Assembly: GCF_001586255.1 (NCBI RefSeq)
Contig: NZ_CP014544.1
Span: 1,457,501-1,521,500 of the forward strand
DNA from: Zhongshania aliphaticivorans
GTDB taxonomy: Bacteria > Pseudomonadota > Gammaproteobacteria > Pseudomonadales > Spongiibacteraceae
Reading direction: 5' to 3'
DNA length: 64,000 nucleotides
Shown here: positions 1-64,000 of the stretch, piece after piece
Position numbering within the stretch: the first letter of the stretch is position 1
Layout: every line of letters starts with the position of its first letter
Notes under the pieces: generated by a model
The model's database searches: none
What the model was told of the DNA's origin: nothing
What the model saw: only the letters and a program-made list of their open reading frames with translations
Program-made: the position numbers and the translations under genes

Positions 1-2
1 CC

Positions 3-233
3 CAGCAAGCCGAACGCGTACTGCCGGTGCTGTATCGCGCAAGCCGTGCCTTCATTGAATCCAGCAACAATGACGGCTACCACCGCGCCATAGACACGCT
101 CAAACTTGCCGAGAAAATTGCGGGCAAACAATACGCACACCAAGTGACGCAAGTGCTTCATGGCTTACTCGCCGAATTCAAACGTAAACGGAATTTTTGC
201 CAGTGGTTAAGAGAGGCATTTACAGGGTTGTAG
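3..233 (+). CDS. C-terminal end of an unidentified protein (cut by window start)
   Basis: The reading frame is already open at base 3 and runs to a TAG at 231-233, so only the last 76 residues of a larger protein are visible. The tail is helical and basic, ending with a KRKRNF motif. This resembles the C-terminus of SWIM zinc-finger proteins as I remember that family, but the defining CxCxnCxH motif lies outside the window, so the assignment is weak. It is codirectional with cas1 and separated from it by about 150 bp, so it probably marks the edge of the CRISPR-Cas locus rather than being part of it. Confidence 0.45.
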   Translation, partial: QQAERVLPVLYRASRAFIESSNNDGYHRAIDTLKLAEKIAGKQYAHQVTQVLHGLLAEFKRKRNFCQWLREAFTGL

Positions 234-381
234 TGAACACCCAAAAATACTGGATATACGGCCAGGACAGGTTTTGTCCGGTGGCGGTGATAAGGTAGGG
301 CCAAGTACAGCGCTTACTAACGGCTATTGGCTTGGGGACACCGGAGTGGTGTTCTAACATGGATTGTATACAGGAGAGGGA
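234..381 (+). promoter_or_regulatory. Upstream region of cas1
   Basis: This gap precedes cas1 and contains two short dyads, GGACA/TGTCC near 268-282 and ACACC/GGTGT near 340-354. It ends in a strong ribosome binding site (AGGAG at 372-376) a few bases before ATG 382. No convincing sigma70 hexamer pair stands out. The cas promoter presumably lies here because the upstream gene ends at 233. Confidence 0.35.
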
Positions 382-1329
382 ATGGAACAGCTCACCGATC
401 TAAAGGCAATACTGCATTCCAAGCGGGCGAATATTTATTACCTTGAAAAATGCCGAGTAATGCAAAAAGACGGTCGGGTGCTGTATTTAACCGAAGCTAA
501 AAACGAAAACCAGTATTGGAATATCCCCATCGCCAATACTACCTGCCTGTTGCTGGGTACAGGCACCTCGCTCACTCAGGCAGCTATGCGCATGTTAGCG
601 CAGGCAGGCGTAATGGTAGGGTTTTGTGGCGGTGGCGGCACACCGCTACTAATGGCCACGGAAATTGAATGGCTAAGCCCGCAAAGCGAATATCGCCCCA
701 CCGAATATATTCAAGGTTGGATGCAATTCTGGTTTGATGACGCCAAGCGTTTGCTGGTCGCTCGTCAATTGCAACGAGCCAGAATCGAATTTTTGCAGGG
801 TGTTTGGGCCAGAGACAAAGACCTAAAATCAGAAGGTTTTAATGCCAACGACGCAGACATCGCGCAGGCCCTAGAAATTTTCCTTAGCAAAACCGAAAAA
901 GCCGCCAAAGTCAGCGAACTACTACAAACCGAAGCACAACTCACCAAACAGCTCTACAAAATAGCCGCCAATCGCAGTCAGTATGGCGACTTCGTGCGTG
1001 AGCGCGAAGCCGTAGACACCGCCAACGCCTTTCTCAATCACGGCAACTATCTTGCTTACGGACTAGCGGCCACCACACTCTGGGTGCTCGGTATTCCCCA
1101 CGGCTTCGCCGTTATGCACGGCAAAACTCGTCGGGGCGCCTTGGTGTTCGATATCGCCGACTTAATAAAAGACGCCATTATTCTGCCGTGGGCCTTTATC
1201 TGCGCCAAAGAAAAAGCCACCGAACAAGAATTTCGCCAACAATGCCTGCAAGCCTTTACCCAGCACAAGGCATTGGACTTTATGTTTGAACAAGTGAAGA
1301 GTGCGGCTTTGAAAGGGGCTAATCAGTGA
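382..1329 (+). CDS. cas1: Cas1, type I-F CRISPR adaptation integrase
   Basis: This is the metal-dependent integrase that, with the Cas2 part of Cas2-3, inserts new spacers at the leader end of the array. The protein is 315 residues, the usual size for Cas1f. ATG 382 is preferred over an upstream TTG at 364 because AGGAG at 372-376 is correctly spaced for it. The C-terminal catalytic region is intact: the PHGFAVMHG segment carries His near residue 240, and FDIADLIKDA carries the acidic metal ligand near 257. The gene stops at 1327-1329 in a TGATGAAC context that looks like a former translational-coupling point with the next cas gene. Here an antisense vapC ends only 8 bp downstream. Adaptation function therefore looks intact. 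Confidence 0.95.
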   Translation: MEQLTDLKAILHSKRANIYYLEKCRVMQKDGRVLYLTEAKNENQYWNIPIANTTCLLLGTGTSLTQAAMRMLAQAGVMVGFCGGGGTPLLMATEIEWLSPQSEYRPTEYIQGWMQFWFDDAKRLLVARQLQRARIEFLQGVWARDKDLKSEGFNANDADIAQALEIFLSKTEKAAKVSELLQTEAQLTKQLYKIAANRSQYGDFVREREAVDTANAFLNHGNYLAYGLAATTLWVLGIPHGFAVMHGKTRRGALVFDIADLIKDAIILPWAFICAKEKATEQEFRQQCLQAFTQHKALDFMFEQVKSAALKGANQ

Positions 1330-1336
1330 TGAACAC

Positions 1337-1705
1337 TCAATCAGCAATAAAACAGGTGTTTAGCGTTTGCGCGGCGGCCTTTAAACGGCGGTCGCGAGTC
1401 CAAATTAATGTTGATGGGGTCAGTAATGTCGCGGTAATCAGGTGTAAGTCGACAAAGCCAATGCCTTTGCCAGAGAGGTCATTTTCGGCTAAGCAGTATA
1501 AAGCCTCACTGTGGCTGGCTTCGGTGATGGATGGCAAGCCTTGCCAAAGTGCAATGAGTTGGCCGCGCTTATGAAGATTGCCGCAGGCCAGTTCGCCAAT
1601 AATCATTGGGTGCATACAAACTTGACCCAGCATAAGCAAATCGGCGAGCACTTTATCGCCTTGGCGAAGGTGATCAACCCAAACCGAGGTATCAACCAGA
1701 ACCAT
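1337..1705 (-). CDS. vapC: VapC-like PIN-domain ribonuclease toxin
   Basis: This encodes a 122-residue PIN-domain protein of the VapC toxin family, ribonucleases that typically cleave tRNA or rRNA when the antitoxin is lost. All four PIN acidic residues are visible: D5 in LVDTSVWVDH, E38 in IIGELACG, D86 in GFVDLHLI and D105 in WTRDRRL, so the toxin should be catalytically competent. It lies 2 bp downstream of vapB on the same strand, the normal antitoxin-toxin order. The gene is antisense to the cas operon and converges on cas1, whose stop codon is 8 bp away. The target RNA cannot be inferred from sequence. Confidence 0.9.
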   Translation of the reverse strand: MVLVDTSVWVDHLRQGDKVLADLLMLGQVCMHPMIIGELACGNLHKRGQLIALWQGLPSITEASHSEALYCLAENDLSGKGIGFVDLHLITATLLTPSTLIWTRDRRLKAAAQTLNTCFIAD

Positions 1706-1707
1706 GC

Positions 1708-1905
1708 TTATATTTTAGCTGACTGGCGGCGAGGAGCAGCCTGCAAGTCAGGCTCAGAACCGCCTAAAAAGGCCAAGCGCCGAGCACTTTCTCGCTCAAT
1801 CAAGGCTTTAAGACCTTCTTTAAGCAAGGCTGTTTTCTCATGTACACCCGTTAATTCAACGGCTTTGGCATACAAGGCATCGTCAATATTGAGTGTGGTA
1901 CGCAT
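1708..1905 (-). CDS. vapB: VapB-like antitoxin
   Basis: This 65-residue protein has an N-terminal ribbon-helix-helix-type segment (MRTTLNIDDALYAKAVELTG) typical of VapB antitoxins that dimerise on DNA. The charged C-terminal tail would wrap the VapC active site. A strong ribosome binding site (TAAGGAG on the minus strand) lies about 8 bases before the ATG at 1905. VapB proteins usually repress their own promoter, and that promoter must lie in 1906-1986, the same short stretch that precedes cas2-3. The antitoxin could therefore influence cas2-3 expression. That last point is inference. Confidence 0.88.
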   Translation of the reverse strand: MRTTLNIDDALYAKAVELTGVHEKTALLKEGLKALIERESARRLAFLGGSEPDLQAAPRRQSAKI

Positions 1906-1986
1906 GGCATTACTCCTTAGGCGCCAGAAAAAGCATCATTGTATGCCAAAATTGATGCAGGCACTAGATGGCGGGGGTGTCCGCTA
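1906..1986. promoter_or_regulatory. Shared divergent control region of vapBC and cas2-3
   Basis: These 81 bp are all the DNA between the divergent starts of vapB (minus) and cas2-3 (plus). On the minus strand a TACAAT hexamer (plus-strand 1938-1943) could be the vapB -10 box, with no good -35. The GGGGG at 1973-1977 is the likely ribosome binding site for cas2-3. No clear plus-strand promoter is visible, so cas2-3 may depend on read-through from cas1, which would run antisense across vapBC. Confidence 0.5.
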
Positions 1987-4900
1987 ATGATGGTCACCTT
2001 TGTAAGCCAATGCGATAAAAAGGCCATCGCCCGCAGCAGACGGGTTTTAGATGCCTTTGCCGACCGTATTGGCGATAACACATGGCAAACGGTGATTACC
2101 CAAGAGGGTTTGCTGGCGGTTAAAAAGTTATTGAGAAAAACGGCAACAAAGAATACGGCCGTGAGTTGCCATTGGATTCGGAGTAGGGCAAGGAGTGAGC
2201 TGATTTGGGTGGTGGGGAATAGGAATAAATTTAACTATGAAGGAGGAGTGCCGGTAAATACTACGCTTAATGATAGCTATAGCGCTGGCGATGAAAATCG
2301 CTGGATTTACGGCCATGCCATTCAGATTGTTGCGGTATTAGCTGCACTGCTGCACGACATTGGGAAAGCGACAGTTGGCTTTCAAAATAAACTGTTTAGT
2401 CCTAGTGATAAATTCAAAGGTGACCCATACCGCCATGAATGGATTTCACTGCGATTATTTCAAGCCATGATTTATGGGTGTAATACGGATGAGCAATGGT
2501 TAAGCCGGGTGATGGATTTTGATAGTTATATTCAAGGTAACCCTGATTGGCTTAAACACCTTCCAAATGACGATGAAGGTAACCCCCGTCGTTTAGATAA
2601 GCTGCCGCCATTGGCGCAATTGATCGCTTGGCTAGTTGTTACCCATCATCGATTACCAACCTACAAACCCACTCGGTACGCTCGTTCACAGCGATATGCA
2701 GAGCAACTAAATGACCGTGAATGGGGCAAAGAAATGGATATGCAGGAGTTCTTTGCCAGTTTAGCGCCCTATGAAAAATGGGTAAAAAACGAGAAAGCCG
2801 ATACAGATAAAGATTTTTGGCGCTTAAAAGAAGTCGTCATGACCAGTAAGAGTTGGCAGCGGGAGTTGAAGCGTTGGGCCAGAAAAGCCCGCGACCATGC
2901 GCCGCTTATGGCGTTGGCCCAAAACACTATTTCTGACCCGCTACTTATGCATCTTTCCCGGCTCTGCTTGATGCTGGCGGATCATAATTATTCGCGTTTG
3001 TCTGATCCCAATGACAAAAAGCGAGTAAAGGGAGACGCCCAATTCGCCAATAAACTTGCGGCCAACACCAATCAAGAAGGTGGAATCAAACAGCCACTAG
3101 ATGAACATTTACTTGGTGTAGCAAGTTTTGCCAAAAAAGTGGCTTTGGATATACCACGCTTATCCCGGCGCTTGCCCGTATTGCCTAGTAAACATAAGCC
3201 TTTTCTGGCGCAAACCCGAAAAGAAAATTACCTCTGGCAAAACGGGGCGTTCGCACTTGCTACAAAGCTACAGGAATCTGCCCAGCGCCAAGGTTTTTTC
3301 GGGGTCAATATGGCGTCTACTGGGCGCGGTAAAACGCTAGCTAATGCCCGCATTATGTATGCTCTTGCCAGCTCGGAAACGGGCGCTCGTTTTACCATTG
3401 CCCTAGGCTTACGTGTGCTTACTTTGCAAACCGGAAGGGCGCTAAGAGAGCGTCTTTCACTGGGCGAAGAAAATTTGGCAATATTGGTTGGTGGTGCTGC
3501 TAATCGAAAATTGTTTGAGCTGGCGCAAGAGGAGCAAGACTTCACCCAGAGTGGCAGTGAATCTATCGAACCTTTGCTGGGTATGGGCGAAGAGGTAGAT
3601 GGCAGCTTGTTACCTGAAGAGTTTCAAACTCTGCTGGAAGACAGCAAAACCCAAAAGTTGCTGGCGGCACCAGTAGTAAGTTGTACTGTTGACCACATCA
3701 TGCAAGCTTCTGAGTGCAGTCGGGGTGGGCGTTACATAGCCCCGGTACTGCGTCTGCTTACCAGTGATCTGGTTTTGGATGAACCAGACGATTTTGATCA
3801 GTCCGATTTGCCTGCACTTGCACGATTAGTGCATATGGCTGGGTTATACGGGAGTAAGGTTCTACTTTCTTCGGCGACGTTAACGCCAGATATGTTGGCG
3901 GGTTTGTATCAAGCCTATTCCGCCGGGCGTAAAGTCTGGAATAGCCATATGGGTGTTCCGTCTGCGCAGCCTATACCCTGTGCGTGGTTTGATGAATATC
4001 ATCAGCAAGGCACAGCTTGTGCAGATTTTGACGTATTTACATCGGCGCACCAGCAGTTTGTAAGCAAACGTGAAGCTAAATTGCTGGCAGAGCCCGTGCG
4101 GCGAAAGGCAGAAATTTTGCCTGTTGAACTGCCGCCAGCAAAAGAAGGTGAGCGCCTTAAAATACATATGCCAGCTTTGGCAAAGCTAATGCTGGATGCC
4201 GCAATCGAACTTCATGGTAGGCACGCAGAAGCGTGTCCCGTCACAAACAAGCAGGTCAGTATCGGCCTTATTCGCATGGCCAATGTAGAGCCAATTATTC
4301 ACCTTGTGCGTAACATGTACGCGCAAATTGAATTGCCGAGCGATGTGCATATTCACCTTTGCTGCTACCACGCCAAGCAGTTATTGATATTGCGGGATGG
4401 CTTGGAACAAAAGCTAGACCGAATATTGAGCCGCTCGGAGCCTAAATCACTATTTACTCACACGGAAGTGCAGACGGCACTGAACCGCAGTAGCGCCGGA
4501 CAACATATCTTTATCGTTGTTGCCAGCCCAGTGGCAGAAGTGGGCCGCGACCACGATTATGATTGGGCAATTGTGGAGCCTTCCTCCATGCGCTCGCTAA
4601 TTCAACTCGCAGGGCGGGTGTGGCGGCACCGCCCGGATAAAATAGCAACTAGCCCGAACCTTTTCGTAATGGATAAGAATATTCATGGCTTAAAAGGGGA
4701 TGCAGTTTGTTTCACCCGCCCAGGTTTTGAACAAGAGCCACGTTTTCAACTTGTCAGTCACAGCTGTAGTGAGCTGATTACCCAAGCACAGTTAAATCGC
4801 ATCGATTCCATTGCCCGTATCGTCCATGAGGAGGAGCTTCAGCCAGAAAAACGCCTAGCTGATTTAGAGCATGCGGTAATGAATGGCTTGTTGAATAACA

Positions 4901-5316
4901 CAGACAATTTCGTAAGTGCTTTTTGGCGGTCAGGTAATGGCAATCACACATCCGCCCATCTCCAAAAGATTAGCCCATTTCGAGATCGCGATGTGCCGGA
5001 GGATGACTATGTTTGCCTGCCTGTCCCAGAGGACGAACACGGCTACAAATTCACTTTTGCCGAGGCCGCCTGGAAGGACTTGTATAACTGTCCCTATCAA
5101 ACAAGCAAGATACGTTTTGCTGAGTTCTCGCCCTGTAATCCCCAAGTCAGCCCTTGGTTAACAGTAGGGCTAGATGATGTAGTCCAGGAGCTAGCCGATA
5201 AGTTAGGTGAACACAATCTCACCAAAGTTGCTCGCCAGTACGCCACCGTGCGTTTGGCGCAGAGAGATGGAGTCTGGCTATTTCACCCGTGGTTGGGGTT
5301 TTGGAAGGCCGAATAG
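1987..5316 (+). CDS. cas2-3: Cas2-3 fusion: adaptation subunit plus interference nuclease-helicase
   Basis: This is the type I-F signature fusion of Cas2 with the Cas3 HD nuclease/superfamily 2 helicase. It partners Cas1 in spacer acquisition and degrades target DNA recruited by the Csy complex. I place the start at ATG 1987 (1109 residues) because the Cas2 fold begins at MMVTFVSQCDKK; the reading frame is open for 16 more codons upstream with no conserved sequence. Visible motifs are HDIGK near residue 123, Walker A GRGKT near 446-450, DEPD near 598, SSAT near 628 and QLAGRVWRH near 873. All look intact. It is separated from cas1 by an antisense vapBC module, whereas the two genes are normally adjacent. 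Confidence 0.95.
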   Translation: MMVTFVSQCDKKAIARSRRVLDAFADRIGDNTWQTVITQEGLLAVKKLLRKTATKNTAVSCHWIRSRARSELIWVVGNRNKFNYEGGVPVNTTLNDSYSAGDENRWIYGHAIQIVAVLAALLHDIGKATVGFQNKLFSPSDKFKGDPYRHEWISLRLFQAMIYGCNTDEQWLSRVMDFDSYIQGNPDWLKHLPNDDEGNPRRLDKLPPLAQLIAWLVVTHHRLPTYKPTRYARSQRYAEQLNDREWGKEMDMQEFFASLAPYEKWVKNEKADTDKDFWRLKEVVMTSKSWQRELKRWARKARDHAPLMALAQNTISDPLLMHLSRLCLMLADHNYSRLSDPNDKKRVKGDAQFANKLAANTNQEGGIKQPLDEHLLGVASFAKKVALDIPRLSRRLPVLPSKHKPFLAQTRKENYLWQNGAFALATKLQESAQRQGFFGVNMASTGRGKTLANARIMYALASSETGARFTIALGLRVLTLQTGRALRERLSLGEENLAILVGGAANRKLFELAQEEQDFTQSGSESIEPLLGMGEEVDGSLLPEEFQTLLEDSKTQKLLAAPVVSCTVDHIMQASECSRGGRYIAPVLRLLTSDLVLDEPDDFDQSDLPALARLVHMAGLYGSKVLLSSATLTPDMLAGLYQAYSAGRKVWNSHMGVPSAQPIPCAWFDEYHQQGTACADFDVFTSAHQQFVSKREAKLLAEPVRRKAEILPVELPPAKEGERLKIHMPALAKLMLDAAIELHGRHAEACPVTNKQVSIGLIRMANVEPIIHLVRNMYAQIELPSDVHIHLCCYHAKQLLILRDGLEQKLDRILSRSEPKSLFTHTEVQTALNRSSAGQHIFIVVASPVAEVGRDHDYDWAIVEPSSMRSLIQLAGRVWRHRPDKIATSPNLFVMDKNIHGLKGDAVCFTRPGFEQEPRFQLVSHSCSELITQAQLNRIDSIARIVHEEELQPEKRLADLEHAVMNGLLNNTDNFVSAFWRSGNGNHTSAHLQKISPFRDRDVPEDDYVCLPVPEDEHGYKFTFAEAAWKDLYNCPYQTSKIRFAEFSPCNPQVSPWLTVGLDDVVQELADKLGEHNLTKVARQYATVRLAQRDGVWLFHPWLGFWKAE

Positions 5317-5338
5317 TGATTTTTTAAGGAGAAAATAA

Positions 5339-7638
<2,300 letters not shown>

Positions 7639-7640
7639 CC

Positions 7641-8645
7641 ATGACATTAACAACAGCAACCGTATTGGCATTTGAGCGTAATTTGGATATATCTGACGCT
7701 TTGTTTTCGCAGGTTGATAGTGCAGTAAGTGCAGCACAATTTCGGCCCGTAAAAATTCAAACCAAATCTGTGCGCGGCACTATCAGTAATCGACTTAAAT
7801 CGGCTATCGCCAATGACCCAGTAAAGCTGGATGCAGAAATAGAAAAGCCCAATTTGCAGACCGTGGATGTGGCTTCGCTCGATCATGATTGCGACACTTT
7901 GGTGGTGAAGTGGAGTTGCAAAGTGTTGCCTTTTACTGGCAAACCAAGCGTTTGTAACGATCAAGCGTATCAGGCTAAGTTGCAGGGAGTGGTGCAAGGC
8001 TATTTACAGGAGTCTGGTGTGGCCGAGCTGTCTCGTCGTTACGCCACTAATATTGCCAACTCCCGCTGGTTATGGCGCAACCGTTTGGGAGCCGAATCAA
8101 TCCGATTAACCGTGTCGCTTAGCCCTGATGGTGCGGGTACTATTGCCGTGATTGAAGATGCCAAACAGTTATCGCTTACCGATTTTAGCCAAAACAATAA
8201 TGCAGTTAGTGAACTTGCGACTCGCATAGAGCAGGGCTTGAAAGGTGATGCTTTTGTTATTTTGTATATCAAAGCCGAAGCTAAGGTGGGTTACGGGCAG
8301 GAAGTTTATCCTTCGCAGGAGCTAATCTTGGATACAGGCAAAGAGAAGAGCAAAGTGCTTTATCAAAAAAATGATATTGCGGGCATGCATTCGCAAAAAA
8401 TTAGCAACGCTATCCGCACAATCGATAACTGGTATCCCGATGCTCAATTTCCTGTTGCCGCAGAACCCTATGGTGCAGTAACAACGCTTGGTACTGCATT
8501 CCGTCAGCCTAAACAAAAGCAGGATTTTTATAGTCTGTTCGACAATTGGGTGCTTAAGGATTCCGTGCCAAGTGTGGAGCAGCAGCACTACGTAATGGCG
8601 GTATTGATTCGGGGTGGCGTGTTTGGAGCCAGTGGCAAGGAGTAG
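7641..8645 (+). CDS. cas7f: Cas7f (Csy3), crRNA backbone subunit
   Basis: This encodes the 334-residue repeating backbone subunit that coats the spacer part of the crRNA in six copies. ATG 7641 is chosen over an overlapping GTG at 7635 because AAGGAGAG at 7628-7634 is correctly spaced for it. The opening MTLTTATVLAFERNL and the VKWSCKVLPFTGKPSVCND segment match Csy3. The gene is followed after 2 bp by cas6f, completing a tightly packed csy1-csy2-csy3-cas6f operon. Confidence 0.95.
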   Translation: MTLTTATVLAFERNLDISDALFSQVDSAVSAAQFRPVKIQTKSVRGTISNRLKSAIANDPVKLDAEIEKPNLQTVDVASLDHDCDTLVVKWSCKVLPFTGKPSVCNDQAYQAKLQGVVQGYLQESGVAELSRRYATNIANSRWLWRNRLGAESIRLTVSLSPDGAGTIAVIEDAKQLSLTDFSQNNNAVSELATRIEQGLKGDAFVILYIKAEAKVGYGQEVYPSQELILDTGKEKSKVLYQKNDIAGMHSQKISNAIRTIDNWYPDAQFPVAAEPYGAVTTLGTAFRQPKQKQDFYSLFDNWVLKDSVPSVEQQHYVMAVLIRGGVFGASGKE

Positions 8646-8647
8646 GC

Positions 8648-9214
8648 ATGGATCATTATTTTGAAATAAAAGCCATTCCTGATCCGGAGTTGCTTCAATC
8701 AGCCGTTGTTGGTCAGCTCATGCAGGTGTTACATGGGCTATTACCGGCATTTTGTGGCCGAATAGGTTTGAGTTTTCCTGGTTATGGGCAAGCGCGAACC
8801 CTAGGGGGGATTTTGCGGCTCCATGGTACTTCCAAAGATTTGGATCAACTTGCATTTCGGCTGAAAGCTTTGCCGATTATCTCAAGCTATGCCTTGGTTA
8901 CGCCAATTGCCTTAGTGCCGAGTAGGTTAAAAGGTTACGCTAGATTTCAGCGCCTGCATGTAAAAGGAGAGAGTGATCGTCGGCGTATGGAGGCCCGACA
9001 CAAAGCTCGCGGTACGTGGACACCTGAATTGGCGCACGCTATTGCAGAGAAATACCAGCAAGCCATTGTTTGCCCCCATGTGATATTAAGAAGCCAAAGC
9101 ACCGGGCAGCCCAGAGTTCCGCTATTTGTTGAAAAGCTTAGTGTAACTGGGTTGGTTGTTGGAGAATTTAGCGCATATGGCCTCTCCAAAACCGCCACAG
9201 TGCCGTGGTTTTAG
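8648..9214 (+). CDS. cas6f: Cas6f (Csy4), pre-crRNA endoribonuclease
   Basis: This is a 188-residue Cas6f that cleaves at the 3' base of the repeat hairpin. The catalytic general base His29 is present (MQVLHG, residues 25-30) at exactly the position known for Pseudomonas Csy4. Arg102 and an Arg-rich helix (about 111-121) for RNA binding are also visible. Its substrate, a repeat with stem CTGCC/GGCAG and loop GCACA, is present in the downstream array. AAGGAG at about 8637 precedes ATG 8648. Just beyond its stop lie the remains of a toxin-antitoxin pair. Confidence 0.95.
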   Translation: MDHYFEIKAIPDPELLQSAVVGQLMQVLHGLLPAFCGRIGLSFPGYGQARTLGGILRLHGTSKDLDQLAFRLKALPIISSYALVTPIALVPSRLKGYARFQRLHVKGESDRRRMEARHKARGTWTPELAHAIAEKYQQAIVCPHVILRSQSTGQPRVPLFVEKLSVTGLVVGEFSAYGLSKTATVPWF

Positions 9215-9220
9215 TATGGG

Positions 9221-9474
9221 GTAGTGCATTCGGATGCTGTAAAGCAGAGGGGCGGTTACGAAATTGATCGTGTACAAAGGGAGCTGAAATCGGGACGTCG
9301 GAAGCCGTCCCCGACAGTAGGTTAGAAAGGCGCGAAGTTCGTATTAGACTGGGCGGCAGCTTCGTGTTTTCTACATCGCAAATTTTGCACTTATTTGAGA
9401 TGAAGACCCAAAATGCTTGGCAATCTGAAGTTGAAATTGCAAGAGTTCGCTTGAAGGGGGTTACTAAATGGTAG
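9221..9474 (+). pseudogene. Decayed HigB/RelE-type (phage Gp49-like) toxin
   Basis: Translation in two frames recovers pieces of one family. In frame from 9221 the text reads GGYEIDRVQREL then KPSPTVG, up to a TAG at 9323-9325. After a frame change it continues REVRIRLGGSFVF and ILHLFEMKTQ to a TAG at 9472-9474. These match, in order, the conserved blocks of Gp49/HigB-like toxins as I know them: GYELDRVQRGL, WKPMPTVG, VREIRIRD and VLHxFxKKTQ. With at least one frameshift, a stop, and an apparent internal deletion before the ILHLFEMKTQ block, it cannot make a full toxin. It starts just after cas6f and precedes the matching antitoxin remnant. Confidence 0.65.
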
Positions 9475-9499
9475 GAATCACCATGATTTAGGCATTCAG

Positions 9500-9754
9500 T
9501 AGTTTTGAGATGCTATTTAAAATAATCCAGTAAAATCGGCGAGCCTGCACTAGCGCTCGCAACTGATGATGGAAGTCCCCGAGGTTGTTCGGCGATCAGG
9601 AATTGCCAAAGCCGCGGTAGCGCTAGGCACTACGCAATCCAGATTGAATGATGCATTAAAGGGGGAAATAGAAAAGTGCAGTGTAGACCGCCTAGCGCAG
9701 ATGCTAGCGGCAGTTTGCTACACCGTTAAGCTAAATATTTGTTACGCAACCTGA
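9500..9754 (+). pseudogene. Decayed HigA-like XRE-family antitoxin; C-terminal HTH fragment still open
   Basis: An open frame from ATG 9566 to 9754 encodes 62 residues carrying an XRE helix-turn-helix: AAVALGTTQSRLNDALKGEIEKCSVDRLAQML. This is the C-terminal half of the HigA-type antitoxins that accompany Gp49-like toxins. Upstream, the same frame contains antitoxin-like text (RSQLMMEV) but is broken by TAG at 9551-9553, and earlier pieces appear in another frame. The full-length antitoxin is therefore lost, but a short HTH protein could still be made. It lies about 150 bp from the first CRISPR repeat. Confidence 0.65.
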
Positions 9755-9804
9755 AAAATATGCAAATCTGACCATTAAATTCTCGCTCTTTAAAAATTAT
9801 TTAA

Positions 9805-9817
9805 AATCAATTGGTTA
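9805..9817 (+). promoter_or_regulatory. Putative IHF binding site in CRISPR leader
   Basis: AATCAATTGGTTA matches the IHF consensus WATCAANNNNTTR at every defined position, 85 bp before the first repeat. IHF bending of the leader is established for I-E and reported for I-F adaptation. A weaker relative (AATCATTGGGTAA, 9831-9843) lies closer to the array. The IHF beta subunit gene is itself in this window at 43257. Confidence 0.65.
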
Positions 9818-9838
9818 CAATGATAGCTGGAATCATTG
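9818..9838. repeat. 7-bp dyad in CRISPR leader
   Basis: CAATGAT (9818-9824) and ATCATTG (9832-9838) form a perfect inverted repeat with a 7-base centre, directly after the IHF-type site. It could be a protein-binding operator; its function is unknown. Confidence 0.5.
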
Positions 9839-9901
9839 GGTAATTCGATGGTTTAAGGCTAAGTTATTGTTGTAGCTATTTTTTTGCGCTTTATACTGGT
9901 G

Positions 9902-12749
9902 GTTCACTGCCGCACAGGCAGCTTAGAAAATATTTAAATTTCTCAGTTGCACCAGACACTGGTTCACTGCCGCACAGGCAGCTTAGAAATTCATCCCCTC
10001 CAAAGCCCAAGCCTCTAAGCAGTTCACTGCCGCACAGGCAGCTTAGAAAATCTCTTTGCACAATGCTGGCACCAGATCAGCGTTCACTGCCGCACAGGCA
10101 GCTTAGAAAAGTACCTAAGCGCCCAGGATAGGCACCTAGTCGTTCACTGCCGCACAGGCAGCTTAGAAAACCGGACGCAACAGCTTACCCGTTTAGAATG
10201 CGTTCACTGCCGCACAGGCAGCTTAGAAATATAAGTGCGCGCTTTGTTGCTGTGCTTGTTGGTTCACTGCCGCACAGGCAGCTTAGAAAACCTCGCACCG
10301 AATCGAGATGACCTTACCATCGTTCACTGCCGCACAGGCAGCTTAGAAAGAGAACAACAACAACGCTGCCGACCCGCAAGCGTTCACTGCCGCACAGGCA
10401 GCTTAGAAATAGTCGAAGCAGTACGGCTACTCGGTACGCTAGTTCACTGCCGCACAGGCAGCTTAGAAAAAGTGCGACCTCGCCGCATTGCGCCCAAGCC
10501 CGTTCACTGCCGCACAGGCAGCTTAGAAAACGCGCAAAGCAGCCAGCATCTTGCGAAAGCCGTTCACTGCCGCACAGGCAGCTTAGAAAACCCTTGCCAA
10601 GGAAGTGACCACGGCGGCTACGTTCACTGCCGCACAGGCAGCTTAGAAAAGCTGCCACCAATACACCAGCCGCTATTTTAAGTTCACTGCCGCACAGGCA
10701 GCTTAGAAAATAAAACGCTGGTGCATCCGAATAAAGAAAAGGTTCACTGCCGCACAGGCAGCTTAGAAATTAACGCCAGGCAGAGTTTTTACATTCTCCT
10801 TGTTCACTGCCGCACAGGCAGCTTAGAAAATTGGCAAGCGACAAGCGGAAACGCTGGTAAGGTTCACTGCCGCACAGGCAGCTTAGAAATACGCGTCAAG
10901 TGGGAAGGCATTTATTTTGGAGTTCACTGCCGCACAGGCAGCTTAGAAACTCGGCAGATCCGGTAGCAGTTATAAGGCCAGGTTCACTGCCGCACAGGCA
11001 GCTTAGAAATATACGAACTCGCCCGCGACGAAGACGGCTATGTTCACTGCCGCACAGGCAGCTTAGAAAAAAGCCTGCAAGCCTATCACCTCCGCCCGAT
11101 AGTTCACTGCCGCACAGGCAGCTTAGAAAAAAGATATAACCGGCACCCTCGAAGACAAGCCGTTCACTGCCGCACAGGCAGCTTAGAAATTTTACTCGGT
11201 GTGATTGACTCACCACCATGCGTTCACTGCCGCACAGGCAGCTTAGAAAACACGGTAGGCGCTACTGCCGACACGCTAGCAGTTCACTGCCGCACAGGCA
11301 GCTTAGAAATGCAAAGTCTTGTGTGCCTGATCGTTTTGGCGGTTCACTGCCGCACAGGCAGCTTAGAAAGGTAAACAATACCGAGCGCCGAAACTACCAG
11401 AGTTCACTGCCGCACAGGCAGCTTAGAAATGCGCTAATTGCTGCGGGGCAAGAATTAGCGTGTTCACTGCCGCACAGGCAGCTTAGAAAGTTAGCGCTGG
11501 CCACGGCCTCAGTAATTCCCCGTTCACTGCCGCACAGGCAGCTTAGAAATTTATATCGCCGTTGTTGAAACCGTCGAATATGTTCACTGCCGCACAGGCA
11601 GCTTAGAAAATTTGCGCAATATTCCACGGCGACACCAAGGAGTTCACTGCCGCACAGGCAGCTTAGAAAAGTTTCAAAACATTGGACGCGCCCACCATAA
11701 TGTTCACTGCCGCACAGGCAGCTTAGAAAGCTGCGAGCATTACCGGATGCGTGCGTGCGCAGTTCACTGCCGCACAGGCAGCTTAGAAAAAGCACTACAC
11801 CAACATGAACGACACACTGTTGTTCACTGCCGCACAGGCAGCTTAGAAATTTGAATCGACGGTGAACGTATACGTCGATAAGTTCACTGCCGCACAGGCA
11901 GCTTAGAAAGAATGCTTGATACTGAGATTTATAATCTTAGTGTTCACTGCCGCACAGGCAGCTTAGAAAAAAGACAAGGACTTCATAACATGACAGAAAA
12001 TGTTCACTGCCGCACAGGCAGCTTAGAAAATTAGCTGCTGGATCTCGCCAGTGGTGTAGCCGTTCACTGCCGCACAGGCAGCTTAGAAAGCTTGCATCAT
12101 GCGGTTGCGCTCAGCTTCATAGTTCACTGCCGCACAGGCAGCTTAGAAAAAGAAAAGGGCATTGCTGAGATTATTACCACTGTTCACTGCCGCACAGGCA
12201 GCTTAGAAAATATTGCGCGCCCCACGAAACACCCTCGTTCAGTTCACTGCCGCACAGGCAGCTTAGAAAAAATCAAGCAGGCCGAACAATACGGCGTTGA
12301 CGTTCACTGCCGCACAGGCAGCTTAGAAAGAATGCCTCAGCCTGCGCATAAAAGACATAGAGTTCACTGCCGCACAGGCAGCTTAGAAAACCCCCTCAAC
12401 TTTCAATAAGCCTTGCTCAATGTTCACTGCCGCACAGGCAGCTTAGAAAATTGAAGTGCAGTATTTGGATGGCAACCAAGCGTTCACTGCCGCACAGGCA
12501 GCTTAGAAAGTGTGCTTGGGATTAAGAATAACCCACGAACCGTTCACTGCCGCACAGGCAGCTTAGAAAAGTTTATCGTATAAATCGTGGGATAAATTTA
12601 AGTTCACTGCCGCACAGGCAGCTTAGAAAAATAACAGAGCCAACCAGCCCACCAATGGAGGGTTCACTGCCGCACAGGCAGCTTAGAAAATTGATTCAGA
12701 GGGCCGTGGGCCGCTCCACATGTTCACTGCCGCACAGGCAGCTAAAAAT
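9902..12749 (+). CRISPR. Type I-F CRISPR array, 48 repeats and 47 spacers
   Basis: A 28-bp repeat beginning GTTCACTGCCGCACAGGCAG and ending CTTAGAAA recurs every 60 bp from 9902 to the last copy at 12722. I see no variation in the first 47 copies. The 48th (12722-12749) differs at three positions in its 3' end, the usual sign of the leader-distal terminus. Every spacer is exactly 32 bp. The repeat contains the Cas6f hairpin CTGCC-GCACA-GGCAG. Spacer origins could not be searched. Several long open frames through the array on both strands are artefacts of the 60-bp period. Confidence 0.99.
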
Positions 12750-12869
12750 CAACTGACCTGCCGTGCGATGATTGTGAAGACAACGGAAGGGCTACTTGCT
12801 TCTGGGGGCATTTTACTCGGTGGTTTATACGGACGACTACTTAGCCATCTCAGCCCTTCAGCATTACGC

Positions 12870-12922
12870 CTTCTGCCCACGGCAGTTTACTTTAATTCAT
12901 GTAGAGTAAGCATGGGCAGAAG
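12870..12922. repeat. 53-nt imperfect palindrome downstream of the array
   Basis: CTTCTGCCCA (12870-12879) pairs perfectly with TGGGCAGAAG (12913-12922). Inside, TTACT and AGTAA pair again, giving a two-part hairpin. There is no T-run, so it is not a standard terminator. It may be a mobile-element end or a structured RNA. Confidence 0.5.
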
Positions 12923-13085
12923 ATTACTTTACGGCCGAAGGCAATGTGCTGCACGGTAGGTCGATTTTGGGCTCGCAGTACAGCATCGAGGTGCGCGCTA
13001 GAAGCGTGAGGTGACGATCGAGTCGAGGGCTTTCGCATTCAGGCGGGTATGCATTTTCTTTAAGTTATTTAACAGCTTAGACTAC

Positions 13086-13115
13086 AATAGTAGCACCCAT
13101 ACAGGCGCTACTATT
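13086..13115. repeat. 9-bp inverted repeat
   Basis: AATAGTAGC (13086-13094) and GCTACTATT (13107-13115) form a perfect dyad with a 12-base loop. It lies about 55 bp beyond the 3' end of the epoxide hydrolase gene. There is no T-run, so an operator or mobile-element relic is as likely as a terminator. Confidence 0.45.
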
Positions 13116-13168
13116 ATGAAATGTTCGGGAGAAGGTCAACAGATCGCTAAAAGAGTCCGCACGATTGC

Positions 13169-14308
13169 CTAACGAACTTTAGCAAAGCAGCTTCGCACTT
13201 CATTTATAAAAATTTCTGGTTGTTCGAAAGCGGCAAAGTGACCGCCTTTATCTAATTCGTTCCAGTGAATCAGGTTTTGGTAAATTCGTTCGGCCCATTT
13301 TCGCGCGGGTCTGAATAGTTCTTTGGGAAAAATAGAGACGCCGCAGGGGATGGTCAAGGGTTCTGCAAAGATGCTATGAAAACTTTCCCAGTATAGGCGG
13401 GCTGATGAGGCGCCGCTGTTAGTGAGCCAGTAAATACTAATGTCGTCTAACATTTGGTCGACGGTGAGGGCATCTTCTGGGCGGCCGTTGTTATCGGTCC
13501 AACCATGGAATTTTTCGTATATCCAGGCCGCTTGCGCGGCGGGCGAGTCGGCCAAGCCGTAGCCCATGGATTGCGGCCGTGATTTTTGGATCATGGCGTA
13601 GCCGGAGTCTGAGTCAAAATAGTGTTTGATGTCGGCTAAGGCCTTTTGGTCGCGTTCGCTGAGTGACGCCATGTCGTCTTCGGTGGGGTGTGCTAGGGCC
13701 ATATTAATATGAATTGCGCGACATTGCGGTGGATGGATATGACCAATGGCGCTGGTGACGCCGGAGCCCCAGTCGCCGCCTTGGGCGACAAATTCTGAAT
13801 AGTCTAGACGAGCCATGAGGGTGATCCAGGCTTTGGCGATGCGTTCGAGTCCCCAGCCGGTGCTTGTGGGTTTGCCTGAGAAGCCATAGCCGGGCAGGGA
13901 GGGAATAACTAAATGGAAGGCATCTTCGGCCTTGCCGCCGTGGGCGGTGGGATTACTCAGGGGTTCAATGACCTTCATAAATTCAAGTATTGAGCCTGGC
14001 CAGCCGTGGGTCATGATCATGGGCAGGGCATTTTCGTGGGGCGAGCGAATGTGTAAAAAGTGTATTTCTAGTCCGTCGATTTCAGTAGTGAACTGGGGGT
14101 GAGCGTTTATTTCGCGTTCGCAGCGGCGCCAGTCGTAGTCATTTTGCCAGTATTCGCACAATGATTTTACGGCATTTAAGGGCGCACCTTGACTCCAGTC
14201 GTCGACGGGCTCTTCGTTTGGCCAGCGAGTATTGGCTAGGCGAGCTTTAAGGTCGTCGAGCTGGGCTTGCGGTATGGCGACGTTAAAGGGTTTGATTAAA
14301 TTGCTCAT
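13169..14308 (-). CDS. Epoxide hydrolase (EHN-domain alpha/beta hydrolase)
   Basis: This 379-residue protein opens with the epoxide hydrolase N-terminal domain (FNVAIPQAQLDDLKARLANT) and continues with an alpha/beta-hydrolase fold. The oxyanion motif HGWPGS is at 101-106, the nucleophile Asp179 lies in GGDWGS, and the catalytic His is near 357 in GGHFAAFEQP. It should open epoxides to diols by a covalent ester intermediate. No signal peptide is seen, so it is cytoplasmic. It is transcribed away from a beta-oxidation gene set, suggesting a role in degrading an unsaturated or oxidised lipid-like substrate; that substrate is inference. Confidence 0.85.
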   Translation of the reverse strand: MSNLIKPFNVAIPQAQLDDLKARLANTRWPNEEPVDDWSQGAPLNAVKSLCEYWQNDYDWRRCEREINAHPQFTTEIDGLEIHFLHIRSPHENALPMIMTHGWPGSILEFMKVIEPLSNPTAHGGKAEDAFHLVIPSLPGYGFSGKPTSTGWGLERIAKAWITLMARLDYSEFVAQGGDWGSGVTSAIGHIHPPQCRAIHINMALAHPTEDDMASLSERDQKALADIKHYFDSDSGYAMIQKSRPQSMGYGLADSPAAQAAWIYEKFHGWTDNNGRPEDALTVDQMLDDISIYWLTNSGASSARLYWESFHSIFAEPLTIPCGVSIFPKELFRPARKWAERIYQNLIHWNELDKGGHFAAFEQPEIFINEVRSCFAKVR

Positions 14309-14444
14309 GCTTTTGACTCATCTTTATTGGAATGATTGTGCTTACTTTGGTACGTATGCGAAATAGTATTAAAGCACACTTTATGATGTGAGTATTAGTA
14401 TTCGGCTATGGTGGGCTAGCGGTGATTGAGGCTAATTTCGTCTA

Positions 14445-14457
14445 GACATGTGATGTC
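14445..14457. promoter_or_regulatory. Possible operator dyad upstream of the beta-oxidation genes
   Basis: GACAT and ATGTC flank GTG, giving a 13-bp dyad about 60 bp before the acyl-CoA dehydrogenase start, in the intergenic region shared with the divergent epoxide hydrolase. It could bind a regulator, but no regulator gene is adjacent. Confidence 0.3.
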
Positions 14458-14519
14458 ATGGTATAGATGTTGGCTTGCTGCCACACTGCGATCTTTACTC
14501 AATAATAAGGTGAGGCGAT

Positions 14520-16322
14520 ATGGCTGCTCCTATTCTCTGCGCACGCGATCTTCAATTTATGCTTTATGAGCTATTTGACGCCGAATCTTTAATAAAGCGT
14601 CCCCGCTACGCAGATCATTCAGTAGAGACCTTTAATGCCGCAATTGATACCGCGCAGTCGATTGCTGAGAAGTATTTTGTGCCCATTCGCAAGAAAGTGG
14701 ATGAGCAGCAACCGACGTTTGATGGCAAGAACGTGCATATGATACCGGAGATTAAAGTCGCGGTAGATGCGGCTACTCAGGCGGGTTTTGTGTCGTCGAC
14801 GGCTGATTTTGAACTAGGCGGTATGCAATTGCCGCCGTTAGTCGCCAGCGCTGCTAATGCCTACTTGACCGCTGCGGCAAGCACCACGACGGGTTATTTG
14901 GCCTTGAGTAATGCTAATGCCAACCTAATTGAAAATCACGGTAGTGCAGAGCAAATTGAAACCTGGGTGAAGCCGATTCGTATTGGTCGCTTTGCTGGCA
15001 CCATGGCAATGACCGAGCCGGGTGCGGGCTCGGGGCTGGCCGATTTAACAACGACGGCAGTACCCGCCGACGATGGTACTTACCGCATTCGTGGCAGCAA
15101 AATATTTATTTCCGGTGGTGAGCATGAGCTGAATGAGAATATTGTGCACTTGGTGTTGGCCCGTATTAAGGGCGCGCCAGCGGGGGTGAAGGGAATATCT
15201 CTATTTATTGTGCCTAAGATTCTGGTGAATGCCGACGGCTCTCTTGGCGAGCGCAATGATGTTGCGCTAGCGGGCCTGTTCCACAAAATGGGCGGTCGGG
15301 GCCAAACCTCAACGGCCTTGAGCTTCGGCGAGAATGAGGGCGCAGTGGGCTATTTGGTCGGTGAAGAAAATCGTGGTTTAACGTATATGTTCCACATGAT
15401 GAATGAGGCGCGAGTTATGGTGGGAACCGGGGCGGCGTGCTTAGCCCTGACTGGCTACCAGTATTCGCTAGATTATGCCCGTGAGCGGCCTCAGGGGCGG
15501 TTGCCCTCGTGCAAAGACCCCAGCTCTGCGCCGGTGAGTATTATTGAACACGCCGATGTGAGGCGCATGTTGTTGGCCCAGAAAGCTTATGCCGAGGGCG
15601 CTTTCGCGCTGTGTATGTTTGGCGCGCAATTGGCCGATGATAAAGACACTGAGCAGACCGAAGAAGCGCGCCACGCTGCGCATACTTTGCTTGATTTCCT
15701 CACCCCCATTATTAAAACCTGGCCCTCGGAATACGGCCCTAAAGCCAATGATCTCGCTATTCAGGTGTTGGGTGGCCATGGCTATATCAATGAACATCCC
15801 GTTGAAATGTTCTACCGTGACAACCGCTTGAACCCTATTCACGAGGGCACAACAGGTATTCAGTCCTTGGATTTACTTGGCCGCAAGCTGCCAATGAATA
15901 ATATGGCTGGCTATCGGGCCTTTTTGGCGCTTATGCAAACTACGATTGACGAGGCAAGGAAAGGGGATTTAGCACCTGTCGCTGAGCGTCTTGCCGCTGC
16001 GATCGTCACCTTAGAGACGACCACTGAACATTTGCTTGGCGCGATGATGGCGAAACCTATAGATTTGGTGATGGCGAATTCGGTGAAATACCTCGAAGTT
16101 TTCGGTCATGTTGTTATTGCTTGGTTGTGGTTACGTCAGGGACTTGTCGCGCAAAAGGGTATGGCGGCGAAGCCCCATGAAACGGATCAGCAGTTTTATT
16201 TGGGTAAGCTGCAGGCGATGAAATACTTCTTTAATTTTGAATTGCCATTAATTGAGGTTTGGTCGAAAAACCTGCTCGACCTCGACGCTACTTTTTATGA
16301 AATGAATAATAACTGGTTTTAA
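14520..16322 (+). CDS. Acyl-CoA dehydrogenase (long, C-terminal-domain type)
   Basis: This 600-residue flavoprotein dehydrogenase belongs to the larger acyl-CoA dehydrogenase subfamily with an extra C-terminal domain, and should catalyse the first step of beta-oxidation. Family signatures are visible: MTEPGAGSGLADLTTTAV in the middle domain, and FYRDNRLNPIHEGTTGIQ in the C-terminal alpha domain. AAGGTGAGG precedes ATG 14520. It heads a codirectional group with a MaoC hydratase (12 bp downstream), an SDR dehydrogenase and a thiolase, i.e. all four beta-oxidation steps. The substrate is unknown. Confidence 0.9.
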   Translation: MAAPILCARDLQFMLYELFDAESLIKRPRYADHSVETFNAAIDTAQSIAEKYFVPIRKKVDEQQPTFDGKNVHMIPEIKVAVDAATQAGFVSSTADFELGGMQLPPLVASAANAYLTAAASTTTGYLALSNANANLIENHGSAEQIETWVKPIRIGRFAGTMAMTEPGAGSGLADLTTTAVPADDGTYRIRGSKIFISGGEHELNENIVHLVLARIKGAPAGVKGISLFIVPKILVNADGSLGERNDVALAGLFHKMGGRGQTSTALSFGENEGAVGYLVGEENRGLTYMFHMMNEARVMVGTGAACLALTGYQYSLDYARERPQGRLPSCKDPSSAPVSIIEHADVRRMLLAQKAYAEGAFALCMFGAQLADDKDTEQTEEARHAAHTLLDFLTPIIKTWPSEYGPKANDLAIQVLGGHGYINEHPVEMFYRDNRLNPIHEGTTGIQSLDLLGRKLPMNNMAGYRAFLALMQTTIDEARKGDLAPVAERLAAAIVTLETTTEHLLGAMMAKPIDLVMANSVKYLEVFGHVVIAWLWLRQGLVAQKGMAAKPHETDQQFYLGKLQAMKYFFNFELPLIEVWSKNLLDLDATFYEMNNNWF

Positions 16323-16334
16323 AGGGAGAGTACT

Positions 16335-16796
16335 GTGACGACATTAATAGATAAACAAGCAGTTCAAGATTATGTTGGTTTTGAACCAGCACCCACTGAG
16401 TGGTTGAGTATTAGCCAGGAGCGCATCAATCAATTTGCCGATTGCACTATGGATCAGCAATTTATTCACGTTGACCCGGTGCGGGCTAAAGAGACGCCTT
16501 TTGGTACGACCATTGCCCACGGCTTTCTTAGCTTGTCTTTGTTGTCATATTTTTCTGAACAGTACAGTGTCATCATCAAAGGCTTTTATATGGGGATTAA
16601 CTCCGGCTTTGATAAGGTGCGTTTTCTTGCGCCCGTTAAAGTGAATAGCCGTATTCGCGCTAAGGCAAAAATTCTGAGTATTGAAGAAACTAAGCCGGGT
16701 AGTTTTCGGGTGAATACCCAAGTTACTTTAGAAATAGAAGGTGAGGAAAAACCTGCGTTAATCGCAGAGTGGATTAGTATTCAAATGGTTGCTTGA
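16335..16796 (+). CDS. MaoC-family (hot-dog) enoyl-CoA hydratase
   Basis: This 153-residue single hot-dog-domain protein resembles the R-specific enoyl-CoA hydratases. The hydratase motif is visible in MDQQFIHVDP (catalytic Asp/His pair) followed by GTTIAHGFLSLSLL. It starts at GTG 16335, 12 bp after the acyl-CoA dehydrogenase and with GGGAG upstream. In this context it should hydrate the enoyl-CoA made by the upstream enzyme to a 3-hydroxyacyl-CoA. Confidence 0.88.
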   Translation: MTTLIDKQAVQDYVGFEPAPTEWLSISQERINQFADCTMDQQFIHVDPVRAKETPFGTTIAHGFLSLSLLSYFSEQYSVIIKGFYMGINSGFDKVRFLAPVKVNSRIRAKAKILSIEETKPGSFRVNTQVTLEIEGEEKPALIAEWISIQMVA

Positions 16797-16866
16797 GTCG
16801 TTGATCCCAGCATTTGGCAAGTTGATCGTAACGGGCTTTAGGCCTTAAAGGTATTTGGAGAAAATT

Positions 16867-17784
16867 ATGAGTATTCGTTTTGACGGTAAAGTCGCCATTG
16901 TTACTGGTGCAGGTAATGGCCTTGGTCGCAGTCACGCTTTGGAGCTTGCGGCTCGTGGCGCCAAAGTGGTCATCAATGATTTGGGCGGTGCGCGCGATGG
17001 CGTTGGTGCGTCTTCCGCTGCAGCGGATGGAGTGGTGGCTGAAATCCAGGCTGCTGGCGGTGAGGCATTTTCTCATGGTGCGAATGTTGCGATTTTTAGC
17101 GAAGTGGAAGACATGGTGGCACAGACCATGGCGAAATGGGGCCGAGTTGATATTTTAATTAATAACGCTGGTATTTTGCGCGACAAATCCTTTTCCAAAA
17201 TGTCCATCGACGATTTTAAATTGGTGATGGATGTTCACGTTATGGGTTCGGTGAACTGCACCAAGGCCGTTTGGGAAATCATGAAGCAGCAGGCCTATGG
17301 CCGTATTGTGATGACCACGTCCTCTAGTGGTTTGTACGGCAACTTCGGTCAAGCCAATTACGGCGCGGCTAAAATGGCGGTGGTGGGTTTGATGAATACC
17401 CTCGCCATCGAAGGCGCAAAATACAATATCAATGTGAATTCATTGGCGCCAACGGCGGCAACACGAATGACCGAAGACATTATGCCTGCCGAAATATTAG
17501 CCATGTTGGTGCCTGAGGCGGTAACGGCAGGTGCCTTAACGCTCTGTCATGACAACGCGCCGAGCCGTTTTATTCTCTGCGCTGGCGGCGGTGGTTATGC
17601 AAAATCAAGTATCTTCGAAACCGATGGTATATACCTTAGCCCTGAGGAGCGTAGCCCCGAAGCGGTGGCAAGCCAGTGGGATGATATTTGTAATACCAGT
17701 AATCAGGCTGAGTTGGAATCTGGCTTTAAGCAATCTGAAAAATTTCTTCTCAAGGCCCAAGCGTTTATGCAGGGTGCTAAATAA
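16867..17784 (+). CDS. SDR-family 3-hydroxyacyl-CoA dehydrogenase
   Basis: This 305-residue short-chain dehydrogenase resembles the dehydrogenase part of peroxisomal multifunctional enzyme 2. It has the cofactor motif TGAGNGLG at 13-20 and a catalytic YGAAK with Tyr165 and Lys169. The NDLGGARDG segment after the second beta strand suggests NAD rather than NADP. ATG 16867 with GGAG at 16857-16860 is preferred to an in-frame TTG at 16855. It would oxidise the 3-hydroxyacyl-CoA made by the MaoC hydratase next door. Confidence 0.88.
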   Translation: MSIRFDGKVAIVTGAGNGLGRSHALELAARGAKVVINDLGGARDGVGASSAAADGVVAEIQAAGGEAFSHGANVAIFSEVEDMVAQTMAKWGRVDILINNAGILRDKSFSKMSIDDFKLVMDVHVMGSVNCTKAVWEIMKQQAYGRIVMTTSSSGLYGNFGQANYGAAKMAVVGLMNTLAIEGAKYNINVNSLAPTAATRMTEDIMPAEILAMLVPEAVTAGALTLCHDNAPSRFILCAGGGGYAKSSIFETDGIYLSPEERSPEAVASQWDDICNTSNQAELESGFKQSEKFLLKAQAFMQGAK

Positions 17785-17806
17785 TATTTCTAATTGAGGA
17801 CATATC

Positions 17807-18988
17807 ATGAAAGATGCAGTAATTGTTTCCGCAGCACGTACTCCCATCGGCAGAGCCTATCGCGGCGCGTTTAATAATTTGGAGTCGCCGTCGTTAACGG
17901 CTTTTGCCATTAAAGCGGCGGTAGAGCGTGCAGGCATAGATCCCAATGAGATCGATGACTGCATTATGGGTGCGGCAATGCAGCAGGGCACCCAGACCAT
18001 GAACTTTGGTCGTATCGCGGCAATGGCGGCAGGCTTACCTACGTCGGTTTCGGGCATGACCATAGACCGTCAGTGTGCATCTGGTTTGGTGGCCATTGCC
18101 ACAGGTGCTAAGCAGATTGTGATGGACGGCGCGCCCATGCTGCTTGCGGGCGGCTGCGAGTCTATTTCGCTGGTTCAAAATGAACATATGAATATGCACA
18201 AACTGGTCGACCCTGCGGCCATTGCGCATTCCCCGAATATTTATATGGCCATGCTGGACACCGCCGAGATTGTTGCCAAGCGTTACAATATTTCACGCGA
18301 AGCCCAAGATGAGTACGCACTGCAATCCCAGCAGCGCACGGCAGCTGCGCAGCAGGCGGGTAAATTTGACGATGAGATTGTGCCTGTTACTGCTTCTAAG
18401 CTCGTCATGAATAAAGAAACCGGCGAAACCTCTGAAGAGAGCGTGACCTTGGTCAAAGACGAGGGCAATCGTCCGTCGACCAACCTAGAAGGTTTGGCTG
18501 GTTTAAAGACGGTGCGCGAGGGTGGTTTTATTACTGGCGGCAATGCCTCACAGCTTTCTGACGGCGCTGCCGCAGTAGTGATGATGGACGGCACCTTGGC
18601 GTCCCAGCGCAATATTGAGCCCATGGGTATCTACCGCGGTATGGCGGTTGCAGGCTGCGAGCCCGATGAAATGGGTATTGGCCCCGTATTCGCTATTCCC
18701 AAGCTGTTAAAACGCGCGGGTTTGAAAATGGACGACATCGGTCTGTGGGAACTCAACGAAGCTTTTGCCGTGCAGGTTATATACTGCCGCGACAAGCTGG
18801 GTATTCCTAATGACCGCTTGAACGTGAATGGTGGCGCAATCTCTATTGGTCACCCCTACGGTATGAGCGGTGCGCGTATGGTCATGCACGCCCTGATTGA
18901 AGGTAAGCGTCGCGGTGTTAAATACGTTGTCGTCACCATGTGTGTTGGTGGTGGTATGGGGGCGGCGGGCTTGTTCGAGGTTGTATAG
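17807..18988 (+). CDS. Thiolase (acetyl-CoA acyltransferase)
   Basis: This 393-residue thiolase has the acylated Cys90 in DRQCASGL, the NEAFAVQ motif, His349 in [11 protein letters not shown] and Cys379 in CVGGGMG, so the catalytic set is complete. It should release acetyl-CoA in the last step of beta-oxidation. It closes the codirectional set acyl-CoA dehydrogenase, hydratase, dehydrogenase, thiolase. It converges with dnaE2, whose 3' end lies 26 bp away. Confidence 0.92.
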
Positions 18989-19003
18989 AACTGACTGCCT
19001 CCC

Positions 19004-19043
19004 TTGACGCTGCGTTAATGAAAATCATGTGACGCAGCGTCAA
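19004..19043. terminator. 11-bp inverted repeat between convergent thiolase and dnaE2
   Basis: TTGACGCTGCG (19004-19014) and CGCAGCGTCAA (19033-19043) are perfect inverted copies around an 18-base loop that includes the dnaE2 stop codon. The position between convergent genes suggests a bidirectional stop signal, but there is no T-run on either side. Confidence 0.45.
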
Positions 19044-22000
19044 CCCGCATAAGATGATCGTGGCTTTCAATACTGAACGCCACGACATGAATCACCGGCG
19101 TAGCATGGCCCGCCGCGGCTTTTTGTACGCAACCTTTCACAATCAGCACTTGGTCTTGCAATAAGGCTTTTTTATAGTGTTCTTGTACCGCTGGCCACAC
19201 AATAAGATTGCTGTTGCCGGTTTCGTCTTCGAGTGTCACAAACATTACCCCCGAGGCGCTGCCCGGTCGCTGTCGACAGCTGACTAAACCGCTAATGCGA
19301 ATAAACCGGCCGTTATCGATATTTTTTAAGTCCTCTGCGCGGGCACAGTTTGCAAACAGCTTGTGGGCGCGTAGCAATGCCAAGGGATGGCGTCGCAGAC
19401 TGAGGCCGGTATGGCGGTAGTCGCTGAGTACTTCCTCGGTTTCCACGGGGGGCTTAAGCCGAAGAGTCTCATTTTGTGCGGGGTGTAAATTGCCTAGGGG
19501 CGCAGGGGCCTGCCACGCGCTGATTTCCCACAGGCTTTGATAGCGGTGCAAATTAAAACAGTGGAAGGCGTCGGCCTGCACCAGTTGTTGCCAGTACTGC
19601 TTGGCGATGGTAAATCGGGTGCAAAAATCGTCAATGCTGTGGAATAAGGCATCCTGCCGTATTTGGCAAAGCAGCTCGGCACTGCGCTTGGGTAAACCTT
19701 TAATGAGGCGTAGGCCGAGGCGCAGGGCGGGGGTGGTAGAATCCCCCTCAAGGCGATGATCCCAGTCACTGTGATTAATGCAAATGGGTCGTACTTCAAT
19801 GCCGTGGCGGCTGGCGTCTTGTATTAATTGCGAGGGCGAGTAAAAGCCCATGGGCTGGCTGTTTAATAAGCCGCAATAGAAGGCTGCTGGGTAGTGGCAC
19901 TTAAGCCACGCCGAGGCGTAGGCCAATAAAGCAAAGCTGGCAGAGTGGGACTCGGGAAAACCATAAGCGCCAAAGCCTTTCATTTGGCTGAACAGGCGCT
20001 CGGCAAAATCTTCGCTATAGCCGCGCTCGCGCATACCGTCGACTAGCTTGCTGCGGAATTTGACTAAGTCACCGTTTTTACCCCAGCTCGCCATCGCTCT
20101 GCGTAGTTGGTCGGCTTCGCCGCCGCTAAAGCCAGCGGCAACCATGGCGAGCTGAATAACCTGCTCTTGAAAAACCGGCACGCCGAGGGTGCGTTTTAAT
20201 ACTCGGGCAATGGCGTCGTTTTCATATTCGGCTTTTTCTAAGCCCTGCCGTCGCTGTAAAAACGGATGCACCATACCGCCTTGAATAGGGCCGGGCCTGA
20301 CAATGGCGATTTGAATAACGAGATCGTAAAAAGTGCGGGGTTGCAGCCTTGGCAACATGGTCATTTGCGCACGGGATTCAATTTGAAAGACCCCGACGCT
20401 GTCGGCGGTGCAGAGCATTTGATAGGTGGCGGGGTCTTCAGCGGGTATATCGCTGAGTTGCTGAACGCTGCCGCCAGCGGCGCTGATATAACTGAGGCTT
20501 TTGCGCAGGGCGCTGAGCATGCCTAGCGCGAGCACATCAATTTTCATCATGCCTAGCGCTTCTAGGTCTTCTTTATCCCACTGAATAATGGTGCGCTCGG
20601 GCATGGCCGCGTTTTCAATGGGTACCAAACTGGCGATGGGGTCGCGGGTAATAACAAAGCCGCCAACGTGCTGGGATAAATGCCGAGGGAAACCCAAAAT
20701 TTCATTGAGCAAACTCATAAATTGCTGGACTGGCAGGCTGCTAGTCTCGAATTGACTTTCTTCTAAGCGCTGAATAAAAGTGCTTTTATCGTCCCACCAG
20801 GCCATATTGCCAGACAGCTTTTGCAGCAGGTAGTCGTCTAAACCCAGGGCTTTGCCCACATCTCGCACAGCACTGCGTCGCCGGTAGCTGATAATGGTGG
20901 CGGCAAGGGCGGCGTGTTGACGGCCGTATTTTTTATAAATGTATTGAATCACCTCTTCCCTGCGCTCGTGTTCAAAATCGACATCGATGTCGGGTGGTTC
21001 GTCGCGTTCGCGGGAAATAAAACGTTCAAATAATAACTGCCCTCGGGATGGGTCGACCTCGGTAATAAATAAGCAGTAACACACTGCAGAATTGGCGGCG
21101 GAACCTCTGCCCTGGCAGAGAATGCCTTGGTTGCGGGCAAACTGAATAATGTCGTAAACCGTTAAAAAATAATGCTCGTACTTTAATTCGGCAATTAAGC
21201 TTAGCTCTTTTTCGAGTAGGCTTTTAACCAGTTCCGGTATGCCTGTTGGCCAGCGCCGCTGGGCGCCATGCAAGGTGATCTCCCGCAGAAATTCGCCTGC
21301 GTTTTTGTTCATGGGCACCACTTCATTGGGGTATTGGTAGCGCAGCTCTGCCAGACTAAAAGTGCAGCGCTCGGCAACGGCGACGCTTTCTTTGAGTAAG
21401 TCGGCGGGGTAGTCGCGCTGCAGCAGTGACAGTGGTTTAAGGTAGCGTTCGCTATTGGCCTGTACTTGGCTGCCAAGGGCTTGCACCGAGGTATTAAGGC
21501 GAATCGCACTGAGTATGTCTTGTAAGGGCTTACGCTGGCGGCAGTGCATATGCACATTGCCACAGGCGATCATATTAATGTCGTGGTGGCGAGCAATTTG
21601 GTAGCGTTTAAAATAGTAGGGTTCAGATTGCTGCTGGCCGTGAAAGCTAACGCCGAGCCAGAGCCGATCGTTAAAATATTTTTTCAACTCGCTAGCGTGG
21701 CTCTCCGTTTCATCGGGATTAATCCAAATCGCTAAACAGTGCTGACTATAGCGGCGGACATCGCTTAAGTTTAATTGGTAGTTGCCTTTGCTGCTGTGCA
21801 GGCGGGCGCGGCTGATCAGGGAACACAGCTCGGTATAGGCCTGTCGTGTCGGCGCGAGTAAGGCCAGATGAATACCTTCATCGAGTATAAATTCGGCGCC
21901 ACAAATGAGTTTAATATTGTGTTCTTTACTGGCGCGGTAAGCCCGCACTATGCCAGACAGTGAACATTCGTCGGTAATCGCAATCGCGCTATAGCCCAGT

Positions 22001-22113
22001 TCAGCGGCGGTAGCGACTAGTTCTTGAGGGTGGGAGGCGCCCCGCAAAAAACTGAAATTGCTCAGACAGTGAAGCTCGGCGTAAGACGCGGGTGCAGGTT
22101 TTATCTTAGGCAT
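19015..22113 (-). CDS. dnaE2: DnaE2 (ImuC) error-prone DNA polymerase
   Basis: This 1032-residue C-family polymerase alpha subunit matches the error-prone DnaE2 class in length and context. The N-terminal PHP domain opens with YAELHCLSNFSFLRGASHP, and the polymerase acidic motif PDIDVDFEHERREEV is intact. It performs damage-induced translesion synthesis together with ImuB and ImuA. It is the last gene of the cassette, 4 bp after imuB, and shares the LexA-controlled promoter upstream of imuA. Confidence 0.93.
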   Translation of the reverse strand: MPKIKPAPASYAELHCLSNFSFLRGASHPQELVATAAELGYSAIAITDECSLSGIVRAYRASKEHNIKLICGAEFILDEGIHLALLAPTRQAYTELCSLISRARLHSSKGNYQLNLSDVRRYSQHCLAIWINPDETESHASELKKYFNDRLWLGVSFHGQQQSEPYYFKRYQIARHHDINMIACGNVHMHCRQRKPLQDILSAIRLNTSVQALGSQVQANSERYLKPLSLLQRDYPADLLKESVAVAERCTFSLAELRYQYPNEVVPMNKNAGEFLREITLHGAQRRWPTGIPELVKSLLEKELSLIAELKYEHYFLTVYDIIQFARNQGILCQGRGSAANSAVCYCLFITEVDPSRGQLLFERFISRERDEPPDIDVDFEHERREEVIQYIYKKYGRQHAALAATIISYRRRSAVRDVGKALGLDDYLLQKLSGNMAWWDDKSTFIQRLEESQFETSSLPVQQFMSLLNEILGFPRHLSQHVGGFVITRDPIASLVPIENAAMPERTIIQWDKEDLEALGMMKIDVLALGMLSALRKSLSYISAAGGSVQQLSDIPAEDPATYQMLCTADSVGVFQIESRAQMTMLPRLQPRTFYDLVIQIAIVRPGPIQGGMVHPFLQRRQGLEKAEYENDAIARVLKRTLGVPVFQEQVIQLAMVAAGFSGGEADQLRRAMASWGKNGDLVKFRSKLVDGMRERGYSEDFAERLFSQMKGFGAYGFPESHSASFALLAYASAWLKCHYPAAFYCGLLNSQPMGFYSPSQLIQDASRHGIEVRPICINHSDWDHRLEGDSTTPALRLGLRLIKGLPKRSAELLCQIRQDALFHSIDDFCTRFTIAKQYWQQLVQADAFHCFNLHRYQSLWEISAWQAPAPLGNLHPAQNETLRLKPPVETEEVLSDYRHTGLSLRRHPLALLRAHKLFANCARAEDLKNIDNGRFIRISGLVSCRQRPGSASGVMFVTLEDETGNSNLIVWPAVQEHYKKALLQDQVLIVKGCVQKAAAGHATPVIHVVAFSIESHDHLMRVDAASHDFH

Positions 22114-22117
22114 AGGG

Positions 22118-23602
22118 TTAACCGAAAAAACCGTGCAGATACCAGCGCCGATTCAGACAGTCTTTAAACACCCAGCACAGGGCGCCGTGTTGGTGACGGG
22201 CAATATAGTAGTCGCGGGTTTGACGCTGCAGCCACCACTGGCCGTCGAAGCGCTCCGGGCCTTGTAATAAATGCAGCTCGCCCTGCCAAAATAAGCCTTC
22301 GGCAGTTTCGCTAATGGCCTCGGGGGGGTGGCAGAGCCAGTTTGGCCGAAGTAAGTTTGTGGCGTTTGGCGCTGTAGCTTGGGCTTGTAGTTTGTTGTGG
22401 CTAGGCGTTTGCGTCGCTGTGTGAGCGTCGCGAAGTACCCAGTTTAATTCCGGGAGGTGGGCGTCCTGTAAGGAAAATTGATGGCAGCGCTGGGAGCCTA
22501 GTCTAAGCTTTAGCTTGTCTAATACTTGCGCCGCCTTTTCCTGTTGTTTATTGCTATTTGCAGCATCAAATAACTGCTCGCAGTGTTGCTCGTTGCCAAT
22601 AAATTGCTCGCAGCGCAGGCTTAGTGTTTCTACCGCACCCTGCAAACTGAGGGGTTCTAAGCGTAGCATCACCAATTCAATGAGACTGCGACGATCAAAA
22701 TGGCGCTGGCTCAGGTCCAAAGACCAAGCCTCCTTGCTGCCATCTAAATAGTGGAACTCCCATTGCAAATCGCGATTTAGACATTGGCGCAGACGCAGAT
22801 AGTGTTCCAACTCACTGAGTAAAGCTGAAACAGGAAAGCGCAGCTGCTGCTTGCTGTGCAGGCCGCCGTCAAAATGACGCTGGGCATTGAATGTATCAGG
22901 GGGGGCAAACTTGGGCCGAATATCGCTCTGTTCGCCTTGCAATTTAGCGAGCACAGTGACGATGTCTTTGCCAAAGCGGCGCTCAAGTTCAGCGCGGGGT
23001 AGGGCTTGGATATTACCGAGCGTGTGCATGCCCATTTCCCGCAAGGTATTCAGGGTTTTGGGCACGAGTGGTACAAGATCGATGGGTAATGCCTGCAGGG
23101 CATTCTGTAATGCTTCTTGGTGAAGCTGGCCAGCGGCACTCACTAACTTGGCTGGGCTGATGTTTTGGTGGCTGAGCAACTCCGCCGCTAGTGGCGTGTG
23201 GGCAATGCCCAGTTGTACGCTAAGCCCCCGGCGCCGAAAGGCGCTAATGAATTTGCGATAGAGTCGCGCCAGGTTTTTAAACAAGCGTAATGACGCACTC
23301 AATTCCAGTAGCACCGCATTGGGCGGAGAAAGGCAGACATCGCCACTGAAGCGGTAAGCCCAGAGCGCAATATTTTCTAAACACTGTTGCTCGGCCTGTA
23401 CGTCGCGAGGACGAAGTTCGAGGGCGCTACATAAACTCATTGCACTCGCGACCGACATGCCGGCAGCGATTCCCGCCTGTTGGGCGGCGACATTCGCCAT
23501 GACGATAATATTATTATGGCTTAATGCCAGCATGCCAGCCGAGTGCTTTGCGCCGAGGGCGTCGAGTGGCAGCGCTGGCAGCCGCAGGCATAACCACAGC
23601 AT
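22118..23602 (-). CDS. imuB: ImuB, Y-family polymerase-like mutagenesis factor
   Basis: This 494-residue protein of the DinB/UmuC-like fold begins MLWLCLRLPALPLDALG. ImuB proteins act as non-catalytic hubs linking DnaE2 to the beta clamp. Its ATG overlaps the imuA stop (TAATG), so the pair is translationally coupled, and dnaE2 follows after 4 bp. Identification is by this conserved gene order and the N-terminal sequence. Confidence 0.9.
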   Translation of the reverse strand: MLWLCLRLPALPLDALGAKHSAGMLALSHNNIIVMANVAAQQAGIAAGMSVASAMSLCSALELRPRDVQAEQQCLENIALWAYRFSGDVCLSPPNAVLLELSASLRLFKNLARLYRKFISAFRRRGLSVQLGIAHTPLAAELLSHQNISPAKLVSAAGQLHQEALQNALQALPIDLVPLVPKTLNTLREMGMHTLGNIQALPRAELERRFGKDIVTVLAKLQGEQSDIRPKFAPPDTFNAQRHFDGGLHSKQQLRFPVSALLSELEHYLRLRQCLNRDLQWEFHYLDGSKEAWSLDLSQRHFDRRSLIELVMLRLEPLSLQGAVETLSLRCEQFIGNEQHCEQLFDAANSNKQQEKAAQVLDKLKLRLGSQRCHQFSLQDAHLPELNWVLRDAHTATQTPSHNKLQAQATAPNATNLLRPNWLCHPPEAISETAEGLFWQGELHLLQGPERFDGQWWLQRQTRDYYIARHQHGALCWVFKDCLNRRWYLHGFFG

Positions 23603-24423
23603 TAGTGGGACGGCTCGTTGCTGCCAGTCTTGATGACGTTGACAACGCTGTCCTGCCGCGTTGCGCTGGCGAATATACCAGTATTGGCCAGGACGCTAAT
23701 TTTGCGCAGGGCTTGGGGGTGAGATTGTGTTTTGGCGACCGATGCGCTGCTATAGACTGGCCACGTCACTGCGGCACTTTGCTGTAAATAAAGGGCGGCG
23801 GGGCGAGCTAATTGCAGTTGCTGCCCAGCATGACCGCCTTGCTGTTTAATGATATTAATCTGTAGAGATTGCTTTGCTGCGCTCAAATTTAAGCGCAGGG
23901 GGGCGGGGGATATCTGCTGGGCTAAGCTCGCCGGGCGAAAATGAAGATGCCAGCACAGGCCCTCGAGGGCGGCTATGTGCAGGCGACGTAGCTGCCTATC
24001 ATTTAGGTTCGGTTCATTAAACCAGCTTAATACCGCACTATACGCGCCGCTGCGCAGCAACTCTTCTGCGGCCCAAAGCTGATCTGCTAAGGTTTTTGGT
24101 CTGACCAAAAGTTGCTTGTCCACCGCCAAGCCCTGCGCGGCCAACGCGGGGGCATGGGGTAAATAGGGTGGGTTTAACCACGCCATTGGCCGGTCTGCCA
24201 GATGTTCGCGGAGGGCTGGCAGTAAAAACCACAGCTCACCAATCCCGTATTCCCCCAATAACTCAGTAGAACCGCTGCGGGGCCAGCCGCCGGTGTGCAG
24301 GGCGTTATCTAAGGTGCTAAACCCTGTGCTCAGGCGATCGCTAGCCGCCACTGAACTGCGGAGTTGCTGGCCTCGCCAGAGCTTGCGCTCATCGAGTAAT
24401 TGATTGAGAGAGTGATTTTTCAT
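23602..24423 (-). CDS. imuA: ImuA, SOS mutagenesis protein
   Basis: This 273-residue protein is the RecA/SulA-like first member of the imuA-imuB-dnaE2 cassette. I choose ATG 24423 over an in-frame TTG at 24435. The segment SDRLSTGFSTLDNALHTGGWPRSGSTEL is the typical ImuA N-terminal region preceding a RecA-like core, and can be seen at about residues 28-55. A perfect LexA box lies 33 bp upstream, so the cassette should be induced by DNA damage. Confidence 0.9.
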   Translation of the reverse strand: MKNHSLNQLLDERKLWRGQQLRSSVAASDRLSTGFSTLDNALHTGGWPRSGSTELLGEYGIGELWFLLPALREHLADRPMAWLNPPYLPHAPALAAQGLAVDKQLLVRPKTLADQLWAAEELLRSGAYSAVLSWFNEPNLNDRQLRRLHIAALEGLCWHLHFRPASLAQQISPAPLRLNLSAAKQSLQINIIKQQGGHAGQQLQLARPAALYLQQSAAVTWPVYSSASVAKTQSHPQALRKISVLANTGIFASATRQDSVVNVIKTGSNEPSH

Positions 24424-24455
24424 TGCATTGCACAAACTACATTAGCGGGTATTAG

Positions 24456-24471
24456 CTGTATGTATATACAG
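24456..24471. promoter_or_regulatory. LexA (SOS) box upstream of imuA
   Basis: CTGTATGTATATACAG matches CTGT-N8-ACAG perfectly and has an AT-rich alternating centre, as in strong SOS operators. It sits 33 bp upstream of the imuA ATG and should repress the cassette until LexA is cleaved. Confidence 0.9.
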
Positions 24472-24649
24472 TATATTATATGGCGTGAATGTCAATGTTG
24501 GATGAGGCGATGAAAGCGGCTGGCCTTATAGCTTTAGTTATGTGGGTATTTGTTGCTGGTGTGTTATCTATGTTATGTCGATGAGCTTCGGGTGGTTTAT
24601 CATGCTTGAGACGCGTCTATTTTAGGTTGATGAATATGATATTTTCTTC

Positions 24650-26185
24650 TTGCTCGGCTTTTTCATTTCTCGTAAAAGCACGGGCATTCACTTTGCGGAG
24701 TGGCCGGTGTTAGGTAATCTTCGGTTTGCTTTGGTCGACCTTGAAACCACTGGCGGGCAGGCCAAGCAAGATCACATCATGGAAGCTGCGGTTCGCGTTG
24801 TTGGCGGCGATATTGATCTGGAATGGCAGTCTTTAATCGACCCTCTTTGTTCGGTGCCTTCATTTATCCAAGGTCTTACCGGTATAAGTAACGGTATGTT
24901 ACGGGGCAAACCACGATTTTCTGACGTGCAGGAAGCCCTGTGGTCGTATTTAGATGGTGCCATTTTAGTTGCCCATAATGCCCGCTTTGATGCGGGGTTT
25001 TTACGCGCTAATTTTGCGCGTTATGGCCGCGACTACCAGCCACGTGTTTTATGTACGCTGAAATTGGCGCGTACCTTGTACCCCGATTGGCCAAAGCACG
25101 GTTTGGAGGCAATCTGTGCGCGGATTGGTTTTTACTCAGAGGTGCATCACCGGGCTATGGCCGACGTAGATGCGATGAAAGCTTTTCTCGACTACGCCCG
25201 CATCGATAAAGGCGAAGCCGTTTTTAATTTTGAAGTTGGCTTGCTGTTGGGCTTGCCGGTGTTGCCGCCGTCTATTCGTCAGGCTGATATTGATGCGATT
25301 CCTCGTGAGCCAGGTGTTTATCGGTTATTGGGTGAGGCGGGGGAGTTGCTGTATCTGGGTAGCGCTCGGTCTTTGCAGGAACAGGTACTTTCTCATTTTG
25401 AAAACGCCACAGGGGACAGTAAAGCGGCAAAATTGTTGCGCCGAGTAGACGCTGTTCAGTGGCAGATGCTGGCAGGCGAGTTATCTGCGGGTTTGCATTT
25501 AAGTGTGGCCTTGCGTCAGGAAAAGCCATTGCTGCAGCGTCGCGCTAAGGCCTTGGGTAAGCCCTGCTGTGTGCGCTTTATCATGCAAGACAGTGGCGAG
25601 TTACAACTGCGATTGCGTTCTGGCTTGCCCGCCAATATCGCGCAGACCGGTGAGGCGGTTGGGTTATTTCGCGAGCGTCAACACGCTAAAACCCGTATCA
25701 GAGAGTTGGCGAAAGAACATCAGCTTTGTCTGCGACGTTTGGCGGTGCTTGTTGAGGGGGAGATATGTGAGTGTGGTGCTTGCGTTTTAACTGCAGCGGG
25801 AACCGGTGAGTCGGTAGCAGTAGCGTCGGCGGCTGACTTTGCTGCGCGCGTAAAAGCGGCGTTTGCCGAATATCTGTATACGCCGTGGCCTTTTGCCGAA
25901 CCAGTGTTGATTCATGAGGATAATGGCGCAGGCTTTAGCGAATGTCATTTGGTGTATGACTGGCGGCATTTTGGCAGTTTTCGCTGGAACGCTGAACGTG
26001 GGCAGTTACTTGAATTAAGCGGCTCAGCTGAACCGCTAGACTTGGCTGGGGCGCGGCGTATATGTGAGCAAACCCAAGAGTTTCGCTATGAGCATTACCG
26101 CTTATTGCGTGCCTTTCAGCATGACTTAACGTGGCAGCCATTGTCAGAGTTTACTGCAACAATAGGTGGAGAATACACGGCGTAA
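24650..26185 (+). CDS. DEDDh 3'-5' exonuclease fused to a degenerate GIY-YIG domain
   Basis: This protein of about 511 residues joins an epsilon-like exonuclease to a Cho/UvrC-like GIY-YIG domain. Exonuclease motifs are intact: FALVDLETTG near 26-35, AHNARFDAGFL near 109, and HRAMADVDAM. The GIY-YIG part (from PGVYRLLG near 221) keeps GVY and LYLG. In place of the catalytic Arg it has SLQEQV, and in place of the catalytic Glu LHLS, so it looks nuclease-dead. The C-terminal 180 residues are not recognised. The start is uncertain: there is no in-frame ATG near the exonuclease start, only TTG 24650 or later GTG/TTG codons. Confidence 0.8.
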   Translation: MLGFFISRKSTGIHFAEWPVLGNLRFALVDLETTGGQAKQDHIMEAAVRVVGGDIDLEWQSLIDPLCSVPSFIQGLTGISNGMLRGKPRFSDVQEALWSYLDGAILVAHNARFDAGFLRANFARYGRDYQPRVLCTLKLARTLYPDWPKHGLEAICARIGFYSEVHHRAMADVDAMKAFLDYARIDKGEAVFNFEVGLLLGLPVLPPSIRQADIDAIPREPGVYRLLGEAGELLYLGSARSLQEQVLSHFENATGDSKAAKLLRRVDAVQWQMLAGELSAGLHLSVALRQEKPLLQRRAKALGKPCCVRFIMQDSGELQLRLRSGLPANIAQTGEAVGLFRERQHAKTRIRELAKEHQLCLRRLAVLVEGEICECGACVLTAAGTGESVAVASAADFAARVKAAFAEYLYTPWPFAEPVLIHEDNGAGFSECHLVYDWRHFGSFRWNAERGQLLELSGSAEPLDLAGARRICEQTQEFRYEHYRLLRAFQHDLTWQPLSEFTATIGGEYTA

Positions 26186-26216
26186 ACTCGGCCTCTACCC
26201 CTGCGCGCTAATCAGG

Positions 26217-26222
26217 TATAAT
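26217..26222 (+). promoter_or_regulatory. Putative -10 box for the aminotransferase gene
   Basis: TATAAT followed by a GC-rich CGCCGCC lies 76 bp before ATG 26298. No good -35 hexamer is visible 16-18 bp upstream, so the call rests on the perfect -10 alone. Confidence 0.4.
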
Positions 26223-26297
26223 CGCCGCCAACATAGTGTTCTATTTAATACAGCTGCTTGCGCTTGTGGCGCGGCAGCAGATCAGTGAGATTTTCTT

Positions 26298-27476
26298 ATG
26301 GCCATTTCTTCGTTTCATCCTCCTCTTCGCACGTTGATGGGCCCCGGCCCCTCTGATGTGCATCCGCGTATTCTCGAAGCGCTGGGTCGGCCAACACTGG
26401 GCCATCTCGACCCCTTGTTTGTGGGCATGATGGATGAAACCAAAGAGCTGTTGAAATACGCTTTTCAAACCAAGAATGAATTGACCTTGCCAATTTCTGC
26501 GCCGGGTTCAGCCGGCATGGAAGCCTGTTTTGTTAATTTGCTCGAGCCGGGTGATAAAGCGCTGGTGTGCGTGAACGGCGTATTCGGCAATCGGATGATT
26601 GAGAATGTGACGCGCTGTGGTGCCACTGCGATTCGCCTCGATTTTGCTTGGGGTACGGCTGTTGAACCCGCCGCTGTTGAGGCGGCTTTAAAAGAACATG
26701 GCGATATTAAAGTGCTGGCTTTTGTTCACGCTGAAACGTCTACTGGCGCGTTAAGCGACGCTGAAGCCCTGTGCGGCTTGGCTAAGCAATACGGTTGTTT
26801 GAGCATTGTTGATGCGGTGACCTCAATGGGCGGCGTGCCGCTATTGGTTGATAAGTGGCAGGCTGATGCCGTTTACTCGGGTAGCCAGAAGTGTCTGTCG
26901 TGCACACCGGGCTTGTCGCCGGTGACTTTTAGCCCAGCGGCAGTGGCAGCCATTAAAGCCCGTAAGCACCCAGTGCAAAGCTGGTTTTTAGATATGAATC
27001 TTATTTTGGGCTATTGGGGCGAGGGCGGTAAGCGTGCCTATCACCACACTGCGCCGGTCAATGCCTTATACGGTTTGCATGAGTCTCTGGTTATGCTGCA
27101 AGAAGAGGGCCTAGAGAATGCGTGGCAGCGTCATGCCACCATGCATAGCGCCTTAGCTGCTGGCTTAGAATGCTTGGGTGTTGAGTTTGTCGTGGCTGCG
27201 GAGCAGCGTCTGCCTCAGCTCAATAGCGTTTATATTCCTCAAGGCGTAGATGACGCCGCGACGCGCCAATATTTGTTGGCCAATCACAGCTTGGAGATTG
27301 GTGCCGGTTTGGGCGACCTTGCTGGTAAGGTATGGCGTATTGGTTTGATGGGCTATAGCGCCAAGCCTGAAAATATTCGCTTGCTGTTGTCGGGACTGGC
27401 TGCCGCGATGTTGGCACAAGGTTACGAGTGTGACGCGAGCGCAGCACTTGCCGCTGCTGATGCCGTATTAGCGTAA
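26298..27476 (+). CDS. Class V aminotransferase (alanine/serine-glyoxylate type)
   Basis: This 392-residue PLP enzyme of aminotransferase class V resembles alanine-glyoxylate and serine-glyoxylate aminotransferases. The family opening LMGPGPSDVHPRILEALGRPTLGHLDP is clear, and the PLP Lys198 lies in YSGSQKCLS. It probably transfers an amino group to glyoxylate, linking glycine/serine and glyoxylate metabolism. The exact donor cannot be told from sequence. The gene stands alone between the exonuclease and the HDOD gene, with its own putative -10 box. Confidence 0.88.
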   Translation: MAISSFHPPLRTLMGPGPSDVHPRILEALGRPTLGHLDPLFVGMMDETKELLKYAFQTKNELTLPISAPGSAGMEACFVNLLEPGDKALVCVNGVFGNRMIENVTRCGATAIRLDFAWGTAVEPAAVEAALKEHGDIKVLAFVHAETSTGALSDAEALCGLAKQYGCLSIVDAVTSMGGVPLLVDKWQADAVYSGSQKCLSCTPGLSPVTFSPAAVAAIKARKHPVQSWFLDMNLILGYWGEGGKRAYHHTAPVNALYGLHESLVMLQEEGLENAWQRHATMHSALAAGLECLGVEFVVAAEQRLPQLNSVYIPQGVDDAATRQYLLANHSLEIGAGLGDLAGKVWRIGLMGYSAKPENIRLLLSGLAAAMLAQGYECDASAALAAADAVLA

Positions 27477-27569
27477 ATTTAGTCGCTGCAGAAATCATTG
27501 CAGCGGCAATTTATCTGCTAATCTTTAGGTATCGCAGTTCCCGCTACCTTAAATGATGAGTGTGTCGAC

Positions 27570-28415
27570 GTGAGTTCAAGTACCCCTTTGATTGAGCAAA
27601 TCCGCGCGGATTTGCTGCAGGCGATTGAAAATGATGCCGTTGTACTGCCGACCTTGCCAGAAGTGGCCTTGGAGATCCGCGAGGCAGCCAGCGACCCAGA
27701 CGTCAATATTGCAATGTTGGCCACCATTATTGAAAACGATAGCTCAATAGCGGCGAGAATTTTACGGGTTGCCAATAGTTCTCTACTGCGTGGTTTACAG
27801 CCGATTAACGACGTAAAAGGTGCTATCGGTCGCATTGGCTTGGGTTATACCAGTACCTTGGTGACGACCTTGGCGATGCAGCAAATCTTTCTGTCGACCA
27901 AAGAGTCTTTAAATCAGCGCATGCGCAGCATTTGGGTGCAGAGTACCGATGTTGCGGCGATTTCCTATACCTTGGCGAAATCTCAGCTTCATCTCAAACC
28001 AGAGCTGGCCACACTCGCGGGAATTATTCACCAGATTGGCGCTTTGCCAATATTGTCTTATGCGGTTGGTCGAGGCTTTTTACGGGACCATCCCGAGTTG
28101 CTAGACCAGGCCTTGCTAGAACTGAGTCCAGAAGTGGGGCGCCGAATTCTAGAGGTTTGGGGTTTTGCCCAGGAGTTAATTGTTGTTCCTGAAGGCTGCG
28201 CCGATTTTAGTCGTGATATTGAAAAAGCGGATTATGCCGATATTGTCACCGTAGCAAGATTGCAAACGTATGTCGGTACGCAGCACCCCTTGGCGGAAGT
28301 CGATTGGGCTGAGGTGACCGCATTTGCGCGACTCGGTTTGCCGGTAACACCGGGTGAAAGCGATGAGGCCTATCAGCAGCAGATCGAATTAATGCAGGGC
28401 ATGTTGCGCGACTGA
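27570..28415 (+). CDS. HDOD-domain signalling protein
   Basis: This 281-residue cytoplasmic protein consists essentially of an HDOD domain (about residues 20-215). It begins VVLPTLPEVALEIREAASDPDVNI and contains the IENDSSIAARILRVANSS helix typical of the family. HDOD proteins are HD-related but usually lack phosphohydrolase residues and act in regulation. GTG 27570 is the start because the upstream ATGs at 27553 and 27556 run into a stop in another frame. No catalytic partner domain is fused. Confidence 0.85.
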   Translation: MSSSTPLIEQIRADLLQAIENDAVVLPTLPEVALEIREAASDPDVNIAMLATIIENDSSIAARILRVANSSLLRGLQPINDVKGAIGRIGLGYTSTLVTTLAMQQIFLSTKESLNQRMRSIWVQSTDVAAISYTLAKSQLHLKPELATLAGIIHQIGALPILSYAVGRGFLRDHPELLDQALLELSPEVGRRILEVWGFAQELIVVPEGCADFSRDIEKADYADIVTVARLQTYVGTQHPLAEVDWAEVTAFARLGLPVTPGESDEAYQQQIELMQGMLRD

Positions 28416-28520
28416 CGAAAACCGATCGCGCTGCATGTCAGTTTATTTGATGAGCAGCGCGTCCCCCTCCGATTTATATCCCTTTTAAAGCTCCTAGGTA
28501 AACAATCTGCGCTTGATGGC

Positions 28521-29285
28521 TTAGTCTTTTGGCTGGGCGTCAAATTGCTGGCCGTTAACCTTCGCGCTAGCGTCACTCATCAAATACAGATACAGCGGCA
28601 TAATAACGTCGGGTAGCGGATTGTCCTGCGGATTTTCACCAGGGTAGGCAGTGCGGCGCATGACGGTTTGGGTGGCGCCGGGGTTGATGGTGTTCACCCG
28701 CGTGTTGTTTAGCTCAAACTCTTCGTCGGCCAAGACCTGCATAAAACCTTCGGTGGCGAATTTAGAGACCGCATAGGCCCCCCAGAATGCCCGACCTTTG
28801 CGGCCGACGCTGGATGAGGTCAACACAATAGAGGCTGAGTTGGCGGCGGCTAACATTGGAAGCAGGGCTTGGGTCATCATAAACGCGGCGGTGATATTGA
28901 CGTGCAATACGTCGTCCCAGCTGTCGACCGTTGTTTGTGCCAAAGTACGGCGCTGGCCGAGTATGCCAGCATTGTGAAGCAGGCCGTCAAGGTGACCAAA
29001 TTCCCGTTCAATGGTGTTGGCCAGCTCCTCGTAATCTTTCATCACCGCGCCGCGTAAATGCACGGGGTAGATTGCGGCTTGGGGGTAGCCAGCGGCTTCG
29101 ATCTCGTCGTAGACCGCTTCCAGTTTTTCAACGGTGCGGCCGAGTAAAATCACGGTGGCGCCGTGTTCGGCAAAGCTTAACGCTGCCGCACGGCCAATGC
29201 CGTCACCAGCACCGGTCACTAAAATGGTTTTACCCGCTAAACATTGGGGAGCGGCAATGAAATCACTGGGGAGGCTTAGGGGCAC
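28521..29285 (-). CDS. yciK: YciK-like short-chain oxidoreductase
   Basis: This 254-residue SDR has the cofactor motif TGAGDGIG near residue 24 and a catalytic YAVSK. It matches YciK in size and opening, and its position after mupP in the mtaD-ubiG-mupP-yciK order is the one I recall from Pseudomonas. The physiological substrate of YciK is unknown. It is 14 bp downstream of mupP and likely the last gene of the operon. Confidence 0.85.
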   Translation of the reverse strand: MPLSLPSDFIAAPQCLAGKTILVTGAGDGIGRAAALSFAEHGATVILLGRTVEKLEAVYDEIEAAGYPQAAIYPVHLRGAVMKDYEELANTIEREFGHLDGLLHNAGILGQRRTLAQTTVDSWDDVLHVNITAAFMMTQALLPMLAAANSASIVLTSSSVGRKGRAFWGAYAVSKFATEGFMQVLADEEFELNNTRVNTINPGATQTVMRRTAYPGENPQDNPLPDVIMPLYLYLMSDASAKVNGQQFDAQPKD

Positions 29286-29299
29286 GGATTATCCTCGGC

Positions 29300-29965
29300 T
29301 TAAGAAGTATGTAGCTGGTTAATTAAGGGAATTAAATCTAGGGCTTGGGCGACGAGGTAGTCTGCTGCCCAGCTTTCGGCGCTGTCACCGGCTGAAACAT
29401 AGCCGTAAGCGCAGGCCACGGTGCGCATGCTGGCATTGCGGCCGGCGTCGATATCGCGGCGGTGGTCGCCCACGTAAATGGTGTGTGCGGGCAGGCAGTC
29501 GATTTCTTTGCAGGCCAAGTAGATCGGTTCAGGGTGGGGCTTGCGATTTGTGACGTGGTCTGGGCAAATCGCGGTGGCGCAGCGCTGGCCTAGGCCCATT
29601 GCCGCGAGCAGTGGCTCAGTGAAGCGGGCGGGCTTATTGGTGACGATGCCCCATTTCATGCCGAGTGATTCTATGTGCGTCAAGACTTCGCTCATACCGG
29701 GGAAAAGTGTAGTGCTGACCGCGAGCTGAGCCAGGTAGCGGTCAAGAAATTCATCGAGCAGGGCTTGGAAACCCGCTTCGCCTTCTTGCTGTTGAAAACC
29801 GAGGCTGACCACTGCGCGGGCGCCATCGGACACCCGCTTGCGCACCTCGTCATAACGCTGCGGCGCTAATTCGCGCTCGCTGAGCATGGCGTTTAATACC
29901 GCGGTGAAATCCACTGCGGTATCAAGCAGGGTGCCATCCAGATCAAATAATACAGCCTTTAACAT
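29300..29965 (-). CDS. mupP: HAD phosphatase MupP (N-acetylmuramic acid 6-phosphate phosphatase)
   Basis: This 221-residue HAD hydrolase starts [20 protein letters not shown], with the nucleophilic and acid/base aspartates in DLDGT, and later has GDHRRDIDAGRNA. It belongs to the Gph/phosphoglycolate phosphatase group. The location next to ubiG favours MupP, the peptidoglycan-recycling phosphatase described in Pseudomonas, over a true Gph. Its ATG overlaps the ubiG stop codon (TAATG), indicating coupled translation. Confidence 0.82.
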   Translation of the reverse strand: MLKAVLFDLDGTLLDTAVDFTAVLNAMLSERELAPQRYDEVRKRVSDGARAVVSLGFQQQEGEAGFQALLDEFLDRYLAQLAVSTTLFPGMSEVLTHIESLGMKWGIVTNKPARFTEPLLAAMGLGQRCATAICPDHVTNRKPHPEPIYLACKEIDCLPAHTIYVGDHRRDIDAGRNASMRTVACAYGYVSAGDSAESWAADYLVAQALDLIPLINQLHTS

Positions 29966-30693
29966 TAAAGTGGCTTCTTCACGTGAATCATGTAATTGAC
30001 GTCGACATCTTTATCGTTAAGACGATAAGTGCGCAGTATGGGGTTGTAGGTTAAGCCAGTCATATGCTGCAGCTGTAAGTCGGCTTGACGCACCCAGTTG
30101 GCCAGCTCGGCAGGGCGAATAAAGCGGCTGAAGTCGTGGGTGCCACGGGGCAGCATTTTTAATAAATACTCGGCACCAACAATAGCGAACATAAAGGCCT
30201 TAGGGTTGCGGTTGATGGTTGAGAAATAAATATCGCCACCGGGTTTACAGAGTTTGGCGCAGGCGCGAATGACTGATGATGGATCGGGCACGTGTTCTAG
30301 CATTTCTAGACAGGTGACCACGTCGTAGCTGCCGGCTTCTGCCTCGGCGAGTTCTTCGGCGGTAATTTGTACATACTCAACCTTGGTGCCGGACTCTAGC
30401 TGATGCATGCGGGCGACGCTGAGTGGGGTTTCGCCCATGTCGATGCCCTTGACCGTGGCGCCGCGCTGGGCCATAGATTCAGACAGTATGCCGCCGCCGC
30501 AGCCAATATCGACAACCTTGCGCTCGGCCAGCGGTGAGCGCTCGTCAATATAGTTAACCCGCAGCGGATTGATGTCGTGCAGGGGTTTGAATTCGCTGTT
30601 GCGGTCCCACCAGCGGTGGGCGAGTTCTTCAAACTTGGCGATTTCTGCGGGGTCGACATTGCTAGTTGCGCTGCTTGAATGAGGCTGTTGCAT
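29965..30693 (-). CDS. ubiG: UbiG, ubiquinone biosynthesis O-methyltransferase
   Basis: This class I SAM-dependent methyltransferase makes both O-methylations of ubiquinone biosynthesis. The SAM motif [14 protein letters not shown] and the N-terminal [23 protein letters not shown] block are characteristic. ATG 30693 (242 residues) is preferred to the longer frame because GGAG lies just upstream inside the end of mtaD, whose stop is 1 bp away. The operon order mtaD-ubiG-mupP-yciK is consistent. Confidence 0.93.
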
Positions 30694-30694
30694 T

Positions 30695-32023
30695 TTATTC
30701 TCCGCTAATTTTTTTGCGCCAGAGCTCGGCGCGGGCAATGATGTCCCGGCTGTCTAACGTGGTCAGTTCGCCATTATCCAGTACCTTGCGGCCCATGATC
30801 CAGCTATAGCGAACCCGGTGGCTGATATTGGTGTACGCAATTTGTGAGACGGGGTTGTAAATCGGCTGCTGTTCCAGCGCGGCGAGGTCTATGGCAATAA
30901 TGTCTGCCTGTTTGCCGACTTCAAGGCTGCCCACCAAATGATCGATGCTCAGCGCTTTTGCGCCGTTGATTGTGGCCATTTCTAGGGCATAGCTGTCGGG
31001 CAGGGCGCTGGCGTCACCGGCGACCGCCTTGCCCAGCAGGGCGGCGGTGCGCATTTCGCCAAATAGATCCAGGTCGTTATTGCTGGCGGCGCCGTCGGTG
31101 CCAATGGCGACATTAATACCTGCCACGCGCATTTTTTCGACGGGCGAAAAGCCGCTGGCCAGCTTTAAATTAGATTCGGGACAGTGCACCGCTTGGCAGC
31201 CATGGCTGGCGAGCGTGGCAATATCCTCGTCGTTGAGGGCGGTTAAGTGCACGCACTGGGTCTTGGGGCCGAGTAGACCTAGCTCGGCGAGACGGGCAAT
31301 CGGCCGCTTGCCCGATTGCGCTACGGCGTCATCCACTTCCTGCTGGGTTTCATGCAGGTGGATTTGAATAGGTACGTCCAGTTCCGCAGCAAAGGTCACA
31401 ATGCGCTGCATGGCCTCATCGCCCACGGTATAGGGCGCGTGGGGGCCAAAGGCAATATTAATCAGCGCGCTGTATTTGTGTTCGTCGAGTAGGGCGAGGC
31501 CTTTACGAAAGTAGTCGTCAGGCCCACTGCCCCAGGCGCAGGGGAAATCGAATATGGGAAAGCTGAGTTGGGCGCGAATGCCGGCTTTACGTGCTACTTG
31601 GGCGGTAACCTCGGGGAAAAAATACATATCACTAAAGGTCGTGGTGCCGCTGCGGAGCATTTCGGCAATGGCCAGCTCGCTGCCGTCGCGCACAAAATCT
31701 TCGTTTACCCATTGGCCTTCGGCGGGCCAGATGTGGTCGTTAAGCCAAGTGTGCAGGGCTTTGTCGTCGGCCATGCCGCGAAACAGGCTCATGGCGGCAT
31801 GGCCGTGGGCGTTGATTAGGCCTGGCATCACCGCATGGTGGTCGAGGTGAAGGATCTCCTTGGCGGTGATGGCCTGCGCTTCGGTAGCTGGCAATATGGC
31901 GCTGATTACGCCGTCATTAATGGCGATGGCGTAATGGCTAAGCGGCGCGCTGGCGGGGGTGACCGGTATTATCCAGCGGGCAAAAATCAGGGTGTCGGCG
32001 CTATTGATTGTGGGGGCGGGCAT
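30695..32023 (-). CDS. mtaD: MtaD-type 5'-methylthioadenosine/S-adenosylhomocysteine deaminase
   Basis: This 442-residue amidohydrolase of the TRZ/ATZ family has the metal motif [25 protein letters not shown], and [12 protein letters not shown] followed by [14 protein letters not shown]. It should deaminate methylthioadenosine or S-adenosylhomocysteine. ATG 32023 is chosen because it precedes the conserved N-terminal [11 protein letters not shown] strand; the frame is open 84 codons further upstream with no family resemblance. It is divergent from gyrA and heads the ubiG operon. Confidence 0.9.
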
Positions 32024-32295
32024 AGGGCTGTCCGGGTCCTGTTGAGCAAAGTCGCAAGTATACCCGCAAACAGGGGTGCTGTGGGCTGATTTGTGGCGAT
32101 AGCACATTGATTTACGGCGATTTTGAACTGTCTTAGGTCGTTGAAAATATGCTATCATCGCCCCTTTATTTTCTGCTTCGAGCTGTTGCGTCGTTTGCGG
32201 TGATGGTGTCAGTACTGGCTTAAATACCGGATGCGGCCGATTTCTCAGCGACAATGCTGCGAAGCGCGTATCCATAATAAGGAATTACCCCGTTC

Positions 32296-34938
32296 ATGGC
32301 TGATATAGCTAAAGAGATTTTGCCGGTCAATATTGAGGATGAGCTAAAGCAGTCCTACCTCGATTATGCAATGAGCGTTATTGTGGGTCGGGCATTGCCC
32401 GACGTCCGGGATGGTTTGAAGCCGGTTCATCGCCGGGTATTGTTCGCGATGAGCGAACTCAATAACGACTGGAATAAGGGCTATAAAAAGTCGGCCCGTG
32501 TCGTTGGTGATGTTATTGGTAAATACCATCCCCACGGCGATTCCGCGGTGTATGACACCATCGTTCGTATGGCGCAGCCGTTTTCGTTGCGCTATATGCT
32601 GGTTGATGGCCAAGGTAACTTTGGTTCTATCGACGGTGATAACGCGGCGGCCATGCGTTATACCGAAATCCGCATGCGCAAAATTGCCCATGAAATCCTT
32701 GCGGACCTCGATAAAGAGACCGTGGATTGGGTGCCTAACTACGATGGCACCGAGCAAATTCCAGAGGTAATGCCAACTAAGATCCCTGCGCTGCTGATTA
32801 ACGGCTCCTCAGGTATCGCGGTAGGTATGGCGACCAATATTCCGCCCCACAATCTGACCGAAGTGATTAACGGTTGTTTGGCAACCCTCGATAATCCCGA
32901 TATCACCGTTGAAGAGTTGATGGAGCATATTCCTGGCCCAGACTTTCCAACGGCGGCAATCATCAATGGCCGCGCTGGCATCGTCGAGGCGTATAAAACC
33001 GGCCGTGGTCGTATTTACATCCGCGCTCGCGCCGAAGTGATTATTGATGAAAAAACCCACCGCGAAACAATTATCGTCCACGAGTTGCCTTATCAGGTAA
33101 ACAAAGCGCGGTTGATTGAGAAAATCGCCGAACTGGTTAAAGAGAAGAAAATAGAAGGCATTTCTGAGCTGCGCGATGAGTCTGATAAAGACGGTTTACG
33201 CGTGGTTATTGAAATGAAGCGCGGCGAAAGCGGCGAAGTGGTCTTAAACAACCTTTATGCCCAGACCCAGCTGCAGAATGTATTTGGTATTAATATTGTC
33301 GCCTTGGTCGACAAGCAGCCGCGCATTCTGAATTTAAAGCAGCTCATTGAATACTTTATTCGCCATCGCCGCGAAGTCGTTACTCGTCGTACTGTGTACT
33401 TGCTGCGCAAGGCGCGGGAGCGCGGTCATGTATTGGAAGGTCTCGCCATTGCGATTTCCAATATTGATGAAATTATTACCACTATTAAAGCCTCGGCAAC
33501 CACCCAAGAGGCGAAAGATGCCTTGATTTCTCGTCCGTGGAAATTGGGTGATGTGGCTGGCATGCTGGAGCGCGCTGGCGAAAATGCCTGCCGCCCCGAC
33601 GATTTAGAAGACATGTACGGCATGCGTGACGGCCAGTATTACTTGTCGCCAGTGCAGGTGCAGGCAATTCTGGATTTGCGTCTGCAAAAGCTGACCGGTC
33701 TTGAGCACGAGAAGCTGCTGGGCGAATATCAGGAACGCTTGTTGGAAATTGCTGAATATCTGAATATTTTGGCGAACCCTGATGTGTTGATTGCGGTTAT
33801 TCGCGGTGAACTTGAGCAGGTTGTGGCCGATTACGGCGATGAGCGCCGCAGTGAGATCGTTGCCTCGCATCTGGATTTGAACCACGAAGACCTGATTCCT
33901 GAAGAAGACCGCGTTGTGACTATTTCCAACGGCGGTTACGCCAAGTCGCAGCCCTTAGACACCTACCAAGCCCAGCGTCGCGGTGGTATGGGCAAATCGG
34001 CGACCTCGGTTAAAGACGAAGATTTTGTTGAGCATTTATTGGTGGTGAACACCCATACCACTATTTTGTGTTTCAGTAATATTGGTAAGGTTTACTGGCT
34101 GAAGGTTTACCAAATTCCAGTTGCAGGCCGCAACTCCCGGGGCCGACCAATGGTGAATTTATTGCCACTGGGTGAAGACGAACGTATTACCTCAATACTG
34201 CCAGTTAATGAGTACACCGAAGGCTATTTCATCTTTATGGCCACCGGTCTGGGTACCGTGAAAAAGACCCCGCTAGAGGCCTTTTCTCGCCAGCGCAGTG
34301 TGGGCTTGCGCGCAATAGAATTGGACGAAGGCGATGTGCTCATTGGCACCGCAATCACTAACGGCGAAAACGATATCCTGCTGTTGACCAGTGCGGGTAA
34401 AGCGGCGCGTTTTGCTGAGCAAGATGTGCGCGCCATGGGCCGTACTGCGCGCGGTGTGCGCGGTATCCGTATGGATGAAGGTCAGCGCGCCATTGCCATG
34501 ATTATTCCCCAAGAGGGCGGCTGTGTGTTGACCGTGTCTGAAAATGGCTACGGTAAGCGTACTTTGGTTGAAGATTTTCCTGCTAAAGGGCGCGGTAACC
34601 GCGGTGTTATCGCCATGGCCATGAGCGAGCGTAATGGCCCACTGGTTGGCGCCGTGCAAGTCTTTGAAGGCGACGATCTGATGCTGATCAGTGATCAGGG
34701 CACCTTGGTGCGTACCCGCACCGATGAAGTGTCGATTCTGAGTCGTAATACCCAAGGTGTTCGCGTTATTCGTCTTAAAGAAGACGAGCATTTGGTCGGC
34801 GTGCAACGGGTAGACGAAGAGGACGAAGCATTGCCATTGGATGAAGACGGCGAGCCAATTGTCGCGAGCGAAGCGGATGTGATTGCCGTTGAGCCAGATG
34901 ATAGCGCCGCTGACGATGCGCCTGCGGTTGACGAGTAA
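32296..34938 (+). CDS. gyrA: GyrA, DNA gyrase subunit A
   Basis: This 880-residue protein is the breakage-reunion subunit of DNA gyrase. The catalytic tyrosine is Tyr122 ([11 protein letters not shown]). The quinolone-resistance region carries the susceptible residues Ser83 and Asp87 ([10 protein letters not shown]). The C-terminal beta-pinwheel includes the GyrA box QRRGGMGK and an acidic tail. AAGGAA precedes ATG 32296. A weak promoter is possible around TATGCT at about 32150. A terminator-like hairpin follows the gene. Confidence 0.97.
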
Positions 34939-34972
34939 GCTGTTTATTCGCAAATTTTTTAGCTAAGTAAAG

Positions 34973-35008
34973 GCGGCGGGCTTAACGCTCTGCCGCTATT
35001 TAATTTTT
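34973..35008 (+). terminator. Terminator-like hairpin after gyrA
   Basis: GCGGCGGGC (34973-34981) pairs with GCTC-T-GCCGC (34987-34996), with one bulge, around a TTAAC loop. It is followed by TATTTAATTTTT. This should at least attenuate read-through from gyrA into serC. Confidence 0.6.
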
Positions 35009-35030
35009 AATCTTTGGAGTGGCAACGTAA

Positions 35031-36110
35031 ATGGCACGTCGTTTTAATTTTTGTGCAGGCCCAGCTTCTATTCCTGAAGCCGTATTAACTGAAGCCGCCG
35101 AGCAAATGCTGGATTGGCAAGGGCGCGGTTTGTCAGTAATGGAAATGAGCCACCGCTCCGATGAGATGGTTGGTATTGCCAATGAGGCTGAGGCCGATCT
35201 GCGCGAGTTGATGGGGATTTCCGACGACTACGCCGTGCTGTTCTTGCAAGGCGGCGCTAGCAGCCAATTTTCTGCCGTACCTTTAAACCTGATGGGTGAA
35301 GGCAAGGTTGTTGACTACGTGAATACCGGTGAGTGGTCTAAAAAGGCCATTAAAGAAGCCAAGCGCTATGCCAAAGTGAATGTGGTCGCCAGTTCAGAAG
35401 ACACTAACTTCACCACAATTCCTGCTTTTGATAGCTGGAATCTGAGCGAAGATGCGGCGTATTTGCATTACACGCCAAATGAAACGATTGGCGGTTTGGA
35501 GTTTTTCTGGACACCAGAAAGCAAGGTGCCCTTAGTCGCCGATATGTCGTCGACTATTTTGTCGCGTCCGGTCGATGTGAATAAGTTTGGCTTGATCTAC
35601 GCCGGGGCCCAGAAAAACATCGGCCCTGCCGGTTTGACCATCGTTATTGTGCGCAAAGACCTGTTGGGTAAAGCCAACGCGATGACGCCAACGATGATGG
35701 ATTACAAGACGGCTGCCGATAATGACTCTATGTACAATACCCCGCCAACCTTGGCGTGGTATTTGGCGGGTTTGGTATTTAAATGGCTGAAGGCCCAGGG
35801 TGGTCTGGAAGCGATGGAAGTGCTTAACCGCCGTAAAGCAGAAAAACTGTATAGCTATATTGATGCCAGCGGTTTTTACAGCAACCCCGTTGAAGTGGCG
35901 AGCCGCTCGCTGATGAATATTCCCTTTGTTTTGGCAGACGCAAGCTTGGACAAAGCTTTCCTTGCCGGTGCTGAAGAAGCGGGACTGCTGAATTTGAAAG
36001 GCCACCGCTCTGTGGGTGGTATGCGCGCCAGTGTTTACAATGCGGTACCAGAAGAAGCAGTAGATGCCTTAATCGCCTACATGAAAACCTTCGCCGAGCA
36101 GAACAGCTAA
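35031..36110 (+). CDS. serC: SerC, phosphoserine aminotransferase
   Basis: This 359-residue PLP enzyme makes phosphoserine and also acts in pyridoxine synthesis. The opening RRFNFCAGPASIPEAVL and the PLP Lys195 in YAGAQKNIGPAG are diagnostic. TTTGGAG precedes ATG 35031. It begins the serC-pheA-hisC-tyrA-aroA-cmk-rpsA series, which is conserved in many gammaproteobacteria, and the next gene starts 4 bp after its stop. Confidence 0.96.
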   Translation: MARRFNFCAGPASIPEAVLTEAAEQMLDWQGRGLSVMEMSHRSDEMVGIANEAEADLRELMGISDDYAVLFLQGGASSQFSAVPLNLMGEGKVVDYVNTGEWSKKAIKEAKRYAKVNVVASSEDTNFTTIPAFDSWNLSEDAAYLHYTPNETIGGLEFFWTPESKVPLVADMSSTILSRPVDVNKFGLIYAGAQKNIGPAGLTIVIVRKDLLGKANAMTPTMMDYKTAADNDSMYNTPPTLAWYLAGLVFKWLKAQGGLEAMEVLNRRKAEKLYSYIDASGFYSNPVEVASRSLMNIPFVLADASLDKAFLAGAEEAGLLNLKGHRSVGGMRASVYNAVPEEAVDALIAYMKTFAEQNS

Positions 36111-36114
36111 GACT

Positions 36115-37260
36115 ATGAGTGAAAGTAAAACGTCGCCAGTAGATCTCAATACCCTGCGTAAGGATATCGACAGCATCGATACCCAGATACACGAGTTATT
36201 GAATAGACGCGCCCGCTGTGCCCAGCAAGTGGCTGAAGTTAAATTGGCTGAATTCGCGGCGGCCCAGCAGTTTGAGTCCAGTGGCGACAGCAATAGCTCC
36301 CAGCAATTATTGTTTTATCGCCCCGAGCGTGAGGCTCAGGTCTTAGAGCGGGTGAAGGCGGCCAATAAGGGCCCCTTGGCTGACGACACTGTCGCGTTTA
36401 TCTTTCGCGAAATTATGTCGGCGTGTTTGGCGCTGGAAAAGCCGATGGAAGTGGCTTATCTCGGCCCCGGCGGCACCTTTACCCAAGCAGCGGCATTGAA
36501 GCACTTTGGCCACGCGGTGATCAGTTTGCCTCAGGCGTCTATTGATGGTGTGTTTGCCAAAGTAGAATCCGGTCAGTGCCATTATGGCGTGGTGCCGGTA
36601 GAGAACTCTACCGAGGGAATGGTTTCTCACACCTTAGATGCTTTTATTAATTCGCCACTAAAGATTTGCGGTGAAGTTGAACTGCGAATTCGCCTACACC
36701 TTTTGGTAAGCAGCCAAACTTCTGGCAAAGAAATAAAGCGTATCTGTGCTCACCAACAAGCTTTGGCGCAAAGCCGCCGCTGGTTGGATGCGAATTTCCC
36801 CGGTATTGAGCGCGCTGCAGTAAGCAGTAATGGCGAAGCCGCGAGAATGGCGGCAGAGGAGGAGGGCGTCGCTGCGATTGCAGGGGATTTGGCGGAAAGC
36901 CAATACGGCTTGCAGCGCTTGGCGGGTAATATCGAAGATCAGCCCGACAATACCACGCGTTTTCTTATTATTGGTCGCGAGAATGTGTCGCCCAGTGGTC
37001 GTGATAAAACGTCCTTGGTGGTCTCTGCTCGCAACCGCCCAGGAGCGTTGTTTAAGCTGTTAGAGCCGTTCCAGCAAGCCGATGTCATGCTAACCCGGAT
37101 AGATACCAGACCTTCGCGTAGCGAGACGTGGACCTATGTGTTCTTTATCGAATTTGAAGGTCATCGCGACGATCCTAAAATTATCGATATTCTCAATACC
37201 ATTGAGCAGCACTCCATTATGTTTAAAGTCTTGGGTTCTTACCCCAAGGCGGCGCTTTAG
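36115..37260 (+). CDS. pheA: PheA, chorismate mutase/prephenate dehydratase
   Basis: This 381-residue bifunctional enzyme leads chorismate to phenylpyruvate. The N-terminal AroQ mutase helix LRKDIDSIDTQIHELLNRRA is followed by prephenate dehydratase (VAYLGPGGTFTQAAALKHFG) and a C-terminal ACT domain (KTSLVVSARNRPGALFKLLEPF) for phenylalanine feedback. Between mutase helices, a Ser/Gln-rich stretch (about residues 48-62) makes it some 12-15 residues longer than pseudomonad PheA. It lies 4 bp after serC. Confidence 0.95.
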   Translation: MSESKTSPVDLNTLRKDIDSIDTQIHELLNRRARCAQQVAEVKLAEFAAAQQFESSGDSNSSQQLLFYRPEREAQVLERVKAANKGPLADDTVAFIFREIMSACLALEKPMEVAYLGPGGTFTQAAALKHFGHAVISLPQASIDGVFAKVESGQCHYGVVPVENSTEGMVSHTLDAFINSPLKICGEVELRIRLHLLVSSQTSGKEIKRICAHQQALAQSRRWLDANFPGIERAAVSSNGEAARMAAEEEGVAAIAGDLAESQYGLQRLAGNIEDQPDNTTRFLIIGRENVSPSGRDKTSLVVSARNRPGALFKLLEPFQQADVMLTRIDTRPSRSETWTYVFFIEFEGHRDDPKIIDILNTIEQHSIMFKVLGSYPKAAL

Positions 37261-37303
37261 TTATGTGTTTGCCCCTAGCCCTAATGCGGAAGGTAACTGA
37301 ATA

Positions 37304-38407
37304 GTGAGTTGCGATGTATTTGCGCTGGCGAATGCCGGTGTGCGTGGTTTACAGCCCTACCAGCCGGGCAAACCGATTGAAGAGTTGCAGCGCGAGCTGG
37401 GTTTAAGCGATGTTGTTAAGCTGGCCAGCAATGAAAACCCGCTGGGACCGTCACCGCTGGCCTTGGCTGCGGCTGAAAAAGCCTTAAAAAATCTGCATCT
37501 TTACCCCGATGCCAGCGGTTTTGAGCTTAAGAAAAAATTGGCAGCAAAATTAGGTGTGACTGAGCTGCAGTTTACTCTCGGCAATGGTTCGAATGATGTG
37601 CTTGACCTTATTGCGCGCACGTTTCTCGGGCCAGGCTGCTCAGCCGTATTTTCCCAGCACGCCTTTATTGTTTACCCCATCGCCGTACAGGCCGTGGGCG
37701 CCCGCGCGATAGTAACGCCTGCGAAAAACTGGGGTCACGACCTTGATGCCATGGCGGCGGCAATTGAAGCCGATACCCGTGTGGTGTTTATTGCCAACCC
37801 CAATAACCCCACTGGCAATTACTTAAATTGCAAAGAATTGTCGGCGTTTCTCGCCAAAGTGCCAGACCATGTGATGGTGGTGCTTGATGAGGCTTATATT
37901 GAATTTGCCGGCGCCGATGACTTTCCGGATGGTCTCGATTTTTTAAAGACCTATTCAAATATTATTGTTACCCGTACTTTTTCTAAGGCCTACGGCCTAG
38001 CTGGTTTGCGTATTGGCTATGGTATAAGTAGCGCTGAAACCGCCGATTTGCTGAACCGAGTGCGAGCGCCCTTTAATGTTAGTGTGCCGGCCTTGGCGGC
38101 GGCCCTTGCAGTGCTGGATGACGATGATTATTTGCAGCGTAGTCAGCAGGTCAATCGCGACGGTATGCAGCAGCTATGTCAAGGTTTGGATACGCTAGGT
38201 CTGGCTTATATTCCCTCGTTGGGTAATTTTGTCGCTATTGAGTTGGCTGGTGATGCGATGCCGGTTTATCAAGCGCTGTTACGTGAAGGCGTCATTGTGC
38301 GGCCGGTTGGCGTGTATCAAATGCCCAAACACTTGCGGGTGTCGATTGGCCTTAAACACGAAAATCAGCGCTTTCTTGCTGCGCTGGAAAAGGTGTTGAG
38401 TGCCTAA
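37304..38407 (+). CDS. hisC: HisC, histidinol-phosphate aminotransferase (aromatic cluster copy)
   Basis: This 367-residue class I/II aminotransferase has the VKLASNENPLGPSP opening and PLP Lys228 in FSKAYGLAGLR. In this aromatic cluster the hisC paralogue probably also transaminates phenylpyruvate, hydroxyphenylpyruvate or prephenate, as suggested for hisC2-type genes; that is inference. It starts at GTG 37304 and overlaps tyrA by 8 bp. Confidence 0.92.
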   Translation: MSCDVFALANAGVRGLQPYQPGKPIEELQRELGLSDVVKLASNENPLGPSPLALAAAEKALKNLHLYPDASGFELKKKLAAKLGVTELQFTLGNGSNDVLDLIARTFLGPGCSAVFSQHAFIVYPIAVQAVGARAIVTPAKNWGHDLDAMAAAIEADTRVVFIANPNNPTGNYLNCKELSAFLAKVPDHVMVVLDEAYIEFAGADDFPDGLDFLKTYSNIIVTRTFSKAYGLAGLRIGYGISSAETADLLNRVRAPFNVSVPALAAALAVLDDDDYLQRSQQVNRDGMQQLCQGLDTLGLAYIPSLGNFVAIELAGDAMPVYQALLREGVIVRPVGVYQMPKHLRVSIGLKHENQRFLAALEKVLSA

Positions 38408-39308
38408 GTTTTATATCAATAAACTCGCCATTATCGGTCTTGGACTGATGGGTGGCTCACTGGCTCGTGCACTAAAAGCGCAGGGTGCGGTAGGTGAGGT
38501 GGTTGCCACGGGACGCCGCGCAGCCTCCTTAGAAAGAGGTTTAGCGCTGGGTGTGATCGACGCGTGGACTCTTGATATGAAAGAGGCTGTCGCTAATGCC
38601 GATGTGGTGGTCATTGCCACGCCGACCTTGATTGCTGAAAAAGTACTGGCTGAGCTGGCACCGTTAATGACGCCGTCGATGGTTGTCACCGATGTTGCCA
38701 GTGTAAAAGGCAATATGCTGCGCGCTGCCGAACGGGTGTTTGGTGAAGTGCCTGCAAATTTTGTGATGGGTCACCCCATTGCCGGTTCCGAACAGAGTGG
38801 TGTAGAAGCTGCCACCGCCGATTTGTTTTTAGATCACCGTGTGATTCTGACGCCTTTAGCCACGACTGCCGAAGCTGCAACAGCGCTGATACAGACCATG
38901 TGGGAAGCTTGCGGCGCCGAAGTAGTGTGCATGGATGTGGCTGAGCACGATTCGGTGCTGGCGGCGACAAGTCATTTGCCTCATGTGCTAGCGTATACAC
39001 TGGTTGATGCCCTCGCTCAGAATGGTTCTGCCGCGGATATTTTCCGTTTTGCCGCCGGTGGTTTTCGCGACTTTACGCGTATTGCCTCCAGCGACCCAAC
39101 CATGTGGCACGATATTGCTCTTGCCAATCAAGACGCGATATTACAGGGCATAGATGATTTTAGTGCCCATTTAGACAAAGTCCGTGCGGCCATTGCCAGC
39201 GGCGATGGCGAAACCCTTTATGCCACCTTTGATCGTGCTAAGCGCGCTCGCGACGAACACTTTCTCGGGCAGTACCTCTGTCGGCAAAAGAAATCGCCCT
39301 CATCTTAA
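38400..39308 (+). CDS. tyrA: TyrA, prephenate (or arogenate) dehydrogenase
   Basis: This 302-residue dehydrogenase begins with the NAD motif IIGLGLMGGSLARAL and has the HPIAGSEQSG substrate motif and AATSHLPHVLAYTL. It makes the tyrosine precursor. It starts at GTG 38400, overlapping the end of hisC. In Pseudomonas I recall tyrA as fused to aroA; here a stop and a 25-bp gap separate them. Confidence 0.94.
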   Translation: MPKFYINKLAIIGLGLMGGSLARALKAQGAVGEVVATGRRAASLERGLALGVIDAWTLDMKEAVANADVVVIATPTLIAEKVLAELAPLMTPSMVVTDVASVKGNMLRAAERVFGEVPANFVMGHPIAGSEQSGVEAATADLFLDHRVILTPLATTAEAATALIQTMWEACGAEVVCMDVAEHDSVLAATSHLPHVLAYTLVDALAQNGSAADIFRFAAGGFRDFTRIASSDPTMWHDIALANQDAILQGIDDFSAHLDKVRAAIASGDGETLYATFDRAKRARDEHFLGQYLCRQKKSPSS

Positions 39309-39333
39309 TTAGCTTATTAAAGAGACTCTAATC

Positions 39334-40650
39334 GTGGAATTCCTATTGCAGCCCGGTGGTCAGATGCGCGGTACAGCCCGTGTTCCCGGTGATAAATCTA
39401 TTTCCCATCGCTCCATTATGCTCGGCGCGATTGCTGATGGCACCACCACCGTTGATGGCTTTCTTGAAGGTGAAGATGCGCTGTCGACGCTGAAAGCCTT
39501 TCAGGCCATGGGTGTGCAAATCGACGGCCCGGAAAATGGCCGAGTAGTGATTCACGGTGTCGGCCGCGATGGCTTAAAAGCGCCTGCGGGCGATTTGTAT
39601 GTGGGTAACTCTGGCACCTCGATGCGTCTGCTGGCGGGTTTACTTGCGGGGCAAAATTTTGATGTCACCATGACTGGTGACGTATCGCTGAGCAAGCGGC
39701 CGATGGAACGCGTGGCGGCGCCGCTGCGTGCAATGGGCGCGGTGGTTGAAACCGGTGAGGGTGGTCGTCCACCCTTAACACTGCGCGGCGGCAGTAAATT
39801 ACAGGGTATTGATTACGTGCTACCCATGGCCAGTGCTCAGGTCAAATCCTGCGTGCTGCTGGCTGGCTTGTACGCGGAAGGTCAAACCCGCACCACTGAA
39901 CCAGCGCCCACTCGAGATCACAGCGAGCGCATGCTGCGTGGTTTTGGCTACGACGTTCAGGTCACGGGCCCCGTGGCCACGCTTCAGGGTGGCGGTCGTT
40001 TGTCGGCAGTACACATTGACGTGCCAGCGGACATCTCTTCGGCGGCCTTTTTTATGGTGGCGGCGAGTATTTGCCCCAATGCCGATTTAACCCTTGAGCA
40101 CGTTGGTATTAACCCCACCCGCGTTGGCGTCATCAATATTCTTTGCGCTATGGGTGGTGATATCACTGTCTTTAACGAACGCGAAGTGGGTGGCGAGCCA
40201 GTGGCAGATATTCGTATTCGCCATGCCAAGCTTAAGGGTATTAATATCCCGGAAGATCAGGTGCCTTTGGCGATAGATGAATTCCCAGTACTTTTCGTCG
40301 CAGCAGCCTGCGCCGAAGGCCGCACGGTATTGACCGGCGCCGAAGAGTTACGTGTTAAAGAGAGCGATCGAATTCAAGTCATGGCCGATGGTCTGCAGGC
40401 GATGGGTATTTCGGCTGTACCGACTGAAGACGGTATTGTGATTGAAGGCGGTCAAATCACCGGTGCAACAGTTAATAGCCACCACGATCACCGTATTGCC
40501 ATGTCCTTTGCGGTGGCCTCGCTGCGCGCGACTGAAACAATTCGGATACAGGATTGTGATAATGTAGCGACCTCATTCCCGAACTTTGTTGAATTGGCGG
40601 CGAGCTTGGGGATGCAGATCGAGCAATTTGATGCAGAGAATGCCTCATGA
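39334..40650 (+). CDS. aroA: AroA, EPSP synthase
   Basis: This 438-residue enzyme makes 5-enolpyruvylshikimate-3-phosphate from shikimate-3-phosphate and PEP. The PEP-binding [10 protein letters not shown] and [10 protein letters not shown] motifs and [15 protein letters not shown] are clear. The position equivalent to E. coli Pro101 is Leu, as in some Bacillus-like enzymes. It starts at GTG 39334 and overlaps cmk by 4 bp. Confidence 0.95.
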
Positions 40651-41333
40651 GTAATGTTCCCGTTATTGCCATTGACGGCCCCAGCGGTTCCGGCAAAGGC
40701 ACTTTGTGTCAGACCTTGGCGCGTCATTTTGGTTGGCACTTATTAGACAGTGGTGCCTTATACCGTTTGACGGGTATGGCTGCCGATCGTCATGGCATAG
40801 CTTTAGACGATGAGCTGGCAGTTGCTGAACTGGCCAAAAATTTAGATGTACAGTTTGTGCCCGGTGAATCAGGTGAACCTACCTCGGTGCTGCTGGAAGG
40901 CGATGACGTGAGCGGCGAGCTGCGCACCGAGAAAACCGGTTTGCTCGCTTCGAAAGTCGCCGTTTTGGGCGCCGTGCGCAGCGCCTTATTGCAGCGTCAG
41001 CGGGATTTTGCGCAAACGCCGGGGCTGGTCGCTGATGGCCGGGACATGGGTACGGTGGTGTTTACCGATGCACCGCTCAAGATATTTTTAACCGCCAGCG
41101 CAGAGGAACGCGCCGAGCGGCGCTATAAGCAGTTGAAATCAAAGGGTGATAATGTTAATCTCGCGACCCTTTTATTGGAGATTCAGGCTCGCGATAAGCG
41201 AGATTCTGAGCGCGAACTGGCTCCTTTAAAGCCCGCTGCTGACGCGATACAACTTGATAGCAGTGGTTTAGGGATCGAAGAAGTGTTCGAACGGGTGTTG
41301 GCAGAAGCCAAGATTCGTCAGCTTGGCTTGTAA
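40647..41333 (+). CDS. cmk: Cmk, cytidylate kinase
   Basis: This 228-residue P-loop kinase phosphorylates CMP and d[17 protein letters not shown] is the Walker [13 protein letters not shown] binds the nucleotide, and [10 protein letters not shown] is family-specific. Its ATG overlaps the aroA stop (ATGA). It is followed by the separately controlled rpsA. Confidence 0.96.
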
Positions 41334-41403
41334 AAGTCAGCTAAAAACCGTCACAGACAGCGCAAATACCAGCTGGCGTTGTTTTGGGGCAATATGAATT
41401 GAC

Positions 41404-41424
41404 CCGTGTAAGCTGGATACACGG
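41404..41424 (+). promoter_or_regulatory. Hairpin in the rpsA leader
   Basis: CCGTGTA (41404-41410) and TACACGG (41418-41424) form a perfect 7-bp stem with a 7-base loop, 43 bp before rpsA. S1 is known to autoregulate its own mRNA leader in gammaproteobacteria. A TTGACC immediately upstream may instead mark a promoter. Confidence 0.45.
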
Positions 41425-41467
41425 CGATACGGTGGCGATGCCACTATTAATACTCAGGTAATGACTA

Positions 41468-43150
41468 ATGAGCGAGAGCTTTGCTGATCTATTTGAAGAA
41501 AGTTTAAAAACCATTGATATGAAACCCGGTTCAATCGTAACCGGTGTTGTTATCGATATTGACAGTGATTGGGTTACCGTTCACGCCGGACTGAAATCTG
41601 AGGGTGTTATTCCTCGCGAGCAGTTTCTGAGCGAAAGCGGTGAGTTCATTCTGGCAATTGGTGACGAAGTTCAAGTTGCTTTAGAGTCTGTAGAAGATGG
41701 CTTTGGCGAAACTAAACTGTCACGTGAAAAAGCCAAGCGTGCTGAAGCATGGACTACTCTTGAAGCTGCCTATGAAGCTGAAGAAACCGTTATCGGTATC
41801 ATCAATGGCAAGGTAAAAGGTGGTTTTACTGTCGACATCAACAGCATCCGTGCCTTCCTGCCCGGTTCATTGGTTGACGTTCGTCCGGTTCGCGATACTG
41901 CGCACCTCGAAGGCAAAGAACTCGAATTCAAAGTCATTAAGCTGGACCAGAAGCGTAACAACGTTGTTGTTTCTCGTCGCGCCGTTCTTGAGAGCGTAAA
42001 CAGCGAAGAGCGCGAAGCGCTACTCGAATCTCTGCAAGAAGGCATGATTGTTAAAGGTATCGTTAAGAACCTGACCGACTACGGCGCATTCGTAGACTTG
42101 GGCGGTATTGACGGCCTGTTGCACATCACCGATATGGCTTGGAAGCGTATTAAGCACCCAAGCGAGATCGTGAATGTTGGCGACGAAATTGACGTTCGTA
42201 TTCTTAAGTTCGACCGTGAGCGCAACCGCGTTTCATTGGGTCTGAAGCAGCTTGGCGAAGATCCATGGGTGGCTATCAAAGGCCGTTACCCAGAGAATTC
42301 ACGTGTTAAAGCCAAGGTTACTAATCTGACTGACTACGGCTGCTTCGCTGAAATTGAAGAAGGCGTTGAAGGTTTGGTTCACGTTTCAGAAATGGATTGG
42401 ACCAACAAAAACATTCACCCATCGAAAGTGGTTAATGTTGGCGACGAAGTAGAAGTAATGATCCTGGATATCGACGAAGAGCGTCGTCGTATTTCTTTGG
42501 GTATCAAGCAGTGCCAGCAGAACCCATGGGATGCTTTCGGTGGCCAGTTCACTAAAGGCGACAAGATCAAGGGCGCTATCAAGTCTATTACTGACTTCGG
42601 TATCTTCATCGGTCTAGACGGCAACATCGACGGTCTGGTTCACTTGTCAGACATTTCTTGGAACGAAACCGGCGAAGAAGCCGTGCGTAAGTTCAAGAAA
42701 GGCGACGAGATTGAGACGGTAATCCTGTCTATCGATCCTGAGCGCGAGCGTATTTCTTTGGGCATTAAGCAGCTTGAAGACGACCCGTTCTCTAACTACG
42801 TTGCTGAAAATGACAAAGGCGCCATTGTAAATGGTGTTGTTAAAGAAGTTGACGCTAAAGCCGCTATCATCGTATTGAGCGAAGAAGTGGAAGGCGTACT
42901 GAAAGCTTCTGAAATCAGCCGTGATAAAGTTGAAGATGCGCGTAACGTCCTGAAAGTGGGCGAGACCGTTGAAGTTAAGATTATCAGTGTTGATCGCAAG
43001 AATCGCGCAATGACCTTGTCTATTAAAGCCAAGGACGTTGACGACGAGAAAGAAGCAGTTAAGTCACTGCGTGAGAAGGACACTGAGACCGTTGCACCTG
43101 CAACTACTATCGGTGACTTGATCAAAGCTCAGATGGAAAACAAAGACTAA
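41468..43150 (+). CDS. rpsA: RpsA, 30S ribosomal protein S1
   Basis: This 560-residue protein is built of six S1 RNA-binding repeats, the standard gammaproteobacterial size. Repeated units such as [29 protein letters not shown]-like segments recur about every 85 residues. It unwinds mRNA leaders for translation initiation. AGGTAATGACTAATG gives a modest ribosome binding site, as usual for rpsA, which relies on leader structure. Confidence 0.97.
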
Positions 43151-43160
43151 GGTCTGCGTG

Positions 43161-43188
43161 ACGCGCACTTATCGTGATAAGTGCGCGT
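43161..43188. terminator. 13-bp hairpin after rpsA
   Basis: ACGCGCACTTATC (43161-43173) and GATAAGTGCGCGT (43176-43188) are perfect inverted copies. There is no T-run downstream, so it may stop transcription weakly or mainly protect the mRNA 3' end. Confidence 0.55.
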
Positions 43189-43256
43189 AACTATCTGGCT
43201 TATATGCAAAATAATGCTAAGCTAGGCTTGAATGTTGGCGACAACGGGAACAAGCA

Positions 43257-43553
43257 ATGACCAAATCCGAGTTAATAGAACTAATCGCAGAGCACCAGCC
43301 TCAGCTGTCTCACAAGGACATTGAGCTGGCAGTAAAAACCATGATTGAGCATATGTCTCAGGTCTTGGCGACTGGCGATCGTATAGAAATACGCGGCTTT
43401 GGCAGTTTTTCGCTGCACTATCGGGAGCCTCGCATGGGGCGGAATCCAAAAACCGGTGATACAGTTGAGCTGCCTGGTAAATATGTTCCTCATTTCAAAC
43501 CTGGTAAAGAATTACGTGAGCGGGTAAACCTGAGCATTCAATCAGGCGCTTAG
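43257..43553 (+). CDS. ihfB: IhfB, integration host factor beta subunit
   Basis: This 98-residue HU/IHF-family DNA-bending protein follows rpsA, the classic position of ihfB. The beta-arm segment [13 protein letters not shown] with the intercalating Pro, and the final [11 protein letters not shown], are characteristic. It should bend the CRISPR leader, where a consensus IHF site is present at 9805, and act in many nucleoprotein complexes. Confidence 0.96.
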
Positions 43554-43634
43554 TTGCGGTATCTGCTGGCGTTATTTTTTAAGAAACGGTATGGTCTTTG
43601 GCTATATCGTTTTTTTTTGTGTGGATGAAACTAG

Positions 43635-43931
43635 ATGCGCCTCATTGGTTCGATATTAGTGCTGGTATTATTATTCGCTGTGCTGGGCTTGGGTTTACTT
43701 TTTACCCTCGAAAACGATGTGCTTGTGCCGCTGAATATCCTGGTTGCAGAGCTTCCCGCACAACGTCTGTCAACTTGGATAATACTCGCGTTCTTTTTGG
43801 GTGGCGTATGCGGTCTATTGGCAGCGTCAATTGCCATATTGCGCCTTCAGGCATCCCGGTTGAGTCTGCGCCGCCAGTTGGCTGCTAAGCCCGGTAAAGC
43901 GGTTGTGGAGAGTCGTGGTGCGGGTGTCTGA
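43635..43931 (+). CDS. lapA: LapA-type lipopolysaccharide assembly membrane protein
   Basis: This 98-residue protein has two transmembrane helices (about 5-25 and 43-65) separated by a short loop, matching the LapA (DUF1049) family. It lies 6 bp upstream of lapB, the conserved pairing. LapA/LapB act in LPS assembly and control of LpxC turnover. The cytoplasmic tail is short and basic. Confidence 0.85.
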   Translation: MRLIGSILVLVLLFAVLGLGLLFTLENDVLVPLNILVAELPAQRLSTWIILAFFLGGVCGLLAASIAILRLQASRLSLRRQLAAKPGKAVVESRGAGV

Positions 43932-43937
43932 GTTTAA

Positions 43938-45134
43938 ATGAGCAATGAGTTACTGCAGTTTTTGTTTTTTGTGGTCGCAGTGTCAGCGGGGTGGTTAGCG
44001 GGTTATTGCTATCGGCCACGGTCGGGGAAAAAAGACACTGAGACTAGTAGCTCGTATTATAAAGGTCTTAATTACTTGCTGAGCGAGCAGCCCGATGCTG
44101 CGGTGATGACAGTAATTAATGATTTGCCTGTCAATCTTGAAACACTTCCTACTCATTTGGCGCTAGGTAATTTACTGCGTAGTAAGGGTGAGGTTGATGG
44201 CGCGATCCGTGTTCATCAAAATTTGTTGTCGCGACCAAGCCTGCCCAGAGAAAAACTTCATCAAGTTCACTTAGAGCTGGCTCGAGATTATATTTCTGCC
44301 GGTGTGTTAGATCGCGCTGAGCGCTTATTGAAAGATGTGGTTGATGAGTCGGAGGTGTTTCGCGCTGATGCCTTAGAGCATTTGCAGCATATTTATCAAA
44401 CAGAGCGCGAATGGGATCACGCTATAGCCGTCGCGCTGCGCCGCTTGCCACCCCGCAGTTGGTTGAAAAAAGCCCCTGTGGCAGGGCCTGCGGATCGTCG
44501 AGTTGAGCGCGCCTTAAGTCATTTTTATTGCGAAAAAGCCCAGTTGCTGTTGGCCGAGCACAATTACAAAGAGGCGATAGCGGCTCTGCAAAGCGCCCGG
44601 CAGTTTGACCGAGATAATGTTCGTGCCTATATGTTGTCGGCCAATATTGCACTAAAACAAAATAAGCCCGAGCTGGCGCTGGACTTGCTGCATACCGCAA
44701 TCGATAGGCAGGCGGCGTTTAGCTCGGAAATGCTGCCTTTGTTTCGCGAAGCCTTTGCTCGTTTTAGCGGGCGAGACGCCTATTTAGATGCCTTGCTTGG
44801 TATTGCTAAAAATACCGAGAGCTCAGCCTTTATTATTGAGGCGGCAGAGTTGATGGCGGCCAAGGATGGCAGTGAGTTAACGCTTCAATATTTATTAGAT
44901 GCTGCGCGGCAGCGGCCTACCCTTGGTTTATTGGCAAAGGTGCTTGAGCAACCAGCGGCAGGAAGCGGCCAAACTCTGGAGCTGGTGCAGGGGGTTTTGC
45001 TGAAATTGCGCGCAGAGCGCCCGGCCTATCGCTGCCGACAGTGCGGCTTTTCCGGTCAAAAGTTACACTGGTTGTGTCCCAGCTGTGAGCAGTGGGGTAC
45101 CATAACGCCCATTCGTGGAACCCAGGGTGATTAA
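43938..45134 (+). CDS. lapB: LapB (YciM), LPS-assembly TPR protein
   Basis: This 398-residue protein has an N-terminal membrane anchor (LLQFLFFVVAVSAGWLAGYCY), a TPR solenoid of about 300 residues and a C-terminal rubredoxin-like zinc ribbon (CRQCGF and CPSCEQWG). This is the LapB architecture, which promotes FtsH-mediated degradation of LpxC. It is adjacent to lapA upstream and pyrF downstream, the usual neighbourhood. Confidence 0.94.
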   Translation: MSNELLQFLFFVVAVSAGWLAGYCYRPRSGKKDTETSSSYYKGLNYLLSEQPDAAVMTVINDLPVNLETLPTHLALGNLLRSKGEVDGAIRVHQNLLSRPSLPREKLHQVHLELARDYISAGVLDRAERLLKDVVDESEVFRADALEHLQHIYQTEREWDHAIAVALRRLPPRSWLKKAPVAGPADRRVERALSHFYCEKAQLLLAEHNYKEAIAALQSARQFDRDNVRAYMLSANIALKQNKPELALDLLHTAIDRQAAFSSEMLPLFREAFARFSGRDAYLDALLGIAKNTESSAFIIEAAELMAAKDGSELTLQYLLDAARQRPTLGLLAKVLEQPAAGSGQTLELVQGVLLKLRAERPAYRCRQCGFSGQKLHWLCPSCEQWGTITPIRGTQGD

Positions 45135-45143
45135 GCAAATATT

Positions 45144-45854
45144 ATGAGTTCAAAAACACCACTTTCCCCAGTCATTATTGCCTTGGATTTTGCAAGGCGT
45201 GCCGAATTAGATGCGCTGGTTGATCAATTGGATCCAAGTCAGTGTCGTCTAAAAGTCGGTAAAGAGCTTTTTACTTTATTTGGCCCAGAGGTAGTAAGAA
45301 GCCTGCAGCAGCGCGGTTTTGAAGTATTTCTCGATTTAAAATTTCACGATATTCCCAATACCACGGCGGCGGCAGTGGCTGCTGCAGCTGAACTCGGGGT
45401 GTGGATGGTGAATGTGCATGCCAGTGGCGGCGCAAAAATGATGTCGGCTGCTAAAACGGCCTTGCTGCCCTACGGTAAAGACGCGCCCTTGCTGATTGCT
45501 GTCACCGTATTAACGTCGATGCATAGTGATGAATTGGCGGCTATTGGCGTGGCAGGTGACGCGCCAGCCCAGGTATCGCGGCTCGCGGCGTTGACTGCCG
45601 ACTGTGGTTTAGATGGTGTAGTCTGCTCTGCACAGGAAACGCCAATATTGCGGGCTCAAAGTTCAGACCAGTTTTTGCTGGTGACGCCAGGAATACGCCC
45701 GGCCGGAAGCGAACTCAGTGACCAGACGCGGGTAGCGACACCCGCCGACGCGATGGCGATGGGCAGTAGTTATTTAGTTATTGGGCGGCCAGTTACGCGT
45801 AGCGCGAACCCTTTGGCGGCCCTCAAGGCTATAAATCAATCATTGGGCTATTGA
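45144..45854 (+). CDS. pyrF: PyrF, orotidine 5'-phosphate decarboxylase
   Basis: This 236-residue TIM-barrel enzyme makes UMP. The active-site segment [10 protein letters not shown], the N-terminal [15 protein letters not shown] and the C-terminal VTPGIRP are characteristic. It starts 9 bp after lapB and is probably cotranscribed with it. Confidence 0.96.
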
Positions 45855-45905
45855 ACTAGAGTACATTCGGTTAAATGGCCTAGCTTAAAAAATAAGGAAG
45901 TTAAT

Positions 45906-46871
45906 GTGGCTTATATAGATGTGTTTAACGGCGATGCCGACGGTTTGTGTTCGCTGGTGCAATTGCGCAATGCAAGTCCGGTGGAGAGTCGTCTTGTTAC
46001 CGGCGTAAAACGTGATATCGATTTATTAGATCGGGTAACGGTTAGCGAGGGCGATCAGCTCACGGTGCTGGACGTGTCGCTCGATAAAAACCGCGTGGGT
46101 TTAGTGGCGGCGCTGGAGGCGGGCGCCGAAGTAACTTACGTGGATCACCATTTTGCTGGTGATATTCCGCAGCATGCTAAGTTAACTACGCACATCAATA
46201 CGGCGTCTGACGTGTGTACCAGTTTATTGGTAAATGGCATGCTAAAGGGCCAATTTGCAGAGTGGGCCGTTGTTGGCGCCTTTGGTGATAATTTGCGCAA
46301 TAGCGCCTTGGCGGTGGCTAAGCCCCTTGACCTCAGCGCTGCTGAATTAGAGCTGCTCGAGAATTTGGGAATCTACCTTAATTACAATGGCTATGGCGCG
46401 AGTATTGAAGATTTGCACTTTGATCCTGAAACGCTCTATCGCAGCATTGCTCCCTTTGCGAGTCCGCGAGCTTTTATGCTCGAAGCGAAGGAAACTTTTT
46501 CTCAGCTTGAAGAAGGCTATAAAAACGATATGCGCGCCGCCAGTGAATTGCCAGCGGCTCACAGCGATAAGGCGACGGCGGTATTTATACTGCCGGACGA
46601 GCGCTGGGCACGCAGGGTGAGTGGCGTATATAGCAATGACCTCGCCAATGATAGTCCCGATCGTGCTCACGCCGTGCTCACTGAAAAGCAAGATGGCAAC
46701 TATCTAGTCAGTATCCGTGCCCCCTTAAATAATAAGCGCGGCGCCGATGAGTTTTGTCGACAATTTGCCACCGGTGGTGGCCGTGCGGCAGCGGCGGGTA
46801 TTAACGACTTGCCAATGACCAGTCTCACTAATTTTATTGATCGCTTCCAGTCCTTCTACGGGAACATGTAA
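45906..46871 (+). CDS. DHH-family phosphoesterase
   Basis: This 321-residue protein has the DHH phosphoesterase motifs FNGDADGLCSL near the N-terminus, VLDVSLDKN and VDHHFAGD, and a C-terminal DHHA1-like glycine-rich segment (FATGGGRAAAAGI). The metal ligands appear present. The family includes nanoRNases and cyclic-dinucleotide phosphodiesterases, but this protein lacks obvious features of RecJ or NrnA, so its substrate is unknown. It starts at GTG 45906 with AAGGAAG upstream, and the permease gene follows after 4 bp. Confidence 0.8.
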   Translation: MAYIDVFNGDADGLCSLVQLRNASPVESRLVTGVKRDIDLLDRVTVSEGDQLTVLDVSLDKNRVGLVAALEAGAEVTYVDHHFAGDIPQHAKLTTHINTASDVCTSLLVNGMLKGQFAEWAVVGAFGDNLRNSALAVAKPLDLSAAELELLENLGIYLNYNGYGASIEDLHFDPETLYRSIAPFASPRAFMLEAKETFSQLEEGYKNDMRAASELPAAHSDKATAVFILPDERWARRVSGVYSNDLANDSPDRAHAVLTEKQDGNYLVSIRAPLNNKRGADEFCRQFATGGGRAAAAGINDLPMTSLTNFIDRFQSFYGNM

Positions 46872-46875
46872 TTTA

Positions 46876-48651
46876 ATGATGTTCAGCGTTGATGCATGGA
46901 TTGTTTTGGGGGTCATTTCTGCCTGCCTAGTGGCCTTAATATTTAGCCGTCGCCCGCCAGATATGATCTTATGCGGTGGCGTTGTGGTCTTGCTATTGCT
47001 CGGGGTGTTATCTCCAAAAGAGGCGTTAGCGGGGATGTCGAATGAGGGCATGGTCACGGTTGGCGTGCTGTTTATTGTTGCTCAAGCGCTCTCTGAAACC
47101 GGTGTGGTCAGTTGGATTTCGCATAGTATGTTGGGCCGGCCAAAGTCGGCGCGGGTAGCCCAGCTTCGTCTAATGGCGCCAGTGGCGGCCTTTAGTACGA
47201 TTCTCAATAACACCCCCGTTGTGGCGATGATGATTCCTGCGGTACGAGACTGGGCAAAGCGCAATAATTTGCCTGTTTCTCAGTTGATGATTCCCCTTAG
47301 CTACGCCGCGATTGTCGGCGGTACCTGCACCTTAATTGGCACCAGTACCAATTTAGTCGTTAACGGTATGTTGCTGCATTCGCTTCCAGAACAAGCGCTA
47401 GGTATGTTCGATCTGGCGTGGGTCGGCTTGCCATGTGTTGTTTTGGTTATTGGCTTTACCATTTTAACAAGCCGTCGCTTGCTCCCGTCGAGCAAAGGAA
47501 AATCTGAGCGTTTTGGCGATACCCGTCAATATATTGTCGAAATGATGGTGGACGACAGTAGCCCTATGATTGGCCAGTCGATTGAGGAAGCTGGTTTACG
47601 GCAATTGCCCGCCATGTTCCTTATTGAAATCGTGCGTGACGAGCGCTTAATGACGGTGGTTTCACCCAAAGAAATTCTAATGGCGGGGGATCGCCTGATC
47701 TTTGCGGGTGATGTGCGTTCAGTGGTGGACTTGAAAAATTTCCACGGCCTGCGTTTAGCTGAAGATCAGGCCTTTAAATTAGGCGAAAATAATTTATCGC
47801 GCTGCTTGGCCGAGGTGGTGATATCACCGAACTTTCCCCACTTGGGGCGTATGGTTCGGGACATGAAATTTCGGAACAATTACGGTGCGGCGATTATCGC
47901 GATCTCCCGCAATGGTGAGCAGCTTAAGGGCCGAATTGGTGATGTCGAATTAGAGCCAGGTGATACCTTGTTGCTTGAGGCCTATGAGGATTTTGTGCCA
48001 AACCAGCGTTATTCAAGGGATTTTCTACTGGTTAGTGAAATAGAAAACTCGCGACCAGTGCGTCATGAGCATCGTTTCCGTGCGGGTATTATCATGGTTG
48101 CAATGGTTGCGGTTGTTGCCGTTGGTTGGTTGTCGATGCTCAAGGCCGCTTTTCTCGCGGCGGGGCTGTTGGTAGCTACTCGCTGTATTCGTGCCGCCGA
48201 TGCGCGTCGGAGTGTGGACTGGCAGATTTTACTTGTCATTGCCGCATCGATAGCTCTGGGCGGTTCGCTGGAATCTACCGGTGCGGCTGCTGTTATTGCA
48301 GGGGAAATTGTAGGGGCTGCGGCGGGTTCCCCTATCGCAACCTTGGTTGCAATTTTTGTTGTGACTACATTATTTTCAGCAGTGATCTCAAATTTGGCTG
48401 CGGCGGTGATTGTATTTCCCATCGCATTGGCGGCGAGTCAGCAGCTTGAGGTTAGCATGTTGCCTTTTGCGGTCACCTTGATGATGGCGGCCTCAGCGAG
48501 CTTTGCGACACCTATTGGCTACCAGACCAATCTTATGGTTTACGGCCCAGGCGACTACCGTTTTAGCGATTTCTTTAAAATTGGGGTGCCGCTCACTGTT
48601 CTGGTGGGGGTGACGACTATTCTGATTGTTCCCTTGGTCTGGCCATTTTGA
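46876..48651 (+). CDS. SLC13-family permease with RCK/TrkA-C domains
   Basis: This 591-residue inner-membrane transporter has two halves of several transmembrane helices each. Between them lies a soluble region with two RCK_C/TrkA-C-like repeats (about residues 205-385). The NNTPVVAMMIPAVRDWA and SNLAAAVIVFPIALAA segments are the paired substrate-binding motifs of the DASS/SLC13 group, and GTSTNLVVNGML follows the first. The substrate may be sulfate or a dicarboxylate; sequence does not decide. ATG 46876 (or the adjacent ATG 46879) is the start. Confidence 0.85.
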   Translation: MMFSVDAWIVLGVISACLVALIFSRRPPDMILCGGVVVLLLLGVLSPKEALAGMSNEGMVTVGVLFIVAQALSETGVVSWISHSMLGRPKSARVAQLRLMAPVAAFSTILNNTPVVAMMIPAVRDWAKRNNLPVSQLMIPLSYAAIVGGTCTLIGTSTNLVVNGMLLHSLPEQALGMFDLAWVGLPCVVLVIGFTILTSRRLLPSSKGKSERFGDTRQYIVEMMVDDSSPMIGQSIEEAGLRQLPAMFLIEIVRDERLMTVVSPKEILMAGDRLIFAGDVRSVVDLKNFHGLRLAEDQAFKLGENNLSRCLAEVVISPNFPHLGRMVRDMKFRNNYGAAIIAISRNGEQLKGRIGDVELEPGDTLLLEAYEDFVPNQRYSRDFLLVSEIENSRPVRHEHRFRAGIIMVAMVAVVAVGWLSMLKAAFLAAGLLVATRCIRAADARRSVDWQILLVIAASIALGGSLESTGAAAVIAGEIVGAAAGSPIATLVAIFVVTTLFSAVISNLAAAVIVFPIALAASQQLEVSMLPFAVTLMMAASASFATPIGYQTNLMVYGPGDYRFSDFFKIGVPLTVLVGVTTILIVPLVWPF

Positions 48652-48688
48652 GACGGGCTCTTAAGAAGCGTAAACCTCAAACCTCGGT

Positions 48689-49066
48689 TTAATCGCAGCG
48701 TAGCTCGCTTAATTTTATGACTTGATTGCGCTTGCGTAGCATGGCTTGGTCGGCAATAACGACGCTTGTGTGCTGCGCTGCAAAGCCATTTTCCGCCAAA
48801 AATTCACAAATGTCTTTAGCGTAATTTTTGGCATTAGTTTTGTCTTTGTCGACTGCAATCAATAAGGCGTCGTGTCGAAGCCACATTGCATCTACTGGGC
48901 TTTTACTCGCCGCGGTTTCAATGGCTCGCTCGATTTTTTTGTGAGCATTGCTAAATTCAGGACCCGCCTGCGCTGGCAAAATTGTCAGACCACTGCTCAG
49001 TAGCACAATACTTATCGTTGTACTGAAAATGGCACTTTTGGGTTTCCACATGGGGCTATTCAGCAT
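48689..49066 (-). CDS. Small secreted protein of unknown function
   Basis: This 125-residue protein has a signal peptide (hydrophobic stretch SAIFSTTISIVLLSSGLTIL, cleavage likely after PAQA). The mature domain is about 90 residues with two cysteines (ICEFL and ELRCD). I do not recognise the family. Start is at ATG 49066 or ATG 49051; neither has a good ribosome binding site. It is convergent with the permease gene and divergent from the TonB-dependent receptor, which is about 260 bp away. Confidence 0.6.
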   Translation of the reverse strand: MLNSPMWKPKSAIFSTTISIVLLSSGLTILPAQAGPEFSNAHKKIERAIETAASKSPVDAMWLRHDALLIAVDKDKTNAKNYAKDICEFLAENGFAAQHTSVVIADQAMLRKRNQVIKLSELRCD

Positions 49067-49251
49067 TGATTTATTCGCAATAATAACAAGGGTAGTCAGC
49101 GGTGAGTATAGCCCAGTCTCCGCAAAAATGGCTAAGGCGGATGTTGTTCAAATAAAGCGGCTTCGATTCAGCCTGCATGCTGGCGATGTAATTGCTGCGT
49201 CATTTGGCTGCGCGTGCTGGGGCAGGGTTTAATGTCATCACCACTAATACA
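49067..49251. other. Intergenic region, no gene seen
   Basis: This divergent gap between the small secreted protein and the receptor promoter contains only short open frames with no recognisable content. Confidence 0.5.
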
Positions 49252-49279
49252 TTGATTTGCCGCACTGTGTAGTTATACT
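49252..49279 (+). promoter_or_regulatory. Sigma70-type promoter of the TonB-dependent receptor
   Basis: TTGATT (49252-49257) and TATACT (49274-49279) are 16 bp apart and lie 48 bp before the receptor ATG. Confidence 0.6.
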
Positions 49280-49326
49280 GGCTTTGCTTACTCTACAATA
49301 AAAATAAATGTGCGTCTGGAGTCCTT

Positions 49327-51813
49327 ATGCTTAAGCGCTGTATCCCTAAATTTCTTAGTAGTGCCTGTTGTGCTGCTTTACTGCTTCTACCATCTACTCT
49401 TCATAGTGCTGTACTAGAAGAGGTCATTGTTACGGCGCAATTGCGTGAGCAAAGTCTCCAAGATGTGCCGGTTTCAGTCAGCGCGATGTCGGGCGAGAAA
49501 ATGATGGAGGCGGGGCTAAATAAGATTCAGGATCTTCAGGCTTATGTGCCGAATCTGACCATGTCCGAGAACGGCATTGGAACAGCTATTTATATTCGTG
49601 GTATTGGTTCAGGTATTAATCAGGGCTTTGAGCAGTCAGTTGGTATGTATGTCGATGGTGTTTATTATGGTCGAGCTCAGCTTGCTCGCGCGCCCTTTCT
49701 AGATCTTGCTCGTGTTGAAGTACTCCGCGGGCCACAGAATATACTCTATGGTAAGAACAGCATCGCTGGCGCGATCAGTATCATTACCGCTAGACCCAGT
49801 GATGAGTTTGAAGGCATGGTGTCGGCCGTATACGAGCCGGAATACGATGAACAGGTTTTTGATCTCATGTTGTCGGGCCCAGTTTCCGATACGGTGGGTT
49901 TACGTTTTTCGGCGCGCAAACGTGAATTTGGCGGTTATGTTGAGAATCTCACCCTCGGTCGCAATGAGCCTCACAGCGAAGAAGAAACCTTGCGCCTGAA
50001 GCTGGTGTGGGACGCCGCCGACGATCTAACAGTGACGGTGAAAGGAGAAGTCGGGGCATTCGACGTCCTGGGTCGTCAGGTAGAAATAATTGATGACGGC
50101 GCGTCAAACAGCTCTAACCCCCTATTTGCTGGGCGGACTTATGCCGAGATCACTGATGACACTCAAGTGCCTGGTGTATTGGCTATTGATAGCCATGATT
50201 CCGTGCGCAATAACCATCAAGATTTCAAGCGTTCCTCAAATGGCGATTATAGTTTCAATGACACTTTAAACTTCACCCTGAGCGCAGATTGGCAGCGTGA
50301 TGAGCACGTGTTCACGGCTACCACGGCCTACGTGGCTTATGAGTATGATGACCTTTGTGATTGTGATTTTACCGCGGCGGAAGGCTTTAAGCTGGTACTG
50401 AAGGAAGAGTACGAGCAGATCAGTCAGGAGTTTCGCTGGATGTCGCCGCTTGGTCGGGATTGGGAATACATTGCCGGCCTTTATTTTCAGAAAAATGAGC
50501 TGTATTTTTTCGATAGCATTATTGTTGATTCCGATCTCATCGTGCAGTTATTAAATGCGGCTGATGCAACGGAAGGTGGCGCGCGAGGCGATCGTGACCC
50601 TAATCCGCTGGCAAGCTCGCCAGAGGAGATCGTTGGCATTGGTGACGCGGGGAATGCGATCGCCAATTTGACGTCGCCGCGCAATTTTAACAGCGACTCG
50701 ATGTTGGGCTCGGGCTTTATGCAAGCTACGTGGAATATGCGTGAAGATTTGCGCTTGACCTTGGGTGGTCGCTATTCCTATGAGAAAAAGACCGGCAGCC
50801 GCAAATTCCGCTTTGGCTATTTAGATTACAGCGAGCGTCCCTTTGGTGAGACCGATACCGTTTCGGCTATTAGTTTTGCGGCCGAGCGTCACGATCTCAA
50901 GGGCGACCGGCAAGAGTCGCAGTTTTCGCCGTCGATTAATCTGCAGTTCGATTTTAGCCCGGATATCATGACGTATTTAACATGGAGTAGGGGATTTAAA
51001 TCCGGCGGCTTTGATGCGCGCTCAAACGCCTCGCCGAGTGCTGATCCGGTGCCACAAAATCCCAATGCGCCAGCTGATATGAGTCCTAGGCCGGTATTGA
51101 TTGGTACTTTCGAATACGAGGAAGAGGAGGCCGAAAGTATAGAGCTGGGCGCAAAGATGTCGCTGTTCGACAGCGCGGCTGAGCTGAATGTTGCGCTATT
51201 CAATACGCGTTACGATAATCTTCAGGTTAGCGTTTTTGATGGAACCTTGGGGTTTAATGTGGGTAATGCGGCGAGCGCGATTACTCGGGGCGTGGAGTTG
51301 GATGGCCGCTGGCAAATCACTGAGTCGCTGATGTTAGCGGGTGCGCTGGCATTGTTGGATTTCGAGTTCGAAGACTACCAAAATGGCCAGTGTCTTGCGG
51401 GTCAGCCGCCGACTGCGGCCGATGGTGTCAATTGTGATTACTCTGGAAAAACCAATCAGTATGTTGCTGACTGGGCGGGAAATGTGTTGCTGGCGTGGCG
51501 AGCGCCGCTCACCGCTACGCTTGGTATTGGTATTAGCTTGGATGCCATTTTCACCGATGATTACAACCCGTCGCAGAACCTCGACCCGGTGGTTGCTCAA
51601 GATGGTTATGTGAAGTGGAACGGCCGTATCGGCATTGGCGCTTTGGATAAGCGTTGGGATGTTGCCTTAGTCGGTAAAAATCTGACAAACGAAACCATTG
51701 TCACCTACGCGAATGATACTCCTACGTCGTATACCATCTTCGGTTCAAAAGGGCATTATGCCTTTTTGGAGGCGCCTCGGAGCATCGCCTTACAGGCGAA
51801 TTACCACTGGTAG
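49327..51813 (+). CDS. TonB-dependent outer-membrane receptor
   Basis: This 828-residue protein has a signal peptide (cleavage after about residue 28), then LEEVIVTAQLREQSLQDVPVSVSAMSG, which combines a TonB box-like EEVIVTAQ with the start of the plug domain. The plug continues through IYIRGIGSG and VEVLRGPQNILYGKNSIAGAI. A long beta-barrel follows and ends in a C-terminal aromatic (ANYHW), as expected for BAM insertion. Such receptors in marine gammaproteobacteria import siderophores, vitamins or sugars; nothing nearby indicates the ligand. It has its own promoter. Confidence 0.92.
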   Translation: MLKRCIPKFLSSACCAALLLLPSTLHSAVLEEVIVTAQLREQSLQDVPVSVSAMSGEKMMEAGLNKIQDLQAYVPNLTMSENGIGTAIYIRGIGSGINQGFEQSVGMYVDGVYYGRAQLARAPFLDLARVEVLRGPQNILYGKNSIAGAISIITARPSDEFEGMVSAVYEPEYDEQVFDLMLSGPVSDTVGLRFSARKREFGGYVENLTLGRNEPHSEEETLRLKLVWDAADDLTVTVKGEVGAFDVLGRQVEIIDDGASNSSNPLFAGRTYAEITDDTQVPGVLAIDSHDSVRNNHQDFKRSSNGDYSFNDTLNFTLSADWQRDEHVFTATTAYVAYEYDDLCDCDFTAAEGFKLVLKEEYEQISQEFRWMSPLGRDWEYIAGLYFQKNELYFFDSIIVDSDLIVQLLNAADATEGGARGDRDPNPLASSPEEIVGIGDAGNAIANLTSPRNFNSDSMLGSGFMQATWNMREDLRLTLGGRYSYEKKTGSRKFRFGYLDYSERPFGETDTVSAISFAAERHDLKGDRQESQFSPSINLQFDFSPDIMTYLTWSRGFKSGGFDARSNASPSADPVPQNPNAPADMSPRPVLIGTFEYEEEEAESIELGAKMSLFDSAAELNVALFNTRYDNLQVSVFDGTLGFNVGNAASAITRGVELDGRWQITESLMLAGALALLDFEFEDYQNGQCLAGQPPTAADGVNCDYSGKTNQYVADWAGNVLLAWRAPLTATLGIGISLDAIFTDDYNPSQNLDPVVAQDGYVKWNGRIGIGALDKRWDVALVGKNLTNETIVTYANDTPTSYTIFGSKGHYAFLEAPRSIALQANYHW

Positions 51814-51926
51814 CCAAAAGGCTAGGTTGACCTCTATTTACCAGAGGTTGGGGGTAAGTCCACGAGCGCGGCATTGATAATTTATGTTTGCGCTCCGCCG
51901 TACATCTCGTCGTCAGGCAGGCATGT

Positions 51927-52430
51927 TCAGCTGGCAAATAATCCGCTAGTGCCGACCACGGCCAAACCCAGTAATAAGGTCCAGATGCCAACGGCCAGTA
52001 AATCAAAAAGAATGTATTTTAGAGCACTGTAGCCACTGATACCGGTTATGAGTGGAACAATACTCCGGATTGCGGGAATTATTCGCCCTATTAAAATAGC
52101 GCCCCAGCCGTAACGACGAATTAAAGTTTCAGCGCGTTCAATGTGTTGTCGATTTCGTCCTGCAAAAGCGGTGGTGTGGAATGCTGGGCCGATCCACCGT
52201 CCAATCCAATAGCCACTTTGGTCGCCAATTGCTGCACCGGCAAACGCGAGCGGAAGTAGCTCTTCGATGCGAATAAGCTGCTGTGTGTAAAGAAACACTG
52301 CGATGCTTAGTAGTACTGCGCCGGGGATAAATAGACCTATCCCTACGGCGGCCTCAAAGCAGGCGAGGCTAAACACCAAATAGTGGCTGTAGCTGGGGTT
52401 GTCACTTATCCATGCAAGAATGGCATCCAA
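51927..52430 (-). CDS. DedA/VTT-domain membrane protein
   Basis: This 167-residue inner-membrane protein of the DedA (SNARE-associated, VTT) family has the GLFIPGAVLLSIAVFL re-entrant segment, GDQSGYWIGRWIG, and the conserved basic/proline motif IGRIIPAIRSIVPLITG. DedA proteins act as lipid transporters, e.g. recycling undecaprenyl phosphate. It is on the opposite strand to the receptor gene and ends about 110 bp from it. Confidence 0.88.
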   Translation of the reverse strand: MDAILAWISDNPSYSHYLVFSLACFEAAVGIGLFIPGAVLLSIAVFLYTQQLIRIEELLPLAFAGAAIGDQSGYWIGRWIGPAFHTTAFAGRNRQHIERAETLIRRYGWGAILIGRIIPAIRSIVPLITGISGYSALKYILFDLLAVGIWTLLLGLAVVGTSGLFAS

Positions 52431-52612
52431 GGCATTCTCCTTTGTCGCTAATCACGCAGTGTGCACCGAGCTGATTTTGCTCACAAGTAGTAATAGGGGA
52501 GTGTGAGTTATCGCGGTGACATTTTTATAGGACAGGGCGGTGAGGTATTTATTGTTGATGATGCGACCATATTGATGGCAGGCAATTGAACGTAGAGCTG
52601 GAGTCCAGATGC

Positions 52613-52643
52613 AAAAAAGGGCCTACCTTTCGGTAAGCCCTTT
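52613..52643 (-). terminator. Displaced tRNA-Asn terminator
   Basis: Read on the minus strand, GGGCTTACC and GGTAGGCCC form a stem with a GAAA loop followed by six T. It lies just beyond the left attachment repeat, where the original tRNA-Asn transcript would have ended before the element integrated. Confidence 0.7.
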
Positions 52644-52648
52644 ATTTG

Positions 52649-52695
52649 TTTGGCTCCGCCTGCTGGGCTCGAACCAGCGACCCAATGATTAACAG
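52649..52695. repeat. Left attachment site: 47-bp copy of the tRNA-Asn 3' end
   Basis: This is a perfect direct copy of 55699-55745, the 3' half of tRNA-Asn including CCA. It is the displaced chromosomal 3' end left after integration, and it diverges immediately past 52695. Confidence 0.9.
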
Positions 52696-52790
52696 GCTGG
52701 TTTGATGAGTTGGTTGAAGTGAGTTTAGCTTAGTTATCAATAGCTTGCAATCGGGTGGGTGGGCTCGGATTGGGATGGTTTTGTTAGTAA

Positions 52791-52810
52791 GTGTGCTCAG
52801 AGTGTGCTCA
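52791..52810. repeat. Arm-type repeat, left end of the element
   Basis: GTGTGCTCAGAGTGTGCTCA is a tandem of two GTGTGCTCA units and is identical to 55590-55609. It lies 95 bp inside the left attachment repeat. Probable integrase arm-binding sites. Confidence 0.65.
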
Positions 52811-53131
52811 AGCACACCGCCAAAACTATGTAGTAAAGTCGTGGTACTCAACTCCTGTTATTCTCCTAGCCCACATAAATCTTAAATAAGCGGCTGTCCG
52901 TGTTACATCCTTAACCTCATTCATGCGGTGTAAGCTTGGTGTTTAGCGCGTAGTAAACGATTCAGAAAACTGTTCGCATTACTCGTCATTTCGTTCGCTA
53001 ATAGCTAGGTCTTCTGAAAAATGGCTGCGGAGATGATATTGCGATAGAATCTCTTGCATAATCAGTAATCGCGAACTATTTTCTGAAGATGCGAACTGAT
53101 TTCAGATCGCTATAGGTGCAAATGGACAACT
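52811..53131. promoter_or_regulatory. Upstream region of fic with four GCGAAC boxes
   Basis: The region holds GTTCGC at 52972-52977 and 52993-52998 (inverted, 21 bp apart). It also holds GCGAAC at 53071-53076 and 53091-53096 (direct, 20 bp apart). Three of the boxes are followed by related TTTTCTGA or TTTCAGA text. This spacing of two helical turns looks like an operator cluster controlling fic, or an iteron-like relic. No gene is visible. Confidence 0.5.
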
Positions 53132-54697
53132 ATGAGAACAGTTATAGGCTATAGCTGGCTTAAAGAGCAATACCAACTTCCCGTAATCGATCTATGGCAA
53201 CATTGTTATATCGATTCTAGTACGCGTGGTCGTACGCAACAGGATCTAGGTACGCATCGTATCCAGTTATTTGAAAAGCGATATCAGCCTGACAATAGTT
53301 TAGTGGGCCATCTTCAGTTTGCTTTGCGTTATGAGGGGGTCAACTTACAGTTGCTCGCTTTACTGTTTCCGGCCATCGCAACCGAGCCGTTGGTAGATTG
53401 GATAAGCCAAAGCCCCAACTCTGCCTATGCGCGGCGAGTGTGCTTCCTGTACGAATGGTTATGTGCAAGTCAGTTACCAATCGATGAACCAGTAACATCT
53501 CGCCCCCGTTATGTAGATGTGGTTGATACCGAGCTTCAGTTTGGCTCAGGTGTTTCCCAGCGGGATACACGTTATCGCGTAGTGAATAACTTGCTCGGTA
53601 CACCTGACTTTTGTCCGATGGTGCGTCGAACCAACTTCCTTACGGATATGATTAACAAAGACTTGCGGCAGCGAACGCGAGAGACCTTGGCTCAGTACGA
53701 TCAAGATCTACTGCGCCGGGCGGCAGCATTTTTGTATTTAAAGGAAACTCAGTCTTCCTTTGAAGTAGAGCGTGAGAAGCCCTCTGCAGATCGGGCTCAG
53801 CGCTTTGCAGACCTGTTACGCGAAGCCGACACCAGCTTAGATGTTACAGAAGACCGATTAGTAGAGTTGCAGCAAGCAGTGGTTGATGCGCGATTCCATG
53901 AGTTTACTTGGCGTCAGCAACAGAATTGGGTGGGCAGAGATCTCGGCTACAGACAACAGATCGACTTCGTACCTCCGCGACCAGAAGATGTTCCCGCCTT
54001 GATGATGGGCTTGCAAGAAACCTCCGCACGCGCAAGGCTGCTTAACTTTGTGCAAAGTACGGTTGGCGACGGTATCGTCTCAGAAGCGGAAAATGAGGCG
54101 ATGCGGCTCAAATGTGATCCAGTCGTATATGCTGCAATTATCGCCTTTGGTTTCGTGTTTATTCATCCATTCATGGATGGTAATGGCCGTATCCACCGCT
54201 ACTTGATACATGATGTATTGGCTAACGCCGGGTTTACTCCCAAGGGAATTGTCCTACCTGTTTCCGCAGTAATTTTAGCGAATCTCGATGAATACATAGA
54301 GGTGTTGGAGGCTTTTTCAAAACCGATTAGGGCGCGCACCCATTATTCGCCAGATACACCGGATATTCATGCAGTGGGTAATGACGCCGTGTACTTCCGT
54401 TTCTTTGACGCAACGGAGCAGGCAGAGTTTTTATATAAAGCCTTAGAGCGCACTGTTGAGCAAGATCTACAGCAAGAGATAGACTTTCTCCTTGGTTTCG
54501 ACAAAGCCTGTCAATCATTGAATAAGCTGCTCGACTGGCCTGCTCATAGTCTTGAGCTATTTGTGCGGGTAGTGCATCAAGGCGGCGGCCGGCTTTCTAA
54601 AACCAAGCAGCAAAGTCACTTTCATTGGATGACCGCAGAAGAGATTGCCAGTGGAGAAGCGCAAGTTCGTCAGTCCTTCGGTATGGCGGCAAGTTAA
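53132..54697 (+). CDS. Fic-domain protein (probable AMPylase)
   Basis: This 521-residue protein contains the complete Fic motif HPFMDGNGRIHR near residue 345, with catalytic His and the GNGR anion hole. It should transfer AMP or a related group to a protein hydroxyl. An upstream SFEVER near 208 sits where class II Fic proteins have the inhibitory S/T-xxx-E-G/N helix; here Glu is kept but Gly/Asn is Arg. The rest of the N-terminal half is not recognised. No separate antitoxin gene is adjacent, consistent with intramolecular inhibition. It is the only intact cargo of the tRNA-Asn element. Confidence 0.88.
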   Translation: MRTVIGYSWLKEQYQLPVIDLWQHCYIDSSTRGRTQQDLGTHRIQLFEKRYQPDNSLVGHLQFALRYEGVNLQLLALLFPAIATEPLVDWISQSPNSAYARRVCFLYEWLCASQLPIDEPVTSRPRYVDVVDTELQFGSGVSQRDTRYRVVNNLLGTPDFCPMVRRTNFLTDMINKDLRQRTRETLAQYDQDLLRRAAAFLYLKETQSSFEVEREKPSADRAQRFADLLREADTSLDVTEDRLVELQQAVVDARFHEFTWRQQQNWVGRDLGYRQQIDFVPPRPEDVPALMMGLQETSARARLLNFVQSTVGDGIVSEAENEAMRLKCDPVVYAAIIAFGFVFIHPFMDGNGRIHRYLIHDVLANAGFTPKGIVLPVSAVILANLDEYIEVLEAFSKPIRARTHYSPDTPDIHAVGNDAVYFRFFDATEQAEFLYKALERTVEQDLQQEIDFLLGFDKACQSLNKLLDWPAHSLELFVRVVHQGGGRLSKTKQQSHFHWMTAEEIASGEAQVRQSFGMAAS

Positions 54698-54790
54698 GTG
54701 GTGGGTATATGCAACATGTGCTGGCGCGTCTGCGTTTATTTAGGTGTTGGTTTTTCTTTCATTACTGAGCATTCTTCATGCACACTAAAC

Positions 54791-55558
54791 TCACCGTGAA
54801 AAAAGATAATTAACCATAGTTTCAGCAGTAAGCCGCAGTTTGTTGAAATCGATGTCTTGCCATGTCAAGCCAAGCAGCTCTCCCCGGCGGGCGCCGGTAG
54901 TTAGTGCGAATAAGACCAGCAAATGTAGGCGGTCCCAGTGGGACTGTTCGGCGACGGCCAGCAATCGCTTTTGCTCTTGTGGAGATAAAAAGCGATTCTT
55001 GGCCGGGTTTTCTGAAAAGCTTGAAACAAACTCGCTGTTAACGGGGTTGGAAAATCGCAGCCGCTTGAAGACAGGATGTTTATTGAACTCTATAAACGCA
55101 CTGGAGAGGTTGCTTTTATAGCGGTTGGGTGTGGAGCCCGTGAGTGGTTTGCCGCTTGGACCTTTGGCGGACAGGGCTATAAGAGCATCGTCGACATCTT
55201 CTGGGGTAATGTCGGTGACCAATTGCCCGCTAAATAGCTTCCGCCAATAGCTTACTCTGCCGAATGCTGAAGCGTCGCCTTTCTTGGCTACAGCTAAATA
55301 GTAATCGTCGATCCATTTGTCGAAGGTCGGCACCACGCAAGACAGTGTGCCCTTGCCGGAGTCAATTTGAACAGCATGTTCTAGTGGAAGCTCGCCTTTG
55401 TAAGCCAGTTTGCGAGCCAGTGCAGTATCCGATTCGACAGATTGCGCCCATTGTTTGGCTTTAGATTTTGTTGGGAAGGTGCCGTAGACAGGCTTGAGGT
55501 TTTTTAGGCGCACGATAGCCTGAAATTTTCCACTTTTCAGCTTGCGGATAGACGCCAT
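54791..55558 (-). pseudogene. Truncated tyrosine-family integrase
   Basis: The reading frame encodes 255 residues from ATG 55558. It has an N-terminal arm-binding region (KLKSGKFQAIVRLKN), a core-binding domain and the start of the catalytic domain with the first Arg in TGARRGELLGLTWQDID. It then ends abruptly in TMVNYLFSR. The remaining catalytic residues (Lys, HxxR and the nucleophilic Tyr) are missing, and no continuation is visible downstream, so the protein cannot recombine DNA. Its position next to tRNA-Asn identifies it as the integrase of the element; an internal deletion probably ends near 54814. Confidence 0.85.
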
Positions 55559-55589
55559 AGAAGGTCTCCTTGGCACTTCTGAGAACTTG

Positions 55590-55609
55590 TGTGCTCAGAG
55601 TGTGCTCAG
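55590..55609. repeat. Arm-type repeat, right end of the element
   Basis: This sequence is identical to 52791-52810 and in the same orientation, 89 bp inside the right attachment repeat and just upstream of the integrase start. It is the matching arm-type site. Confidence 0.65.
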
Positions 55610-55660
55610 CGATAGTTAATGGGGTGCTAGCCAACCATCAAACAAAACCGCTTTGGAGAC

Positions 55661-55694
55661 AAAAAGCGCCATAACTCAACGAGTTACGGCGCTT
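55661..55694 (-). terminator. Element-supplied terminator after tRNA-Asn
   Basis: On the minus strand GCGCCGTAACTC pairs with GAGTTATGGCGC, followed by TTTTTG. It lies 6 bp past the tRNA 3' end, inside the element, and replaces the native terminator now at 52613-52643. Confidence 0.75.
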
Positions 55695-55698
55695 TAGA

Positions 55699-55745
55699 TT
55701 TGGCTCCGCCTGCTGGGCTCGAACCAGCGACCCAATGATTAACAG
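55699..55745. repeat. Right attachment site within tRNA-Asn
   Basis: This is the 47-bp direct repeat partner of 52649-52695. It covers the tRNA 3' half from CCA through the anticodon region and so keeps the tRNA gene intact after integration. Confidence 0.9.
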
Positions 55746-55776
55746 TCATTTGCTCTACCAACTGAGCTAAGGCGGA
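55701..55776 (-). tRNA. tRNA-Asn (anticodon GTT)
   Basis: The minus strand folds as a standard cloverleaf from TCCGCC to GGCGGA-GCCA, with CCA encoded, 76 nt. The anticodon loop CTGTTAA gives GTT, asparagine. Its 3' half is the integration site of the Fic element, and it has a strong upstream promoter. Confidence 0.97.
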
Positions 55777-55801
55777 TCAGCTTCAACAGCTGAGGACGCG
55801 C

Positions 55802-55830
55802 ATATTAAGGAGGTTTCCTAAGTGCGTCAA
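55802..55830 (-). promoter_or_regulatory. tRNA-Asn promoter
   Basis: On the minus strand TTGACG (55825-55830) and TAATAT (55802-55807) are 17 bp apart, followed by a GC-rich GCGCGTCC discriminator typical of stringently controlled stable-RNA promoters. Confidence 0.85.
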
Positions 55831-55975
55831 CCCTTTGTCGAAGAAAAAGTTGTATTGGTGGTTTTCTGAACAAATTCCGCCGCTTAGCGCGAAGTGACGA
55901 CTAGTTTGCAGCATCTTTGCGGGCGGGGAGGTAGAGGGGTACTATGGGTGGTTTTCTGCAGCGAGTGCCCGGTGG

Positions 55976-58006
55976 ATGTCTAAACCTTTTCAAGTAGTGT
56001 CTAAATTCGCCCCAGCGGGCGATCAGCCTGCGGCGATTGCCGGCTTGATAGAGGGCGTGAACGCGGGGCTCCATGCCCAGACCCTACTCGGGGTGACGGG
56101 CTCAGGTAAAACCTTCACCATTGCCAATGTGATTGAGTCGCTGCAGCGGCCGACTATCGTTATGGCGCCGAATAAGACCTTGGCGGCCCAGCTCTACGGT
56201 GAGTTTAAAGAATTCTTCCCCAATAACGCGGTTGAGTACTTCGTGTCTTATTACGATTACTATCAGCCGGAGGCCTATGTTGCGGCTTCAGACACGTTTA
56301 TCGAAAAAGATGCTTCGATTAACGACCATATTGAGCAAATGCGCTTATCGGCGACTAAGGCGCTGATGGAGCGCTCTGATGCGATTATTGTTGCCTCGGT
56401 GTCGGCGATATACGGTTTGGGTGACCCCGAGCTGTATTTCAAAATGATTTTGCATTTGGTGCGGGGCGAGCGAATCGACCAGCGTCAGTTGCTGCGTCGT
56501 TTGGCTGAGCTGCAATACACGCGCAATGATATTGCCTTTCAGCGTGGTACCTACCGTGTTCGTGGCGACGTGATCGATATTTTTCCCGCCGACAGCGAAA
56601 AAGACGCGGTGCGGGTGGAGTTGTTTGATGACGAAATTGATTCCATCACTGGTTTCGATCCCTTAACAGGGGAGTCTTTTGGGATATTTCCACGCGTCAC
56701 GATTTACCCCAAAAGCCATTATGTGACCCCTCGGGATACTCTGCTTAAAGCGGTGGATTTTATAGAAGAGGAAATGCTTGAGCGACTGAAGCATCTTCGC
56801 GAGAATGATTTGTTGGTAGAAGCTCAGCGTCTTGAGCAGCGCACTCGCTATGATATTGAAATGATTCGCGAGCTGGGCTATTGCAATGGTATAGAAAACT
56901 ACTCGCGCTATCTTTCCGGTAGAGAGCCTGGCGCAGCGCCGCCGACCTTGTTTGACTACTTGCCTAAAGATGCCTTGGTTGTGGTGGATGAGTCTCATGT
57001 GACGATTCCTCAGATCGGGGCCATGTACAAGGGTGACCGCTCACGCAAAGAGACCTTGGTGCAATACGGTTTTCGCCTGCCATCGGCACTGGATAATCGC
57101 CCCATGCGCTTTGAAGAGTGGGAGCGCTTGGTGCCGCAAATGATTATGGTGTCGGCCACGCCGGGCAATTACGAGGCAGAGCACTCTGCGCGTACAGTCG
57201 AGCAGGTGGTGCGGCCAACCGGTTTGATCGATCCGCAAATTGAAGTGCGACCTGCCACAACGCAGGTCGATGATTTGCTCTCTGAAATCACTAAGCGCAC
57301 CGACGTGGGTGAGCGGGTGCTGGTCACGACGCTCACCAAGCGTATGGCAGAGGATTTGGCTGAGTATTTAGATGAGCACGGTATTCGCGTTCGCTACCTT
57401 CACTCCGATATAGATACGGTCGAGCGAGTAGAGATTATCCGCGATCTGCGTTTGGGTAAATTCGATGTGTTGGTGGGGATCAACCTGTTACGAGAAGGTT
57501 TGGATATGCCTGAGGTCTCGTTGGTGGCGATTTTGGATGCCGACAAAGAAGGCTTTCTGCGCTCCGAGCGTTCATTAATCCAAACTATTGGTCGCGCAGC
57601 ACGTAACCTCAACGGCAAGGCAATTCTTTATGGCGACCGCATCACTGGCTCAATGGAGCGTGCCATTGGTGAAACCGAACGTCGCCGCGAGAAGCAAATC
57701 GCCCACAACTTAAAACACAATATCACGCCTGTTGGTGTTAAAAAGTCAGTAGAAGATATTCTCGACGCTGGCGCGATCCCTGGCTCAAAAGGCAAAAAGC
57801 ACAATCGCCAAGACAATCGCAAAGTAGCTGAGCCTTCCGGAGACTACTTGCAGGATGCGGCGGTGATGTCGACAGCCGAACTGGCCAAGCTCCTTAAAAA
57901 GCTCGAGCAAGATATGCAAAAACATGCCAAAAATCTCGAGTTTGAAGCGGCAGCCAATGTGCGCGATAAATTATCAGAAATTAAACAACGGTTTTTTACC
58001 ACCTAG
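55976..58006 (+). CDS. uvrB: UvrB, nucleotide excision repair damage-recognition subunit
   Basis: This 676-residue helicase-like protein works with UvrA and UvrC. Walker A GVTGSGKT is near residue 39, the beta-hairpin [12 protein letters not shown] is near 95, and the DESH box is near 340. The C-terminal UvrC-binding motif ([20 protein letters not shown]) is also present. No LexA box is seen upstream. It begins at ATG 55976 and is followed by tRNA-Val. Confidence 0.97.
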
Positions 58007-58023
58007 GAAATCCGTATTAACTA

Positions 58024-58052
58024 TTGAACTACACAAATACCGTGACTATAAT
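58024..58052 (+). promoter_or_regulatory. tRNA-Val promoter
   Basis: TTGAAC (58024-58029) and TATAAT (58047-58052) are 17 bp apart, followed by GCGCGTCC, the same discriminator as the tRNA-Asn promoter. Confidence 0.85.
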
Positions 58053-58065
58053 GCGCGTCCTTTAT

Positions 58066-58142
<77 letters not shown>

Positions 58143-58147
58143 AACAT

Positions 58148-58179
58148 AAAAAAGGCCCGCTAAATAGTGGGCCTTTTTT
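58148..58179 (+). terminator. Intrinsic terminator after tRNA-Val
   Basis: AAGGCCCGCTA and TAGTGGGCCTT pair around a short A-rich loop and are followed by a T-run. Confidence 0.85.
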
Positions 58180-58425
58180 GTGTTTGGTAGGTTATGTACG
58201 GAAGGAACCTCTTCGACAAATTGCGCCAGCAATTTGGACGACCTTTAGGTCGCCCGTAGGGTCAAAAGTGGCCCTAGCGAGTTTTGATCACTCATTGCGC
58301 CAGTAATTTGAACTAAGCCGAAAGCGCAGCCCCGCCGGGTTTCAAAAAAGCCACTAGGCTTTTTCAAGTAATCCAGCGCTTCGGTAAAGCCACGCACCAG
58401 AACGAACGCTACGCCGCGCTCTAAA
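58180..58425. other. Intergenic region after tRNA-Val with short repeats
   Basis: No gene is seen. TTGCGCCAG-AATTTG occurs twice with one difference (near 58219 and 58295). CGACC/GGTCG makes a small hairpin near 58240, and a terminator-like hairpin lies at 58345-58364. Together they hint at past rearrangement next to the tRNA. Confidence 0.4.
58345..58364 (-). terminator. Terminator of the secreted-protein operon
   Basis: AAAAAGCC-ACTA-GGCTTTTT is a perfect hairpin. On the minus strand the right arm is followed by a sixth T, consistent with stopping transcription of the gene that ends at 58426. Confidence 0.65.
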
Positions 58426-60039
58426 TCAGCGGCAGAAGAACATGCCTCCTACACAAACCTTGCCGTCACGGATATACGCTACTTCGTGTTCCTGCTCACC
58501 GGATTCATACTTTACAGCCACTAACAGCCGTCCTCCTGGGCACTCCAGCTTACCGTCTTCGCGTAGGGCAATGGCCCATGAAAAATTGACCTCTCTACCG
58601 GGTTCGTAACGTATCGCCTTGCCGCCGGGCTTGATGACCATGCGTGTGCCCGACTCGCCCTTGGGGGCGTTTCTAAACCAGTAGGTTCCCGCGATAGAGG
58701 GAGCGATGTCGGTACTCAACTTAACGCTGGTACCGTTAACCACCGTGTTGTGGCTGCGATTTGAGGTCAGCTTAAAACTGCTGCACAGCGGCGCTGCCGT
58801 TTTCGGCTTAGCTGCGCCAGCCATGCCAGCACTATTAAATCCCGACCCTGCCGACGGTATCATGGTGTTCGCGGCCGTCGATTCATCTGGTGATGACGGT
58901 GAGAACATCGCTGTGTTAGAGCCTGTTGCTGAAGCCCCAGAAACCGGCTTCTGAGCGGCTTCATAAGCAGCCACCTTCTGATCTACGATGGCTTGTAATT
59001 CCCTATTCCCTTCTCGAAAAATTTCATCCACTGAGCGGTTATCACCATAGCGGGACTGCATGCCCGCCAAGTTATCTGTCGAGCCGCTCAGTACGTCTTT
59101 GCTGTACGCGGTGATAAATTCTGACTTGGCGTCTGCTGGCATATCCGCTGAGTTCGCTAGCGCAGCGCCCGCTGCCAGCGCAAAGACTTTGTCCCAAGGA
59201 ATACTGTTTTTTGCCTTGCGCGCTTGCTCCTGTTCTTTGCGACGTTTTGTACGTTGTTTACGCTCTTGGTAGCGTTCATATTGTGCGACCTCGGCTTGGT
59301 ACTCCTCGTATATTTTTTCGATAGTTGGCTTATCAGAGGGCATCATATCCAGAGGTTCGGCCACCGAATATTCGCGCTGCACATAAATACCTGTCTCGCT
59401 CTCGTCACCAAGAGTCACTGTGCCGACAAAGAACAAGTTAAACGCGTCTTTCAGTTCGATAGGGCCACTGCCCTGAAGGTCGTCACGACCAGCCGAGCCA
59501 ACAGTGGGGATGGCGATAAAATCACCCTGCAAGCTCACGCCGCTAGCAAAGTAATAAGTGCCGGAATCCGGTAGCGGTATGATTTTTTGGGTAAAGGGAT
59601 GCTGGTAGTGCTTAAAGGTGCCGACAAAATAATCAGGTTCGCCGTAGTATGCGTCGCTAGAACGAAGAAAACCCTCAAGAATAAGGCCTTGCTCATCGTA
59701 AACCGACCGGAACTGTTGGCCGCGATAAGTCACAGTGTATTCCCCAGCCACAGGTCTGCCCTGCTGCCAACGGCCATGGTAGCTAAGGTTGCCATCACGG
59801 GTCTGCTTGGTGCCGACACCATTGATACAATCACCCCGTAGACACAGATCGTGTTCTGGGCAGGCAAACTCACCGTTGACCACACTGATTTTACACCGCT
59901 CCACAGGCATGGCGAGGGGCACGTAAGCCCAATGCTCGACATAATGTCTAACAGCAATGGTTTTGGCCATACTCGGGGCTGCCAGTAATAGCAAAGCAAA
60001 CGCCGTTATCAAGGTGCAGGAAATTCGATAAATAGCCAT
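58426..60039 (-). CDS. Secreted protein of unknown function with MORN-like N-terminal region
   Basis: This 537-residue protein has a signal peptide cleaved near residue 25 (PSMA). The region of about 65-130 contains Gly/Tyr-rich strands such as GNLSYHGRWQQGRPVAGEYTVTY, resembling degenerate MORN repeats. A highly charged, probably coiled-coil stretch (about 240-285, rich in Glu, Gln, Arg and Lys) follows, then a Ser/Ala-rich linker. The C-terminal domain of about 120 residues has four cysteines (one near its start, then ECPGG, VCVGG and FFCR). I do not recognise the family. It lies 2 bp downstream of a lipoprotein gene, so the two probably act together at the envelope. Confidence 0.7.
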   Translation of the reverse strand: MAIYRISCTLITAFALLLLAAPSMAKTIAVRHYVEHWAYVPLAMPVERCKISVVNGEFACPEHDLCLRGDCINGVGTKQTRDGNLSYHGRWQQGRPVAGEYTVTYRGQQFRSVYDEQGLILEGFLRSSDAYYGEPDYFVGTFKHYQHPFTQKIIPLPDSGTYYFASGVSLQGDFIAIPTVGSAGRDDLQGSGPIELKDAFNLFFVGTVTLGDESETGIYVQREYSVAEPLDMMPSDKPTIEKIYEEYQAEVAQYERYQERKQRTKRRKEQEQARKAKNSIPWDKVFALAAGAALANSADMPADAKSEFITAYSKDVLSGSTDNLAGMQSRYGDNRSVDEIFREGNRELQAIVDQKVAAYEAAQKPVSGASATGSNTAMFSPSSPDESTAANTMIPSAGSGFNSAGMAGAAKPKTAAPLCSSFKLTSNRSHNTVVNGTSVKLSTDIAPSIAGTYWFRNAPKGESGTRMVIKPGGKAIRYEPGREVNFSWAIALREDGKLECPGGRLLVAVKYESGEQEHEVAYIRDGKVCVGGMFFCR

Positions 60040-60041
60040 TA

Positions 60042-60992
60042 TTAAAAGGCCTCACAGCTGGCTTTTTCAACCACGATACCCGCCTCATAACAGATATTCG
60101 CTCCATCACTTATTTCATATAAGCCGTGAATTTGCCCATTCTTCATCCGTAACACGCTTTTGAGTTCCGCGGCGTCGTAGCTGAATATCTTCTTACGTTG
60201 CTCATCAATATGCGTCACTACCATAGTGGTAAACTTACCGCTGATATCAGCGAGGTCGACAATGGTGACAGTGTCACGCTTACCCTCAATACCACTGGGG
60301 TAAGAAAGTACCGCGCTGAAGGTAAATCTCGGCTTCATGAAATCCTCTTTCATATCTGCGGCGTATTGGTCACCCGCGGCAGCCTCCTCTGTAGCCTTGT
60401 CCAAAAATGTTGAGGAAACCGTTTGAAATTTTCCATAGCCCAAAACAAAGTGGCGCTGATTATTCACTTGGCTGCGCTGCCAATCTTCCTGAATGCCGAT
60501 GTGATCTTTCTCCCCCATATTAGCTTCGCGCTGTTGAATAGAGTGAAGATAATGGTCGGATTGTTTCCAGCTTCGGCATTGCCCAATTGGGGCATAGACC
60601 TCATAAACAACATAGCCGTTAACGAAGGTCGTCTTTGGCGCCGAACGTGCTGACGCCATCAATGAGCGTTTCTTGCCGCTCTTTGGTCTTGTTATATTTG
60701 GGTCTGGAGCATCGACATTGCCACACAATTCATAGTTCGACAGATCGGTATTTAAATGATTTTCAGGCCTAGCTGTTTCACGGTTCGCGAGAAATACCGC
60801 TTTTAAGTCTTCGTAGCCAGGCAGGGCGAGTGCGGGCAGCGAATAGTCAAATGTCGTTGGTTGCATCGCGTCCTTGTATTCTTGATAGATCGGAGCGGGG
60901 GGCATTCGATAGACGCAGGCTGCGGTTAGTAGTGTGGTAGCGAGTAAAAACGGTATCGACAAGGTGCGCTTAAACAATGTCTGCTTCAACAT
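60042..60992 (-). CDS. Lipoprotein of unknown function
   Basis: This 316-residue protein has a lipoprotein signal (LLTAAC, lipidated Cys26) with Val at +2, which suggests sorting to the outer membrane. The mature protein contains three further cysteines (ELCGN, GQCRS, NICYE) and a C-terminal SCEAF. It is not recognised. It is the first gene of a two-gene operon with the 537-residue secreted protein. Confidence 0.7.
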   Translation of the reverse strand: MLKQTLFKRTLSIPFLLATTLLTAACVYRMPPAPIYQEYKDAMQPTTFDYSLPALALPGYEDLKAVFLANRETARPENHLNTDLSNYELCGNVDAPDPNITRPKSGKKRSLMASARSAPKTTFVNGYVVYEVYAPIGQCRSWKQSDHYLHSIQQREANMGEKDHIGIQEDWQRSQVNNQRHFVLGYGKFQTVSSTFLDKATEEAAAGDQYAADMKEDFMKPRFTFSAVLSYPSGIEGKRDTVTIVDLADISGKFTTMVVTHIDEQRKKIFSYDAAELKSVLRMKNGQIHGLYEISDGANICYEAGIVVEKASCEAF

Positions 60993-61194
60993 AGGGTCCT
61001 CGGCAAGGCAATGAGTCTGAAAATTAGACAGTTCGTGTTATACAACTGGCGCCTTTAACGACACGGGACTACTGCGAAAAAGCTGAAAGGAAAATCCAGA
61101 AAAACGGGGTAGTTAGCTGCATAAATACCTAAGTGCAATAAAGATAAGTAAAATTTTTCTTTGCTGCAAGCCAAAAGTCACTGCCGCAATACGC

Positions 61195-61278
61195 TAGACG
61201 GGAGGCGGAAAACGCAAAAGCCGCGAATCTTGGCGCTTACGTTTTTTTGCCCTTAGCGCCTCCCATCTCCCGTCAAGC
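61195..61278. repeat. Long imperfect inverted repeat between envelope-protein genes
   Basis: GACGGGAGGCG on the left pairs with CGCCTCC and CCCGTC on the right, with a TTTTTTT run inside the loop. It lies just past the 3' end of the DUF2780 gene and may be a terminator or a small mobile repeat. The rest of 60993-61289 shows no gene. Confidence 0.4.
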
Positions 61279-61289
61279 CTTTCCCGAAA

Positions 61290-61991
61290 TCACATCGCCC
61301 CGGAAATCGCGGCATCCAACAAAATACTCGCCTCTGGATTACCGTTTTGCTTTAGATAATTGCTACCTACATCAGTAAACTTAGGAATCATCTCCGCGCC
61401 CATGCCCAATGATTTAAATTGGGAGACCAGCTGCGCTCCTGCTTTTAAAGAAGGGTTGGAGTCAGTTGCCATTTTCATTGCGCTGCCAAGTAAGCCGCCT
61501 TCACCCTTGGCGGTAGCAGTCACTGCTGGCGCGGCGTTGAGTAGACCACTCGCACCGGGAATGGCGTTGGCGATGACGTTAAAGTCATTTCCAGATAATA
61601 AGCTTTGTGCGGTCTGCAGCAAGGCGCCCATACCACCGGTAGCTTGTGATGTGCTTACGCCGAGTGTTTGGCTTAGTAGTGGCAGTAGTTGAATGCCTGT
61701 TTGAATCATGCTGCCGGTAGCGGTTTGATTGGCCGCTGCGGCGGTGTTGGCGTCAAGGGATACGCTGCTGCTTATACTTACTTCGCTGCTCGATGCGTTG
61801 CTTGTCGTTGTGCTTGTGGTGGTTGTAGTAATGCTGCCGGTTTTCTCGGCGGGCGATGTCTTGGCTGGCTTACTTTCTTCTGTTGGTGCTGGCTCTGGTG
61901 AGCTAAAGATACTTGTTAGGCTGTCCCAGAAACCAGCGTTGGCTTGCAGGCTAAATGCGCAAAATACGGCGATACATAGTGTTTTTTTCAT
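61290..61991 (-). CDS. DUF2780-like secreted protein
   Basis: This 233-residue protein has a signal peptide ending at ANA (about residue 19) and a Thr/Ser-rich low-complexity linker (about 50-85). Its C-terminal domain, with LGVSTSQATGGMGALLQTAQSLLSGNDFN and IPGASGLLNAAP, matches the DUF2780 (VcgC/VcgE) family. The molecular function of that family is unknown. It is upstream of, and on the same strand as, the lipoprotein operon, but 300 bp separate them. Confidence 0.75.
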   Translation of the reverse strand: MKKTLCIAVFCAFSLQANAGFWDSLTSIFSSPEPAPTEESKPAKTSPAEKTGSITTTTTSTTTSNASSSEVSISSSVSLDANTAAAANQTATGSMIQTGIQLLPLLSQTLGVSTSQATGGMGALLQTAQSLLSGNDFNVIANAIPGASGLLNAAPAVTATAKGEGGLLGSAMKMATDSNPSLKAGAQLVSQFKSLGMGAEMIPKFTDVGSNYLKQNGNPEASILLDAAISGAM

Positions 61992-62153
61992 TGATTGTTC
62001 TCGCTTGAATCGAAGTGGGTCTGCTTAGATTGATAGTTAGCTTAGATGCATGTTCAGCGTCTCGCCACTCACTGCAGCGACTGTAAGTCAGCTGTTGGCC
62101 TGTTAAGTTCAATGGCGGCACTCGGGAGTCCTTGATTTGCGGCGGGTTTCGGC

Positions 62154-62182
62154 TTGCGAAGCGGTAGCGCTATGGCCATAAT
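62154..62182 (+). promoter_or_regulatory. thrS promoter
   Basis: TTGCGA (62154-62159) and CATAAT (62177-62182) are 17 bp apart, followed by a GC-rich AGCGCGC. The predicted leader is about 80 nt. Confidence 0.6.
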
Positions 62183-62268
62183 AGCGCGCTTAAACCCTCT
62201 GCAGTTTTACGCTGTATTTTATATGTCACGTGACCTTTGGTAGGGGCCACCACTGAAAGGATAAGCTT

Positions 62269-64000
62269 ATGCCAGTTATTACGCTTCCCGACGCGAGTCA
62301 GCGCGTTTTTGATAACCCCGTTACTGTTGCCGATGTCGCCATGGATATTGGTGCGGGCCTTGCCAAGGCTGCACTTGCTGGCCGGGTGAACGGTAGCTTG
62401 GTCGACACAAGTTATTTGATTTCGGAAGACGCCGAGCTGGGTATCATTACGGAGCGGGATGAAGAGGGCGTGGATATTATCCGCCACTCCACCGCGCATT
62501 TACTGGCGATGGCTGTGCAGGATTTGTTTCCTGGTGCGCAGGTTACTATTGGTCCCGTTATTGAAGATGGCTTCTATTATGACTTTGCCTATGAGCGTGC
62601 CTTTACCCCAGAAGATCTAGAAAAAATTGAAGCGCGGATGACTGAATTGTCCTCTGCGGATTTGACTGTGTCGCGCAAGGTGATGAGTCGCGAAGAGGCG
62701 GTCAAGGCGTTTAGCGATTTGGGTGAAGAGTACAAAGTCGAAATCATTAAAGACCTGCCGGGCAATGAAGATATCTCTGTTTACCAGCAGGGCGACTGGA
62801 TGGACTTGTGTCGTGGTCCCCACGTACCCAGCACTGGCAAGTTAAGCGCCTTTAAATTGACCAAGGTTGCTGGCGCCTACTGGCGTGGTGATCAGGCCAA
62901 TGCGATGTTGCAGCGTATTTACGGCACAGCTTGGGGTAATAAAAAGGCACTTAAAGCCTATTTGAACCGCATTGCCGAAGCTGAAAAGCGCGATCACCGT
63001 AAAGTGGCGAAAAAGCTCGATCTTTTCCATATGCAGGAAGAGGCACCGGGTATGGTCTTTTGGCACCCCAAAGGCTGGAGTGTTTATCAGGCGATTGAAC
63101 AGTATATGCGCGACAAACAGCGCAAAAATGACTACCAAGAAATTCGCACCCCGCAGGTAGTGGATATTTCCCTGTGGGAAAAGTCCGGTCATGCCGACAA
63201 ATTCAGCGATGGCATGTTTACCCTAAGTGCAGATGAGCGCACTTTTGCCGTTAAGCCCATGAACTGCCCCTGCCATGTGCAGATATTTAATCAGGGCTTG
63301 CGCAGCTACCGCGACTTGCCATTGCGCTTGGCGGAGTTTGGCTCCTGCCACCGCAATGAGCCTTCGGGTTCGCTGCACGGTATTATGCGGGTTCGTGGCT
63401 TTACTCAGGATGACGCGCATATTTTCTGTACTGAAAATCAAATTCAGCCTGAAGTTGCCTCGTTTATCGATTTCCTTCACGAGGTGTATGCGGACTTTGG
63501 CTTTACCGAAGTGATTTATCGTCTTTCAACTCGCCCAGAACAACGGGTCGGTAGTGAAGAAGATTGGGATCGCGCCGAAAAGGCTTTGGCCTTGGCCCTC
63601 GATAGCAAAGGTTTGCCGTGGGAATTATTGCCCGGCGAAGGTGCTTTTTATGGTCCTAAAATTGAATTCTCATTAAAAGACTGTATCGGCCGAGTGTGGC
63701 AGTTGGGTACGATTCAGGTCGACTTCTCAATGCCGGGTCGTCTTGGCGCTCAGTATGTTGACGAAGCAGGTACTCGGCAAACGCCAGTGATGTTGCACCG
63801 GGCAATTTTGGGTTCATTTGAACGATTTATTGGTATTTTGATCGAACACTACGAAGGCGCATTTCCGGTCTGGCTGGCACCCGTTCAGGCGGTTGTTTGT
63901 AATATTACGGACAATCAGGCCGAATATGTGACAAATGTGCAAGATTTATTGAGAGATTGTGGCTTTAGAGTCGATGCGGACTTGAGAAATGAGAAGATCG
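62269..64000 (+). CDS. thrS: ThrS, threonyl-tRNA synthetase (3' end beyond window)
   Basis: This frame is open from ATG 62269 to the window end, about 577 of the usual 640 residues. It starts with a TGS domain ([14 protein letters not shown]), followed by the editing-domain [11 protein letters not shown] motif. The class II catalytic core has the zinc-ligand motif [10 protein letters not shown] and motif 2 near [21 protein letters not shown] lies about 9 bp before the ATG. Only the end of the anticodon-binding domain is missing. It charges tRNA-Thr. Confidence 0.96.

Follow-up and report, generated by a model that had tools for sequence, protein, structure and literature searches.

The 64,000-nucleotide stretch of Zhongshania aliphaticivorans DNA analysed here (the window) comes from a 4.2-Mb genome assembled as one contig and carries a full type I-F CRISPR-Cas system in its first 12.7 kb. 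The system was assigned to type I-F on the presence of cas1f, cas2-3f, csy1-4 and an array with 28-nt repeats, arranged as follows.

382..1329, plus strand: cas1 (Cas1f, type I-F; TIGR03637, E 1.8e-148, 494 bits)
1337..1705, minus strand: vapC, PIN-domain toxin of 122 aa (Pfam PIN PF01850, 26.5 bits, cut-off 23.6)
1708..1905, minus strand: vapB, antitoxin of 65 aa (Pfam VapB_antitoxin PF09957, E 1.6e-15)
1933..1958, minus strand: putative vapBC operator/promoter, the inverted repeat GCATCATT...AATTGATGC overlapping the -10-like box CATACAAT, 41 nt upstream of vapB
1969..1986, plus strand: stretch ahead of the cas2-3 start with a Shine-Dalgarno-like GGGGGTG, delimited by blastn
1987..5316, plus strand: cas2-3 (Cas3f with an N-terminal Cas2 domain; TIGR02562, 1136 bits; PF21384)
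5339..6709, plus strand: csy1 (cas8f; TIGR02564)
6706..7638, plus strand: csy2 (cas5f; TIGR02565)
7635..8645, plus strand: csy3 (cas7f; TIGR02566)
8648..9214, plus strand: csy4 (cas6f; TIGR02563)
9902..12749, plus strand: CRISPR array, 48 repeats of 28 nt and 47 spacers of 32 nt (script scan)

The last of the 48 repeats carries three mismatches, and a small HTH_37 gene (9566-9754) separates csy4 from the array. Among named records, which may not include the window's own genome, the nearest Cas1 (95% protein identity) belongs to Zhongshania sp. BJYM1 (locus L008).

As the earlier note had proposed, the 657-nt gap between cas1 and cas2-3 holds an intact VapBC toxin-antitoxin (TA) pair on the opposite strand, the genes being placed by Pfam and TIGR matches. 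vapB lies upstream of vapC, 2 nt away, and vapC ends 7 nt, rather than the 8 bp given before, from the cas1 stop codon. All four acidic residues expected of a PIN toxin are there (D5, E38, D86 and D105, which we take to be the active-site positions); D5, E38 and D86 are invariant in an alignment of seven junction copies, and D105 is kept in 11 of the 12 junction copies, with a tyrosine in its place in L022. The VapC scores 22 bits against the NCBIfam VapC model NF047959, under its cut-off of 80, and found no match among PDB sequences at E 0.01; the VapB has no match in NCBIfam and shares 75-82% identity with six other junction copies. Neither protein matches any PADLOC family, PDC models included, and a search of the window's genome with a junction VapC profile (E 0.001) gave no second copy. 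Upstream of vapB, a 14-nt operator-like motif, which forms a conserved block in alignment A3, is present with zero to three mismatches in 11 of the 12 junction copies (not in L190), against 27 of 1200 shuffles. The same motif, at three mismatches or fewer, accompanies 31 of 70 VapBs from elsewhere and is thus a trait of the family, not peculiar to this junction. The operator/promoter candidate at 1933..1958 was not called in a generic sigma-70 scan.

The type I-F cas1|cas2-3 junction is a recurrent docking site for varied cargo. Analysis of 80 loci sampled by Cas1 similarity, 76 of which had a readable cas2-3 start, revealed a 4-nt ATGA overlap in 48, a gap of -1 to 16 nt in seven and an insert of 188-1387 nt in 21. 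The sequences at the two gene ends had earlier been interpreted as the halves of a former start/stop overlap; this holds for the related loci in general, but in the window it can be recognized on the cas2-3 side (ATGATGG) only. An even draw across the class (369 genomes, of which 41, the window's among them, have Cas1f at E 1e-60) allowed 38 of the 40 other loci to be fetched; the 33 with a readable junction comprise eight with inserts of more than 100 nt, 22 at -4 nt and three with gaps of 20-69 nt. All nine loci with a Cas1 55-59% identical to that of the window are at -4 nt, and the eight inserts fall among the other 24. Together, these samples give 102 distinct Cas1f loci (76 + 33 - 8 shared + the window), many of them from metagenome-assembled genomes, and 26 carry inserts of more than 100 nt (21 + 8 - 4 common to both samples + the window). 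The other 76 lack a large insert, so none is needed.

At the control junctions csy1|csy2 and csy2|csy3, gaps of more than 100 nt were found in 0/30 and 0/14 loci, respectively. They occur in 21 of 34 loci at cas2-3|csy1, where distances are overstated because the csy1 N-terminus aligned poorly. Four of these junctions were inspected (L079, L030, L059 and L069). L079, which also bears a copy of the window's VapBC type at cas1|cas2-3, has at 6597-7303 what appear by eye to be a RelE/ParE-type toxin, an antitoxin ORF and another antitoxin-like ORF, all antisense; L030 has two small ORFs without identity. These contents suggest that cas1|cas2-3 may not be the sole docking site.

The cargo of the 26 inserts was typed by ORFs and Pfam (20 cargo proteins). 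A VapBC like that of the window is found in seven, with a decayed copy, seen by eye, in L044. Other TA cargo consists of Phd-VapC (L040), MazE/AbrB-VapC (L056 and L114; decayed in L071, by eye), BrnT-BrnA (L086) and a ParE-type toxin with an ORF that has no Pfam match (L028). Single genes encode RhuM (L008), ORF6N (L051; truncated in L009), Bro-N (L037 and L076; in L010 together with ORF6N), KilA-N (L026 and L042), Fic (L036) and a WYL regulator (L111), and two inserts (L014 and L017) contain no clear protein gene. Next to the decayed antisense TA of L044 the cas2-3 match is full length; next to that of L071 cas2-3 is cut by the end of the examined stretch. In L010 (7002-8396) Bro-N and ORF6N are stacked in that order, separated by a short start resembling that of cas2-3 (MMVTI) and by what looks by eye like a remnant of KilA-N, an arrangement that suggests repeated insertion at one point.

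Eight cargo proteins from outside the window were compared with PADLOC models. Four best match PDC families (PDC-S23 for RhuM, PDC-S13 for Bro-N, PDC-S22 for KilA-N and PDC-S05 for ORF6N), one SoFic (Fic) and one a CRISPR-associated WYL model (the WYL regulator); two (a VapC and BrnT) match none. The PDC families are defence candidates that reportedly stem from a 2024 preprint by Payne et al. The underlying approach is termed 'guilt-by-embedding' in immune systems in two reports (PMC12988326, PMC11411939). Like these embedded genes, four families of which (S05, S13, S22 and S23) occupy the junction, the window's VapBC interrupts the core gene set of a multigene immune system; it differs in being an antisense TA pair and in its lack of a PADLOC match. 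Since the junction takes both embedded-defence families and the CreA-like elements described below, immunity-linked cargo seems to be enriched there. The junction is of interest as a discovery site that collects TA pairs, CreA-like elements and candidate defence genes.

Orientation differs with cargo type. Counting decayed copies and the five later VapBC loci described below, 18 of 19 TA-type inserts are antisense to cas, whereas all ten single-gene loci are sense; in three of these (L008, L026 and L051) the insert overlaps cas1 as well as the cas2-3 start. Fisher's test gives p 5e-7 by locus, a value inflated because loci share descent; by family the contrast is 4/5 versus 0/6 antisense (p 0.015). 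A simple reading is that promoterless genes ride the cas transcript and are sense, whereas TAs bring their own promoter.

The inserts without a clear protein gene contain CreA-like elements, at 6943-7326 of L014 (Amphritea atlantica DSM 18887) and 6940-7296 of L017, both at cas1|cas2-3 and antisense to cas. Each has two degenerate I-F repeats, with 3-8 mismatches when scored against the window's repeat rather than those of their own arrays, flanking a 20-21-nt pseudo-spacer. The first 11 (L014) or 10 (L017) bases of the pseudo-spacer match a nearby CC-flanked site on the guide's strand; such a seed run was reached in 2/2000 (L014) and 5/2000 (L017) shuffled inserts, and in none together with CC. 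The layout resembles that of CreTA, which one report places in the cas3-csy1 intergenic region of Acinetobacter type I-F systems (PMC10097628). From their sequences, the two elements are possibly CreTA or CreR at an address unlike that described for Acinetobacter. No toxin was recognized in either. The repeat-flanked guide and CC-PAM target seen in L014 and L017 are missing from the window's insert, and a search that allowed up to nine mismatches found degenerate CRISPR repeats neither in the insert nor in the rest of the window, the array excepted. We also considered and rejected an array-derived guide RNA for vapBC, the best of the 47 spacers having 11-12 mismatches in 32 against 1201-2100.

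Other I-F loci share the arrangement seen in the window: VapBC pairs of one lineage, here named VapBC-J, occupy 12 loci including the window, all 12 at cas1|cas2-3 and all 12 antisense to cas. In gene order, in its PIN toxin with four acidic residues, in its VapB-family antitoxin and in its upstream operator-like inverted repeat VapBC-J agrees with type II VapBC modules; it differs in having been found only at this junction in this orientation. The search for VapC-like genes covered 369 genomes of the class, 194 of the order, 398 of the phylum and 4 + 201 others (overlapping draws) as well as viral contigs, with E limits of 1e-12 to 1e-44; weak matches without a locus from the class draw were examined in part. 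Among 86 loci fetched outside the first seven, cas genes adjoin five, which are the five new junction copies, and none of the other 81 (flanks of 1.5-3 kb, at times cut by contig ends). The five came from a profile of the seven junction copies run against 201 genomes of the order of genome G269: it gave 37 VapC matches, the five best of which (183-214 bits) are at cas1|cas2-3 and antisense; the next 25 fetched (174 bits or less) have no cas genes beside them, and the seven weakest lie outside the comparison. With leave-one-out profiles, each of the first seven junction VapCs ranked first of 58. In four genomes (G091, G174, G269 and G386) whose I-F junction has another cargo or none, a VapBC of the wider family lies elsewhere. 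Viral contigs gave 13 distant VapC relatives (31-45% identical), and 296 plasmid records have a VapC match, each below 60% identity; 16 plasmids bear Cas1f. An insertion by chance, one of three possibilities that the earlier note had left standing, is unlikely given this recurrence at a single junction, with no such copy elsewhere among the loci fetched, the five later copies and the purifying selection reported below.

A VapC tree with seven junction rows has one starred junction clade. In a VapC-only tree with 28 rows added (the five new junction copies labelled 'other'), the junction clade is no longer resolved. A tree of VapB and VapC together (83 rows, nine far or long rows having been excluded beforehand) places the 12 junction copies in two neighbouring starred clades (97/94 and 99/93) and groups the 58 nearest others in a separate clade (96/93), with 13 more distant rows outside; an AU test does not reject a single clade of junction copies (p-AU 0.41). 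On these trees and searches we claim VapBC-J as a confined lineage, not as a proven single clade. In the five pairs tested, dN/dS is about 0.05-0.16 for VapC and VapB, indicating purifying selection, and both proteins therefore appear to be kept.

By analogy with CreTA, and with a probability of about 0.5, we propose that VapBC-J is a CRISPR-resident type II TA that acts as an addiction or guard module favouring retention of the I-F locus. The proposal rests on the TA anatomy, the purifying selection, the confinement to the junction and the presence of CreA-like elements at the same address, and the occurrence of close VapBC relatives at the same spot in other bacteria suggests that the pair belongs to the CRISPR locus. 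We infer toxicity, addiction and the route of spread along the following lines. VapBC-J would carry its own VapB-type operator/promoter, to judge from the motif; together with the antisense orientation of every copy, this makes expression independent of the cas operon probable. VapB, as a labile antitoxin, would restrain the RNase VapC; were the cas region deleted or replaced together with vapBC, VapB would decay first, VapC would cut RNA and growth would stop, so that retention of the I-F locus would be favoured. By the same addiction VapBC-J would hold itself in place. It may also spread to the corresponding junction of further I-F loci, or persist there, and homologous recombination through the conserved DNA on either side (the cas1 3' end and the Cas2 domain) is a possible route. 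Penalizing loss of the locus appears to be the best fit among the three readings offered earlier, and the CreA-like elements at the junction add weight to it. Against a strict guard stand the 76 of 102 loci without a large insert, the decayed copies and the missing fourth acidic residue of L022; decayed copies and empty junctions indicate that the module is dispensable.

The main rival, which explains nearly as much although we consider it somewhat unlikely, is that VapBC-J is a selfish stowaway of no benefit to CRISPR-Cas, which landed in an insert-tolerant I-F junction, was then moved between I-F loci by homologous recombination in the conserved cas DNA on its flanks and owes its maintenance to its own addiction. 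Recombination alone, without any function, could account for the confinement to the site. DNA homology between the window and L008 breaks right at the gene ends: it stops at 1316, 10 nt ahead of the cas1 stop codon, and restarts at 1969, 18 nt ahead of the cas2-3 ATG (blastn), a pattern compatible with recombination through the adjoining cas DNA. Divergence of VapBC-J is also only weakly tied to that of Cas1 (66 pairs; rho 0.24, p 0.055 for VapC and rho 0.25, p 0.042 for VapB; for VapC, rho 0.04 in the first 21 pairs). L043 and L079 have a Cas1 identity of 78% and a VapC identity of 79%, while 35 listed pairs with Cas1 at 74-78% have VapC at 53-67%. Mapped on the Cas1 tree, the presence of VapBC-J (12 loci) requires ten changes, at least eight of them forced by starred branches (shuffled mean 11.4), a scatter compatible with transfer among I-F loci or with many losses. 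AU tests on Cas1 reject shared descent neither for L043, L079 and L189 (p-AU 0.22) nor for L022 and L108 (p-AU 0.215), so movement between loci is not proven. Against a stowaway stands the company that it keeps: CreA-like elements and embedded-defence families occupy the same junction.

A rather improbable alternative is a transcription-coupled sentinel, close to the antisense sensing suggested before, in which antisense cas transcription damps vapBC and a phage or anti-CRISPR that shuts off cas expression or Cascade tips the VapB:VapC balance towards arrest. VapBC modules are usually autoregulated, which weighs against such a coupling. The antisense geometry allows it, and the orientation contrast between TA-type and single-gene inserts speaks in its favour, but that contrast could merely reflect promoters brought by TAs and the need of promoterless genes for a sense position. 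CreTA and CrePA illustrate the principle with RNA antitoxins (PMC12737573), whereas the window's insert is devoid of the degenerate CRISPR repeat sought. Least probable is an accessory antiphage system in which VapC is an abortive-infection toxin that has only its genomic address in common with CRISPR-Cas; the PADLOC matches of the other cargo proteins argue for it, and the lack of any for the window's VapB and VapC argues against it. A bolder version of the addiction reading would make VapBC-J a private I-F protein TA, docking only at cas1|cas2-3 in antisense as the protein counterpart of CreTA, with VapC silenced by cas transcription or by the presence of the locus, and arrest following deletion, phage shut-off or anti-CRISPR action. 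We regard this version as doubtful, less probable than the stowaway but more so than the sentinel.

CRISPR-Cas loci are costly and can be lost, and their persistence is an open question. The CRISPR-regulated modules CreTA and CrePA have been named as guards (PMC12737573). If true, the restriction of a protein TA lineage to a single junction in one CRISPR subtype would be a second answer. CreTA is likewise a TA inside an I-F cas cluster and is described as making the locus addictive; its toxin is an RNA repressed by Cascade through a crRNA-like guide (PMC10097628), whereas VapBC-J is a protein pair without a CRISPR-repeat element and lies at cas1|cas2-3. Each component is of a known kind, and the junction-confined VapBC lineage appears to be new: in the literature searched (titles and abstract openings), neither VapBC nor a recurrent insert at the I-F cas1|cas2-3 junction is reported, although the preprint by Payne et al. 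may cover part of this.

Two further ideas about the window and L008 were rejected. A derivation of the right edge of the window's insert from the tail of the L008 RhuM gene gained no support from local alignment (139 of 300 shuffles aligned equally well), and an exchange between the two loci cannot be called recent, the DNA of 1-1316 being just 78% identical despite the 95% identity of Cas1. The DNA match between the window and L008 spans cas1 and the Cas2 domain (1987-2264 of the window, L008 from 7681) and ends at the Cas3 part, as if adaptation and interference modules had been exchanged at the Cas2-Cas3 border. In several other loci the first cas2-3 match likewise ends near residue 80-160.
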